Below are positions 1 to 64,000 of a stretch of DNA of 64,000 bases, one piece after another. This DNA is from Citrobacter youngae ATCC 29220 (GTDB lineage: Bacteria; Pseudomonadota; Gammaproteobacteria; Enterobacterales; Enterobacteriaceae), in contig NZ_GG730299.1 of NCBI RefSeq assembly GCF_000155975.1, forward strand, positions 1,892,882 through 1,956,881, given 5' to 3'. The first letter of the stretch is position 1, and each line of letters starts with the position of its first letter. The position numbers and the translations under genes are program-made. The notes beneath the pieces are model-generated. The model was not told where the DNA came from and did no database searches. It was given only the letters and a program-made list of their open reading frames with translations.

Positions 1-1091
1 GTGTATATAAAGATGAGACAGGCAAAACGCCGGTACTGACCAGCGTTAAAAAAGCCGAGCAATATATACTGGAAAATGAAACCACCAAAAATTACCTTGG
101 CATTGACGGTATTCCAGAGTTTGGTCGTTGCACTCAGGAATTACTGTTTGGTAAAGAGAGTTCACTTATCACCGACAAACGCGCACGTACAGCCCAGACC
201 CCTGGTGGTACTGGCGCCCTGCGCGTGGCGGCTGACTTCCTGGCAAAAAATACCTCGGCTAAACGCGTATGGGTAAGCAACCCTAGCTGGCCAAACCATA
301 AGAGCGTATTTAACTCAGCCGGCCTGGAAGTACGCGAATACAATTATTACGATGCCGCAAACCATTCATTAGACTTCGATGCGTTGCTGGCAAGCCTTAA
401 TGAAGCGCAAGCAGGCGACGTGGTATTATTCCACGGGTGCTGCCATAACCCAACCGGTATCGATCCTACGCTGGAACAGTGGCAAACGCTGGCGCAACTG
501 TCTGTCGAAAAAGGCTGGTTACCGCTGTTTGACTTCGCTTACCAGGGCTTTGCCCGTGGTCTGGAAGAAGATGCCGAAGGTCTGCGCGCATTCGCCGCGC
601 TGCACAAAGAGCTGATCGTCGCCAGCTCCTACTCCAAGAACTTTGGTCTGTACAATGAGCGCGTAGGCGCCTGTACGCTGGTGGCCGCCGATGCAGAAAG
701 CGTTGACCGCGCATTCAGCCAGATGAAATCTGCAATTCGCGCAAACTATTCCAACCCACCCGCTCACGGCGCATCCGTAGTCGCTACGATTTTGAGCAAC
801 GACGCTCTGCGCGCCATCTGGGAGCAGGAACTGACGGATATGCGCCAACGCATTCAGCGCATGCGTTTACTGTTCGTGAATACGCTGCAAGAGAAAGGTG
901 CGAGCCGCGACTTCAGCTTTATCATTAAGCAAAACGGCATGTTCTCATTCAGCGGCCTGACCAAAGAACAGGTTCTGCGTCTGCGTGAAGAGTTTGGTGT
1001 TTACGCCGTCGCTTCCGGGCGTGTGAACGTGGCAGGAATGACGCCAGATAATATGGCGCCGCTGTGCGAAGCGATTGTCGCTGTCCTGTAA
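1..1091 (+). CDS. aspC: Aspartate aminotransferase, 5' end missing
   Basis: PLP-dependent transamination between aspartate and 2-oxoglutarate; cytoplasmic, also contributes to aromatic amino acid synthesis. The frame is open from base 3, so the window cuts into the gene: translation begins [10 protein letters not shown], which corresponds to about residue 35 of the 396-residue E. coli enzyme, and 362 residues are present. The PLP lysine is in SYSKNFG (codon at 636-638, Lys246 in full-length numbering), the family position. The C-terminus ends EAIVAVL. The real start lies to the left of the window. It converges with gloC across a shared hairpin. Confidence 0.98.
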
Positions 1092-1104
1092 TCTATCGCG
1101 CACT

Positions 1105-1130
1105 AAAAAGGCCGCAGTAGCGGCCTTTTT
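1105..1130. terminator. Bidirectional rho-independent terminator, aspC/gloC
   Basis: Perfect 11-bp stem (1105-1115 with 1120-1130) around an AGTA loop. It is A-tracted on one side and T-tracted on the other, so it can work on both strands. It lies between the convergent ends of aspC (+) and gloC (-). Confidence 0.92.
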
Positions 1131-1141
1131 CATTTACAGTT

Positions 1142-1789
1142 TTACCAGACGGGCATTTCATCCTGCAGGAACGGGTTATGCAGCCGCTCATTGCCCAGCG
1201 TGGAAAGCGGGCCGTGACCCGGAATAAACGTCACGTCATCGCCCAATGGCAAGAGTTTACGTTTAATCGCATCAATCAGTTGACTGTGATCGCCGCGCGG
1301 GAAGTCGCTGCGTCCTACGCCGCCTTTGAAAATCACGTCACCCGAAATCAGTAACTTTGACTGTTCATCAAAGAACACCACATGCCCCGGCGTGTGACCC
1401 GGACAATGCAGCACCTGTAATGAGACATTACCAACGCTGACCCGATCGCCGTCATTCAGCCAGCGATCGGGCGTCAACGGCTCACAATCTCCCAGACCAA
1501 ACATCCGGCTCTGAGCAGGAAGCCCTTGTAGCCAGAACTCATCTTCTTTTTCCGGGCCAATAACCGGTACACCATAGTGCTGTGCCAGTTCAGCCGCCGC
1601 CCCTACGTGATCAAGATGACCATGGGTGAGCAGGATCTGCATAAGCGTCAGACCGCTGGCCTCCACTTCCTGTTTGATTTTCTCGGCATCGCCGCCGGGA
1701 TCGACCAGCGCGGCCAGACGTGTCTGCTCACACCAGATTAACGAGCAGTTCTGGGCAAATGCAGTGACCGGAATAATACGATAGTTCAT
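1142..1789 (-). CDS. gloC: Type II glyoxalase (metallo-beta-lactamase fold), YcbL/GloC
   Basis: Hydrolyses S-D-lactoylglutathione to D-lactate and glutathione, the second step of methylglyoxal detoxification; a smaller relative of GloB. 215 residues, the E. coli YcbL length. The metal-binding THGHLDH motif is at residues 55-61 (His56, His58, Asp60, His61), followed by a second histidine region CPGHTPGH and a GDVIF segment carrying the bridging Asp. It lies 28 bp downstream of mepK on the same strand, so the two are probably co-transcribed. Function is inferred from the family. Confidence 0.93.
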
Positions 1790-1817
1790 ACAGCTCCTGT
1801 TTCATTAAGCTTACGGA

Positions 1818-2366
1818 TCACCAGTGCCGTGCAGGTCCGGTGTCAATATGCACAAAGTTACTGCTGGGGTAGTATCCTACACCACCTGCGCGCATAGATA
1901 ACGCAGCTTTGCGAATATTACTTAATGCGATGCCTTCAATATGGAAATCCATGGCCTGGCCTTTGGTGTGGTAGCTTTTCTTAGCGACGCCACGGCTGCG
2001 GGCACGGAGTTCATTATTGGTATCGATTGAGCGATAGCCAGAGATCAGCTGTACGGGTTTACGCGTGCCCAGCAGACCCTGCAGACGGAAGAGTTGATCA
2101 AACAATCCCGGGTCAATGGATTTCACTTTATTGGCCCGAAAATCACGGAAAAAGTGGTTAAGTTTTGCTAATTCGTCCTGAATATAGCCCCTGCCATCAA
2201 AAAATTCTGCTTTTATTGACTCACCGGTATGCAGGTTATTCAAAGTCAATATACGCGGACGTGGGGTAGAGAGTGTTGCAAACGCAGGCGTAGGCAGGAT
2301 GGCAGCGCCGAGGGCAATGCCACCAAGCGCCAGCAGTTTGCGGCGATTAGCGTCAAATTTGTCCAT
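1818..2366 (-). CDS. mepK: Murein endopeptidase MepK (YcbK), Tat-exported
   Basis: 182-residue M15-like (DUF882) zinc peptidase. In E. coli MepK preferentially cleaves the 3-3 (mDap-mDap) crosslinks of peptidoglycan that L,D-transpeptidases make. The N-terminus has a twin-arginine signal (NRRKLLALGG, then a hydrophobic stretch to about residue 30), implying folded export to the periplasm. Likely zinc ligands are His133, Asp140 (HTKGQAMD) and His173 (FVHIDTG). It lies directly downstream of ldtD, whose product makes the bonds MepK cuts. Confidence 0.93.
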   Translation of the reverse strand: MDKFDANRRKLLALGGIALGAAILPTPAFATLSTPRPRILTLNNLHTGESIKAEFFDGRGYIQDELAKLNHFFRDFRANKVKSIDPGLFDQLFRLQGLLGTRKPVQLISGYRSIDTNNELRARSRGVAKKSYHTKGQAMDFHIEGIALSNIRKAALSMRAGGVGYYPSSNFVHIDTGPARHW

Positions 2367-2543
2367 GGTATTAAGATCTACAAGGTCAATGTTATCGTAT
2401 GTATGCTCTAGCGCACGCGGGAAACCTTATCTGGCTAAGTAGTCCACGTCAAGGCTCCCAACCCCAGGAAATACGGGGCTTACAGCCATTTTGCCCCGTT
2501 TCCGTCATAACTTACGACAATCATTTTCCTCGAACTGCTTCAT

Positions 2544-4295
2544 TTATCTGATTAATTGTTCGGCTTTTGCCACAATTTGTGCGCTGGATCGCGCAGTCAG
2601 ATCGTAATTGTAAATATCTGTACGATACTGCGTCCGACCATCCGCTCCGACAAACGCGGTCAGGTAGTAGAGATTGACCGGAATATTCTGGCGAATATTC
2701 ACGTACCGCGTGTCCCCTTGCTTCAGGGCGTCCGAGATGCGCGTATCATTCCACCCCGCATCCTGTAGCAGCATATTCGCCAGCTCAGAGGCCTTATTCA
2801 CACGCACGCAGCCTGAGCTAAGCGCCCGCGTATCTTTCTGGAACAGATTGTGGTTCGGCGTATCGTGCAGATAAATAGCGTCTGAACTCGGCATATTAAA
2901 TTTATAACGTCCGAGTGAGTTACGTGCGCCCGGCGCCTGCTGGAAGCGGAACGGCAGATTGGATGCGGTGATGGTCGCCCAGTCAACCTGCCACGGATCG
3001 ATCGTTTCTTTGCTGTTCCAGCCGCGCATTACGGTATAACCGTGACGCTCAAGGTATCCTGGGTCATTCCATACCTTAGGCAGAATATCTTTGCGTGCCA
3101 GCGTCGGCGGTACGTTCCACGGCGGGTTAACGACCACGTTATTCAGCGCGCTGCTCATCATCGGCGTTTTACGATCGGGACGCCCGACGATAACGCGGGA
3201 GGCCAGCACCTGATTGCCGTTCTGATAATAAACCAGCGAGTAGGCAGGAATATTCACCATGATACCGGTAGATAAATCACCCGGCAGCAGACGCAAACGC
3301 TGAATATTCAACGCCAGCACCCCCGCACGCTGAGCGGGCGTGACGTTCAACCAGTCACGCGTCGCGGGTCCAATTGCGCCATCGGCCCCCAGCCCCTGCC
3401 ATGTCTGAAAACGCTTCACCGCCTCAACCAGTTCACTGCCGTAAGCACTACGCCCTTCTTTAGCAGCCGTACTGACGACTGACTCCAGCATCCCGGTACG
3501 GCGTAAAATCTCACGCAGCGCGGGGATGTCGTTACTCCATTCACCGGGGCGCAGCGTCGAGGTGCTGGTTAACTGCGGCCAGGGACGGGTATCGCTCACC
3601 AGCTTCAGCAGCGATTCATGCATCGCTGCGTACTGCGGATGCTGAGGCGCCAGACCAGCAATAAACGACGTCAGTTGACCATTATCCAGCGCCACCTGCC
3701 ACTGGTTGATTACGGAAATCGGCGGAGTCGCCAGCACATAGGGCTTATTGCTGTAGAGCCAGTGATTACCTTTGACGGGGATGTTAGCGATAAAGTGCAG
3801 ATACCCCATCAGAGCATCAGACAGCACGATGTCTCGCGCCTGACCGGTTACTGCCGGGTCAGTCAGCAACGCGACCCAGGTGGTAAATTGCGGCTGAAAT
3901 CCGGCAATCGCCACCTCGGCCAGCTGCTGCTGAAAGGCTTTTACCGCATCACGATTTTCCCACATCGGCTTCATATCGCGCGCAGCGTACAGCAGCTCCA
4001 GCTGGCTCATATATACCGGCGTGAAGCCCGCTGGAAGTTGGGATTGTAATTCGGCGCGCGCCTTATCGACAGACATGCCCTCCGGCAGCGGTTGGATCCC
4101 CGCCATGATAGCTGTAGCGGAAGCTTGAACCTGCGGCTGCGATAGCGCCGTGGGCTGTTCACTGACGGCGGCTGAGCTGTCGCCAGGGATCATTTCAGGC
4201 TCGTCGGCCTGCGCATTGAACAGTGGAGCGAATGTTACGGCCAGGCATAAACTGATTGCCGACAGCCGACGACCACACATTTTATTAAGCAACAT
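2544..4295 (-). CDS. ldtD: L,D-transpeptidase LdtD (YcbB)
   Basis: Periplasmic enzyme forming 3-3 crosslinks in peptidoglycan, bypassing penicillin-binding proteins. The start chosen is ATG at 4293-4295 ([10 protein letters not shown]), which has AGGGGG just upstream and begins a clear Sec signal peptide ending near FNAQA. The frame stays open 32 codons further to 4391, but that stretch looks untranslated. 583 residues: signal, N-terminal scaffold domain, peptidoglycan-binding domain ([14 protein letters not shown]), then the YkuD catalytic domain with the SSGCVRV motif and Cys496 as nucleophile. Compared with the 615-residue E. coli protein, a segment of about 30 residues is missing before the PG-binding domain (after TGMLES). 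Confidence 0.95.
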
Positions 4296-4525
4296 CCCTT
4301 GCCCCCTGTTTTCTTTATCATACTTTGAGTAGCCAGACCGAATGCATTCCCCTTTTGATGGCGGGGTCGAGCCTGTAAAACGCCAATACAATCTGAAGTA
4401 TGACGAGCAAGCCCGGTGACGCGTTGGGCTTACCTTTAGTATATAAACATCAACTAGCTTTTGCCTAACCTAATGTAAAGAAGTCTAAAGAAATTACACC
4501 AGGCATTATGTGCTTTTCAGAAAAG

Positions 4526-4553
4526 AAGAAGGCGGCCATTTAGCCGCCTTCTT
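4526..4553 (-). terminator. Rho-independent terminator after mukB
   Basis: Perfect 11-bp stem (4526-4536 with 4543-4553), loop CATTTA, followed on the minus strand by a TTTTC run. It sits 3 bp beyond the mukB stop codon and separates the cmoM-mukFEB operon from ldtD. Confidence 0.9.
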
Positions 4554-4555
4554 AC

Positions 4556-7500
4556 TTAGCTTGCCTGTGAGGAGGCGTCTTCGGTTCCTGGCAATGGCTC
4601 AGGTAACTGCGGTGCAAAACCGCGCAACCCCACCACGTGAACGTGCTCGGTATTCTGGAAGACTTTACGCACCAGTTTGTAGGTGGTGCCTTTCTCCGGG
4701 CTGATGTTTTCCGGCGCGGCGATAATCAACTGCATCTGTAAACGCTCGCACAGTTCAAACAGGGTCGCGATAGAACGCGCATCAAGTCGTGCGGCTTCAT
4801 CAAGGAACAGCAGACGGCAAGGCGAGATATCTTTCCCGCGCAGTCTACGACCTTCATCTTCCCAGCTTTGCACCACCATCACCAGAATAGACATCCCGGT
4901 CCCGATCGCTTCCCCCGTCGACAGCGCGCCAGATTCGGCACGCAGCCAGCCGTCGGAGCCACGGTTAACCTCGACTTCCATTTCCAGATAGTTACGGTAG
5001 TCCAGCAGCTCTTCACCAATGGTTTGCGGCGTGCGTTGCCCCATATCAATCTGCGGATTCAGACGCTGATACAGCTTCGCCAGCGCTTCAGAGAAGGTCA
5101 GACGGTTGCTGTTAAACAGATCCTGATGCTGTTCATGCTGTTCGGAAAGCACGTCCAGTAAAGTGGCATGCGTCTCACGCACGTTGACGTTCAGACGAAC
5201 GCTGTTTACCTGGCCAAACGATACGCTTTGCAGACCCTGGTTCAGCATACGAATACGGTTTTGTTCACGCTGAATCGTCTTACGAATAATGTTCGCCACG
5301 CTGCGGGAGCTGATCGCCAGCTTCTGTTCACGCGAGGTTAACTCTTCCGTCAGACGGCTCAGTTCGATCTCCATCTGCTCGATAGCTTCTACCGGATCGT
5401 CGGTACGGATAATATCCTGACGAATACGTTCACGCAGATGCTGATAAACCGCGACAAAGAACTGAATTTTACGCTCTGGACGTTTTGGATCTTCAGACAT
5501 GCGCAGCACATCGCGCAGATGCTCGTTATCCGCAACCGCCAGACGTAGCGCGCCGAGGGCCTTATCCGACATCGAACGCAGTTCATCACCGGAAAGGTAG
5601 GCCAGCTCACGACGGTGCAGACGGCGTTCAACGCCGTTGTCTTTCACCATACGCATGACCGCGCACCAGCCTGCTTTCGCGGTGACCACCTGTTCGCGCA
5701 TCTCAAAATAATCGCGCTCCAGCTTGCGCAACTTGCGGGTCAGGTTGTCCATCTCCGCTTCGCAGAAGGTCAACGCTTTTTCCAACTGGTTACGACGCGC
5801 ACGGTTGTTGCTGAGCTGCGCATGCAGTTCATCACGACGGATCCGGGCGCGCTCTTCGGCGCCGCTGTCAGCGCGAACGCCGATATCCTGCAGTTCACGT
5901 TGTAAATCGTTAAGCAGCTCTTTCTTGGTGTCATAGGAGCTTTTCAGCGACGCCAGGACCTGATTGTACTGGCTTAGCTGTGCGGCGTGGCTGCGCAGCG
6001 CTTCACGCGCGCGAGTACGTTCAGCTTCCGCCTGTTCCAGACGTGCACGCAGTTTTTCGTTCAGGTCGCTGTTACCGCTCAGCATTTCAGCTGAATCGGA
6101 ATAGCTGAAGTGCGCGCGGCGTTGTACGACCTCCGTTAGCGCAAAAGCCTGCTGACGCGCATCACGCTGCATCTGCTGAGAATAGGCGTAGTCTTCTTTC
6201 AGCTGTTCAAACTGCTCGGGGTCATTTTGCAGAACCGAAACAATCGGTTCCAGTTTGGCTAGCTGATTGCCATGCTGCTGCACAAAACGCGCCGCTTCCT
6301 GGGCTTCATCCAGACGCTCGCGAATTTCGTCAACGCGATCGGCAAGCGTTTCATCTGCCAACAGGTTCAAACGCGGCAGCAGGCGGTTCAGCGCGGAGAC
6401 CCCCTCTTTCGCCTGTTCAAACTGCATCCGGCTTTGCTGGTTATCATTTTCATGATTGGTCAGCGCCCGCTCCAGCTCAACGCGACGGCTATTTAACTGC
6501 CGAATTTCCGCTTCGGGATCGGCTTCAAACGCCACCGACAAATGGCTGCCGATAAAGCGGCTGAATGCCTGATGCAGACGCTGCGTTTTCTGCACGTCAA
6601 ATGAAAGCGTGGCGAAACGCTCAGACAGCCCTTCACGCTCGGCATGCAGGGTTTCGATACGGCTTTCGCGCGCGGCGCGGCCGAAAATCGGCACCGTCGG
6701 GAAGCGGGAATAACGCCACTGGCGCTCGGCGGTTTTTACCACCACCGCGTTTTCCAGCTCATCCACGCTGAACACGCTGTCATCAAACGACTGCGGATCC
6801 CCTTCGATGAAATAGAGATCTTCCGGACAATCCGTCAGCCCTTCAAGCTGTTCGGTAATCAGCGACAGATCCGGCACCACGATAGCATGGCGCGAAGGAC
6901 CGTACAGCGCAGAGAAGTACGGCGCATCTTCAAGGCTAACGTCATCATAAATTTCTGACAGCAGCACGCCGCCAAAGCGCTCCGCCAGCGCGTTCAGACG
7001 CTGATCTTCCGCCCCGCCCGGCTGGCTTAAACGTTCAATCTCTTCATCAACCGCATTTTTGCGCGCGCCGACTTCATCACGCTCGACAATGGCCTCGCGT
7101 TCGCGCTCCAGCAGTTGTTGCAGATATTCGGTGACCTCCTGGCTGGAGGTAAACTCTTCGCCGCACTGTTCGCTGAGCTGGTTCAGGCTATTTTGCGCGG
7201 CCAGCCAGACAGGGGCGCGTTTCATCAGGTGCTGGATACGAGACTGCAGCTGTTCCTGCTCCTGACGCAGCGTCATACGCTGTTCGCTGGCGGACGAAAC
7301 GCTGTCCGACAAGGCGGCGATGCGTGCTTCCAGCTCCTGGTGCAGCGCTTCCAGCTCATCGATATCAAACTGTTTACCCTGACGCTTGCAGAATTCCGCC
7401 AGAAGACGTTCGGCGTCCTGCTGTTCGCGCAGACGCTGCTCCAGCTCGCTAAGACGCATACGCAACGGCTGAACCTGCTCCGCCAGATGGCGCTGCTCAA

Positions 7501-9016
7501 CGCCTTCCCGCAGCAGTTCACGCGCCACGCTCCAGGCCTCACCGCGCGCCAGCGGACCATTGATCGCCGCCACCAGCTGATAAGCCTGTTCGAACTGGCT
7601 ATGCGCGGTTTGCGCCACGCTCATTTTTTGTTCCAGCGTCAGCAGTTTTTCAGTGGCTTCCTGCTCTTTAGCCTGGAAGGTTTCCAGCCATTCGGCGGCG
7701 CTGTCGGCGGTCAGATCCGGTAAGTGGCACAGATCTTTGGCCCGGCTTAACGCCTGAATCGCCTGGGTGTACTGGATGGCTCGCGTTTGCTGAACGTCCA
7801 GCGCCTGCTGGTAATCGGCAAGCTGGCTTTTCAGCTCATCCACTTCCAGCTCAGCGGCTTCTGCGCGGGCTTCGTTTTCATCCTGGCGGTCAACGGCTTC
7901 CGCGACCACCTCATTCTGTTCTTCGAGACGGACCTGCAGTTCTTCAAGATCCGCTTCGTAGCGTTCAATTTTTTCCTGCTGACGCAGCGCGGTTTGCACC
8001 AGGTTCAGGTGATCGCTCGCCGCCTGATAATCAGCTTCCAGATCGCCTTCCGCGCCGTTGTGCTCGCCCAGTTCGCGCGCCATATCCACATGCTTGTACT
8101 GCTCTGCCGCCAGCTGCTTGCGTGAAGTATGCAGTTCACGACGATATTCCAGCGCTTTATCGAGATGGATACGACGTTCGTTGGCGTGGCGCATATAATC
8201 CGCTGCCACGTAGTTGGTCGCTTCGCTGATCAAATGCTTAAACAGGTCGCGGTCAGACTGGGTTACGCGAATGGCTTCCAGCGTCATGCGGTTTTCACGC
8301 AGCGCGGCTTCCATATCCTGGAACGCTTTACGTACGCCGCTGTTTTCTGGCAGCAGGTAATCACGCAGCGAGCGAGTAATCGCGCTGGAGATCCCGCCAT
8401 ACAGCGAGGCTTCAATCAGGCGATAGAATTTACTACGATCGGACGCAGAGCGCAGACGACGGGCAATAATGCCCAGATCGAACATCAGCGAGTGATAGTC
8501 GGTGATTGAGTTGAACTGCTTAAACTGCACGCCTTCTATCTCATCAAGCTTCTCTTTCAGCTCTGGGAGAGACAGGACGCGCGCCTGGCGTTCGTTCAGC
8601 GTTTCCGTAACCAGTTGGGTGGGCTGCACCGACATCGGCAGTCCCTGAATGGCAAACGGTTTGATATCCACTTTACGATCGCGCCCGGCAACCTGCTGCA
8701 GACGAACACCGACAACCACGCGCTGATGGCGCGAGTTGAGAACGTCGAGCATTGAGTAACAGACCCCGGCTTTCAGCTTACCGTGCAGACCCTTATCACG
8801 TGAACCACTGGTCGCACCGGCTTCGGTGGTGTTACGGAAATGCAGCAGGGTTAAGTCCGGGATCAGCGCCGTAACAAATGCCGCCATGGTCGTGGATTTA
8901 CCCGCACCGTTCCCGCCGGACAGCGTGGTAACCAGCTCATCAAGGTCGAAGGTACGGGCAAAAAAACCATTCCAGTTAATCAGCGTAAGTGAGCGAAATT
9001 TACCGCGTTCAATCAT
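4556..9016 (-). CDS. mukB: Chromosome partition protein MukB (SMC-like condensin ATPase)
   Basis: 1486 residues, exactly the E. coli length. MukB dimers with MukE and MukF condense and segregate the chromosome by ATP-driven loop extrusion. Walker A is GGNGAGKS (residues 34-41). Long coiled-coil arms flank a central hinge rich in short hydrophobic segments near residues 650-770. The C-terminal head has the ABC signature region [10 protein letters not shown] and Walker [12 protein letters not shown], with catalytic Glu1407. Its start overlaps the mukE stop by one base (TAATG), indicating translational coupling. Coupling fits the need for fixed subunit stoichiometry. Confidence 0.99.
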
Positions 9017-9720
9017 TATTCTTCTTCTCCACTGTCCGGCTGATTCTCTTCGGGCTCATCGTTAAGCTGCAGGCGGTTCTCGACCGGCATCGCTTCGCCA
9101 TCACGAATTAAGCGACGCTGCGCTTCGCGCGGATCGTCACCGCTGCGCACGTCCGCGCCAAAGCGGAAGACCGACTCAGTAATGCGGAATTTGCTGCTGT
9201 CGTGGCCCATAAACCACACCATGCCTAAGCGACGCAGGCGGTTTAGCGAAGAACGGACCTTTTCCTGTAGCTTCTGGCGGTCAACGTCCGAGCCGGTTGA
9301 ACGGTTGTTCACCAGCTTCAGCAGTTTCGCTTCATCAGCCAGCGTGAGCAGCTCGTCGTACAATTCTTGCTGGGTAAAAATCCCCTCATTCGCCAGGCGT
9401 TCCGGGCTGAGATAGAGATAACAAAGAATTTTACCCACCATCATGTCCAGTTCGGACAGAACCGAACGCGGAATGATCGTCGTTGAACGCGGGCGAAGGT
9501 AGAAGAACCCTTCCGGCGCACGGATCAATTCCACGTTATAGCGGCTGTAAAACTCTTCAAAATATTCCTGAAAATCCATCAGGAAGGCATGATTATCCAG
9601 TTCATCCAGGCCGATATGTCGGCCCGAACGTAAGGCGCTATCCAGCGCCGGAAATAACGGATTCGCCAGCGCCTGCGCCAGCTTTACCGGCATCACTTGT
9701 TCAATATTTGTCAATGACAT
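9016..9720 (-). CDS. mukE: Chromosome partition protein MukE
   Basis: Winged-helix (kite-family) subunit that binds the MukF kleisin and regulates the MukB ATPase. The start chosen is ATG at 9718-9720 (MSLTNIEQV), which gives 234 residues, the E. coli length, and overlaps mukF by 20 bp; a Met nine codons upstream (9747) is in frame but less likely. The acidic tail ([10 protein letters not shown]) is typical. Third gene of cmoM-mukF-mukE-mukB. Confidence 0.97.
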
Positions 9721-11023
9721 GCGCCTGTACCTTGGCTCCGTAATCATTAATCGGCTGCCATTTGGCTGGCAGTCCGGTGAAATCTGCTTGCGCTACGCCA
9801 AGGCGTACCGCCTGATCGATAACAATACGCGCGACGTCGAAATGACGCGCACGTGGATATTGCGCCAGATACTCGCGCACTACCAAACCGAGATCCAGTG
9901 GTGTTTGTCTGGATTTGTAGATAGCCAGCTGTTCTTCGATGATCGCCGCCAGCTGTTCACGGATCTCGTTAAATTCTTCATATTCCAGGTCTGCCGGAAG
10001 CTCACCGGTGACCTCTTCGTCACGCAGCACCATCTCCTCGTCACGCATATCCAGCAGGCGATCGGCATTGGCATAGGTCAGCGCCCATGGATCGTCAAAG
10101 TAGGTCTGCACGGACTGGCGCAGACGCTGGGCAAAGACGCGGTTTTTATCCATATCAATCGCGGTACGGATAAACTTATGCACGTGACGATCGTAGCCGA
10201 TCCACAAATCAATAGACTGCTGGCCCCAACTGATAATACGGTCGAGCTTACTTTGTAAGTCAAACACCAGCTTGTCGACAAAATGCAAATCGTCATGCGC
10301 CATCGTGGCATCCTGGATGCGTAACAGGTTAGCCTGCAGCTTATCCCCCGCCGCTTCCAGCGTATCCTGCAGTTCACGCAGCGTACCCGACGTTTCAGAA
10401 AGCAGCAGTTCACAGCTGGAGATCGCCGCCCGCCAGTCTTTGTTCAGCAACTGTGCGATGTCGTCTTTTACCTGCTGCTGCTGTTCATCCATGATGCGCT
10501 GGGTGAGATCGATACTGTCGAAAATCTCCGCCACCGAGTATTTCAATGGCGCATAGACGTTGCGATGCCAGTGGAACTCATCGCCGCCTTCCGCAGCCGC
10601 ATCCGCGGCGCGCTTCAGTTCGCCTGCAACAATCGACAGCTGCATTGAAAGACGCAGCGTTGAAAATTCGCGCTGACGAATGTAGTAATCCGTGATGCCA
10701 ATCCCGAGCGGCGTTAAACGGTAAATGGCGTTGCCTTCCGCCTGCTCGCTGGTAAAGCGGTTCAGCAGACGTTGACGCACCATATCGTTGATCGCGTTGT
10801 TGGCGCGTACGCCGATGGTTTCGCTGGTTTGCTCAAACGCATCACTCACATGGCGGAACGCATCCACCAGTTCACCTTCACTCATCTCACCGTCAAGCCG
10901 CTCACCGTTCAGTGTCGCGACCGCCAGCAGGAACGAAAGTCTGTCTACCGGCAGAGAGATGGAGAAGTCATTTTTTCTGGCCCAGGCAACCAGTTCGGGG
11001 ACTGTCTGGGAAAATTCACTCAT
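9701..11023 (-). CDS. mukF: Chromosome partition protein MukF (kleisin)
   Basis: 440 residues, matching E. coli. MukF is the kleisin of the MukBEF condensin: an N-terminal winged-helix dimerisation region (residues 1-120), a helical middle that contacts the MukB neck, and a C-terminal winged helix that binds the MukB head cap. Its start overlaps the end of cmoM by 8 bp and its end overlaps mukE by 20 bp, so the operon is tightly coupled. Confidence 0.98.
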
Positions 11024-11819
11024 AAATTATCCTTGCATCTGCGGCTCGGGCCGGACTTTTAATCGCGGTGACATGAATATAGCGCCCAAGGCTGATATAC
11101 GGTTCCTGGCGGCAATAGCGCGTTTCTAACTCAAGTAACATTTCGTAGTCGTCATGCTGTTTATGCTTATCGCGTAGATAATCATGAAACACGCGGACGC
11201 CCGTTTTACCCGTTATCTGCCAACCGATCTCTTCCAGCCACTGGTAGACCTGCTCCGGATCGCGTGGGTAGTCCGGTGATAGCGTACGCTTTTTACGTTT
11301 CGGCATTCCCACCTGCACATAGTCAAAGTTCCCTGCGACCATGTTATGCATCAACAGACCGTTAGCATTGTAGAACATTAACGACAGCGCGCCGCCAGGG
11401 CGTAATACCGACCACAGCGTCTGCAACACGCTGACCGGATCCGTCACCCATTCCAGCACAGCATGAAACAATATCAGATCAACCGGGGTTTCCAAATGCG
11501 CAGTAACGTCCTGAGCGGCGCATTGTATGAAATGCATGTTTCCGCTCACACCTTTTGCCTCTGCCGCCTGTTGCGCTCGGGCGATCATTTCGCCTGAAAG
11601 ATCGCATAATGTCACGAAGTGACCACGTTCCGCCATTTTGATGGCCGTTTGCCCTTCACCGCCACCGGCATCCAGAATGTGTAATTTTTGCTCGCCGAGC
11701 GTCGCCAATAATCGATCCAAATCCTGCCAAAGGATAGCCTGTCTTAATTGACCTTTGGTGGTGCCGTAAATGTTACGGGAAAATTTCTCGGCAATGTCAT
11801 CAAAATTGCGATCCCGCAT
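11016..11819 (-). CDS. cmoM: tRNA 5-carboxymethoxyuridine methyltransferase CmoM (SmtA)
   Basis: SAM-dependent methyltransferase that esterifies 5-carboxymethoxyuridine (cmo5U) at tRNA position 34 to mcmo5U. The Rossmann motif I is [12 protein letters not shown]; a class I fold follows with [10 protein letters not shown] and [13 protein letters not shown]. The start chosen is ATG at 11817-11819 (MRDRNFDD) with GTGGAGAG upstream, giving 267 residues; a GTG four codons upstream (11831) is also in frame. First gene of the muk operon, overlapping mukF by 8 bp. The tRNA role is unrelated to condensin function, so the linkage probably reflects shared transcription. Confidence 0.95.
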
Positions 11820-11954
11820 CGGGCTCTCCACATGCTGGCTTTAGGGTGACTGAGTAAAACCGCTATTTTGTCACACCCACGCCGAGAATGAACCTTCCTG
11901 GTGTAATATCCCTGCAGATCCCCTGCTATATGGTTAAAAAAGGAACCAAAAAGG

Positions 11955-12719
11955 ATGCTTTTTACGCTGAAGAAAGTGATTGGCGGTATGATGCTGCCGC
12001 TGCCGCTGATGCTAATTATGATGGGTATTGGCCTGGCGCTGGTCTGGTTTAGCCGCTTTCAAAAAACAGGGAAAGTGTGTATTAGCCTGAGCTGGCTGGC
12101 GCTGTTACTTCTTAGCCTGCAGCCCGTCGCCGATAGTCTGCTGAAACCTATTGAGGACAGCTATCCCACCTGGCAGGATACGCAAAAAGTGGAATACATT
12201 GTGGTGCTGGGCGGAGGATATACCTGGAACCCGCAGTGGGCGCCGAGTTCGAACCTGATTAACAACAGCCTTCCACGTCTGAATGAAGGTATTCGCTTGT
12301 GGCGCGCTAATCCGGGATCGAAACTTATCTTTACCGGCGCCGCCGCGAAAACCAATAACGTCAGCACGGCTGAAGCAGGTGCTCGCGTGGCGGAGTCGTT
12401 GGGGATCCCGCGCAGCGAGATCATTACGCTGGACAAACCAAAAGACACCGAGGAAGAAGCCGCCGCCGTAAAACACGCTATCGGCGATGCGCCATTCCTG
12501 TTGGTGACCTCTGCATCACATTTGCCACGGGCGATGATTTTCTTCCAGCAGGCCGGGCTGCATCCGCTGCCCGCCCCCGCCAATCAGTTGGCCATTGATT
12601 CTCCGCTTAATCCGTGGGAGCGCGCAATTCCTTCACCTGTCTGGCTAATGCATAGCGATCGCGTCGGCTATGAAACCCTGGGACGCATCTGGCAGTGGTT
12701 GAAGGGAGCGGAACATTGA
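11955..12719 (+). CDS. elyC: Envelope biogenesis factor ElyC (DUF218)
   Basis: Inner-membrane protein needed for normal peptidoglycan assembly, first noted in E. coli through cell lysis at low temperature. 254 residues: two N-terminal membrane helices (about residues 10-32 and 40-58), then a periplasmic DUF218 domain with VVLGGGYTW, LIFTGAAAKTN and LLVTSASHLPRA motifs. Slightly shorter at the C-terminus than E. coli (259). Transcribed away from cmoM; it converges with ycbJ across a REP element. Confidence 0.93.
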   Translation: MLFTLKKVIGGMMLPLPLMLIMMGIGLALVWFSRFQKTGKVCISLSWLALLLLSLQPVADSLLKPIEDSYPTWQDTQKVEYIVVLGGGYTWNPQWAPSSNLINNSLPRLNEGIRLWRANPGSKLIFTGAAAKTNNVSTAEAGARVAESLGIPRSEIITLDKPKDTEEEAAAVKHAIGDAPFLLVTSASHLPRAMIFFQQAGLHPLPAPANQLAIDSPLNPWERAIPSPVWLMHSDRVGYETLGRIWQWLKGAEH

Positions 12720-12729
12720 CAGAAATGTT

Positions 12730-12766
12730 GCCTGATGGCGACGCTGACGCGTCTTATCAGGCCTAC
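12730..12766. repeat. REP element (single palindromic unit)
   Basis: GCCTGAT at 12730-12736 pairs with ATCAGGC at 12756-12762, with the typical GGCGACGC/GCGTC interior and a GCCTACGG tail. This is the standard enterobacterial repetitive extragenic palindrome. It lies between the convergent elyC and ycbJ, where such units commonly stabilise or end transcripts. Confidence 0.9.
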
Positions 12767-12812
12767 GGGTTCAGCGCAGAATTGCTGGCCGGATCGAGCA
12801 TTCATATGTTCT

Positions 12813-13706
12813 TCAGGCGAGCCACGGCAGCAGCGATTTTGTCGCCAGATCAAAGTTGGAACGATTAAAACGCCCGGTATTGACCAGTTGCGTAACTTCA
12901 TCCCATAGCACATACAGCCAGCGCCGCCAGATGAATGACTCCGCCACTGGCGCGCGTTGCAGATATTGCCAAAGCAGGCTTTCCGCCAGAGCATTATCCA
13001 TTAAGCGAAACAACTCATACTCTCTTGGCGCCCACAGCATCAAACCCGGCCCCACCATCGCCAGGAGCTGATCGCTACGAGCATCTTTCAGCATGCTGCG
13101 TAGACTGAAATTACCGTGGATCAGCACGCAGTTATCATTAAAACCTGCAAACAAGTCGGGTAAACATTCGCGGGTGCGGAACAGGATCCGCTTGTCCTGC
13201 ATCGTCAGCCCGGTATTCTGGAACTGATTCAACGTGGTCCACAACACCTCAACACGCTGGCGATACCAGGACGGCCAGATGTTCTCTTGCGTATTATCCA
13301 CCGCTCCCACGCAGCCACGGCTATCCTGCCGATGCCATGACAGCAGACCTTCTACGATCTGATCTTTTAAATGCTCCCAGCGTTCGGGCGTTCGGGCAGG
13401 CGCTTCCACCGGCACGCCGCGCAAACGCTCAAGCAGGAGCACATCAGGACCGGGATGCTCTTCGTGCGTTAACACGCCATAAATGACCGGCATACGCACC
13501 GTACCACTGCGCGCCAGCATGGAGGTTTTCCATGCCAGTTGCTGCGCCATACCCGGCGTGGTGAAACTTCTCGCCATCAGCGGCATCGGATTTCCCTGGC
13601 TGTCGTACAGTGCCCACAGGGCGGTATCCACTTTTTCATTCACGCATTCGATACGACTGAGTTTTTCACCCAGCAGATGGCTGAGTTCGGCACGCAACTG
13701 TTCCAT
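12813..13706 (-). CDS. ycbJ: Predicted phosphotransferase-fold protein YcbJ
   Basis: 297 residues, the E. coli YcbJ length. It resembles the aminoglycoside phosphotransferase/choline kinase fold: VLIHGNFSLRSML matches the catalytic HGD/HGN loop region with Asn in place of the usual Asp, and a VGPGLMLWAPREYEL segment occupies the metal-binding loop position. The absence of the canonical catalytic Asp suggests a degenerate kinase or a non-kinase role. No substrate is known to me. Confidence 0.85.
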   Translation of the reverse strand: MEQLRAELSHLLGEKLSRIECVNEKVDTALWALYDSQGNPMPLMARSFTTPGMAQQLAWKTSMLARSGTVRMPVIYGVLTHEEHPGPDVLLLERLRGVPVEAPARTPERWEHLKDQIVEGLLSWHRQDSRGCVGAVDNTQENIWPSWYRQRVEVLWTTLNQFQNTGLTMQDKRILFRTRECLPDLFAGFNDNCVLIHGNFSLRSMLKDARSDQLLAMVGPGLMLWAPREYELFRLMDNALAESLLWQYLQRAPVAESFIWRRWLYVLWDEVTQLVNTGRFNRSNFDLATKSLLPWLA

Positions 13707-13819
13707 TTGAGATTGCCCTCATAAAAGCTACTGCTTTCATAATGAGCGTCGCGCAGACAGATGTCACCCGGATGAGATCAATTGATGAAAAGAAAAGCAC
13801 AGAGAAAACGTAACGATAC

Positions 13820-13859
13820 GACACTCCTCCCAAAAAAGCGCCATGATGGGGGGAGTGTC
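13820..13859. other. Long inverted repeat between ycbJ and kdsB
   Basis: Twelve paired positions (13820-13831 with 13848-13859, one G-T pair) enclose a 16-base loop containing a run of A residues. It lies 10 bp beyond the kdsB stop on the minus strand but lacks a following U-tract, so it is not a textbook terminator. A processed 3' end or protective structure for kdsB mRNA is possible. Confidence 0.6.
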
Positions 13860-13869
13860 ATGAGAAAAA

Positions 13870-14795
<926 letters not shown>

Positions 14796-14846
14796 AGTTC
14801 CTCCAGATGGACCGGATTGTGAATCCGTAAATATTAACATATTCGC

Positions 14847-16079
14847 TTAACGGGCTGGGGCTATTTCCCAACCATGACGTGCGCCAGCGAATAACCCTTC
14901 AGGGCAGCGTCCCAGCGTCACGCGCGTTGCCTGCTGCCAGCGGGCAAAATCATCAATCGCCTGGAACAATCCTTTTTGCAGAGTAGCCCCAGGCTTGACC
15001 CCGTCCTGTAACCATAGCGAAATAACATCCAGCACACCTGTTTTACGGTGCATTTTGGCATCCATTCGCCCAACTAACTGCCCGCGATGCAATAAAGGCA
15101 AGACAAAATAACCGTACTGACGTTTCTCTGCTGGCGTATAGCATTCCAGCCGATAGCTAAAATCGAATAGCTGCTCTGCCCGTTTGCGATCCCAGACCAC
15201 CGGATCGAACGGTGATAAAACCGCGCTATGCGTTGCCGTTAATTTACCCGCCAGCGCCTGCTCAAGCAGCGGTTGAAGATCGCTATGCAGCCATAGCGTT
15301 CCCAGCCCTTCAACCTCGACAGGAAGAATTTGTTGCTGCTCCTTGCGCACGTCACACCAATTTTTCAACGCCGGGCGCTTCAGGCGGTAGTAGTCTGCCA
15401 GCCACTGCTCACGAAAAATCCCCAGACTGCGGGCGCTGTTATCCAGCATGGCAATTTCGGCTTCCTCCTGTGAAAGCCGGTCACGCTCATCGTCCCAGTG
15501 CGGCATAACGCGATGGGTTAAATCGTACACGCGCTGGAAATTACGCCGCTCCACCACCATGACTTTCCCGGCAGTAAACAGTCCTTCAAGGTGTCGCTTA
15601 TGCGGTTTCCATTCCCACCAGCCGCTGGTTCCCTGACGGGGATGTTCAAAATCGGCTGAGCGTACCGGCCCGTTATGGTGGATATGCTGAAGCAACCGCT
15701 CAATCTCATGGGCATGTTCTTCCATCCACGCCGCTTTATACTTCCAGCCCATTTTCTCCGGGGCCAGCATGCGGTGACGTATCAGCATAAAGTCGCTGCG
15801 CGGCATAAAGCAGGCCTCGTGCGCCCAGTACTCCATCAGCTCCCCCTGCCTGAGCGAGTCATCCAGCCATTGAGGGGAATAATCGCCCAAACGACTAAAC
15901 AGCACCAGGTAAGGGCTGCGAGCCACAACATTGATGGTATCGATTTGCAGTAACGACATGCGCGAAATGGTGGCGAGAATGTCTGCCGGGGTTGCCCGGC
16001 GGCGCGTTTTTTTCAGCAACCCCTGAGCAGCAAGGTGAAGATGGCGAGCATCCGTCAGTGAAAGGTGCGGCAACGACAT
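14847..16079 (-). CDS. ycaQ: Interstrand-crosslink DNA glycosylase YcaQ (HTH_42/AlkX type)
   Basis: 410 residues. Members of this winged-helix family excise alkylated bases and unhook DNA interstrand crosslinks, for example from nitrogen mustards. The catalytic QxD motif is visible as Gln45-Ile-Asp47 in SLLQIDTINVVARSPY. The N-terminus has HTH-rich repeats, and the C-terminal beta-barrel region ends with GRCPEGLFAGARHGWEIAPAR. It lies upstream of ycaR and downstream of lpxK on the same strand. Confidence 0.93.
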   Translation of the reverse strand: MSLPHLSLTDARHLHLAAQGLLKKTRRRATPADILATISRMSLLQIDTINVVARSPYLVLFSRLGDYSPQWLDDSLRQGELMEYWAHEACFMPRSDFMLIRHRMLAPEKMGWKYKAAWMEEHAHEIERLLQHIHHNGPVRSADFEHPRQGTSGWWEWKPHKRHLEGLFTAGKVMVVERRNFQRVYDLTHRVMPHWDDERDRLSQEEAEIAMLDNSARSLGIFREQWLADYYRLKRPALKNWCDVRKEQQQILPVEVEGLGTLWLHSDLQPLLEQALAGKLTATHSAVLSPFDPVVWDRKRAEQLFDFSYRLECYTPAEKRQYGYFVLPLLHRGQLVGRMDAKMHRKTGVLDVISLWLQDGVKPGATLQKGLFQAIDDFARWQQATRVTLGRCPEGLFAGARHGWEIAPAR

Positions 16080-16120
16080 TTATGGCCTCATAAACGATTC
16101 GCTGCCGCAGTCTGAATCCG

Positions 16121-17098
16121 TTAGCGAATCAGCGAGATTAAACTATCCAGCAACGCATCAGGCCGATCGCCTGACAAATGCGCGTCAACAGGTAAATACC
16201 ACCAGTTAGCATCAGCGAACGCGCGGCATTTAACCGCATCTTTTTCCGTCATCACCAGCGTTTGCCCTGCGTCTGAAAACGCACTGACGTCACTGTAGGC
16301 CAGAGATTGATGATCTGCCAACGCAATACATTTTTCCGGTCTGGCGCCGCAGGCTTCAAGCGTGGCAAAAAACCGTGGCGGATGACCAATACCTGCCATA
16401 GCGACAATATTGGTTAACTGCGCCACATTACGACGTTCACCCGTGCGTAAATTAACGGCCAGCCCCGGTTCAAGGCGCATGGGAATCTCCCCCGGCAGTG
16501 GACTGCCGCCGTTAACGATTGTCGCATCCACTGATTTAAGCCGGCCAGCGCGTTCCCGCATTGGACCGGCGGGCAGCCACCAGCCATTGCCAAATCGACG
16601 TTCGCCGTCAATCACCACGATTTCGATATCTCGCGCCAGACGATAGTGCTGTAGCCCATCGTCAGTCACGATAATCTGCACATCGTGATGGGCCAGAATG
16701 GATTTTACCGCATCCGCTCTGTCGGGAGAGACCGCCACAGGTACGCCGGTACGTTGATAGATGAGCACAGGTTCATCGCCCGCTTCTGCGGTCGTGGTAT
16801 CAGCGTTCAGCAACAGCGGGTAAGCAGCGGCTTTTCCACCATAACCGCGAGAAACCACTCCCACGCGAATACCGCGTTGCTGCAGCCGTTCAACCAGCCA
16901 AATCACCACCGGCGTTTTACCGTTCCCGCCTGCGGTAAGGTTTCCCACCACCACCACCGGAACTGGCGCCCGCCATGCGCGCTTCAGCCCAAGCTTGTAG
17001 CATAAGCGTATCCCGCCACTCACTAGGCCATACAGCCAGGAGAGTGGAAGTAATAATCGCCATAGCGGCGATTCACCCGACCAGATACGTGCGATCAT
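16121..17098 (-). CDS. lpxK: Lipid A 4'-kinase LpxK
   Basis: Tetraacyldisaccharide 4'-kinase: phosphorylates the lipid A precursor to lipid IVA at the inner-membrane face. 325 residues with an N-terminal membrane-anchoring helix ([18 protein letters not shown]) and P-loop [14 protein letters not shown] (residues 52-65). [11 protein letters not shown] is the catalytic Asp-containing motif. Its start overlaps the msbA stop by 4 bp (17095-17098). msbA-lpxK is the classic lipid A synthesis/export pair. Confidence 0.98.
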
Positions 17099-18843
17099 TG
17101 ACCAAATTGCATTTTATGTAATTGCGCATAGACCCCGCGCTGCTCAATCAGCTCGCTATGGGTTCCGCGCTCAACGATCAGCCCGTCTTCCACCACGACG
17201 ATTTCGTCCGCCTGCTCAATCGTAGAAAGGCGGTGTGCAATGACCAGAGAGGTACGGTTTTTCTGTAGCTCATCCAGCGCCGCCTGGATCGCGCGTTCGG
17301 ATTCAGTATCAAGAGCCGATGTTGCTTCATCAAGGATCAGGATCGGACTGTCACGCAGCAAGGCACGGGCGATAGCGATACGTTGGCGCTGTCCACCGGA
17401 CAGCAGTACGCCGTTTTCGCCAATCACCGTATCCAGACCATTATCCATCTTATTGATGAAGTCCATGGCATAGGCCATCTGCGCCGCTTTTTCGATCTGT
17501 TCGCGGCTGTATAAATCGGTACGCGCGTAGGCGATGTTATTGGCAACCGTGTCGTTAAACAGGTGCACATTCTGCGAAACCAAAGCGACCTGATCGCGCA
17601 GGGATGCCAGGGTGTATTCACGCAGATCGTGCCCGTCCATCAGAATCTGCCCTTCATCAATATCGTAGAAGCGCGTGATCAGGCTGGCGATAGTGGATTT
17701 ACCTGACCCCGAACGACCAACCAGAGCGACGGTTTTGCCCGCCGGAATATTCAGGTTGATGTTACGCAGCGCAGGGACTTCGCGTCCTGGATAAGTGAAA
17801 GTCACATTGCGAAATTCCAGATCGCCGGTAGCGCGTTCGATAACGCGTTTACCTTCGTCTTTCTCTTGTTCGCTATCCAGAATCGTAAATAAGGTCTGGC
17901 ACGCCGCCATACCACGCTGGAACTGCGCGTTGACGTTAGTCAGCGATTTCAGCGGACGCATCAGCGCGATCATTGACGAGAAGACCACCGTAATGGTCCC
18001 TGCCGTCAGGTTTTCCATTACGCTTGGGAAACTGGCTGCATATAACACGAAGGCCAGCGCCAGAGACGCAATCAGCTGGATGATAGGATCGGAGATGGAA
18101 GAGGCGGAAACCATCTTCATGCCCTGCAAACGCATCTTGTTGCTGACTTTATCAAAGCGTTTGGTTTCGACTTCCTGACCACCAAAAATCAGCACTTCTT
18201 TGTGGCCTTTCAGCATCTGCTCCGCACTGGTCGTAACCTGCCCCATGGTGTTTTGCATGTTTTTACTGATGCTACGAAAGCGCTTGGAAACCACACGGAT
18301 CGCCACTGACACAATTGGCGCCAGAACAATCAGGATCAATGACAGCTGCCAGCTGTAATAGAACATCATGATGAACAGGCCAATAATTGAGGCCCCTTCA
18401 CGTACCACGGTGATCAGCGCGCCAGAGGACGATGACGCTACCTGTTCTGAATCATAGGTAATACGTGACAGCAACGTACCTGTAGACTGCTTATCAAAAA
18501 AGGAGACTGGCATGCCCATCATGTGACCAAACAGGCGGCGGCGCATGGTCATAACCACTTTGCCTGACACCCATGAGATACAGTAGCTGGAGACATAGCT
18601 GGTTAGGCCGCGAACTATCATCAGTCCAATGACCACCAGCGGCATCCACAACAGCACCGAGCGGTCAGTTTTACCAAAACCATCATCCAGTAATGGTTTA
18701 AGAAGCGATAACATGAAGGTATCGCTGGCCGCGTTAAGGATTAACGCTATACCCGCCACGATCAGACCCGATTTAAAAGGCGCTATGGTTGGCCATAGTC
18801 GGCGAAACGTCTGCCACGTAGAGAGATCTTTATCGTTATGCAT
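17095..18843 (-). CDS. msbA: Lipid A flippase/exporter MsbA
   Basis: ABC half-transporter that flips core-lipid A across the inner membrane and works as a homodimer. 582 residues as in E. coli: six membrane helices in the first 320 residues, then the nucleotide-binding domain with Walker [10 protein letters not shown], signature LSGGQRQ, Walker [13 protein letters not shown] and the H-loop histidine in VIAHRLST. It overlaps lpxK by 4 bp and lies 36 bp downstream of ycaI. Confidence 0.99.
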
Positions 18844-18879
18844 TCAAAAAACCAGCATTTGTTAGAATAGCCGCATATT

Positions 18880-21144
18880 CTACCCGTTATCCTCCGACAC
18901 GCCAAACCACTGATGATACCATCGGGGTAAAATCTGATCCCGCATGCCGCGTATTCGCCAGGTTTGCGGGTAAAAATCCAGCGTAATCTGCCCCTGATGT
19001 GGCGTATCCAGCCATTGATAATCTTGTTGCCGATAGCGCCGTTTCACCTTCGAGGAAGGCAGTCGCCAGGCATTATAACGGGACGCCGAGGCTAATGCCG
19101 CCTGTCCGCCAACTCGCTGAATCAGCGCCAGTGATGATGATGTATTGCTGCCATGGTGCGGAACCTGCATCACAGTTGCCTGCAGATGCGACCAGTAGTG
19201 ACTTAGCATTTTTTGTTCAGCGGGAGACTCAATATCGCCGGTCAGAAGAATACTCTGATGTCCGTCATCGACTTTAACCACGCAGGATCGGTTATTCCCT
19301 TGCGCTGTATTTGCGCGCAAAGGCCAGTGCGCACTGAACGTTAATCCTTGCCATTGCCAGCGTTCCCCGCGAAAACACGGGAGGTGGTTTTTCCAGCCTA
19401 GTGGGCTTCTTATCCATAAGTATGGCCACGCTTGTTGCAGCGAGCGTAACCCTCCCCGATGATCCATATGCTCGTGACTTAAAATAACCCCTTCTGGCTC
19501 GAGGTTGTGCCAGCGTAACCAGGGAATGATCAATTGCTGCGCGCTATCGCCCTCGGGCCATGCCAGGCCCGTATCATACAGAATCGCTTTCCCATTACGC
19601 GCAATCACCATCGCCAGCCCCTGCCCGACGTCCAGCATATGTACTTGCCACGCATCAGTGCGTGGCGCTCGCCATAACGGCGCGCTCAATATGAGGAACA
19701 CGGCGATACAAACAGCCGGTATAGTTCGCCACACGTTCAGCCGATATGCGACAAGCAGCAGCCCGGGTAAAAATGCAAGCCACTGCCAGCGCGCATCGAT
19801 ATTGATCCAGCCTTGAGGCAGAGCATTAAGCCCCCAAAATAACACCGCCAGAGACCGATCGGCTAAATACCACAGTCCCGATTCCAGCACGTCCAGACCG
19901 GTTAAATGCACGAGCATGCCAGCGAGTATCAGCGGTACGGAAATAAACGTGACCAGCGGTACGGCAAATAAATTCGCCACAAATGAAGTCAGGCTGATGC
20001 CATGAAACATCGAAATTTGCACTGGCAAAAGCAAAACCGTAATCCCCAGTTGCAGATGCGTGAGAGCCAGCAGCATGCGTCCACTGCGAGCGCGCGGCCA
20101 ATCCGGTAAAGGTATCCACTGATACCAGAATATCAGCGCCGCGACGGCAAACGCAGACAGCCACAGACTCTGTGACAGAATAGCGACAGGATCCACCACC
20201 ACGATGGCGGCCAGGCAGCAGATCCAAACCGACCATCCGCTCCACTGTCTGCCGCTTATCTTCAGCCCCCCCCAGACCATCAGCGCGATAATCGTACGCA
20301 ATGCGGGAGGTTGTAGTCCCGTCAGCCAGGCATAAAATGTCGCGCAGACAATTCCGCCAATTAACGGAACCTGCCAGCAAATCCATTTGGTTGGCATAAA
20401 AAATTGTCCACCGCGAATCAATCCTCCTGCCAGAAGTGCGGCAAACGCAATATGCAGCCCGGAAATAGCCATCAAATGCGCCGTACCGGTATCACGCATA
20501 ATGGTTTTAACTTCTTGTGAAACGGATAATCGCTCCCCCATCCCCAGACCCAGTATGACCTGCTGCCAGGGATAGTCGGCGAGTGCCGCTTTCAGCGAGG
20601 CGAGATATCGCGAGCGCAAACTGCATTGTGGAGTGATAACCGAAGCCTGGAGGAACCGTCCCGTCAGCGGCTGATGCTGCGCTAACGCATAACGTTGACT
20701 GTCAAATCCCCCCTCGTTTAATTGGCCGTGTACGGCGCGAACCTTCAGCGTCATCGCCCATGTCTGACCCGCGCAAACGTCGCCGGGCAGGTACTGCCCA
20801 TACAGCACGATCCCTTGTGCCGGAAAGATTCGTCGTCCTTCCAGGTGCGTGATCTGACCATAGTGCGTGGTCATATTATCGGTTCCGGTTATCCGCACGA
20901 TGGCCCGCTGGTTTTTTGCAGGAAGCGTATTACCGGCCCAAAGCGCGTCTTTTGCCGCCATAATCCCCCAAAGAAAAAACAGCAGGGTTAACCCGGCGAA
21001 ACGCATATATTTGTGGGGAAAAAGACAGAGCAGACATGCCAGACAAAATACAACGCCAATACGCAGCATGTCAGGCAGTACGGGTAATAGCGCCAGAGGG
21101 AAAATGCCGCACAATGCACACGTACTCACCGTTGTTATTTTCAT
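18880..21144 (-). CDS. ycaI: ComEC/Rec2-family membrane protein YcaI
   Basis: 754 residues from ATG 21142-21144, preceded by GGGAGG; the frame continues 55 codons upstream without support. Architecture is ComEC: N-terminal OB-like region, a competence domain with many membrane helices (HLMAISGLHIAFAALL is the family hallmark), and a C-terminal metallo-beta-lactamase domain with SHEHMDHRGGL and VPHHGSNTSSS. In competent bacteria ComEC carries single-stranded DNA across the inner membrane; natural uptake in this lineage is not shown here. Confidence 0.93.
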   Translation of the reverse strand: MKITTVSTCALCGIFPLALLPVLPDMLRIGVVFCLACLLCLFPHKYMRFAGLTLLFFLWGIMAAKDALWAGNTLPAKNQRAIVRITGTDNMTTHYGQITHLEGRRIFPAQGIVLYGQYLPGDVCAGQTWAMTLKVRAVHGQLNEGGFDSQRYALAQHQPLTGRFLQASVITPQCSLRSRYLASLKAALADYPWQQVILGLGMGERLSVSQEVKTIMRDTGTAHLMAISGLHIAFAALLAGGLIRGGQFFMPTKWICWQVPLIGGIVCATFYAWLTGLQPPALRTIIALMVWGGLKISGRQWSGWSVWICCLAAIVVVDPVAILSQSLWLSAFAVAALIFWYQWIPLPDWPRARSGRMLLALTHLQLGITVLLLPVQISMFHGISLTSFVANLFAVPLVTFISVPLILAGMLVHLTGLDVLESGLWYLADRSLAVLFWGLNALPQGWINIDARWQWLAFLPGLLLVAYRLNVWRTIPAVCIAVFLILSAPLWRAPRTDAWQVHMLDVGQGLAMVIARNGKAILYDTGLAWPEGDSAQQLIIPWLRWHNLEPEGVILSHEHMDHRGGLRSLQQAWPYLWIRSPLGWKNHLPCFRGERWQWQGLTFSAHWPLRANTAQGNNRSCVVKVDDGHQSILLTGDIESPAEQKMLSHYWSHLQATVMQVPHHGSNTSSSLALIQRVGGQAALASASRYNAWRLPSSKVKRRYRQQDYQWLDTPHQGQITLDFYPQTWRIRGMRDQILPRWYHQWFGVSEDNG

Positions 21145-21301
21145 CAAGCACCTCCCAGTTGCAGGGAGTGTGCAGCAATACTTAACGGTTGTCTGGCAAC
21201 AATTTGCCGTTATACGACACGCATTCCGCTGAAATTTAGCGGTGGATGTAACGAATGGATTAACTGGGATGAAGCTTCCAGTATGAACCTGCAGAAATGA
21301 A

Positions 21302-21325
21302 AAAAGCACCCATGCAGGTGCTTTT
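21302..21325. terminator. Terminator after ihfB
   Basis: 9-bp stem (21302-21310 with 21317-21325), loop CATGCA, flanked by an A run and a T run. It lies 26 bp beyond the ihfB stop and separates it from ycaI. Confidence 0.9.
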
Positions 21326-21350
21326 CCCGGCGTTAAGTCTTGCTAAAAAC

Positions 21351-21635
21351 TTAACCGTAAATATTGGCGCGATCGCGCAGTTCTTTACCTGGCTTAAAGT
21401 GCGGAACGTATTTCCCTTCCAGATCCACTTTATCGCCCGTCTTCGGGTTACGTCCAGTGCGTGGTGCGCGGTAATGCAAAGAGAAGCTGCCGAAACCGCG
21501 GATTTCAATACGCTCGCCCTGCGCAAGAGTCGAGGCCATATGTTCCAGCATCTCTTTTACTGCATCTTCAACCGCTTTCGCGGGAATATGAGGTTGCTGG
21601 GTTGCAAGTCTTTCAATCAATTCTGACTTGGTCAT
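21351..21635 (-). CDS. ihfB: Integration host factor subunit beta
   Basis: 94-residue DNA-bending HU-family protein; with IhfA it forms the IHF heterodimer used in recombination, transcription and replication. The beta-arm sequence [10 protein letters not shown] contains the intercalating proline. The start [10 protein letters not shown] has GGAGG upstream. It is downstream of rpsA, separated by hairpins and an ERIC element. In E. coli ihfB shares read-through from rpsA plus its own promoter; the same is likely here. Confidence 0.98.
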
Positions 21636-21680
21636 GATTCCTCCGGTTCCTTAAAGGCAAAATTAGCCGCTGCATTGATT

Positions 21681-21779
21681 AAGGGCGGCCGTGGCCGCCC
21701 TTTGTCATTGATTACAGGACGAATCCTGTAATCTGTCAAGCTACTCGTCATCCTTTGTGCCGTTAACAGCACAAAGGAT
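21681..21779 (-). terminator. Cluster of three hairpins in the rpsA-ihfB spacer
   Basis: Three consecutive inverted repeats. The first is 21681-21689 with 21694-21702 (GC-rich, TTTG follows). The second is 21710-21719 with 21724-21733 (10 bp, CGAA loop). The third is 21750-21760 with 21769-21779 (11 bp, 8-base loop). Together with the adjoining ERIC element they fill the whole spacer between two highly expressed genes. At least one may end most rpsA transcripts or trim and protect the mRNA; which one acts cannot be read from the sequence. Confidence 0.75.
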
Positions 21780-21780
21780 T

Positions 21781-21907
<127 letters not shown>

Positions 21908-21919
21908 GAGTACTCGATA

Positions 21920-23593
21920 TTACTCGCCTTTAGCTGCTTTGAAAGCTTCAGCCATTGCGTTGTTAGAGAAGTTTGCATCTTCCTGTTTGTTAACAGTTGC
22001 GATTGCATCTTTCTCATCAGCTTCGTCTTTCGCACGAACAGACAGGCTGATTGCACGGTTCTTACGATCAACGCCGGTGAATTTAGCTTCAACGTCGTCG
22101 CCTACGCTCAGAACCAGAGTTGCATCTTCAACGCGGTCACGTGAAGCTTCAGAAGCGCGCAGGTAACCTTCAACGCCGTCAGCCAGTTCTACGGTTGCGC
22201 CTTTCGCGTCAACTGCAGTCACTTTACCGTTTACGATTGCGCCTTTCTTGTTCAGTGCAACCCAGTTGTTGAACGGATCTTCTGCGAGCTGTTTAACGCC
22301 CAGAGAGATACGCTCACGCTCTGCGTCAACCTGCAGAACAACTGCTGCGATTTCGTCGCCTTTTTTGTATTCACGTACTGCTTCTTCGCCTGCAACGTTC
22401 CAGGAGATGTCAGACAGGTGAACCAGGCCGTCGATGCCGCCGTCCAGGCCGATGAAGATACCGAAGTCAGTGATAGACTTGATTTTACCTTCAACACGGT
22501 CGCCCTTGTTGTGGGTTTCCGCGAACTGCTGCCATGGGTTGTTTTTGCACTGCTTCAGACCCAGGGAGATACGACGACGTTCTTCGTCGATATCCAGAAC
22601 CATAACTTCCACTACATCGCCAACGTTAACAACTTTGGACGGGTGGATGTTTTTGTTGGTCCAATCCATTTCGGAAACGTGAACCAGGCCTTCAACGCCT
22701 TCTTCGATTTCAACGAAGCAGCCGTAGTCGGTCAGGTTGGTCACGCGACCGGTCAGTTTGGTACCTTCCGGATAACGCTTAGCGATAGCTACCCATGGAT
22801 CTTCGCCCAGCTGTTTCAGGCCCAGAGATACACGAGTACGCTCGCGGTCGAACTTCAGCACTTTAACAGTGATTTCGTCGCCAACGTTTACGATTTCGCT
22901 CGGATGCTTAACGCGTTTCCATGCCATGTCGGTGATGTGCAGCAGGCCGTCAACGCCACCCAGATCAACGAATGCACCGTAGTCAGTGAGGTTCTTAACG
23001 ATACCTTTAACTTCCATGCCTTCCTGCAGGTTTTCCAGCAGCTGATCGCGTTCTGCGCTGTTTTCGGATTCGATAACGGCACGACGGGAAACAACAACGT
23101 TGTTGCGCTTCTGATCCAGCTTGATTACTTTGAACTCAAGCTCTTTGCCTTCCAGGTGCAGCGTGTCGCGGACCGGACGAACGTCTACCAGGGAACCCGG
23201 CAGGAACGCGCGAATACCATTCAGCTCAACAGTGAAGCCACCCTTGACTTTGCCATTGATAACACCAGTAACGGTTGCAGCTTCTTCGTAAGCTTTTTCC
23301 AGCGTGATCCAAGCTTCGTGACGTTTAGCTTTCTCACGGGACAGCAGGGTTTCACCGAAGCCGTCTTCTACTGCATCCAGAGCAACGTCAACTTCGTCAC
23401 CAACCTGGATTTCCAGCTCGCCCTGGGCGTTTTTGAACTGCTCTGCCGGAATGGCGGACTCAGATTTCAGACCAGCGTCAACCAGTACTACGTCTTTGTC
23501 GATAGCAACAACAACACCACGAACGATGGAACCCGGACGGGTTTCGATTTCTTTTAAGGATTCTTCAAACAGTTGAGCAAAAGATTCAGTCAT
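21920..23593 (-). CDS. rpsA: 30S ribosomal protein S1
   Basis: 557 residues. S1 brings structured mRNAs to the 30S subunit. Six OB-fold S1 repeats are visible as recurring G-x-V-x-x-I-x-x-G-x-F-V-D/E patterns (for example [19 protein letters not shown] and [20 protein letters not shown]). The first two bind the ribosome via S2 and the last four bind RNA. Codon use is strongly biased, as expected for high expression. Two long overlapping frames on the opposite strand are by-products of this bias. The 113-bp spacer to cmk holds the promoter and the autoregulated translation start. Confidence 0.99.
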
Positions 23594-23706
23594 GTTTAAT
23601 CTTCAGGTTTCATATTTAACGTCCACCTGGCTCCATGCCGGATGGGGTTGTTTAACATACCCGCTGTCAATCCATTGCAACGGGGGTACTGCAAATTCGG
23701 TCGCAC

Positions 23707-24390
23707 TTAAGCGAGTGCCAGTTTTTGGCGCGCATATTGTAACGCTTTTTCAATCACTTGCTCAATGCTTAATCGGGTTGAATCCAGAACTAAGGCATCA
23801 GCAGCGGGAACCAGCGGCGCTACAGCACGGTTACGATCGCGGTAGTCGCGTTCTTCGATCTCGGCCAAAAGGCGTTCAAAGTTAACACTAAAGCCCTTCT
23901 CCTGCAACTGTAGCATACGTCTATGCGCACGTTCGTGCGAGGAGGCGTCAAGAAAAATTTTCACCGGCGCATCCGGGAACACAACGGTCCCCATATCGCG
24001 CCCGTCGGCAATCAGGCCAGGCGCTTCGCGAAACGCGCGTTGACGGCGTAAAAGCGCTTCGCGCACGCGAGGGAAAGCAGCGACCTGGGATGCGGCATTG
24101 GCCACTTCCTGAGTGCGGATTTCGCCGCTAACATCTTCGCCTTCCAGAATGACTTCCAGGTTGCCGTCTGTTGAGATAAAACGCACATCCAGGTGTGAGG
24201 CAAGCGGTACCAGAGCATCTTCAGATGTGACATCAACATGGTGATGTAACGCTGCGAGCGCCAGTACGCGATAGATCGCGCCTGAATCTAACAGATGCCA
24301 CTGCAATGCTTCCGCCATTGCTTTGCACAAGGTGCCTTTACCTGCACCGCTTGGGCCATCAATGGTAATAACCGGGGCAATTGCCGTCAT
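23707..24390 (-). CDS. cmk: Cytidylate kinase
   Basis: Phosphorylates CMP and dCMP with ATP, recycling CMP released by RNA turnover and CDP-lipid and KDO metabolism. 227 residues from ATG 24388-24390 ([10 protein letters not shown]), preceded by AAGGAG seven bases upstream; the longer frame to 24447 lacks a ribosome binding site. P-loop GPSGAGKGT is at residues 12-20, and the lid and CMP-binding motifs [12 protein letters not shown] and NRAVAPL are present. It lies immediately upstream of rpsA, the standard gene pair. Confidence 0.98.
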
Positions 24391-24524
24391 CTTTTTCTCC
24401 TTAAACGGGCATACGTTAACGTGAACGCCGCGCATTATACGCGCCAACGCTAATAATCGTTAACACAGAGTGTAAAAACCCGATTAGTCTGTAACGATAT
24501 GGGGAAGAATTGCGCAATTATAGC

Positions 24525-24545
24525 GGGCTGGCGAGAAACCAGCCC
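24525..24545 (-). other. Hairpin downstream of ycaL
   Basis: Seven-bp GC-rich stem (24525-24531 with 24539-24545), loop CGAGAAA, 17 bp beyond the ycaL stop codon. No U-tract follows on the minus strand, so it may be a weak or Rho-assisted transcript end. Confidence 0.5.
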
Positions 24546-24561
24546 GGAAGATGACACTGAT

Positions 24562-25323
24562 TTACTTTTTATCTGCTGCGATGCGTTCACGCATATGCTG
24601 AGCGCGCTCGTCAGACGCCGGGTGAGAATCCATGAGCGATTTTGCATGGCCTGCGTCCATGGTGGCAAACTTATCAAACGCGGTCACTAACCCCTGGCGG
24701 TTAATACCGCGTTTTTTCAGCAAGTCATAGGAAAAGTCATCCGCATCTGATTCCTGACTACGGGAGAACGCGGAGTTAATTACGCCTTCCGCCAGATCGC
24801 CCAACTGAGACTGGGAAAGCTGAGAAGCGACGCCGCTGGTGGCAGAGATAGCATCGCGCGCAGCCAGCGTGGCGTATGCGGTCTGCATCGCTTTACGGGA
24901 GTGCCCTAAAGAAACGTGGCCCAGCTCATGACCCAGCACGCCTTCGATTTCATTGTCGGTCATCAGGTCCATCAGGCCCGAATAAACACGTACGCATCCA
25001 TTCGCCATGGCCCAGGCATTGATATCACTGGTTATATAAACTTTATAGTTGACCGGCGTACCATCAATGTTATTGCCCAACGCTTTCGCAATTTTATTCA
25101 GACGCTTGGTGTATTTGCTTTTCGCGCCCGCCAGCTGATTTTCGCTATCCACCTGCTTACATGAACTGTTAGAGAGGGCTTTGACATCAGCATCAGAAAG
25201 CGTCGCGGCTTTATAAGCGGCCATACCAGAGCTGGCAACAAGGTCGCCATTCACGCCATTTTTACAACCAGCCAACAGAATGGCGGACACCGCCAACGCT
25301 AAAAATAATGATTTATGCTTCAT
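24562..25323 (-). CDS. ycaL: M48-family metallopeptidase lipoprotein YcaL
   Basis: 253 residues. The signal peptide ends in lipobox LLAGC with Cys20 as the lipidated residue; the next residues KN do not include Asp at +2, so outer-membrane sorting by Lol is expected. Zinc motif HELGH is at residues 132-136, with a downstream ESDADDF giving the third ligand. Related to LoiP and BepA; YcaL in E. coli helps degrade stalled LptD at the assembly machinery. It lies between cmk and aroA, as in E. coli. Confidence 0.92.
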   Translation of the reverse strand: MKHKSLFLALAVSAILLAGCKNGVNGDLVASSGMAAYKAATLSDADVKALSNSSCKQVDSENQLAGAKSKYTKRLNKIAKALGNNIDGTPVNYKVYITSDINAWAMANGCVRVYSGLMDLMTDNEIEGVLGHELGHVSLGHSRKAMQTAYATLAARDAISATSGVASQLSQSQLGDLAEGVINSAFSRSQESDADDFSYDLLKKRGINRQGLVTAFDKFATMDAGHAKSLMDSHPASDERAQHMRERIAADKK

Positions 25324-25428
25324 GCTAATCTTCCGTTGATATTTATAATAAAAACAAATAAATAAGTAAAACCATCAACAAATTAGCATTAGTCGTTAGC
25401 GTAAAAATAGTGCGGTTACGGACACCAG

Positions 25429-25452
25429 TGCGCCGGTCCCGTGACCGGCGCA
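25429..25452 (-). terminator. GC-rich hairpin after aroA
   Basis: Perfect 10-bp stem (25429-25438 with 25443-25452), loop CCGT, starting 10 bp beyond the aroA stop codon on the minus strand. There is no long U-tract, but its strength and position suggest the serC-aroA operon end. Confidence 0.65.
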
Positions 25453-25461
25453 TCGGGGGGA

Positions 25462-26745
25462 TCAGGCAGGTGTACTAATACGCGCCAACTGTTCGAAATA
25501 ATCCGGGAAGGTTTTGGCGGTACATTTTGGATCAAGGATGGTCACTGGGGTGTCGGACAGCGCCACCAGCGAGAAACACATCGCCATACGGTGATCGTTG
25601 TAGGTCGCAATGTCCGCAAACTGCAGCTTTGCAGGCGGGGTGATTCGAATAAAGTCATGCCCCTCTTCCACTTCCGCGCCCACTTTGCGTAATTCCGTCG
25701 CCATCGCAAACAGGCGGTCGGTCTCTTTGACGCGCCAGTTGTAGATGTTGCGTAAGGTTGTGGTGCCTTTAGCAAACAGCGCAGCCGTGGCAATGGTCAT
25801 GGCCGCATCGGGAATATGGTTCATATCCATATCCACCGCGTTCAGTTCGCCGTGAGTACAGGCAATAAAGTCATCGCCCCACGTAATGGTCGCGCCCATT
25901 TTTTCCAGGACATCGGCGAAACGGATATCGCCCTGCATGCTATAGCGGCCAATCCCGGTGACTTTAACCGTGCCGCCTTTAATGGCGCCCGCCGCGAGGA
26001 AGTATGACGCGGAGGAAGCATCGCCCTCAACCAGATAGGCGCCCGGTGACTGATACTGCTGTTGACCCTGCACGACAAAGCGCTGGTAGTTCTGATTCTC
26101 AATTTCAACACCAAACGTCTTCATCAGGTTCAGTGTGATATCAATATAAGGTTTGGATACCAGTTCGCCTTTAATCGCGATCGTCGTATCCTGCGGCGCC
26201 AGCGGCGCCGTCATCAACAGCGCAGTGAGAAACTGGCTGGATACGCTGCCGTCTACCTCGACCTGCCCGCCGGTGAAGCCACCGCGCAGACGCAAAGGCG
26301 GATAGTTTTCCTGTTCCAGGTACTCAATGTTGGCTCCTCCCTGGCGCAGCGCATCAACCAGATGGCCAATCGGGCGCTCTTTCATGCGCGGTTCACCCGT
26401 CAACACGATGTCATTGCTGCCAAGACACAGCGCGGCGGCCAGCGGGCGCATTGCGGTTCCGGCATTGCCAAGAAACAGTTCCACTGCCCCTTCGGCATGT
26501 AATGCGCCGCCGTTGCCGATAATCTCGCAGCGGGTGCGATCGGCGGAAAGGGTATAGCGAATCCCTAACGCATTGAGTGCATTGAGCATATGGCGGACAT
26601 CATCGCTGTCCAGCAGGTTGGTCAGGACAGTGGTGCCATTTGCTAATGCGGCCAGCAGCAAAGCGCGGTTAGAGACACTTTTGGATCCAGGCAGATTGAT
26701 GGTGCCATCCACCCGCGCAATGGGTTGTAACGTCAGGGATTCCAT
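25462..26745 (-). CDS. aroA: EPSP synthase
   Basis: 3-phosphoshikimate 1-carboxyvinyltransferase, the sixth step of the shikimate pathway. 427 residues from ATG 26743-26745 (MESLTLQP); a Met three codons upstream is in frame. [13 protein letters not shown] is the phosphate/PEP-binding start and GNAGTAMRP (residues 93-101) is the class I signature with unmodified Gly96, Thr97 and Pro101. Class I enzymes of this form are glyphosate-sensitive. Second gene of serC-aroA; a terminator-like hairpin lies between the two and probably lowers aroA expression relative to serC. Confidence 0.98.
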
Positions 26746-26770
26746 GAAACTCAACTCTCAAAACAGACAT

Positions 26771-26797
26771 AAAAACCCCCACAGACTGGCTGTGGGG
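26771..26797 (-). terminator. Attenuator-type hairpin between serC and aroA
   Basis: 8-bp stem CCCCACAG/CTGTGGGG (26777-26784 with 26790-26797), loop ACTGG, followed on the minus strand by GTTTTT. It is a good intrinsic terminator lying inside an operon, so partial read-through into aroA is implied, as described for serC-aroA in related bacteria. Confidence 0.85.
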
Positions 26798-26814
26798 ATG
26801 AAAAGTCACGCAGA

Positions 26815-27903
26815 TTAACCGCGGCGGCGTTCGAAATCGACCATGAAATCGGTCAGGGCTTTTACGCCTTCAAGCGGCATCGCATTATAGATGGACGCGC
26901 GCATACCACCGACCACACGATGCCCTTTCAGCGCATGCAGGCCCGCAGCGAAAGACTCTTCCAGGAAGAGTTTATCCAGGGCGCTGTCAGCCAGTTGGAA
27001 CGGGACGTTCATGCGTGAACGGTTCGACTTCGCGACATCGTTGCGATAGAAGTCGCTGTTGTCGATCACGCCATACAACAGCTCTGCTTTCTGCTGGTTA
27101 ATTTTATTCATCGCATTAACACCGCCCTGCTCTTTGAGCCACTTAAAGACCAGGCCAGACAGATACCAGGCAAAGGTTGGCGGCGTGTTGAACATGGAGT
27201 CGTTGTCATTCAGAACGGTATAATCGAGGATTGACGGGCATGACTCATGCGCTTTACCCAACAAATCTTCGCGTACGATGACAATGGTCAGCCCCGCAGG
27301 ACCGATGTTTTTCTGCGCTCCGGCATAGATTACGCCATAGCGACTCACGTCAAGCGGCGCGGAAAGGATAGTCGAAGAGAGATCCGCCGTAACCACCACA
27401 TTGCTGGCAAAGTTTGGCGTTTCATCAATCGCAATACCATCGATGGTTTCGTTCGGGCAATAGTGAAGGTAGGCGGCGTTGTCAGACAGTTGCCATTCGC
27501 TCATCGGTTTCACGGCGCGCAGACCGTCAACGGTGACTTTGGCGTCGATAACGTTTGGCGTGCAGTACTTTTTCGCTTCTTTAATTGCGCTGGCAGCCCA
27601 ATAGCCAGCATCAACGTAATCCGCCGTGGTTTTGTCACCGAGAATGTTCAACGGGATACCCGCGAACTGCCCGCGCCCACCACCATGACAGAACAACACT
27701 TTGTAGTTGGAGGGGATGCTGAGGAGATCGCGAAAATCCTGCTCCGCTTCCTCTGCCACCTGGATAAACTCTTTGCCACGGTGGCTAATTTCCATGACCG
27801 ACGTGCCAAGACCGTTCCAGTCGCGAAGATCCTGTTGAGCCAGTTTAAGTACTTCCGCCGGTAGCATTGCCGGACCTGAACTAAAATTGAAGACCTGAGC
27901 CAT
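26815..27903 (-). CDS. serC: Phosphoserine aminotransferase
   Basis: PLP enzyme of serine and pyridoxal 5'-phosphate synthesis: 3-phosphohydroxypyruvate to phosphoserine, and the analogous reaction in PLP synthesis. 362 residues as in E. coli. The PLP lysine is in [11 protein letters not shown]-terminal FSSGPAMLP and C-terminal [12 protein letters not shown] are family motifs. First gene of the serC-aroA operon; its promoter region is in the 213-bp spacer to ycaP. Confidence 0.98.
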
Positions 27904-28116
27904 TTCCCCTCACCACGTTGTGTTGTTATCCAATCAACATCCTGTCATTGACGATAATCCTGTGACAGACATTGGGTATAAGTTATTCCTGTGGATATCG
28001 GTTTTATCATTCAGTGACACGCGCCGCAATGGGTAAAACTAAGCGGGGTAAAAATGAGTCATCGGTCACACAACAGAATCTATCGGATTGACGGGTAAAA
28101 ACCGAGATTTTCGCTG

Positions 28117-28809
28117 TCAGGTGACCCGTTTTGCCCGGCTGGCCTTCGACCATTCTGGATTTGCGCAGCGCGGACATAATTGATGATCCCCCGCGCTCAT
28201 TTGCACCACTTCGCTGCAACGAACGCAGGCATAGTCCCCCGCTTCAGGCATCACTTTAAATCGCTGCGTACAATGTTTAGGCAGAATGCTGAGACCCGGT
28301 TTTACGTCTTCATCGGCAAAGAAATAGACGCTGATTTGCCCATTCGTCTCCAGAATTGCGAGTTTCACCTGCCCCAATTGCTCGACGCCGTTTAAACGCA
28401 ACTCCATAAAGAATTCGAATTCCGTCATATTGGCGCGGTTAAGCTTAGACCATGACAATTCACCGTCTTCAATGATGACCACCGGCTTACCTTCCAGGAG
28501 ATCTTCCAACTTTTCGCTGTGCGCCATCAGCCACATGACAAGACGATAAAGCAGCGCCAGAGTAATAAAGACCACCAGCACCGGGATCATCGGCACATCG
28601 TCATAAAACGCCACATCTCCCGCCGCTGAGCCTAGCGTCAGGATAATCAGCACTTCAAAAAGCGACATCTGCCGTACGCCGCGCCGTCCTGTTAACTTTA
28701 AAAACAGAAAAACCAATATAAAGGTATAGAGACTGCGCAGCGCAACCTCGCCAAGAAACTCCATTGGCATCTTATCCAGTGCCATACGCTGTAAATCGAA
28801 TGCTTTCAT
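28117..28809 (-). CDS. ycaP: DUF421 inner-membrane protein YcaP with C-terminal zinc ribbon
   Basis: 230 residues. Three membrane helices (about residues 22-40, 49-70, 73-95) are followed by a cytoplasmic DUF421 domain (GKPVVIIEDGELSW, LRLNGVEQLGQV) and a C-terminal zinc ribbon: Cys195/Cys198 (CVRC) and Cys212/Cys215 (CPRC). Function is unknown to me. It is divergent from ycaO with a 135-bp spacer. Confidence 0.88.
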   Translation of the reverse strand: MKAFDLQRMALDKMPMEFLGEVALRSLYTFILVFLFLKLTGRRGVRQMSLFEVLIILTLGSAAGDVAFYDDVPMIPVLVVFITLALLYRLVMWLMAHSEKLEDLLEGKPVVIIEDGELSWSKLNRANMTEFEFFMELRLNGVEQLGQVKLAILETNGQISVYFFADEDVKPGLSILPKHCTQRFKVMPEAGDYACVRCSEVVQMSAGDHQLCPRCANPEWSKASRAKRVT

Positions 28810-28944
28810 TTTGTGCTCTTAACATTGGTGACTGTGTGAAAGCATAGCCAATACTTTTATTTACGCCTGGGCTCCGGCGGCGATAGCGCCGTTCATTGAA
28901 AACCCGTATCATTGCGCGCTTTCCGTACGACAAAAGTGATTTTC

Positions 28945-30705
28945 ATGACGCAAACTTTTATTCCCGGCAAAGATGCCGCTCTGGAAGACTCCATCGCTCT
29001 CTTCCAGCAAAAATTACTCGACCTCGGCTTTCAGATTGAAGAAGCCTCATGGTTGAACCCCGTGCCTAACGTTTGGTCGGTGCATATTCGCGACAAAGAA
29101 TGCGCGCTGTGCTTTACCAACGGTAAAGGCGCAACGAAAAAAGCGGCTCTGGCTTCCGCGCTGGGCGAATATTTTGAGCGTCTGTCTACAAACTATTTCT
29201 TTGCGGATTTCTGGCTGGGCGACACCATCGCCAACGGCCCGTTCGTGCATTATCCGAACGAAAAATGGTTCCCGCTGACTGAAGACGACGACGTACCAGA
29301 AGGTCTGCTGGATGCGCGTCTGCGTGCATTCTACGATCCAGAAAATGAGCTTACCGGCAGCATGCTTATCGACCTGCAGTCCGGCAATGAAGAACGCGGC
29401 GTCTGCGGCCTGCCGTTTACCCGTCAGTCGGATAACCAGACCGTCTATATTCCGATGAACATTATCGGCAACCTGTACGTATCTAACGGCATGTCGGCGG
29501 GTAACACGCCTAACGAAGCGCGCGTTCAGGGCCTGTCTGAGGTCTTTGAACGTTATGTGAAGAACCGCATTATCGCGGAAAGCATCAGCCTGCCGGAAAT
29601 CCCGGCCGAGGTGATGGCGCGTTACCCGGCGGTAGTGGAGTCCATCGCCAAGCTGGAAGCGGAAGGTTTCCCGATTTTCGCCTATGATGGCTCGCTGGGC
29701 GGCAAGTACCCGGTGATTTGCGTTGTCCTGTTTAACCCAGCTAACGGTACCTGCTTTGCTTCTTTCGGCGCGCACCCGGATTTCGGCGTGGCGCTGGAGC
29801 GTACCGTTACTGAACTGCTGCAGGGTCGCGGCCTGAAAGATCTTGATGTCTTCACCCCACCGACCTTCGACGATGAAGAAGTGGCCGAACACACCAACCT
29901 CGAAACCCACTTCATTGATTCCAGCGGTCTGATCTCCTGGGATCTGTTCAAGCAGGATGCGGATTATCCGTTCGTTGACTGGAATTTCTCTGGTACGACG
30001 GAAGAAGAGTTCGCCACCCTGATGGCCATCTTCAAGCAAGAAGATAAAGACGTGTATATCGCCGACTACGAACATCTGGGGGTATACGCATGCCGCATTA
30101 TCGTTCCAGGGATGTCTGACATCTACCCGGCTGAAGATCTGTGGTTAGCCAACAACGCAATGGGTACGCATCTGCGCGAAACGCTCCTTTCTCTGCCTGG
30201 CAGCGAGTGGGATAAAGAAGACTATCTCAATCTGATCGCGCAGTTGGATGAAGAAGGTTTTGACGACTTCACCCGCGTGCGTGAACTGCTTGGCCTGGCG
30301 ACCGGCGCAGATAACGGTTGGTATACCCTGCGTATTGGCGAGCTTAAGGTGATGCTGGCGTTGGCCGGTGGCGACCTGGAGCAGGCGCTGATCTGGACAG
30401 AATGGACGATGGAATTCAACGCCTCCGTCTTTAGCGCTGAACGCGCAAACTACTACCGCTGTCTGCAAACGCTGCTGCTGTTGTCTCTGGAAGAAGATCG
30501 TCAGCCGTTGCAATATCTGAACGCGTTTGTTCGCATGTACGGCGCCGATGCGGTTGAAGCGGCAAGTGCGGCATTGAGTGGCGAAGCGCCATTCTACGGG
30601 CTTCAACGCGTTGATGGCGATCTGCAGGCTTTCCCGGCGCATCAGTCTCTGCTGAAAGCCTATGAAAAACTGCAGCGCGCGAAAGCGGCACACTGGTCAA
30701 AATAG
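28945..30705 (+). CDS. ycaO: YcaO protein (TOMM cyclodehydratase family, S12 methylthiolation accessory)
   Basis: 586 residues from ATG 28945-28947 (MTQTFIPGKD); an upstream GTG frame to 28912 is not supported, although the chosen start also has a weak Shine-Dalgarno. The N-terminal YcaO domain (about residues 50-380) activates amide backbones with ATP in related peptide-cyclising enzymes; a C-terminal TPR-like region (ERANYYRCLQTLLLLS) follows. In E. coli YcaO aids RimO-dependent beta-methylthiolation of ribosomal protein S12. No precursor peptide gene or partner flavin or E1 protein is adjacent, so this is the stand-alone housekeeping form. Confidence 0.94.
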   Translation: MTQTFIPGKDAALEDSIALFQQKLLDLGFQIEEASWLNPVPNVWSVHIRDKECALCFTNGKGATKKAALASALGEYFERLSTNYFFADFWLGDTIANGPFVHYPNEKWFPLTEDDDVPEGLLDARLRAFYDPENELTGSMLIDLQSGNEERGVCGLPFTRQSDNQTVYIPMNIIGNLYVSNGMSAGNTPNEARVQGLSEVFERYVKNRIIAESISLPEIPAEVMARYPAVVESIAKLEAEGFPIFAYDGSLGGKYPVICVVLFNPANGTCFASFGAHPDFGVALERTVTELLQGRGLKDLDVFTPPTFDDEEVAEHTNLETHFIDSSGLISWDLFKQDADYPFVDWNFSGTTEEEFATLMAIFKQEDKDVYIADYEHLGVYACRIIVPGMSDIYPAEDLWLANNAMGTHLRETLLSLPGSEWDKEDYLNLIAQLDEEGFDDFTRVRELLGLATGADNGWYTLRIGELKVMLALAGGDLEQALIWTEWTMEFNASVFSAERANYYRCLQTLLLLSLEEDRQPLQYLNAFVRMYGADAVEAASAALSGEAPFYGLQRVDGDLQAFPAHQSLLKAYEKLQRAKAAHWSK

Positions 30706-30756
30706 TGACAAACAGCCTGCGCTGAGTAGGCTAAATGTATTGTCTGGGCTATATTA

Positions 30757-30784
30757 CGGGGCGCTTAAGGCGCCCTGTTTTTTA
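30757..30784 (+). terminator. Terminator after ycaO
   Basis: GGGCGC at 30759-30764 pairs with GCGCCC at 30770-30775 (loop TTAAG, outer pairs extend to 30757/30777), followed by TTTTTTT at 30778-30784. It separates ycaO from the focA promoter region. The remainder of the spacer up to 31035 is AT-rich with no gene visible. Confidence 0.88.
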
Positions 30785-31035
30785 TTTTGGTCAAATCAAA
30801 AAATAAATGTAAAAGCAAGGTTAAATATTAGTAGTTGATATTAAAAAAATTAGCTTATTAATGTGGCTTTTTATCTCAATTACTCCATATTAATTAACCG
30901 TCCATCAGGAGGCTGAAAGAAAAAATTCAACTCACTTTATAATTTTTAAAATTTATTTTTATATGGATAATCAATAAGTTACTCCGCAATCGCATAAAAA
31001 CCATGCGTCTTGCGGGCCTATAAGCCAGGCGAGAT

Positions 31036-31077
31036 ATGATCTATATCAAATTCTCATCTATAATGCTTTGTTAGTAT
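31036..31077 (+). promoter_or_regulatory. focA proximal promoter with FNR site
   Basis: ATGAT-CTAT-ATCAA at 31036-31049 matches the FNR consensus TTGAT-N4-ATCAA with one mismatch. A -10-like TAGTAT at 31072-31077 would put the start near 31084 and the FNR site at -41.5, a class II activator position; TATAAT at 31059-31064 is an alternative -10. This fits anaerobic induction of focA-pflB. The 400-bp AT-rich spacer upstream probably holds more promoters and ArcA/IHF sites, as in E. coli. Confidence 0.8.
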
Positions 31078-31109
31078 CTCGTCGCCGACTTAATAAAGAG
31101 AGAGTTAGT

Positions 31110-31967
31110 GTGAAAGCTGACAACCCTTTTGATCTTTTACTTCCTGCTGCAATGGCCAAAGTTGCCGAAGAAGCAGGCGTCTATAAAGCAACGAAACATC
31201 CGCTTAAGACGTTCTATCTGGCAATTACTGCCGGTGTATTCATTTCAATTGCCTTTGTTTTCTATATCACCGCCACAACCGGTACCGGCACCATGCCTTT
31301 TGGTATGGCAAAATTAATAGGTGGTATCTGCTTTTCCCTGGGGCTGATCCTTTGTGTTATCTGCGGTGCAGACCTCTTCACTTCAACTGTACTGATTGTT
31401 GTTGCTAAAGCCAGTGGTCGTATTACTTGGGGACAGTTGGCTAAAAACTGGCTTAACGTTTATGTCGGCAACCTGATTGGCGCCCTGATCTTCGTGTTAC
31501 TTATGTGGCTTTCCGGCGAGTATATGACCGCCAACGGCGCGTGGGGGCTCAACGTCCTGCAAACCGCCGACCACAAAGTACACCATACTTTTGTTGAGGC
31601 GGTAAGCCTCGGCATCCTGGCTAACCTGATGGTATGTTTAGCCGTATGGATGAGCTACTCGGGTCGCAGCCTGATGGACAAAGCGTTTATCATGGTATTA
31701 CCGGTCGCAATGTTTGTTGCCAGCGGTTTTGAGCACAGTATCGCAAACATGTTTATGATCCCTATGGGTATTGTAATACGCGATTTCGCCACACCGGAAT
31801 TCTGGACCGCTGTCGGTTCTTCTCCGGAGAATTTTTCTCACCTGACCGTGATGAATTTCATCACCGATAACCTGATTCCGGTTACGATCGGTAATATTAT
31901 CGGCGGCGGTTTGTTGGTCGGGTTGACATACTGGGTCATTTACCTGCGTGGTAACGATCATCATTAA
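31110..31967 (+). CDS. focA: Formate channel FocA
   Basis: Pentameric formate-nitrite transporter family channel in the inner membrane that exports or imports formate during mixed-acid fermentation. 285 residues from GTG 31110-31112 (KADNPFDLLLP follows) with AGAGAG upstream; the ORF to 31068 lacks support. Six helices; the gating loop segment CGADLFTSTV and the central histidine in ASGFEHSIANMF are present. 59 bp upstream of pflB, co-transcribed. Confidence 0.97.
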   Translation: MKADNPFDLLLPAAMAKVAEEAGVYKATKHPLKTFYLAITAGVFISIAFVFYITATTGTGTMPFGMAKLIGGICFSLGLILCVICGADLFTSTVLIVVAKASGRITWGQLAKNWLNVYVGNLIGALIFVLLMWLSGEYMTANGAWGLNVLQTADHKVHHTFVEAVSLGILANLMVCLAVWMSYSGRSLMDKAFIMVLPVAMFVASGFEHSIANMFMIPMGIVIRDFATPEFWTAVGSSPENFSHLTVMNFITDNLIPVTIGNIIGGGLLVGLTYWVIYLRGNDHH

Positions 31968-32026
31968 TCTGTTGATGCCCATTACACGCAGTAAATAAAA
32001 AATCCACTTAAGAAGGTAGGTGTTAC

Positions 32027-34309
<2,283 letters not shown>

Positions 34310-34348
34310 TTGGTTTTGACTGAAATCGTACTTTAAAAAGCGTACAAT

Positions 34349-34376
34349 AAAGGCTCCACGTAAGTGGGGCCTTTTT
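34349..34376 (+). terminator. Terminator after pflB
   Basis: AAAGGCTCCAC at 34349-34359 pairs with GTGGGGCCTTT at 34364-34374 (one T-G pair), loop GTAA, then TT. It lies 40 bp beyond the pflB stop and limits read-through into pflA, whose product is needed in catalytic amounts. Confidence 0.9.
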
Positions 34377-34494
34377 AATAGCCTGCTTTGTCAGCCATCT
34401 ATACTTATGGATAGCAGCCAAAACAGACTCGACACAGTTAATAACTGTGCACTAACACAGGCCCCGGATGGGCCACACCTGGAGAAACACCGCA

Positions 34495-35235
34495 ATGTCA
34501 GTTATTGGTCGCATTCACTCCTTTGAATCCTGTGGCACTGTAGACGGCCCGGGTATCCGTTTTATTACCTTCTTCCAGGGCTGCCTGATGCGCTGCCTGT
34601 ATTGCCATAACCGTGACACATGGGATACGCATGGCGGCAAAGAAGTCACCGTCGACGAATTAATGAAAGAGGTGGTGACCTATCGCCACTTTATGAACGC
34701 CTCCGGCGGCGGCGTGACGGCATCCGGCGGTGAAGCCATCCTGCAGGCTGAGTTCGTGCGTGACTGGTTCCGCGCCTGCAAAAAAGAAGGCATTCACACC
34801 TGTCTTGATACCAACGGTTTCGTCCGCCGTTACGATCCGGTGATTGATGAACTGCTGGAAGTGACTGACCTGGTGATGCTCGATCTCAAACAGATGAACG
34901 ACGAAATCCACCAAAACCTGGTCGGCGTGTCTAACCATCGCACGCTGGAGTTCGCACGCTATCTGTCCAACAAAGACATCAAGGTGTGGATCCGCTACGT
35001 CGTTGTACCTGGCTGGTCTGACGATGACGACTCCGCGCACCGTCTGGGCGAGTTTACCCGCGATATGGGCAACGTTGAAAAAATCGAGCTGCTGCCTTAC
35101 CACGAGCTGGGCAAACACAAATGGGTGGCGATGGGCGAAGAGTACAAACTCGATGGCGTGAAGCCGCCGAAGAAAGAGACCATGGAGCGCGTAAAAGGCA
35201 TCCTTGAGCAGTACGGTCATAAAGTCATGTACTGA
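34495..35235 (+). CDS. pflA: Pyruvate formate-lyase activating enzyme
   Basis: Radical SAM enzyme that installs the glycyl radical on PflB. 246 residues from ATG 34495-34497 ([10 protein letters not shown]) with GGAG nine bases upstream; nine extra in-frame codons upstream are not supported. The [4Fe-4S] motif CLMRCLYC gives Cys30, Cys34 and Cys37. [14 protein letters not shown] is the SAM-binding GGE region. It has its own spacer with a palindrome (see findings). Confidence 0.98.
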
Positions 35236-35260
35236 TTGCCAGACATCTGCGTCACGTCTG

Positions 35261-35288
35261 AACGGCTACTCTTGTGAGTAGCCGTTTT
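35261..35288 (+). terminator. Terminator after pflA
   Basis: Perfect 11-bp stem (35261-35271 with 35276-35286), loop TTGT, ending in a short T run (TTTT to 35287). It lies 26 bp beyond the pflA stop. Confidence 0.88.
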
Positions 35289-35315
35289 GCTATCTGCATA
35301 CAACTTCTTACCGCA

Positions 35316-35350
35316 AAAATACCAGATTCCGCCGTCAGGCAGAATCTGGT
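35316..35350 (-). terminator. Terminator of the inverse-autotransporter gene
   Basis: ACCAGATTC (35321-35329) pairs with GAATCTGGT (35342-35350), with an inner GCC/GGC pair and one mismatch; the loop is GTCA. On the minus strand it is followed by ATTTTTGC. It is 27 bp beyond the adhesin stop and independent of the pflA terminator, so each convergent gene has its own. Confidence 0.88.
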
Positions 35351-35376
35351 TAACAATGATGCAATGATAACCTTAA

Positions 35377-38300
35377 TTACCAGGTATCGAATACACGAGA
35401 AGTTGAATCGCTAATCTGTTGCTGAGTTGAAGGTTTGACTACTATTGCTGTCCCGGTGCCTGTCAACGGCGTTGTCTCTCCCTGGAACCCTAGCATTCCG
35501 CTGCCATCAAAGGTAAGAACAATGGGTTGCCCAACCTCAGATGCTGTAACAGTATGTACTGGAAGCGTGATGTCCGGCAGGATAGTCCCTCCTGGTGAAT
35601 CAGGGTTCACATCACCTGTAACCTTAAAGCTGGCGGTAATCTGATCGCCTTCGGCCATTCCTGGATAGGCATCTACAGTAAGTTCAAGCCCATCACTGAC
35701 GGTTGCCACATTAATTGCCGAGGTACCAGTGCCGTGTTCAAGTTCAATCACCAGCGGTCCGAACGCTGCCGAAACAAAGGTTGCCGTCGCTTGTCCTTGT
35801 TTTCCGCCTGCCATTGCTGTCACGGTAACATTTTCCCCGACAGTATCGGTAAAACGTAATGTGGCAACCCCGTTGCTATCGGTAGTCACGCTGAGTGGTG
35901 TAGTGGCATTTACCGTTGCACTGCCGGTAATAGACCAGGTTACCTGCACATTCGCCAGCGGCTGGTTATTCGCATCGGTGACCAGCGCCTGCGCCTGGTT
36001 AGTTGCACTGCCATCCGCCATCTGATTGTTGGTCGGAACGGTTACCGTTACAGCGCTCACTTCAACGGATGCCGGATTAAACGTCGCCGTCGCCTGCCCC
36101 TGAATATTCCCGGCTTTCGCCGTTGCGGTCACCGTTTCGGCTACAGTATCAGTCACGCTCAATACCGCATTCCCTGAGGCGTCCGTTGTGGCGTTCAGCG
36201 AACTGGTTCCATTGGCGGTGCTGCTGCTTAAACTCCATGTAATGCTGGTATTGGCTACCGGCTGACCGCTGGGGCTGGTCACCGTCGCGCGGAAGGTATT
36301 AACGGACGAGCCATCCGCCAGCGCGTTATTCGCGGTGACGGCAACGAACACCGAAGAGACCGCGGGCACAAACGTTACCGTCGCCTGTCCCTGAGCGCCG
36401 TTGGCTGAAGCGCTCACCGTCACGCTTTCCGCCACGCTGTCGCTGACACTCAGCGTCGCCTCCCCGGAAGCGTTAGTGTTCACCGTCACCGGCGAAGTCG
36501 CTTTTGCACTTCCCCCCACGCTCCAGGTTACCACCGCATTTGCCACCGCCTGGCCGCTGCTGTCAGTCACTTTCGCCACCACGGTATTGGCCGAGGTGCC
36601 ATCTGCCGTCGCATTATTTTGCTGAACGGTAACCAGGATATTGGTCGCCGCGGTCTGCGTGAAGATGGCGCTGGACGAGCCGCTCCTGCCACCGGCATTC
36701 GCAACAATGGTCACCGTCTCGGCCACGGAGTCTTTGAAGGTGACATTAGCCACCCCCTGCGCGTTGGTCGTCACCGTCGCCGCACTACTCAGCGTTGCGG
36801 TAGAACTGCCGCTTATCGACCATGTCACGCTGGTATTGGCCATCGGCTGACCATTACCGTCCGTCACCAGCGCCTGCGCGGCGTTAGTCGCACTGTTATT
36901 GGCTGGCGCATTATTGGTGGTGGTGGTTACCGAGACAGCACTGACCTCAGACTGCGAAGTAAAAGCGGAGTTCACCGACGCCGTTTTGCCCGCTGCTGAA
37001 GCAGTCAGCGTTACCGCACCGCCTTTCGTATTAGTGTAATGAATGGTCGCTTCGCCCTGCGCATTGCTCTGGACATCGCTGGCAACCACTTTCGCACCAT
37101 TATTCACCCCCCAGCTAATCGCAACGCCGGACATCACGTTACCGTTAGTGTCTTTGACCGTCACCTTCCCGGCATTCTGACTGCTGCCATCGGCCGGGCT
37201 GTTATTTTGCGTCAGCACCAGGTCAAGACTACCGACCGACTGCACGAAGGTCGTGGTCGCCGTGCGCGAAATATCGCCCGATGTCGCCTGAACGGCAACC
37301 TGCCCTGCCGTCTTGCTGGTGATATTCACACTGGCGTTACCATTACTGTCAGTCACGCTGCTACCCGCGCTCAGCGCTGCATCGTCCGCGGCGCTGCCTG
37401 CTGCCGCTTTCGCCTGTTGCTGCGCACCGCCGACAATACTCCAGCTAATGACGGTATTGCGCACCGGCGTGCCATCGGAGGTCGTCGCCCTGACCGTAAC
37501 GGTATTCGCCGTCACACCATCCGCCGGGCTGTTATCTTTCACCGTTGTCAGCAGCATGTCCGCAACGGCATTGTTTTGTTTTTTCTCTTTGTACTGCAAC
37601 ACGATCTCATTATTACGTTCAACAAGATCGTAACGGCTTCCCGCCAGGCTACGTAAATTCTGCACTTCCGAGGAAGACAGTTGCGAAGAGAGGGACTGGC
37701 CGAAGTTATAGCGGAAATTCACGCCAAAATGGGTCTCATCCATAGAGTCCTGACCGCGACGGTAATCCACCGCGGCCGTAATCAGCGGAACAGGCGTATA
37801 GCTTACGCCAACCGTGACCGCTGAAGGATTGCTTTGCAAATCATCTTTATCGAAGAGAGCGACTTTATCGCCATAATATTGCTCGTACATAAGCTTCGCG
37901 CCCAGCTGTGGATACGCAGGTAAATAACCTTCCGCACGCACATCAAAACCGTCAGCGGGTTTTTCATAATAGTCATCAAAATCGCGTGATGAATGCCAGT
38001 TGGTGGTTCCCAGATAGGTATTGGCTGAAAGCTTTAAATTATTGGTCCACGCTTCCGCGCCAAAACCAACCCGGCGGTTATCTCCGGTAAAATCATCGTC
38101 AAAAAAGACGTTGCCCCCGAACATCCAGTTGTCGGTATAAAAGGTACGTACACCTAAACCAAAGTTTCCGGTCACACGATCGTCCGGCGCCCGCAGACCT
38201 AGCTGGGTAAAAAGCATTGCCTTTTGGCTGTCATAGAGGGGCGCGAGAAAGTCAATCGCGCTGTCATCCCAGTTGCCTTTATCGTCAACATTCAGTTGTA

Positions 38301-38604
38301 CGCGCGCGGTACCAAACTGGCTCAGCCACTTTTCGACTGAATCGCCGGCATAGCCCGATGCCATACTGGCACCTGCCCCGGCGGCATTCCCTGACGATAA
38401 TGCCGTTGCCGCCTGCGTCATCTGCGCAGAGTAAGGCGAGTTTATATTATCTTTATCTGCAGAGTGGGTATTCTGTGACAACTCCGCTGCTCTGACAGTC
38501 GCGGACATGCTTAAGGCAACAGGAAGTGCTGTCTGAAGCAATATCTGCATAATAGCCATGCTTTTCATTAATCCCTTGCGGGGCGGATATCTGTTTATTT
38601 TCAT
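35377..38604 (-). CDS. Intimin/invasin-like inverse autotransporter adhesin
   Basis: 1075 residues. A Sec signal with a basic N-terminus ends near residue 40 (SATVRAA). There is no LysM domain. Residues about 80-305 form the outer-membrane barrel of the inverse autotransporter family (VEKWLSQFGTARVQL, FGLGVRTFYTDNWMFGGNVFFDDD, HFGVNFRYNFG), and residues 310-345 a linker (LRSLAGSRYDLVERNNEIVLQYK). Six Ig-like (Big_1) repeats follow at about 346-455, 456-550, 553-653, 655-750, 752-850 and 852-950, each opening with NN-x-ADG/NNS. Residues 955-1075 form a distinct C-terminal domain without an evident lectin fold. Start at 38604 is uncertain: ATG at 38568 (MKSMAIMQ) has AAGGG just upstream. Family knowledge says the N-terminus is the membrane anchor and the C-terminus is exposed; the ligand is unknown. 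Confidence 0.93.
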   Translation of the reverse strand: MKINRYPPRKGLMKSMAIMQILLQTALPVALSMSATVRAAELSQNTHSADKDNINSPYSAQMTQAATALSSGNAAGAGASMASGYAGDSVEKWLSQFGTARVQLNVDDKGNWDDSAIDFLAPLYDSQKAMLFTQLGLRAPDDRVTGNFGLGVRTFYTDNWMFGGNVFFDDDFTGDNRRVGFGAEAWTNNLKLSANTYLGTTNWHSSRDFDDYYEKPADGFDVRAEGYLPAYPQLGAKLMYEQYYGDKVALFDKDDLQSNPSAVTVGVSYTPVPLITAAVDYRRGQDSMDETHFGVNFRYNFGQSLSSQLSSSEVQNLRSLAGSRYDLVERNNEIVLQYKEKKQNNAVADMLLTTVKDNSPADGVTANTVTVRATTSDGTPVRNTVISWSIVGGAQQQAKAAAGSAADDAALSAGSSVTDSNGNASVNITSKTAGQVAVQATSGDISRTATTTFVQSVGSLDLVLTQNNSPADGSSQNAGKVTVKDTNGNVMSGVAISWGVNNGAKVVASDVQSNAQGEATIHYTNTKGGAVTLTASAAGKTASVNSAFTSQSEVSAVSVTTTTNNAPANNSATNAAQALVTDGNGQPMANTSVTWSISGSSTATLSSAATVTTNAQGVANVTFKDSVAETVTIVANAGGRSGSSSAIFTQTAATNILVTVQQNNATADGTSANTVVAKVTDSSGQAVANAVVTWSVGGSAKATSPVTVNTNASGEATLSVSDSVAESVTVSASANGAQGQATVTFVPAVSSVFVAVTANNALADGSSVNTFRATVTSPSGQPVANTSITWSLSSSTANGTSSLNATTDASGNAVLSVTDTVAETVTATAKAGNIQGQATATFNPASVEVSAVTVTVPTNNQMADGSATNQAQALVTDANNQPLANVQVTWSITGSATVNATTPLSVTTDSNGVATLRFTDTVGENVTVTAMAGGKQGQATATFVSAAFGPLVIELEHGTGTSAINVATVSDGLELTVDAYPGMAEGDQITASFKVTGDVNPDSPGGTILPDITLPVHTVTASEVGQPIVLTFDGSGMLGFQGETTPLTGTGTAIVVKPSTQQQISDSTSRVFDTW

Positions 38605-39557
38605 AATGCGGTTACTTTTTAGTGGACAAGAGAAAAAATACCTCTTCAGAGATATATATTAATTTAAAGTTTAATTTCCGAAGTAAACTTGAATGCGCAA
38701 GAAACGCAAAAGACACTCCATGTCCACTTGATTCAATATGCAATTAAATCAAAGAGTTACATCCATACCCGTTAAATATTATATCCAGTGGAAACGTTTT
38801 TAGCATCTCCATAATTAGTCCAAAACAGGACAAACAGTCAGTTGCATGAAAAACCATCAAAATGTGCAGGGTTTATAAAAATGACGATAGCAAATATCCA
38901 TAACCAATAGCTAAAAGACTGGATGTAAAAATAAAACCCTATCCAACATGAAATACAATAATTAGCCAACGACGACTTCGCTAACTTAACTTTAGCTGGC
39001 GGATATAAAATCAATTGACTTACTGAAAATGTGTTATTTATATAATGATCCTAAGCCAAATGGGTGACTACTATTAAAAATAGTAACTTGCTTAGAACTG
39101 TCAAAAATAGAGAAACAGCAATCCCTCATGAAAAAAGATTATTTTTCAAAAGGTTAATTTTATGCACAACAAGAAAGCAGAATAATAATCTGCGAGAGCG
39201 GACAATAAAATAACATTAATCCAAACAACATAGTTTTTTGGTTAGATAATTTCGCTTAACTATCTTTAAATTATGCGCGATAAAATGGAAGAACAAAAAT
39301 GGCAAAATGTGAAACTATAACCTTCTGCACATTTTATTTTCAGGAAAGAAGACGGTGATTAGCCAGCGACAGGTTCCCATAACTATACACTTCATCCTTC
39401 AGGCTGCCTCTTTGTTGGCTGCGCTTAGAAACCCCAGTCACATAGTTATCTATGCTCCTGGGGCTTTCCTCGCTTGCCGCCTCAATGCATCTCGAATGAT
39501 TTTGTGTATATACATAAAAAATATTTATGGGGACCTGTTGGTATTCTGTAAAACAGA
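38605..39557. other. Long AT-rich spacer upstream of the adhesin gene
   Basis: About 950 bp without a credible gene. Bases 38640-39340 are conspicuously AT-rich, with many A and T runs, suggesting an H-NS-bound silenced control region for the adhesin. A small perfect inverted repeat (TACTATT-AAA-AATAGTA, 39069-39085) and an ERIC-like element (39384-39510) are the only clear structures. Confidence 0.6.
39384..39510. repeat. Divergent ERIC element, 127 bp
   Basis: Perfect 7-bp terminal inverted repeats TATACAC/GTGTATA bound a stretch of exactly 127 bp. The middle keeps ERIC landmarks ACCCCAGTCACATA (39429-39442), GCTCCTGGGGC (39454-39464) and CGCTTGCCGCC. It is clearly diverged from the copy at 21781. 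It sits just downstream of ycaD, between it and the adhesin control region. Confidence 0.85.
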
Positions 39558-40706
39558 TCAAATATGTGCAATAGAGTTGGGCGTGTGGCCCGTCTTGCGC
39601 AGCAGCATCAGCAAATAAATAAACGATACGCTGGCAATCATGATAAAGAGTAAGCTATCTGAGTAATTCTGCATCAGCATTGCGGTAAACGAAGGACCAA
39701 GCAGACTGCCAACGGTATAGCTTAATAATAAAGCCTGATTCATGGCGACCAGTTGATGATGTTCCACCTTTTCACAGGCCCAGGCCATCGCAACCGGATA
39801 GAGAGTAAAGCCCGCCGCCCCTAGCATAAACAACGCAGGGGCCATCGCCGCCTGATTCAACATCGCAATGCTTCCGACGATCACAACGAACACCTGGACG
39901 CGTAAAACCAGCAGGCGTCCCAGCTTGTCCGCCAGGCGACCAATCGGCCATTGTCCCAGAATACCGGCGCTAACCAGAACCGCCATCCAGAAACCAATGC
40001 TGGCGTTGCTTACTCCCTGATGGTTGAGATACAGCGGCATCAGGCCATACAAGGAACCCAGCACAATCCCGGAAATAATGCAGCCATTAACGCCCAGACG
40101 CGCCTGTCGCAGCTTCAGCATCGATACAATAGGGGTTGAGTGCTGTTCATCACCCTGCTGATTAGCAATGCGCGCAAAGAGCAGCGGTAGCACGCCAGCC
40201 AGGATGGTTCCCGTCACCCACGGCAGCACGTTCATCAATTCTGTTGATACTTTACTGACCAGCAATTGCCCTAAGAACGTCCCCACGTAATAGATCATCA
40301 TATAGGCGGCAAGCAAACGTCCGCGATTGCGCGAAGTTCCGCTGCACATCAGCGCACTTTCTACTACCACCCAAATCATGGCGCAGCCAACACCGGCAAT
40401 AAAGCGCCAGGTCAGCCAGCTCCAGAATCCAACCATAATCCCCAACCCAACACAGCCCGCGGCAAAAATAAACGAGGCGATGTAATAGCTGCGGTTAAAA
40501 CCAAGGCGTTTTATTAGATACCCGGTCAGCAACGTCCCTACCAGATTACCGGTAAAATAGGACGAGCTCACCATACCTACCTGCCAGGTTGGCAGATTTT
40601 CATGGGCGAGCCAAAGCGGGACGAGCGTGTTTAACACGGCGATCGCCAGGGTCAACAGAAGCAGCCCGCACAGCAGCAGCATGACGGGACGGGTATAGAT
40701 GGACAT
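39558..40706 (-). CDS. ycaD: MFS transporter YcaD
   Basis: 382 residues, twelve predicted membrane helices, the E. coli YcaD length. Cytoplasmic loops carry MFS signatures ([14 protein letters not shown] between helices 2 and 3; [14 protein letters not shown] in the second half). The substrate is unknown. The gene is at its normal locus, but its usual neighbours differ: the adhesin replaces ycaM on one side, and only a remnant of ycaC is left on the other. Confidence 0.92.
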
Positions 40707-40963
40707 GAATTAAAACCGTGAGGAAGTTCAAATTTCATGCGCATCATGCCACTGCCAAAAACATTGTCAATCGGCGTAATCAAAGGGCTGAGGCGCTTTC
40801 CTGACGATCGATTTGCGTTACTGATTCTTAATGTGAATAGATAAAAAATACAAAAGCACATCTGCTTGTTTTTATTGATCTAAAACAAAAACCTCTCGTT
40901 ACGTTTAGTCGAAAAATTTCATGGACTCCCCTTACTTTTATTTCTTACTAAACTCGAGGTGAG

Positions 40964-41032
40964 ATGCAGAACAGTAAAAAACAGCTGATTATCGCCGGTG
41001 TCGTGATGGAGGTTTGCGTCGCCTTCCCGGCG
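40964..41032 (+). pseudogene. ycaC: Remnant of ycaC (cysteine hydrolase), internally and 3' deleted
   Basis: An ATG at 40964 with GAGGTGAG directly upstream is followed by MQNSKKQLIIAGVVMEVC and VAFPA, which is the catalytic-core segment of YcaC, including its nucleophile Cys (41015-41017). The paralogue at 61655 reads [19 protein letters not shown], confirming the family. The 5' half of the gene is missing between the start codon and this segment, and everything after FPA is lost. Homology stops at 41032, and a REP cluster follows. The reading frame runs on for 42 codons to a stop at 41090-41092. E. coli has intact ycaC at exactly this place and orientation, between ycaD and dmsC. Confidence 0.85.
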
Positions 41033-41051
41033 AACCCTGGTCTGATATATT

Positions 41052-41121
41052 GCCGCATGGCGCTTGGCTTATCCGGCCTACGAATCGTGTAGGCCGGATA
41101 AGGCGCGAGCCACCATCCGGC
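41052..41121. repeat. REP pair (BIME-like)
   Basis: Two REP palindromes in opposite orientation: GGCTTATCCGGCCTAC at 41067-41082 and its inverted partner GTAGGCCGGATAAGG at 41089-41103, flanked by GCCGCATGGCGC and GCGAGCCACCATCCGGC. It lies between the ycaC remnant and the dmsC stop, and probably forms the 3' end structure of the dmsABC transcript. Confidence 0.92.
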
Positions 41122-41131
41122 ATATGATGGA

Positions 41132-41995
41132 TTAACTCGCCACTGCCATTCCGACGGTCATATGCAGGCCATAGAACACGCCACGACCAATCAACTCGCC
41201 GACTAACAGCAGAATAAACGCGACGGAAAGCAACGGAACTGCAGGCTGGTAACCTTTCACTTGCGGTACAATCCAGCAGCACAGCGCTAATGCCAGCGCC
41301 ACAATCCGCCACGCCATCAGCGAGCCGTAATCCGGAACCAGCGCAGACGCCTGTTGAATGGAACTATGGATCGTCGCCAGCTCTGCGCCCTGCATTACAG
41401 ACATGATGGCGCTTACCACCAGAGCGAGCACGGAGATAGCCGGTAGCAGGCGCATCGCCCAACCGTCAACTCCGGCAATTCGCAAAAGCAGATATCCCAG
41501 CAGCGGACCGCCCATAAATAGCGTCAGGAAGAAGCCCAGCGGCGTCCAGACGCTGTACCAGGTTGGTACGGTATCGATGGTGTTATACACACGCACCATC
41601 ATCCAGACAAAAACGACGCCCAGCACCATAGTGATAACTAACCACACGTTTCGTAATGCGAGCGGCATTTTTTTCAACACGGCTACCAACCAGCCGATAC
41701 CGCCAATAGCAAAGAAGACTGAGCCGCTGGCAATTTCATTACTCAACGCGGAAGCGCCTACGCGATTGAGTGAGTTAAACGCGCGCATCGGCGAGCCCAG
41801 ATGAAGCATGGAAGCAATAAACCCAATGCCCATCAACACCCACAGCCCAAACATGCAGGCAATTACGCGCTGCTGCGATTCAGGACGTAACTCCCCTTTC
41901 ATCAAGGCCAACGCCAGAACGATAAAGCCGCCCACCACACACTGTCCGAAGACCGTGAAGATCATCAGCGGCCATTCATGCCATCCACTTCCCAT
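41132..41995 (-). CDS. dmsC: DMSO reductase membrane anchor DmsC
   Basis: 287 residues from ATG 41993-41995 (MGSGWHEWPL) preceded by GGAGGTG; the frame extends far upstream into dmsB without meaning. Eight hydrophobic helices anchor DmsAB to the membrane and oxidise menaquinol. The gap to dmsB is one base, so translation is coupled. Confidence 0.97.
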   Translation of the reverse strand: MGSGWHEWPLMIFTVFGQCVVGGFIVLALALMKGELRPESQQRVIACMFGLWVLMGIGFIASMLHLGSPMRAFNSLNRVGASALSNEIASGSVFFAIGGIGWLVAVLKKMPLALRNVWLVITMVLGVVFVWMMVRVYNTIDTVPTWYSVWTPLGFFLTLFMGGPLLGYLLLRIAGVDGWAMRLLPAISVLALVVSAIMSVMQGAELATIHSSIQQASALVPDYGSLMAWRIVALALALCCWIVPQVKGYQPAVPLLSVAFILLLVGELIGRGVFYGLHMTVGMAVAS

Positions 41996-41996
41996 C

Positions 41997-42614
41997 TTAC
42001 ACCTCCTTCGGATTGGCCAGATAGCCCGTGGTATCCCCGGTCGGGCGGCTATTGGCGTTAGGTTTGATGACAATGCTCGGTTTGGTAAAGTGCGCGCCCG
42101 GCAGTGGCGCAACGGCGGCCAGGGTACCGTGTTTTTTGCGCAGTTCTTCAATCGGACCGAAATCCAGAGCACGCAGTGGGCAGGACTCGACGCAGATAGG
42201 TTTCTTGCCCTCCGCCACGCGGTCATGACAGCCATCGCACTTGGTCATATGCCCTTTTTCAGCATTGTATTGCGGCGCGCCGTATGGGCAGGCCATGTGG
42301 CAATACCGACAGCCAATGCAGACATCTTCATCCACGACGACAAAGCCATCTTCACGTTTGTGCATCGCGCCGCTCGGACATACCTTGGTGCAGGCCGGGT
42401 CCTCACAGTGGTTACACGCAATGGAGAGGTAATAGGCAAAAACATTCTGATGCCAGACGCCATTGTCTTCTTGCCAGTCGCCGCCTGCGTATTCATAAAT
42501 GCGGCGGAAACTGACATCCGGGGTTAAATTTTTGAAGTCTTTGCAGGCCAGTTCGCAGGTTTTGCAACCGGTGCAACGGCTGGAATCAATAAAAAATCCA
42601 TACTGGGTTGTCAT
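41997..42614 (-). CDS. dmsB: DMSO reductase iron-sulfur subunit DmsB
   Basis: 205 residues with 16 cysteines in four ferredoxin-type groups (CTGCKTCELAC, CNHCEDPACTKVC, CIGCRYCHMAC, CDGCHDR with later Cys), giving four [4Fe-4S] clusters that carry electrons from DmsC to the DmsA molybdenum centre. It lacks its own signal and is exported bound to DmsA. Confidence 0.97.
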   Translation of the reverse strand: MTTQYGFFIDSSRCTGCKTCELACKDFKNLTPDVSFRRIYEYAGGDWQEDNGVWHQNVFAYYLSIACNHCEDPACTKVCPSGAMHKREDGFVVVDEDVCIGCRYCHMACPYGAPQYNAEKGHMTKCDGCHDRVAEGKKPICVESCPLRALDFGPIEELRKKHGTLAAVAPLPGAHFTKPSIVIKPNANSRPTGDTTGYLANPKEV

Positions 42615-42624
42615 CGGTTACTCC

Positions 42625-45069
42625 TTACACCTTTTCAACCTGAACAAGGTTCGTATGTGACGGGTTGCCCTTCGCGAGAGGAGAAGGACGCTGGGTCGTC
42701 AGAACGTTAATACAGCCGCCCTGGTCGACACGCTTCGCGTCCGGGTCGTACCATGCCCCTTCGCCTAACGCCACCACGCCTGGCATCATTCGCGGCGTCA
42801 CTTTCGCTTCGATATGCACCTCGCCGCGGTCGTTAAAGATACGCACCTTGTCGCCGTTGTTAATGCCACGTCGCTGCGCATCCAACGGGTTGATCCACAT
42901 TTCCTGGCGGCAGGATGCTTTCAGAACATCTACGTTGCCATAGGTCGAGTGGACGCGAGATTTGTAGTGGAAACCGGTCAGCTGCAGCGGGAATTTCTCT
43001 ACCAGCGGATCGCCTAAGCTTTCAAAGCCGGGGGTATAAATCGGCAATGGATCGATCACATCCCCTTCCGGCAGTTCCCAGGTTGCCGCGATCTCGGCCA
43101 ACGCCTGGGAATAAATTTCGATCTTACCCGACGGCGTGGTGAGCGGATTGGCTTTGGGATCCTCACGAAACGCTTTGTACGCCACGTGGTGCCCTTCAGG
43201 ATCTCGCTGCTTAAAGATGCCTTGCTTGCGGAACTCTTCAAACCCAGGCAGTTCAGGAATGGCTTTGCGCGACTGCTCGTACAGATGGCGCATCCACTCT
43301 TCCTGGGTGCGACCTTCCGTAAACTGCTGCTCAACGCCAAGGCGTTTCGCCAGCTCGCTGGTCATCTGGTAGATAGTCTTGCATTCAAAACGCGGTTTGA
43401 TCGCCCGATCGGTGAAAATGACATAGGACATGTTCCCGCAGGACGCATCCAGCGCGAAGTCCATCTGCTCGGAAGCGGTGCAGTCCGGCAGCAAAATGTC
43501 TGCATATTTCGCCGAGGAGGTCATATGGCAGTCGATAACGACGATCATCTCGCACTTCTTCTCATCTTGCAGAATTTCGTGCGTGCGGTTGATATCAGAG
43601 TGCTGGTTAATCAGGCAGTTACCGGCATAGTTCCAGATCATTTTAATCGGCACTTCGAGCTTATCTTTGCCGCGAACGCCGTCACGCAGCGCCGTCATCT
43701 CCGGGCCTCGCTCAATGGCGTCCGTCCACATAAACATGGAAATGCTGGTTTCAACAGGGTTTTCCAGCGTAGGCATACGTTCAAACGGCAAATCGTATGA
43801 GCCCTCGCGCGCACCGCTGTTGCCGCCGTTGATGCCAACGTTACCGGTCAGAATGGCCAGCATAGAAATAGCGCGGGTCGCTATTTCACCGTTAGCATGA
43901 CGCTGCGGCCCCCACCCCTGGCTGATGTATGCCGGTTTAGCGCTGCCAATTTCACGCGCCAGTTTGATGATACGATCGGCGGGAATCCCGGTGATCTGCG
44001 CCGCCCACTCTGGGGTCTTGGCTGTACCGTCTTTACCCTGCCCAAGAATATACGCCTTATAGTGACCGTTCTTTGGCGCCCCGGCGGGTAAGGTTTTCTC
44101 GTCATAGCCTACGCAGTATTTGTCGAGGAACGGCTGATCCACCATGTTTTCGGCGATCAGGACATACGCCAGGCCATTCACCAGCGCCGCATCCGTACCT
44201 GGACGGATCGGGATCCATTCATCTTCACGACCCGCGCCGGTATCGGTATAGCGGGGATCGATAATAATCATCCGGGCATTGGATTTCTGCCGCGCCTGTT
44301 CAAGGTAATAGGTTACTCCGCCCCCGCTCATACGGGTTTCACCAGGGTTATTACCGAAAAGAACAACCAGCTTGCTGTTTTCGATGTCGGACGGGCTGTT
44401 GCCGTCGGCCCAGCCGCCGTAGGTGTAGTTCAACCCGGCAGCGATTTGTGCCGAAGAGTAATCCCCGTAGTGATTCAGGTAGCCGCCACAGCAGTTCATC
44501 AGACGCGCCACCAGCGTTTTACCCGGCGGCCAGGAGCGCGTCAGGGTGCCGCCCAGCGTACCGGTGCCGTAGTTCAGGTAGATAGATTCATTACCATAGT
44601 CTTTAATCAGACGCTGCATATTGCTGGCAATGATCTCATACGCTTCATCCCAACTGATGCGCTCAAATTTCCCTTCGCCGCGCTTACCAACACGCTTCAT
44701 CGGATATTTCAGACGATCGGGATTATAAACGCGACGACGCATGGAGCGACCACGCAGGCAGGCGCGCACCTGGTGCAGACCGTCATAGTTGTCATCGCCG
44801 GTGTTGTCGGTTTCGACATACTTTATTTCACCGTCTACCACGTGCATACGCAGTGGGCAGCGGCTACCACAGTTCACCGTACACGCGCTCCAGATGACTT
44901 TCTCATTGCGCGGTGCTGGATTAAGAGCTTCTGCGGCATTTGCAATACGGGTGAATGGCAGGGTAAACGCGCTACTGGCCACCGCCAGTCCGCCTATCGC
45001 CGTCGTTTTCACCAAACCGCGACGACTAACCTCAGCTGCCAGCACGGCATCGGGGATCTTAGTTTTCAT
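42625..45069 (-). CDS. dmsA: DMSO reductase catalytic subunit DmsA
   Basis: 814 residues. Molybdopterin enzyme reducing dimethyl sulfoxide and amine N-oxides in anaerobic respiration. The N-terminus has a twin-arginine signal (SRRGLVKTTAIGG, hydrophobic to about residue 45). Cys63, Cys67 and Cys71 in SACTVNCGSRCPL, with a later Cys in RACLRG, form the FS0 iron-sulfur site. YLNYGTGTLGG and DCTASEQMDF mark the cofactor domains. First gene of dmsABC; 11 bp separate it from dmsB. Confidence 0.98.
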   Translation of the reverse strand: MKTKIPDAVLAAEVSRRGLVKTTAIGGLAVASSAFTLPFTRIANAAEALNPAPRNEKVIWSACTVNCGSRCPLRMHVVDGEIKYVETDNTGDDNYDGLHQVRACLRGRSMRRRVYNPDRLKYPMKRVGKRGEGKFERISWDEAYEIIASNMQRLIKDYGNESIYLNYGTGTLGGTLTRSWPPGKTLVARLMNCCGGYLNHYGDYSSAQIAAGLNYTYGGWADGNSPSDIENSKLVVLFGNNPGETRMSGGGVTYYLEQARQKSNARMIIIDPRYTDTGAGREDEWIPIRPGTDAALVNGLAYVLIAENMVDQPFLDKYCVGYDEKTLPAGAPKNGHYKAYILGQGKDGTAKTPEWAAQITGIPADRIIKLAREIGSAKPAYISQGWGPQRHANGEIATRAISMLAILTGNVGINGGNSGAREGSYDLPFERMPTLENPVETSISMFMWTDAIERGPEMTALRDGVRGKDKLEVPIKMIWNYAGNCLINQHSDINRTHEILQDEKKCEMIVVIDCHMTSSAKYADILLPDCTASEQMDFALDASCGNMSYVIFTDRAIKPRFECKTIYQMTSELAKRLGVEQQFTEGRTQEEWMRHLYEQSRKAIPELPGFEEFRKQGIFKQRDPEGHHVAYKAFREDPKANPLTTPSGKIEIYSQALAEIAATWELPEGDVIDPLPIYTPGFESLGDPLVEKFPLQLTGFHYKSRVHSTYGNVDVLKASCRQEMWINPLDAQRRGINNGDKVRIFNDRGEVHIEAKVTPRMMPGVVALGEGAWYDPDAKRVDQGGCINVLTTQRPSPLAKGNPSHTNLVQVEKV

Positions 45070-45184
45070 AGGGGCTCACTCTGCTGCTTACAATAAACAA
45101 AAAATAGATACTCGTTGTGTATGTTTTTATATATCGCTAGTATCACTATACAGACAGGTAAATACTGACTTTCATTCGAAGGCA

Positions 45185-45225
45185 GTATTACTCCTATGGG
45201 GGTAGTGGTTATTGTCCGGCGTCAA
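45185..45225 (-). promoter_or_regulatory. dmsABC promoter with FNR and NarL sites
   Basis: Read on the minus strand: TTGAC-GCCG-GACAA (45225 to 45212) is a degenerate FNR site, close to the E. coli dms site as I recall it. TACCCCC-AT-AGGAGTA (45204 to 45189) is an inverted pair of NarL heptamers in the 7-2-7 arrangement. TAATAC (45190 to 45185) fits a -10 box placing the FNR site near -41.5. The NarL pair overlaps the -10, which suits nitrate repression. Site calls are by pattern only. Confidence 0.7.
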
Positions 45226-45234
45226 ACGGGCATA

Positions 45235-45260
45235 AAAAAAGCGCCCGGAGGCGCTTTTTT
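45235..45260. terminator. Terminator after serS
   Basis: GCGCC (45241-45245) pairs with GGCGC (45250-45254), loop CGGA, extended by A6/T6 runs on the two sides, so it is usable on both strands. It lies 16 bp beyond the serS stop and upstream of the dms promoter, which it insulates. Confidence 0.92.
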
Positions 45261-45276
45261 AGCAGAGAAAGGTAGC

Positions 45277-46590
<1,314 letters not shown>

Positions 46591-46661
46591 TTAAAATGGG
46601 AAAAAGTGACCACAGCCTGCGGTCACAGGGATACAGAGACAACATTACCGCAACGATAACA

Positions 46662-48005
46662 CTAACGGTAGCGTTTTATAGGGCTATTTTGATCCTGTCC
46701 GGCGAGCCAGGCGAGCTTTTCGCCAATCTTGCCTTCAAGACCTCTGTTTGTGGGGCGATAATAGCGCGTTTGTGCCATTTCCTGCGGGAAGTACTCTTCT
46801 CCGGCGGCATAGGCGTTTGGCTCATCATGGGCGTAACGATATTCCTGGCCGTAGCCCATCTCTTTCATCAGCTTAGTCGGTGCATTGCGCAGGTGAACGG
46901 GAACGTCGTAATCCGGACGTTCACGGGCATCGGCCAGCGCGGCCTTAAAGGCGGTGTAAACCGCATTACTCTTCGGCGCACAGGCCAGATAGACAATCGC
47001 CTGAGCAATTGCCCGCTCGCCTTCCGCGGGTCCCACGCGAGTGAAACAATCCCATGCGGAAATCGCCACCTGCATAGCGCGAGGATCTGCATTGCCCACA
47101 TCTTCAGAAGCTATCGCCAGACAGCGACGGGCTACATACAGCGGATCGCCACCCGCGGTAATGATACGGGCATACCAATAAAGCGCCGCATCCGGGGCGC
47201 TACCGCGTACCGACTTGTGTAAGGCGGAGATGAGATCGTAAAAGCGATCGCCTTTGTTATCAAAGCGCGCGCTGCGTTCGCCTGCAATTTCGGTGAGCAA
47301 TTCTGTTTTCAATACGCGCTTGCCGGAATCATCAACTTCAGCCATATCGGCCATCATTTCCAGCGTATTCAGCGCCCGCCGCGCATCACCATTAACCAGT
47401 TCGGCAATCGCCCGACGCGTCTCTTTTGGCAGAACAATATCCTGATCGCCATAGCCACGCGCTTTATCAGACATTGCCTGGTCCAGCACCTGCTCAATAT
47501 CGTCGGTGGTTAACGATTTCAGTAAATAAACGCGCGCTCGCGACAGCAGCGCCGAATTGAGTTCAAACGAGGGGTTTTCGGTAGTGGCGCCGATAAACGT
47601 GATAGTACCGTCTTCAATATGCGGTAAAAACGCATCCTGCTGGCTTTTATTAAAACGATGGACTTCGTCCACAAACAGGATCGTGCGCCGACCGGCGTTA
47701 CGGTTCTGACGCGCACGCTCAATCGCCTCGCGAATTTCTTTTACGCCAGAGGTAACCGCCGAAATTCGTTCCACATCGGCGTTAGCATAACGCGCTATAA
47801 CTTCGGCAAGGGTTGTTTTCCCTGTTCCCGGCGGTCCCCATAAAATCATGGAGTGCAGGTGCCCGGCCTCAATGGCGCGCGGCAAGGGTTTGCCCGCAGC
47901 CAGCAGATGCTGCTGGCCGATATACTGCGCTAAATTTTCTGGCCGCATACGCGCGGCCAGTGGCTGAAAGGTATTATCAGAAAAGTCGAGCGACAGATTG
48001 CTCAC
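46662..48005 (-). CDS. rarA: Replication-associated recombination ATPase RarA (MgsA)
   Basis: 447 residues. AAA+ protein related to the clamp loader and to WRNIP1/Mgs1, acting at stalled replication forks. Walker [10 protein letters not shown] is at residues 57-65, Walker B is [10 protein letters not shown], sensor 1 is [13 protein letters not shown] and sensor 2 is [11 protein letters not shown]. The C-terminal tetramerisation region ([15 protein letters not shown]) follows. 10 bp downstream of lolA, same operon. Confidence 0.97.
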
Positions 48006-48015
48006 TCACACGCCT

Positions 48016-48627
48016 CTACTTACGTTGATCGTCAACCGTTACACCTTGCGGCGGGGTAAAGGTGAATTTAGAGGGTTCAATCGCACCGTTCTGCTGAGAT
48101 TTCAGCTGATAGCTGCTGCGCTGATCGTCTTGTTCAACGGCGCTAAACTGATGGATCGTCCCGTCACGCCCAACATTAATCGTAAACTGTTTCAGGTTAC
48201 CGCTGCTGGTTTTCGGCGTCAGCACGAAATCATCGCCGTTCTGCTTAATGTTGTACTGCTGCCAGTCGCTGGCCTGATTACGCGCAATCAGCATGAACGG
48301 CGTGTTGCCCGTGGCGTCTTTCAGCCAGGTCGCGGTTGCCTGCTCAACAAATGGGTTAAAGAACCACAGTGTTTTACCATCGGACACCAGGATACTCTCG
48401 TCAGGCTGCGTCATATGCCAGTTAAACAGATTAGGACGTTTCACCCATAAGTCACCCTGACCTTCCTGCACCGCCGCGCCGCTACCGTCCGTGACCTTCT
48501 GCGTAAAGCTGGCATGGAAGCTACTCACTTTATCCAGGCGGCTTTTCAGGTCGCTGGCAGCATCAGCCCAGACGCTGCTCACCACAAAACTCGACAGTAA
48601 TGCACAGGTGATTGCGATTCTTTTCAT
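48016..48627 (-). CDS. lolA: Outer-membrane lipoprotein carrier LolA
   Basis: 203 residues with a signal peptide ([21 protein letters not shown]). Periplasmic chaperone that takes lipoproteins from LolCDE and hands them to LolB. An incomplete beta-barrel fold is typical; [19 protein letters not shown] and [14 protein letters not shown] are conserved. Followed after 10 bp by rarA. Confidence 0.98.
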
Positions 48628-48738
48628 CGTTATTCCTCAAAATACGTCACTCCCAACGGGGAGATCCCTCTGCTATCCATTTCAGGCCAAAAATCAGCAT
48701 GAGGAAAGTAGAAAATACTGAATTACTTAACTTTGCAA

Positions 48739-51700
48739 TCATTCGAAGGGCGGCGGAGCCAGCACTTCACGATTACCATTATGTCCTTGCTCGCTGACAA
48801 TTCCCTGCGCTTCCATCTGCTCGATGATACGCGCCGCTCGGTTGTAGCCGATCCGGAACTGACGCTGAACGCCGGAGATTGAGGCTTTGCGTTTCTGAGT
48901 CACAAAATTCACCGCCTGATCGAACAGCGGATCCAGCTCTTCGCCGCCATCAAAGCCGCCGCCACCGCCTTCGCTTTCGCTGTCAGAGGTAATGCCGTCA
49001 ACGTATTGCGGACGCCCGCGCGCTTTCCAGTCCTGAACGACCGCGTGTACCTCTTCATCGCGTACAAAAGCGCCGTGTACACGCACAGGGATCGTCGAGT
49101 TCGGCGCCGAATAGAGCATGTCGCCCATACCCAACAGCGATTCCGCTCCGCCCTGGTCGAGGATAGTACGCGAGTCAATTTTACTGGACACGGTAAAGGC
49201 GATACGCGTCGGGATATTAGCTTTAATCAGACCGGTAATGACGTCAACCGATGGTCGCTGGGTTGCCAGCACCAGGTGGATCCCCGCCGCACGCGCTTTT
49301 TGCGCCAGACGAGCGATCAGTTCTTCCACCTTTTTACCTACGGTCATCATCAGGTCGGCAAATTCATCCACCAGCACAACGATATACGGCAGTTTTTCCA
49401 GAACCGGATGCTGAACATCCATGCTGTCGCCCGGCTTCCAGTACGGGTCCGGAATCGGACGCCCCATGCGGCCAGCTTCAGCAATTTTCTCGTTATAACC
49501 AGCAAGGTTACGCACGCCAAGCGCCGACATCAGCTTGTAGCGACGTTCCATTTCATTGACGCTCCAGCGCAGCGCGTTGGCGGCATCTTTCATGTCGGTT
49601 ACAACTTCAGTCAGCAGATGCGGGATGCCTTCATAAACCGACAGCTCCAGCATTTTCGGGTCAATCATGATAAAGCGAACGTCTTCTGGCTGTGCCTTGT
49701 ACAGCATGCTGAGGATCATGGCGTTCACCCCAACAGACTTACCGGAACCAGTCGTCCCCGCCACCAGCAAGTGCGGCATTTTCGCCAGATCGGCAACAAC
49801 GGGTTCGCCCGCAATATCTTTCCCCAGTACCACAGTCAACGGAGACGAGTTATCGCGGAATTTCGCGTTATCTAACACTTCGCGCAGATAGACGGTTTGA
49901 CGTTTTTTGTTCGGTAACTCCAGTCCGACATACGGTTTGCCTGGAATAACCTCGACCACACGTACCGCCGCGGTCGACAACGAACGCGCCAGATCTCGCG
50001 ACAGGTTGGAAATACGCGCCGCTTTAACCCCTGGCGCCAGGTTTAGCTCAAAGCGGGTAATGACCGGGCCTGGAGAGTAGTTCACCACATCGGCTTTAAT
50101 ACGGAAGTCCGCCAGACGAGCCTCCACCAGACGCGCCATTTGTTCCAGTGCGAAAGTATCTATCGGCTCAACTTCGCTCGGCGGCGGCGTGAGCAGATCC
50201 AGCGATGGCAGCGGCGTGCTTGGACGCTGAACCGGACGACTGTCGCCATTACGCATCAGGAGTGGATGGATCAGGCTATCCTGCGGCGGCGGTGTAACAG
50301 GCTGCGCCGGTTGCTGATAGTGCTGTTGCGGTGCGACAGGCTGCGCCGGTTGCTGATAATGCTGCTGCGGCGCGACAGGCTGCGCCGGTTGCTGATAGTG
50401 CTGCTGCGGCGCGACAGGCTGTGCCGGTTGCTGGTAATGCTGCTGCGGTGCGACAGGCTCCTGGTACTGAGGCGCAGGCTCCGGCATCACGCCCGGAGTA
50501 AACAGCGGCTCATGTGGCCCGTCATCCACCAGCGTTTTCATTGGCGAAAATTCAAAGTCATCGAGCGAGAACGGATTCGCCCCGGCAGGCTGCTCACCGG
50601 AATAGCGCTGCTGCTGGGAAGAGGCAAACTGGCGAGCCAGTTCCGCTTCTGCGTCTAAGTCTTCGTCATCAGTCTGACTGGTATCGTTCTGATACGCTTC
50701 GCCATAGCGATGCTGCTGAGACTGCGCAAACTGGCGCGCCAGTTCATCCTGCTGCATTGCATCAATTTCATCGTCACTGTACGCATCGGTATCAAGCTGC
50801 TCTTCGCGTGCTTTCTCTTCAGCCATACGCTGTGACGGCAGTTTTATGCCATACGACGCCAATTCCCGACGGGTAGGCACGCGCACACGATTCGGGCGCG
50901 GCAGCTGCGGGCCAATCCCCTCCTTCACCTGTGGACGCGGCGCACCGCTACCCGCCAGGCTAAAGACAGGCGCGGCGGCAGCGGCACCCGCCCCTAAAGC
51001 AGCGCTTTTCACCCCGGCAGCCAGCGGCGCAGCGGCAGCAACAGACTCTACGGGAGGAATGGATGCGGCCGTCGGCATCGATGGCATAGACGGCTTAACC
51101 CGCTCAGGCTCCTCGGCCGGTTCAGGAATAGGTTGATACCAGGCGGCCAACTGCTCACGCTCGCGCGCTCGTTTCTCTTCGACTTCTTCAAAGTAGTAGA
51201 GCGGCGGACGAGCAGGTTTCGTCTCCTCAACAACTGGTTCAGGCTCCACCACGGAAGGTTGTTCAACCACAGATTGTTGGAACGCAGAAGGCTGTTGGAA
51301 GCCAGGTTCCTGCTGATAGACAGGTTGCGGCTCAGGCTCCGGCTGATAAACAGGTTCCGGCTGCCAGTTTTGCTGCGCGGTGAATTCCTGCGGCTGCGGC
51401 GCGACGGGTTGCGCATAAATCGGCTCAGGCGTCTGCGGCGCATAATATTCCGGCTGTGGATTCTCCTGCGCAACCGGCTGTTGCCATGGCTCATACGGCT
51501 GCTGTACAGGAGGTTGCACGTACTGGGCTGGCTGCGGATACCCCTCAGGCGCTGGCGCAATCACCGCATCACCGGTTTGCGGGCCTGGCGCAGATTGCCA
51601 GGCAACGGCTGGCGTCGATTGTTCCATGACGGTGCTGGTAACCGGCGACGTTTGTAACAGCGGATCAACCGGCGCGCTCCAGGCCTGAGATGCCGTTGTG

Positions 51701-52677
51701 GCTGCCGCCGCGGCGGCTACCGGCTCAGTTACCGAATGACCGTTAAGCAGTGGATCGAGTTCGTCGTATTCAGGTAGCGTAGCCCGATTACCGGAAAACA
51801 GCACATCGTTAGGGTCGGCGACCACGCCACGGGCGCTGTATTCAATTTCGTCTTCGTCATCCATGCGTTTGCCGGAGAACAGCGCGGCATCGGTATGACG
51901 GCCCAGCGGATTAGTAAACTTCTCAGCCAGACGTTTACGGCGCGCTAAGGCACCGCGCAGAATTCGAGCCCGACGCGATTCATGAGGTTTGCCATCAGCG
52001 GCGTCGACAGACTCTTCTTCATCTTCATATTCTTCGTCATCGACCCAGGTATCGTCGCGACGGGTACGGTTACTGGCAAACGTCAGGATATTGAGTAACC
52101 AACCGCCCAGTTTTTCCGCAATGCTCACCCATGACCAGCCGGTAAACAGCGTTAATCCCGCAGCCCAGATGCACAATAGCGTCAGCGTACCGCCGCTGCT
52201 GTGCAGCATAGGTTGTAGCGTAGTGCTGAGCAGGCTGCCGATCACCCCGCCAGAGGCAAAATACCAGATGTCATCAGCGTTAATTGCGGCAAGCCCGCAA
52301 GAGGTGAGGATCAGGGCCAGAACGCCGATAATGCGCAGTGAGACGGCAAAATAATCGACGTATTCGTCGCTGGCCTGGTGTCGCCAGGCAAACCAGCAGC
52401 CGCCGACAATAATGACCGGAATGGTGTAGGCCATCACGCCAAAAATAAAGAACAGCGTGTCCGCCAGCCATGCTCCGGGTATTCCTCCCAGGTTATGGAT
52501 GGGTTCATGCCACGCGGTTTGCGACCAACTGGGATCCGAAGGGTTAAAGCTGAGCAAGGCAGCCATCAACCAGACGGCAAAAAGGGCAATAAGGATCAGT
52601 AGCGCTTCCAGAAGTCGGCGCCCGCTGCTTAACTTCGTCAATGTGACGTCTTTGTCTTCAGTGTATTCCTGGCTCAA
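48739..52677 (-). CDS. ftsK: DNA translocase FtsK
   Basis: Divisome protein and directional DNA pump that activates XerCD at dif. The start chosen is TTG at 52675-52677 ([10 protein letters not shown] follows), with GGAG eight bases upstream, matching the E. coli N-terminus; a GTG 19 codons upstream (52734) is also in frame. 1312 residues: four membrane helices in the first 200, a long Pro/Gln-rich linker, then alpha/beta motor domains with Walker [11 protein letters not shown] and Walker [17 protein letters not shown]-terminal gamma winged helix ([20 protein letters not shown]) reads KOPS sites. Confidence 0.96.
50298..50453 (-). repeat. Four 39-bp tandem repeats in the FtsK linker
   Basis: Units at 50298-50336, 50337-50375, 50376-50414 and 50415-50453 each encode a 13-residue block [13 protein letters not shown]. 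Units differ by a few synonymous changes. Repeat number in this linker is known to differ between enterobacteria, so length variation by slippage is likely. Confidence 0.95.
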
Positions 52678-52726
52678 AAACGGCTCTCCAGGTTTCAGGC
52701 TTTTCCTGCCCGATGCTAAAACGGAC

Positions 52727-52754
52727 AACAGCACCGGGTTGCCCCGGCACTGTT
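52727..52754 (-). other. Hairpin in the lrp-ftsK spacer
   Basis: AACAG (52727-52731) and CCGGG (52734-52738) pair with CCCGG (52743-52747) and CTGTT (52750-52754), with a CA/CA internal loop and a TTGC terminal loop. It could end lrp transcripts, but no U-tract follows at once. It abuts the LexA box. Confidence 0.6.
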
Positions 52755-52755
52755 G

Positions 52756-52771
52756 CTGTATGGATTAACAG
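52756..52771. promoter_or_regulatory. LexA (SOS) box upstream of ftsK
   Basis: CTG-TATGGATTAA-CAG fits the CTG-N10-CAG LexA consensus. It lies about 80 bp upstream of the ftsK start and 40 bp beyond the lrp stop. In E. coli the same spacer holds the damage-inducible dinH promoter of ftsK, and the sequence agrees with that site as I remember it. Confidence 0.85.
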
Positions 52772-52811
52772 GAGTGTAATCAAACTGCGTCGATTTTGCA
52801 CCTGTTCCGTG

Positions 52812-53306
52812 TTAGCGCGTCTTAATTACCAGACGATTGCTCTGTTTGACTTCTTCCATTACTACATAGGTACGTGTGTCATTCACGCCAGGCAGGCGTA
52901 GCAGGGTTTCCCCCAACAGCTTACGGTATGCCGACATATCCGGTACGCGTGTTTTCAGCAAATAGTCGAAATCACCGGAAACCAAATGACACTCTTGAAT
53001 TTCTTCAAGTTTTTGTACTGCAGAGTTAAATTGTTCAAACACATCCGGGGCGCCACGATTCAGAGTTATCTCAACAAAAACCAGAAGTGATGCATCCAGA
53101 TAATGTGGGTTTAACAGCGCTGTATAGCCCTGAATGAAACCCTGTCTTTCCAACCGACGCACACGCTCAAGGCAGGGCGTTGGTGAAAGTCCCACACGTT
53201 TAGAAAGCTCGACGTTAGAAATACGCCCATCCTTTTGCAGCTCATTAAGAATGTTACGATCGATACGGTCGAGATCTTTGCCAGGGCGCTTCTTACTATC
53301 TACCAT
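52812..53306 (-). CDS. lrp: Leucine-responsive regulatory protein
   Basis: 164 residues, identical in length to E. coli. Global feast/famine regulator binding DNA as octamers or hexadecamers. The N-terminal helix-turn-helix is around residues 28-55 (GRISNVELSKRVGLSPTPCLERVRRL read in two parts), followed by the RAM ligand-binding domain. The 5' leader to the likely promoter is long. Confidence 0.99.
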   Translation of the reverse strand: MVDSKKRPGKDLDRIDRNILNELQKDGRISNVELSKRVGLSPTPCLERVRRLERQGFIQGYTALLNPHYLDASLLVFVEITLNRGAPDVFEQFNSAVQKLEEIQECHLVSGDFDYLLKTRVPDMSAYRKLLGETLLRLPGVNDTRTYVVMEEVKQSNRLVIKTR

Positions 53307-54821
<1,515 letters not shown>

Positions 54822-54848
54822 GTTTTACAAATCAGTAACAAAAGTAAA

Positions 54849-54876
54849 AAAGGCGACTATAAGTCGCCTTTATTTT
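54849..54876 (+). terminator. Terminator after trxB
   Basis: AAAGGCGACT (54849-54858) pairs with AGTCGCCTTT (54862-54871), loop ATA, followed by ATTTTT. It is 27 bp beyond the trxB stop and 60 bp before cydD. Confidence 0.9.
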
Positions 54877-54935
54877 TGCCTCGTTGTAACATTGTCCAGC
54901 CCAAAAATTCCAATAACTCACCTGCTAAGCGTGCA

Positions 54936-56702
54936 ATGAATAAAACCCGTCAAAAAGAGCTGACCCGCTGGTTAAAACAGCAAAGTGTAATTTCCCAACG
55001 ATGGCTGAACATTTCACGCCTGCTGGGGTTCGTAAGCGGCCTGTTGATTGTCGCTCAGGCCTGGCTCATGGCCCGCATCCTGGACCATATGATCATGGGC
55101 AATATCCCCCGTGAGGCGCTTCTGCTTCCTTTCGTCGTGCTGGTATTGATTTTCATCCTGCGCGCATGGGTCGTCTGGTTACGCGAACGCGTCGGATTTC
55201 ACGCGGGGCAAAATATTCGTTTTGAGATCCGCCGCCAGGTGCTCGATCGCCTGCAGCAGGCGGGTCCGGCCTGGATACAGGGTAAACCAGCCGGAAGCTG
55301 GGCGACGCTGATCCTCGAGCAGATTGACGATATGCATGATTACTATGCGCGTTATCTGCCGCAAATGGCGCTGGCCGTGTGCGTTCCCCTATTGATTGTA
55401 GCGGCGGTATTCCCGTCAAACTGGGTAGCCGCCCTTATTCTGCTCGGCACCGCCCCTCTGATCCCGCTGTTTATGGCGATGGTCGGTATGGGCGCAGCCG
55501 ACGCTAACCGGCGTAACTTTCTGGCGCTTGCCCGCCTTAGCGGTCATTTTCTCGATCGCCTCCGGGGCATGGAAACGTTGAGAATATTTGGTCGCGGTGA
55601 AGCCGAAACGGAAAGCATTCGCGCAGCATCACAGGATTTCCGCCAGCGCACCATGGAAGTGCTGCGCCTGGCGTTCCTGTCATCCGGCGTCCTTGAGTTC
55701 TTTACGTCGCTGTCTATTGCGCTGGTCGCGGTTTACTTTGGTTTTTCCTACCTCGGAGAGCTCAACTTTGGCCACTACGGCACGGGCGTTACGCTGGCGT
55801 CCGGTTTCCTGGCGCTTATTCTGGCACCGGAGTTTTTCCAGCCCCTGCGCGATCTCGGAACGTTTTATCACGCCAAAGCGCAAGCCGTTGGGGCGGCAGA
55901 CAGTCTGAAAACCTTTATGGAAACCCCGCTGGCTCATCCTGAGCGTGGCGACATTGAACTGGCGACGAAAGATGCCGTTTCAATTGAGGCGCAAGATCTG
56001 ATTATCACCTCGCCAGAAGGCAAAGTGCTGGCGGGGCCGCTCAACTTTACCCTCGCAGCCGGTCAACGCGCGGTGCTTGTTGGGCGCAGTAGTTCCGGCA
56101 AAAGTTCGCTGCTCAATGTCCTGTCCGGCTTTCTCTCTTACCAGGGATCGCTGCGGATTAACGGTTTTGAACTGCGCGATCTGGCGCCTGATTCCTGGCG
56201 CAAACAGCTGTCATGGGTTGGGCAAAACCCGCAGCTTCCTGCCGCCACGTTACGTGAAAACGTGCTGCTGGCTCGCCCCGATGCCAGCGAAGAACAGCTG
56301 CAAGCGGCCCTCGACAGCGCCTGGGTCAGCGAGTTTTTACCGCTGCTGCCGCAGGGCGTAGATACGCCAGTTGGCGATCAGGCAGCCCGACTTTCCGTTG
56401 GTCAAGCGCAGCGCGTTGCCGTGGCGCGTGCCTTACTCAATCCGTGTCAGTTGCTTCTGTTGGACGAACCCGCCGCCAGCCTTGATGCCCACAGTGAACA
56501 ACGCGTGATGCAGGCGTTGAGCGCGGCATCGCGCCGCCAGACCACGCTAATGGTAACGCATCAGCTTGAAGATCTTGCCGACTGGGACGCTATCTGGGTT
56601 ATGCAGGATGGCCAGATCGTTGAACAAGGTAGCTGGGCTGAACTTAGCGCAGCCAACAGCGCTTTTGCGACATTACTGGCTCATCGTCAGGAGGACATCT
56701 AA
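54936..56702 (+). CDS. cydD: Heterodimeric ABC exporter subunit CydD
   Basis: 588 residues from ATG 54936-54938 (MNKTRQKELT); no strong Shine-Dalgarno, but the longer frame to 54876 runs through the trxB terminator tail. With CydC it exports cysteine and glutathione (and binds haem) and is needed for cytochrome bd assembly. Six membrane helices, then Walker A GRSSSGKSS, a degenerate signature LSVGQAQR and Walker B LLLLDEPAASLD. Stop and the cydC start abut (TAA ATG). Confidence 0.97.
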   Translation: MNKTRQKELTRWLKQQSVISQRWLNISRLLGFVSGLLIVAQAWLMARILDHMIMGNIPREALLLPFVVLVLIFILRAWVVWLRERVGFHAGQNIRFEIRRQVLDRLQQAGPAWIQGKPAGSWATLILEQIDDMHDYYARYLPQMALAVCVPLLIVAAVFPSNWVAALILLGTAPLIPLFMAMVGMGAADANRRNFLALARLSGHFLDRLRGMETLRIFGRGEAETESIRAASQDFRQRTMEVLRLAFLSSGVLEFFTSLSIALVAVYFGFSYLGELNFGHYGTGVTLASGFLALILAPEFFQPLRDLGTFYHAKAQAVGAADSLKTFMETPLAHPERGDIELATKDAVSIEAQDLIITSPEGKVLAGPLNFTLAAGQRAVLVGRSSSGKSSLLNVLSGFLSYQGSLRINGFELRDLAPDSWRKQLSWVGQNPQLPAATLRENVLLARPDASEEQLQAALDSAWVSEFLPLLPQGVDTPVGDQAARLSVGQAQRVAVARALLNPCQLLLLDEPAASLDAHSEQRVMQALSAASRRQTTLMVTHQLEDLADWDAIWVMQDGQIVEQGSWAELSAANSAFATLLAHRQEDI

Positions 56703-58424
56703 ATGCGCGCTTTGCTACCCTATCTGACGCTGTATAAACGTCACAAATGGATGTTAACGCTGGGCATCGTTCTGGCGATCGTCACGCTGCTGGCAAGTAT
56801 TGGCTTGCTGACGCTTTCTGGTTGGTTCCTGTCCGCTTCGGCGGTGGTGGGCGTTACCGGGATTTACAGTTTTAACTACATGCTCCCCGCCGCAGGCGTA
56901 CGTGGCGCAGCAATTACCCGAACCGCAGGCCGCTATTTCGAGCGTCTGGTCAGCCACGACGCCACTTTCCGTGTGCTGCAACACCTGCGTATTTATACCT
57001 TCAGCAAACTGCTCCCGCTCTCTCCTGCTGGCCTGTCCCGTTATGGACAGGGGGAATTACTTAACCGCGTGGTGGCTGATGTCGACACGCTCGATCATCT
57101 TTATTTACGCGTTCTGTCTCCGCTGGTGGGGGCATTTGTCGTCATTATGGTGGTTACGCTGGGGCTAAGCGTGCTTGATTTCACGCTGGCTGTCACCCTC
57201 GGCGGTATTATGCTGCTGACTTTATTTATTCTGCCGCCACTCTTTTATCAGGCGGGTAAACGTACCGGGCAAAGTCTGACGCATCTGCGTGGACAATACC
57301 GTCAGCAGTTAACCTCCTGGCTGCAGGGCCAGGCTGAATTAACCATTTTCGGCGCCAGTGAACGCTACCGCGCTCAAATGGAAGCCACCGAGCTGCAGTG
57401 GCATGAAGCCCAGCGACGTCAGTCTGAATTAACGGCGCTCTCACAGGCAATCATGCTGCTAGTCGGCGCGCTGGCGGTGATAATGATGTTATGGATGGCC
57501 TCAGGCGGCGTGGGCGGTAACACCCAGCCTGGCGCGCTGATCGCGTTATTTGTCTTCTGTGCGCTGGCGGCGTTTGAAGCGTTAGCGCCAGTCACCGGCG
57601 CGTTTCAGCATCTCGGCCAGGTTATTGCCTCTGCGCTACGCATCACCGAACTGACCGAACAGCAGCCAGAAGTCACCTTCCCGGATACCGCATCCCCGGT
57701 TTCTGAGCAGCTCGCCCTCACCCTGCGTGAGGTTTCATTCAGCTATCCGGGTCAGGCGCAAAAAGCCCTCGATACTCTTTCACTACAGGCTAAACCCGGT
57801 GAACACATTGCGATTCTCGGTCGCACCGGCTGCGGAAAGTCAACGTTACTGCAATTGCTGACCCGCGCATGGGATCCGCAGAGCGGCGACATCCTGATTA
57901 ACGATCGACCGATTTCAGCCCTGAATGAAGACACGCTGCGCCAAATCATCAGCGTCGTGCCACAGCGCGTGCACCTGTTCAGCGCTACGCTTCGCGATAA
58001 CCTGCTGCTGGCTGCACCGCACGCCAGCGATGAAGCATTATCCGCGATCCTGTGCCGCGTCGGTCTGGAAAAACTGCTTGAAGACGATGGACTCAACGCC
58101 TGGCTGGGCGAAGGCGGTCGTCAGCTTTCCGGCGGCGAGCTCCGTCGTCTGGCTATCGCCCGCGCCTTATTGCACGATGCTCCGCTGATGCTGCTGGATG
58201 AACCTACCGAAGGGCTTGATGCCACAACGGAAAGTCAAATGCTTGAATTAATTAGCGATGTCATGCGCAATAAAACCGTACTGATGGTGACACATCGTCT
58301 GCGCGGGTTGTCGCGTTTTGATCAAATAATAGTGATGGACAACGGACAAATTATTGAGCAAGGTAACCACGCAGATCTGTTAGCCAGGCAGGGGCGTTAT
58401 TACCAGTTTAAGCAACGTCTGTAA
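56703..58424 (+). CDS. cydC: Heterodimeric ABC exporter subunit CydC
   Basis: 573 residues. Six membrane helices in the first 310 residues, then an ATP-binding domain with Walker A GRTGCGKST, signature LSGGELRR and Walker B LMLLDEPTEGLD. The start follows the cydD stop without a gap, so the partners are translationally coupled. Site differences between CydC and CydD indicate one regular and one degenerate ATP site. Confidence 0.98.
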   Translation: MRALLPYLTLYKRHKWMLTLGIVLAIVTLLASIGLLTLSGWFLSASAVVGVTGIYSFNYMLPAAGVRGAAITRTAGRYFERLVSHDATFRVLQHLRIYTFSKLLPLSPAGLSRYGQGELLNRVVADVDTLDHLYLRVLSPLVGAFVVIMVVTLGLSVLDFTLAVTLGGIMLLTLFILPPLFYQAGKRTGQSLTHLRGQYRQQLTSWLQGQAELTIFGASERYRAQMEATELQWHEAQRRQSELTALSQAIMLLVGALAVIMMLWMASGGVGGNTQPGALIALFVFCALAAFEALAPVTGAFQHLGQVIASALRITELTEQQPEVTFPDTASPVSEQLALTLREVSFSYPGQAQKALDTLSLQAKPGEHIAILGRTGCGKSTLLQLLTRAWDPQSGDILINDRPISALNEDTLRQIISVVPQRVHLFSATLRDNLLLAAPHASDEALSAILCRVGLEKLLEDDGLNAWLGEGGRQLSGGELRRLAIARALLHDAPLMLLDEPTEGLDATTESQMLELISDVMRNKTVLMVTHRLRGLSRFDQIIVMDNGQIIEQGNHADLLARQGRYYQFKQRL

Positions 58425-58468
58425 GCTATTATTGAACGATCATACTCGCGTAGTGGAGTTTCGCTGTC

Positions 58469-59173
58469 ATGCGCCTGGTGCAACTGTCCCGCCATTCTAT
58501 AGCCTTCCCGTCACCGGAAGGCGCTCTACGCGAGCCTAACGGTCTGTTGGCGCTGGGTGGCGATCTCAGCCCTGCCCGCCTGCTGATGGCCTACCAGCGC
58601 GGTATTTTTCCGTGGTTTTCGCCCGGCGACCCCATCCTCTGGTGGTCGCCCGACCCGCGCGCCATTCTTTGGCCCGATAAATTTCACCTTAGTCGCAGCA
58701 TGAAACGTTTTCATAAAAATTCGCCTTACCGCGTGACGCTCAACTACGCGTTTGGTCAGGTGATTGAAGGCTGTGCGAACGACCGGGAAGAAGGCACCTG
58801 GATAACACACGATGTCGTGGACGCTTACCACCGTCTGCACGAACTGGGGCATGCGCACTCGATTGAGGTGTGGCGACAAAATGAATTAGTCGGCGGCATG
58901 TATGGCGTGGCGCAAGGTACGCTGTTTTGTGGCGAATCAATGTTCAGCCGTCAGGAAAATGCGTCCAAGACCGCGCTGCTTGTTTTTTGCGCTGAATTCA
59001 TCCGTCAGGGCGGAAAATTAATCGACTGTCAGGTATTAAATAGCCACACAGCCTCGCTGGGCGCCATCGAAACCCCGCGTCGGGAGTACCTTGAGCATCT
59101 GAGCAGACTGCGTCAGCAGCGGCTACCGAGCCATTTCTGGATACCAAGGACGTTATTTTCGCCTCAGGGGTGA
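58469..59173 (+). CDS. aat: Leucyl/phenylalanyl-tRNA-protein transferase
   Basis: 234 residues. Adds Leu or Phe from aminoacyl-tRNA to proteins beginning with Arg or Lys, feeding the ClpAP N-degron pathway. [27 protein letters not shown] and [23 protein letters not shown] (read as motifs) are family signatures. 44 bp after cydC. In E. coli clpA lies just beyond serW; here that position is occupied by other DNA. Confidence 0.97.
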
Positions 59174-59200
59174 ATGTTTTCGGCACATTTTTTGTCGGGG

Positions 59201-59209
59201 TGTTATAAT
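59201..59209 (+). promoter_or_regulatory. infA upstream promoter, extended -10
   Basis: TGTTATAAT is a perfect TATAAT (59204-59209) with a TGn extension, about 240 bp before infA. The rest of the 285-bp aat-infA spacer carries no gene; a second nearer promoter is likely but not obvious. Confidence 0.65.
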
Positions 59210-59458
59210 TGTGCCGCAGAGTTGGTTTAGCCCATTACCCCGCCGCCGTTAAGGAACAGTTCGCGTCAGGCAACGCCTATCGTTTATCTCCTCGTTCCCT
59301 TACACGTTGCGCTTTACGTGCGGCTTTGCCGTGTGTGTTTAGAGTAATGCGCCAAACCCGGTTTGCTGTGTTTTAAACGCACAAATCTTTACTTATTAAA
59401 AGAACTTCGGCATTATCTTGCCGGTTCAAATTACGGTAGTGATACCCCAGAGGATTAG

Positions 59459-59677
<219 letters not shown>

Positions 59678-59710
59678 TTGTTTTTAACGCCCGAATGGCG
59701 TCCAGATAAT

Positions 59711-59737
59711 AAAAGGTCGGTTTTACCGGCCTTTTTT
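59711..59737 (+). terminator. Terminator after infA
   Basis: AAAAGGTCGG (59711-59720) pairs with CCGGCCTTTT (59726-59735), one T-G pair, loop TTTTA, with further T residues to 59737. It lies between infA and the convergent LysR gene. Confidence 0.9.
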
Positions 59738-59757
59738 CGTGGGCTGAGGATATGTCT

Positions 59758-60669
59758 TTAATCCTCAATCATCCGCGCATATTCTTCTGTTAAGAAATCC
59801 ACCAATGCGCGTACTGAGGGCAATAAGCCCCTGCGTGATGGAAAGACTGCGTGAATAATCTCTCGCTTGGGCTCCCAGCCGTCGAGCAATGCCACCAGTT
59901 CGCCCGCGGCTAGCTGCGCTTTTACCATCAACTGCGGAAGTTGAACAACACCCACCCCAGCGACTGCGGCTTCGCGTAACGCCAGCATATCGGTCGTGAT
60001 CATACGCGGCGTGAAATGCACCTCCGCCCGTGCGCCCTGTGGGCCAAATAACTCCCAGCGATGCACATGCTTACCTGATGCCAGACTCAGGCCCGGCCAA
60101 CGGGTCAATTCCGCCGGGGAGTGGACCGGCCCCATCCGTTCAATTAATCGCGGACTGGCATATAACCGGTGTCCCCTGTCCGCAAGTACCCGCATCACCA
60201 GGTCGCTATCCTCAAATGGACGAGGTCTGACGCGAATCGCTACGTCCAGACCTTCACCAATAACATCCACGCGGCGGTTCGTGGCTTCAAGCTGCACGGA
60301 TACATCGGGATAACGCGCCATAAATCGGGCAAGCATTGGCCCAATATGCACATGTAACAAGGTGACCGGACAAGTCAGCTTTACAACGCCGCGCGGCTCA
60401 ACCTGTAATGCCGCAATGGCGTCCTGCGCCGCCTGCGCTTCCACCAGCATCGCCTTACAGTGTTCGTAAAAGGTTTGCCCAACTTCAGTCACGTTAAACT
60501 GTCGGGTGGTTCGCTGAATAAGCCGAACCCCCAGCCTCTCTTCCAGTTGCGCGATACGTCGGCTCAGTTTTGATTTCGGTTCATCAAGCGCACGTCCCGC
60601 CGCTGCGAATCCACCTTCCTCTACAACATGTACAAACCAAGCAAAATCATTGAGATCCGGTTTCGTCAT
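59758..60669 (-). CDS. LysR-family regulator next to pirin
   Basis: 303 residues. N-terminal winged helix-turn-helix (WFVHVVEEGGFAAAGRAL, SKLSRRIAQLEERLGVRL, read in parts), then the periplasmic-binding-like effector domain beginning near residue 90 (GVVKLTCPVTLLH). Its sequence is not like E. coli YhaJ. It is divergent from the pirin gene with a 108-bp spacer holding a dyad, the usual layout for a LysR regulator that controls its neighbour. The effector is unknown; an aromatic or quinone compound is only a guess from partners. Confidence 0.92.
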   Translation of the reverse strand: MTKPDLNDFAWFVHVVEEGGFAAAGRALDEPKSKLSRRIAQLEERLGVRLIQRTTRQFNVTEVGQTFYEHCKAMLVEAQAAQDAIAALQVEPRGVVKLTCPVTLLHVHIGPMLARFMARYPDVSVQLEATNRRVDVIGEGLDVAIRVRPRPFEDSDLVMRVLADRGHRLYASPRLIERMGPVHSPAELTRWPGLSLASGKHVHRWELFGPQGARAEVHFTPRMITTDMLALREAAVAGVGVVQLPQLMVKAQLAAGELVALLDGWEPKREIIHAVFPSRRGLLPSVRALVDFLTEEYARMIED

Positions 60670-60729
60670 CTTATTGTCCTATTTATGAGACAGTGAAGAC
60701 CATTTTAGCGACTACTCAATTCGCTGTCA

Positions 60730-60747
60730 TGAATATAAGCTTATTCA
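60730..60747. promoter_or_regulatory. Dyad in the LysR-pirin spacer, candidate operator
   Basis: TGAATA-TAAGCT-TATTCA (60730-60747) is an 18-bp inverted repeat, and ATAAGCTTAT (60735-60744) is a nested palindrome. It contains no exact T-N11-A test beyond its symmetry, but is placed 31 bp upstream of the pirin start, between the two divergent genes, where a LysR protein would bind. Confidence 0.5.
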
Positions 60748-60777
60748 CATCAAGATAACGCCACCGAGGAGACACAT

Positions 60778-61638
60778 ATGAAACAAGTAACAGGCGTCTA
60801 CACCGCACCTCGCCCACACTGGGTTGGCGATGGATTTCCGGTTCGCTCAATGTTTTCTTACCAGTCTCATGCAGAGCAGTTAAGCCCATTCCTGCTGCTG
60901 GATTACGCCGGTCCGCATACGTTCACACCGGGTAACGAAAAGCGCGGCGTAGGGGAACACCCTCACCGTGGTTTTGAAACGGTGACCATCGTTTACAGCG
61001 GTGAAGTTGAACATCGTGATTCAACCGGCCGCGGCGGCATTATCGGTCCCGGCGACGTGCAGTGGATGACCGCAGGTGCAGGAATATTGCACGAAGAGTT
61101 CCATTCACCGGAATTTACCCGTCGGGGCGGCGAACTGGAAATGGTACAGCTGTGGGTCAACCTGCCGTCAAAAGACAAAATGGCCGTGCCCGGTTATCAG
61201 GGCATCACCAGCGATGTTATCCCCACGGTTGCGCTGCCTGATGAAGCAGGAAGCGTTCGCGTGATTGCGGGCAGCTACGAGGAAACCAAAGGGCCGGCAC
61301 ATACCTTTTCGCCGCTGAACGTCTGGGATATGCGGCTGCAACGTAATCATCAGCTTACGTTGTCTCAGCCGGAAGGATGGAGCACCGCGCTGGTGGTATT
61401 GAAAGGCAATATCACCGTAAACGGCACTACGCCTGCCAGCGAAGCGCAACTGGTGGTACTAAGCCAGCAGGGGAAAACGCTGCATATTGAAGCCACCAGC
61501 GATGCCATCGTGCTGCTGCTGTCTGGCGAACCGTTGAACGAGCCGATTGTAGGTTACGGTCCGTTTGTTATGAACACGAAACAAGAAATCGCTGAAGCCG
61601 TACGCGATTTTAACTCCGGCCGTTTTGGCCAAATCTGA
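60778..61638 (+). CDS. Pirin-family cupin protein
   Basis: 286 residues. Bicupin of the pirin family. Metal ligands expected from pirin are His61 and His63 ([10 protein letters not shown]), His105 and Glu107 (ILHEEFHS). Some pirins, including E. coli YhhW, have quercetin 2,3-dioxygenase activity; others are redox sensors. The start ATG follows GAGGAGACACAT. The next gene begins 16 bp after it, so they form an operon. Confidence 0.93.
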
Positions 61639-61654
61639 ATCGAAGGAGAAGAAT

Positions 61655-62332
61655 ATGTCCAGTCCTGCAAACTTTAATGGTTCACGTCCGGTCATCGATG
61701 TGAATGATTCCGTCATGCTGCTTATCGACCATCAGAGCGGACTTTTCCAGACCGTCGGCGATATGCCAATGCCAGAACTGCGCGCGCGTGCCGCTGCGCT
61801 GGCCAAAATGGCCACCCTGGCGAAAATGCCGGTGATCACCACCGCATCTGTACCGCAGGGACCTAACGGCCCGCTGATCCCGGAGATCCATGCCAATGCG
61901 CCCCACGCCCAATACGTGGCGCGTAAAGGCGAAATCAACGCCTGGGATAACGAAGACTTCGTCAAAGCGGTAAAAGCAACGGGTCGTAAGACGCTGATTA
62001 TCGCCGGTACGATTACCAGCGTGTGCATGGCTTTCCCGGCCATCAGCGCCGTTGCTGAAGGCTACAAGGTCTTCGCGGTAATCGACGCGTCCGGTACCTA
62101 CAGCAAAATGGCGCAGGAAATTACCCTGGCTCGCGTGGTTCAGGCTGGCGTCGTGCCGATGGATACCGCCGCCGTCGCTTCTGAAATTCAGGGGACATGG
62201 AACCGTGAAGACGCCGCTGAATGGGCAGAAGTGTATACCAAAGTCTTCCCGGCTTATCAGCTGCTGATAGAGAGCTACAGCAAAGCCCAGGAAGTCGTGA
62301 CTAACGGCGAAAAACTGGACTCTCAGCGTTAA
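61655..62332 (+). CDS. YcaC-like cysteine hydrolase (isochorismatase superfamily)
   Basis: 225 residues from ATG 61655-61657 ([10 protein letters not shown]), preceded by AAGGAG; a longer frame to 61625 overlaps pirin and is not supported. Catalytic triad Asp25 ([10 protein letters not shown]), Lys91 ([13 protein letters not shown]) and Cys124 (TSVCMAFPA). It is close to YcaC, including the [10 protein letters not shown] and [15 protein letters not shown] blocks, but has a different N-terminus and is a separate gene, since a ycaC remnant exists at 40964. The substrate of YcaC proteins is undefined. Second gene after pirin. Confidence 0.92.
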
Positions 62333-62409
62333 TTACATCCTCCGCGCCAGTTCGGGCGGAGGAATATGTACACTGTGTAACCAAACAACAATGTACACGT
62401 AAATTCTGC

Positions 62410-62438
62410 TTGACCGTTTTAGCGCAACTCCCTATAGT
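62410..62438 (+). promoter_or_regulatory. serW promoter
   Basis: -35 TTGACC (62410-62415), 17-bp spacer, -10 TATAGT (62433-62438), followed by a GC-rich discriminator (AGCGCCCC), the mark of a stringently controlled stable-RNA promoter. It is about 37 bp upstream of the mature tRNA 5' end. Confidence 0.88.
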
Positions 62439-62481
62439 AGCGCCCCGTTGCCCCCCAAGCGGTCAGGCAGCAATACAATAT

Positions 62482-62569
62482 GGTGAGGTGTCCGAGTGGC
62501 TGAAGGAGCACGCCTGGAAAGTGTGTATACGGCAACGTATCGGGGGTTCGAATCCCCCCCTCACCGCCA
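62482..62569 (+). tRNA. serW: tRNA-Ser (anticodon GGA)
   Basis: 88 bases including the encoded CCA end. Acceptor GGTGAGG pairs with CCTCACC; the anticodon GGA is at 62516-62518 in the loop CTGGAAA; a long class II variable arm (GTGTATACGGCAACGTATC region) follows; the T arm is GGGGGTTCGAATCCCCC. It reads TCC and TCT codons. It is at the serW locus of E. coli, but its usual neighbour clpA is absent to the right. Confidence 0.98.
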
Positions 62570-62580
62570 TATTCAAAGAG

Positions 62581-62610
62581 AAGCTCGCATTCACATGCGA
62601 GCTTTTTTTT
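62581..62610 (+). terminator. serW terminator
   Basis: AAGCTCGCAT (62581-62590) pairs with ATGCGAGCTT (62595-62604), loop TCAC, followed by T residues to 62610. A second copy of this hairpin lies 184 bp further on at 62765-62788. Confidence 0.92.
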
Positions 62611-62660
62611 CGCATATTGCACGCTCACGGGGGGAATGAGAAGCCCCGACCGGGGTTCGA

Positions 62661-62734
62661 CTGCTGGCGCAGCCAGCTGGACAGACCGGGAGCGCAGCGA
62701 ACGGGCTGCCCCGAAGGGGCGAGCAAAGCGAGTC
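62661..62734. repeat. 74-bp palindromic insert within the duplicated tRNA T-arm
   Basis: It contains GCTGGC-GCA-GCCAGC (62663-62677) and GCCCC-GAA-GGGGC (62708-62720) and ends GCGAGTC. It is inserted between GGGGTTCGA and AATCCCC, the two halves of a T arm. Small palindromic elements like this occur near enterobacterial tRNA genes; its origin is not determined here. Confidence 0.6.
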
Positions 62735-62846
62735 AATCCCCCCCTCACCGCCATATTCAAAGAGAAGCTCGCATTCACATGCGAGCTTTTTTTTCGCATA
62801 TTGCGCGCCCACGGGGGGATGAGAAGCCCCGACTGGGGTTCGACAC

Positions 62847-62867
62847 AAAATTGCCGGGAGCAATTTT
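62847..62867. other. Inverted repeat after the second tRNA-end copy
   Basis: AAAATTGC (62847-62854) pairs with GCAATTTT (62860-62867), loop CGGGA. It directly follows GGGGTTCGAC of the second copy and could be part of the same element family or of the transcription end. From here to 63034 there is no gene, only the likely promoter of the next one. Confidence 0.7.
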
Positions 62868-63034
62868 GAACAGCGCACATCTCCTGATGATCCCCCCTAA
62901 AAATGGCTTATTGCGACATTACTTTCAGCACACTCTATTACATCTTTCCCATTTAGGCTTTCCCTGTCCCCTGCCTTTGTCCCACGGGAACATCTGGCAG
63001 GAATATCACACTAATTTCAGTTCAAGGAGCAGTT

Positions 63035-64000
63035 ATGTCCGATTCCGTTCTTGCAGGCACCAGCCTCATTCTCTACACCGGTAAAAATTATGCCGGCACC
63101 CAGCAGTCGGTCACTCACGGCGTCACCGGCGAGCTTGCTGCCAGTTCGGCCTCCTGGGACTACGCCTCTGCGGCCATGTCCTCCATGCAGGTCTTCATCT
63201 TCAGCGATGTCAGCACCGCGGATGCCTCCGCCAGCTATCTCGGCCATGCCGAAGATCTTCTCAGCACCAGCGTATCTGACCTCACCGCCCTGTATCCCTC
63301 TGCCACTCAGTTTCCGCTCAACTTCCTCGGTCTTAACCCCGCTATCGCCACGCTGGTCCGGCTGGTGATTGACCCGGAACAGGCCGCTCCCGATGCGGTG
63401 GCATCGACCGCGCAGGTCGGCGGCAGCACCACCAACATCACCACCCTGAGCCTGCAGGGCCATCCGGGGGCCCTCGGCTTCGTTAGCCTGACGGAAGGCA
63501 GTTCGGTGGTGGCCACCTGCCCGTACGGAACATATAACAGCGCAGACGGTACCATCGACTGGAGCGGCAAAATGGGCTCCGTGGCGCTGGAATATACCGG
63601 TGGCCGTATTGTGGTGGTCAGTACCAGCGGATTCCCGGACGGCTGGGATTTTGGCGCGCCGGAGCAACAAGCGGACGGTTCGTGGACGGTGGCGCTGAAC
63701 GGCGGTGTGCCAGCAGGTAACGAGATTGCCGCTATCAGCGCCAGTCCGGCCAGTATCGTCAATGACGGCAGCAGCGCGTCGGTCATTACCGCCAGCGTGG
63801 TGAACGCCAACGGTCTGCCCGTCTCCGGCGTCACGGTAAACTGGAGCACCACGGCGGGCAGCCTGAGCGTGGCGAGTTCGGTCACGTCAGCAAACGGCAA
63901 GGCCACCACCTCGCTGACGGACAGTGGCGCAGCCGGTCTGGTGACGGTGACGGCCGCCATCAGCGGCAGCAGCAAAAGCACCCAGGTGACGGTCACGGAC
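63035..64000 (+). CDS. Large Ig-like (Big) repeat protein, 3' end missing
   Basis: ATG 63035-63037 with AAGGAG six bases upstream; the frame stays open to the window edge (322 codons). There is no Sec or Tat signal: the protein begins MSDSVLAGTSLILYTGKNY. Residues 10-56 (LYTGKNYAGTQQSV, then SWDYASAAMSSMQVFIF) look like one beta/gamma-crystallin motif. Residues 60-225 are unassigned. A Big_1-type Ig-like domain spans about 231-322 (ISASPASIVNDGSSASVITA, VVNANGLPVSGVTVNWSTTAG), and more repeats are likely outside. DNA here is GC-rich: two 60-base lines (63121 and 63361) each have 41 G+C by count. It is unlike neighbours in codon use and is probably acquired. Secretion, if any, would need a dedicated system. 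Confidence 0.85.
   Translation, partial: MSDSVLAGTSLILYTGKNYAGTQQSVTHGVTGELAASSASWDYASAAMSSMQVFIFSDVSTADASASYLGHAEDLLSTSVSDLTALYPSATQFPLNFLGLNPAIATLVRLVIDPEQAAPDAVASTAQVGGSTTNITTLSLQGHPGALGFVSLTEGSSVVATCPYGTYNSADGTIDWSGKMGSVALEYTGGRIVVVSTSGFPDGWDFGAPEQQADGSWTVALNGGVPAGNEIAAISASPASIVNDGSSASVITASVVNANGLPVSGVTVNWSTTAGSLSVASSVTSANGKATTSLTDSGAAGLVTVTAAISGSSKSTQVTVTD

Follow-up and report, generated by a model that had tools for sequence, protein, structure and literature searches.

Inverse autotransporters of the intimin/invasin type can be encoded beside separate partner genes. In zirTS, the barrel protein ZirT exports ZirS, which the available text of the source gives as Sec-dependent with a cleaved signal (PMC2270342), and partner genes of a similar kind adjoin iatB and sinH in the accessible part of a second source (PMC6714894). 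In type 10 systems, as far as the excerpt of the source extends, leaderless cargo is freed by lysis, and some of these systems lie inside Tc toxin operons (PMC10847048).

The stretch of DNA analyzed here (the window) comprises 64,000 nucleotides of the Citrobacter youngae genome (G000:C10:1892882-1956881; genome size of 5.15 Mb) and ends within a gene located next to serW, a tRNA-Ser (GGA) gene found by ARAGORN at 62482..62569 (+ strand). The 3' end of serW and its downstream hairpin form the first copy of an 85-nt direct repeat (62551..62635, +), and the second copy (98%) is found 184 bp on (62735..62819, +), as after integration at a tRNA gene. The protein-coding gene begins with an ATG at position 63035, 466 bp past serW and 5 nt after the ribosome binding site AAGGAG, identified in the sequence at 63024..63029 (+). 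Its first 322 codons lie in the window (63035..64000, +), where the reading frame is uninterrupted, and in the genome contig it is complete, coding for 889 amino acids without an internal stop and ending at a stop codon at 65704. The GC content of 63035-64000 is 63%, compared to 53% for the whole window. The start behind a strong ribosome binding site, its distance from serW, and the high GC had been reported in a first-pass annotation, whose observation of the gene is confirmed, while its interpretation is partly supported by the results below.

Pfam gave no match for residues 1-230, and nothing convincing was found in NCBIfam. An AF2 model and a fold search predict a two-Greek-key crystallin fold for residues 7-105 (63053..63349, +), followed by a second beta domain at residues 106-227 (63350..63715, +), for which a weak fold match to RahU (aegerolysin) was also obtained. 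The match to the APP/DdCAD-1 fold spans both domains in this order, and the prediction for the N-terminal module is a beta/gamma-crystallin followed by an APP/DdCAD-1-like domain, bearing out the crystallin-like start that had been proposed from a short motif. The relation is one of fold only, since profile A2 retrieved neither DdCAD-1 nor APP from the PDB sequences at E values up to 10. The crystallin calcium motif [ND][ND]xx[ST]S was absent from the expected place in all 38 family members (see below), with a single match at residue 2, and the BFVD fold search returned no match at E 0.001 or better. Downstream from this module are two Big_1/Invasin_D3 Ig domains (Pfam, 1.3e-28), at residues 233-321 (63731..63997, +) and, beyond the window, residues 331-418. 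The proposed Big-type domain was therefore recovered by hidden Markov model searches, but no crystallin Pfam family was, at E up to 1, in either copy of the gene in this genome. The C-terminal part, also beyond the window, contains RCC1 repeats according to Pfam; RCC1_2 scored 68.2 bits against a cut-off of 22, placing the tail in the RCC1 superfamily, while the WD40_RLD stretch (719-868) scored 60 bits, under its cut-off of 150.

The search with residues 1-230 retrieved 38 proteins, including the window protein and a 619-amino-acid paralogue on contig C8 of the same genome, the remaining relatives being 37 to 63% identical to the query. All named hosts are Enterobacterales (Citrobacter, Enterobacter, Franconibacter, Buttiauxella, Cronobacter, Pseudescherichia, and Salmonella). 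The alignment of the N-domain contains 25 invariant columns, and BLAST detected a second, diverged copy of the domain in eight members. The tails vary, with an Ig-like pair in 17 members, RCC1 repeats in 12, and neither in 9. The window gene and the C8 paralogue have in common 1374 bp at 94.3% identity, a stretch that starts 141 bp ahead of the start codon and reaches approximately residue 410 (62894..64000, +, continuing to about 64266), and differ beyond; we therefore read the pair as a probable duplication with a swapped tail. Around the paralogue there is a Lap-type locus (L010:1178-9286, 9930-11789, 11900-14542; L025:5760-9336) made up of exporter, fusion protein, LapA-like adhesin, paralogue, LapD, and LapG. 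N-domain genes were detected in 4 of 392 family genomes and at two loci in the search of genome contigs. The plasmid search yielded the N-domain in one record and an A3-like gene (a neighbor described below) in eight. No N-domain match was found in phage records, viral contigs contained eight stretches matching the pattern and no relative, and 63035-64000 had no DNA match in E. coli genomes.

The claim that the protein has no signal peptide was upheld for the whole family. A home-made rule with three parts (a positive n-region, a hydrophobic core, and an AxA-like end) fired in none of the 38 N-domain proteins, the window protein among them, and in none of 18 A3-like proteins, compared with 109 of 120 halovibrin-like proteins and 14 of 21 autotransporters that served as positives. 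Signal-like starts appeared in 2 of 45 A3/A4-like frames of the loci, both read from the most upstream start codon. A plain hydropathy maximum was tried and dropped as a test because the classes overlap (P0002, the C8 copy, reaches 2.08).

Within the 34 kb beyond the gene start there are genes for a halovibrin-like protein with a signal, an inverse autotransporter, a lysozyme of phage type, and additional leaderless Ig proteins. Downstream are genes for a 549-amino-acid protein whose start is signal-like, a LysR-type regulator, and, on the opposite strand, a holin-like protein (PHROG lysis family, 8.4e-5). Three genes of phage families (a methyltransferase, a sialyltransferase, and one unnamed) are also found in the island. 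The inverse autotransporter has 1516 amino acids, with an IAT_beta match of 2e-98 and 12 Big_1 stretches, and past it come an IprA-like regulator, a leaderless gene of 339 amino acids (A4-like), a leaderless gene of 686 amino acids (A3-like), the lysozyme gene (5.3e-8), and a 228-amino-acid repeat of the A3 tail. The far side is formed by rlmC and then the pot operon, both named by eye. The crystallin-Ig protein itself lacks an inverse-autotransporter barrel, as first annotated, but one is encoded only 7 kb downstream. Fold searches with the A3-like protein matched complement, macroglobulin, factor XIII, and intimin Ig folds, and it is predicted to be a series of tandem Ig domains, no more, with an intimin-Ig-like last domain. 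The first-pass annotation suggested that a type I or other secretion machine may lie just past the window; no type I system was recognized by eye in the open reading frame lists of these 34 kb. A far attachment site was likewise sought and not found: the 22-base pattern of the tRNA 3' end, searched in 95 loci, matched only serW itself at this island and, apart from the serW copies, only L067 from another genome.

Several other observations concern the composition of these islands. The 549-amino-acid protein matches two neighbors in G099, one of which groups with HvnC/halovibrin HvnA proteins; halovibrin-like (HvnC/HvnA) genes with a signal adjoin N-domain genes in two lineages (L009:3128-4777; L022:14371-16384), and Big_1 domains are present in some database HvnC-like proteins. 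The trio of phage-family genes (unnamed, methyltransferase, and sialyltransferase) recurs near clusters at L009:7646-9759 (-), L028:8668-10795, L068, and L078, with no methyltransferase found in L068 and only a 58-amino-acid piece of it in L078. The island joins serW to rlmC (L027:11072-12199), and poxB is 1.4 Mb away (C10:517453-519171), a rearrangement breakpoint; in E. coli, poxB lies between serW and rlmC.

The gene order in relatives is more compact. On an Enterobacter plasmid (L021, CP057783.1), in Ewingella (L013), in Buttiauxella (L012), and in genome G099 (L022), a divergent autotransporter is followed by an A4-like gene, where present, an A3-like gene, and the N-domain gene, with gaps between the last two of 24, about -8, 24, and 22 bp, respectively. 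In genomes G197 and G271, the N-domain gene is preceded, at 32 and 30 bp, by a separate gene for the A3 tail. The packed order toward the N-domain gene was found in six of eight N-domain loci, the two without it being those of the C. youngae genome, and the window gene looks like the displaced third gene of an operon running A4-like, A3-like, N-domain. A3-like genes were found in 26 of 392 family genomes; an order-level search found them in 3 of 394, all three already among the family genomes. In G389 (L081), A4-like, A3-like, and leaderless Ig genes occur in tandem sets, on a contig without an autotransporter. TcdB/SpvB-type or RHS genes lie beside N-domain or A3-like genes at L023:16107-19847, L012:14381-19207, and L029:21649-24885, and contractile tail tube and sheath genes (L067:75-1662) directly adjoin the autotransporter/A4/A3 cluster of G094. 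The neighbors in G197 and G271 had been taken as phage tail genes, a designation that we rejected, the one scanned being of TcdB/SpvB type.

To evaluate the association with inverse autotransporters, we took the best A3-like place in each genome and a distance of 10 kb, with the expectation calculated from gene number and genome size. The 26 genomes with an A3-like gene contain 82 IAT_beta genes, and 14 had one within 10 kb, compared with 0.37 expected; the other 12 had none within that distance. Counted by genus, the association was found in 10 of 15 (0.21 expected). When only A3-like matches with E < 1e-30 were considered, 12 of 13 genomes had a nearby autotransporter, the exception being G389. 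The P value of 1.5e-20 is only a guide, because the null model scatters genes independently. Five of eight N-domain loci had an autotransporter in the fetched stretch, and none was present, in the stretch or on the contig, for the C8 paralogue or the G197 and G271 copies. The adjacency in C. youngae is weak by itself, since this genome has 11 IAT_beta genes, the most among the 26.

Phage-type lysis genes were less consistently present. We inspected 18 A3-like loci (those of the 13 genomes with A3-like E < 1e-30, together with L012, L013, L021, L028, and L029) and found such genes in four. The C. youngae cluster has the modest lysozyme and weak holin-like matches given above, with no spanin by seed search; G024 has a lysozyme (1.5e-46) and G099 a holin (6.7e-11) and an M15 endolysin (1.3e-39), in both cases between the A4-like and A3-like genes. 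On a Pantoea plasmid (L028), a holin, an amidase, a lysozyme, and an Rz spanin lie beside autotransporter, A3-like, A4-like, and lipoxygenase genes, making it the only cluster with holin, endolysin, and spanin together; the other three are partial. Seed proteins and small-gene lists read by eye, which a diverged holin could escape, revealed no lysis genes in the remaining 14 loci. The enzyme types (lysozyme in three clusters, M15 peptidase in one) and holin families (two PHROG families) differ between clusters, and these genes were therefore likely acquired separately rather than as one cassette. In the genome-wide count, Phage_lysozyme occurred within 10 kb in 2 of 26 genomes (0.24 expected, P 0.024), an enrichment that is suggestive only. 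The amidase found close to the clusters in G076, G197, and G271 was not accepted as a lysis gene because it has a lipoprotein-like start and an artP-like neighbor; it is probably the housekeeping amiD. Lipoxygenase-family genes occur in two clusters (L028:15849-17645; L065:5680-8829), the latter with a long N-terminal extension.

Taken as a whole, we give about an even chance to an extracellular role for the 889-amino-acid protein, in adhesion or in the matrix, as a partner of the island's inverse autotransporter. An action outside the cell is likely because relatives of the protein are encoded in operons next to surface adhesins of the invasin kind. The partners and the Ig stalk of the autotransporter would cooperate at the surface; the conserved N-terminal module would be the shared element for adhesion or docking, and the variable tail (an intimin-like Ig pair or RCC1) the recognition head. 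Export might be achieved by phage-type lysis, in the manner of type 10 systems; it is our first choice because holin, endolysin, or spanin genes are present in four clusters, and it is also the least certain part of the proposal. An extended and doubtful version is that lysing cells, using a captured phage cassette, would release crystallin-Ig proteins that dock by Ig-Ig contacts on the autotransporter of living siblings, providing it with a changeable adhesive head at the expense of the producers. If so, type 10 release would be joined to type V adhesins, with a bacterial adhesion module resembling DdCAD-1.

Other routes across the envelope were considered. The inverse autotransporter might carry periplasmic partners over the outer membrane as ZirT does, given that the layout is that of zirTS and sinHI and that partners and autotransporter alike have Big_1/intimin-like Ig domains; but ZirS, in the available text, enters the periplasm through Sec and SinI has a signal-like start, whereas the partners here have no visible way in, and none of the A2, A3, and A4 profiles matched SinI, which makes this route unlikely. 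Distinctly unlikely, in our estimate, is type I secretion in trans by an ABC exporter, membrane fusion protein, and outer membrane protein, such as the Lap system around the C8 paralogue. There, the paralogue lies between the gene for a LapA-like adhesin of 2702 amino acids (by eye) and lapD/lapG, which scored 351 bits for LapG (cut-off 320) and 1017 bits for LapD (cut-off 1020), with an ABC exporter and a membrane fusion gene adjoining (by eye). However, the RTX core GGxG.D is absent from both copies (P0001, the window copy, and P0002), 2 of 38 members have GGxG[NS]D, no such system was recognized by eye beside the window copy or in the gene listings of the relatives' loci, and the tails, where the signal would be expected, are swapped between members.

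The protein might also remain in the cytoplasm or be bound to a particle, forming part of phage-tail-like or Tc-type structures or being carried by them as payload, rather than being an adhesin. The G197 copy adjoins a TcdB/SpvB-type gene (Pfam, 8e-39) and the G271 neighbor looks similar, the Buttiauxella copy is near an RHS-repeat gene, in Yersinia, a relative of the A3-like gene is near an annotated RHS gene, and the G094 A3/A4 cluster is beside tail-tube and sheath genes. Such neighbors vary from locus to locus, though, while the inverse autotransporter recurs, and the N-domain is missing from the phage records and viral contigs, so we regard this reading as quite unlikely. A decaying remnant of a mobile island, with no present function, would account for the serW end with its duplicated tRNA 3' end, the neighborhood, rearranged relative to the E. 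coli order, and a gene order unlike that of the relatives, but the 889-codon frame and the paralogue are intact and the 25 invariant N-domain positions are kept at 37 to 94% identity, which leaves it very improbable.

The first-pass annotation had put the gene forward as part of a candidate undescribed system, and a literature search covering titles and the beginnings of abstracts found no description of a cluster of crystallin-Ig, A3-like, and autotransporter genes. If the extracellular partner reading is correct, leaderless and swappable partners would be added to the inverse autotransporters, whose published partners compared here are, in the available text, exported by Sec. It would also show that surface-type operons of bacteria contain the crystallin plus beta-domain module of a slime-mould adhesion protein and of a fungal protein. 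If the link to lysis holds, whether captured phage genes export leaderless adhesive proteins could be tested directly in a harmless laboratory host.

Compared with known systems, the clusters resemble ZirTS and SinHI in layout, with an intimin/invasin-type barrel gene beside separate partner genes and Ig-rich parts. They are not members by the Sec criterion, because ZirS (as published, in the available text) and SinI (330 amino acids, beside SinH in E. coli SMS-3-5) have Sec-type signals and the partners here are leaderless; these partners also contain domains of crystallin, RCC1, and intimin-like Ig type and are in some cases accompanied by lysis genes, the sequence comparison being with SinI. 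With the intimin/invasin Big_1 adhesins, the crystallin-Ig protein has the Big_1/Invasin_D3 Ig domains in common but has neither signal nor barrel. The type 10 systems (YenLC and ChiWXYZ in the excerpt of PMC10847048) likewise have leaderless cargo, and holin, endolysin, or spanin genes are nearby in four loci here; in contrast, lysis genes accompany only 4 of 18 clusters, all three types only on the Pantoea plasmid, and release by lysis would be a prediction for these proteins. Finally, the N-terminal module is predicted to have the two-domain fold of DdCAD-1 (Dictyostelium), which is a soluble protein of cell adhesion with no known signal, and of APP (Neurospora), but it has no sequence relation to them and no canonical calcium motif, and here it is fused to Ig domains and to RCC1 or Ig-pair tails.
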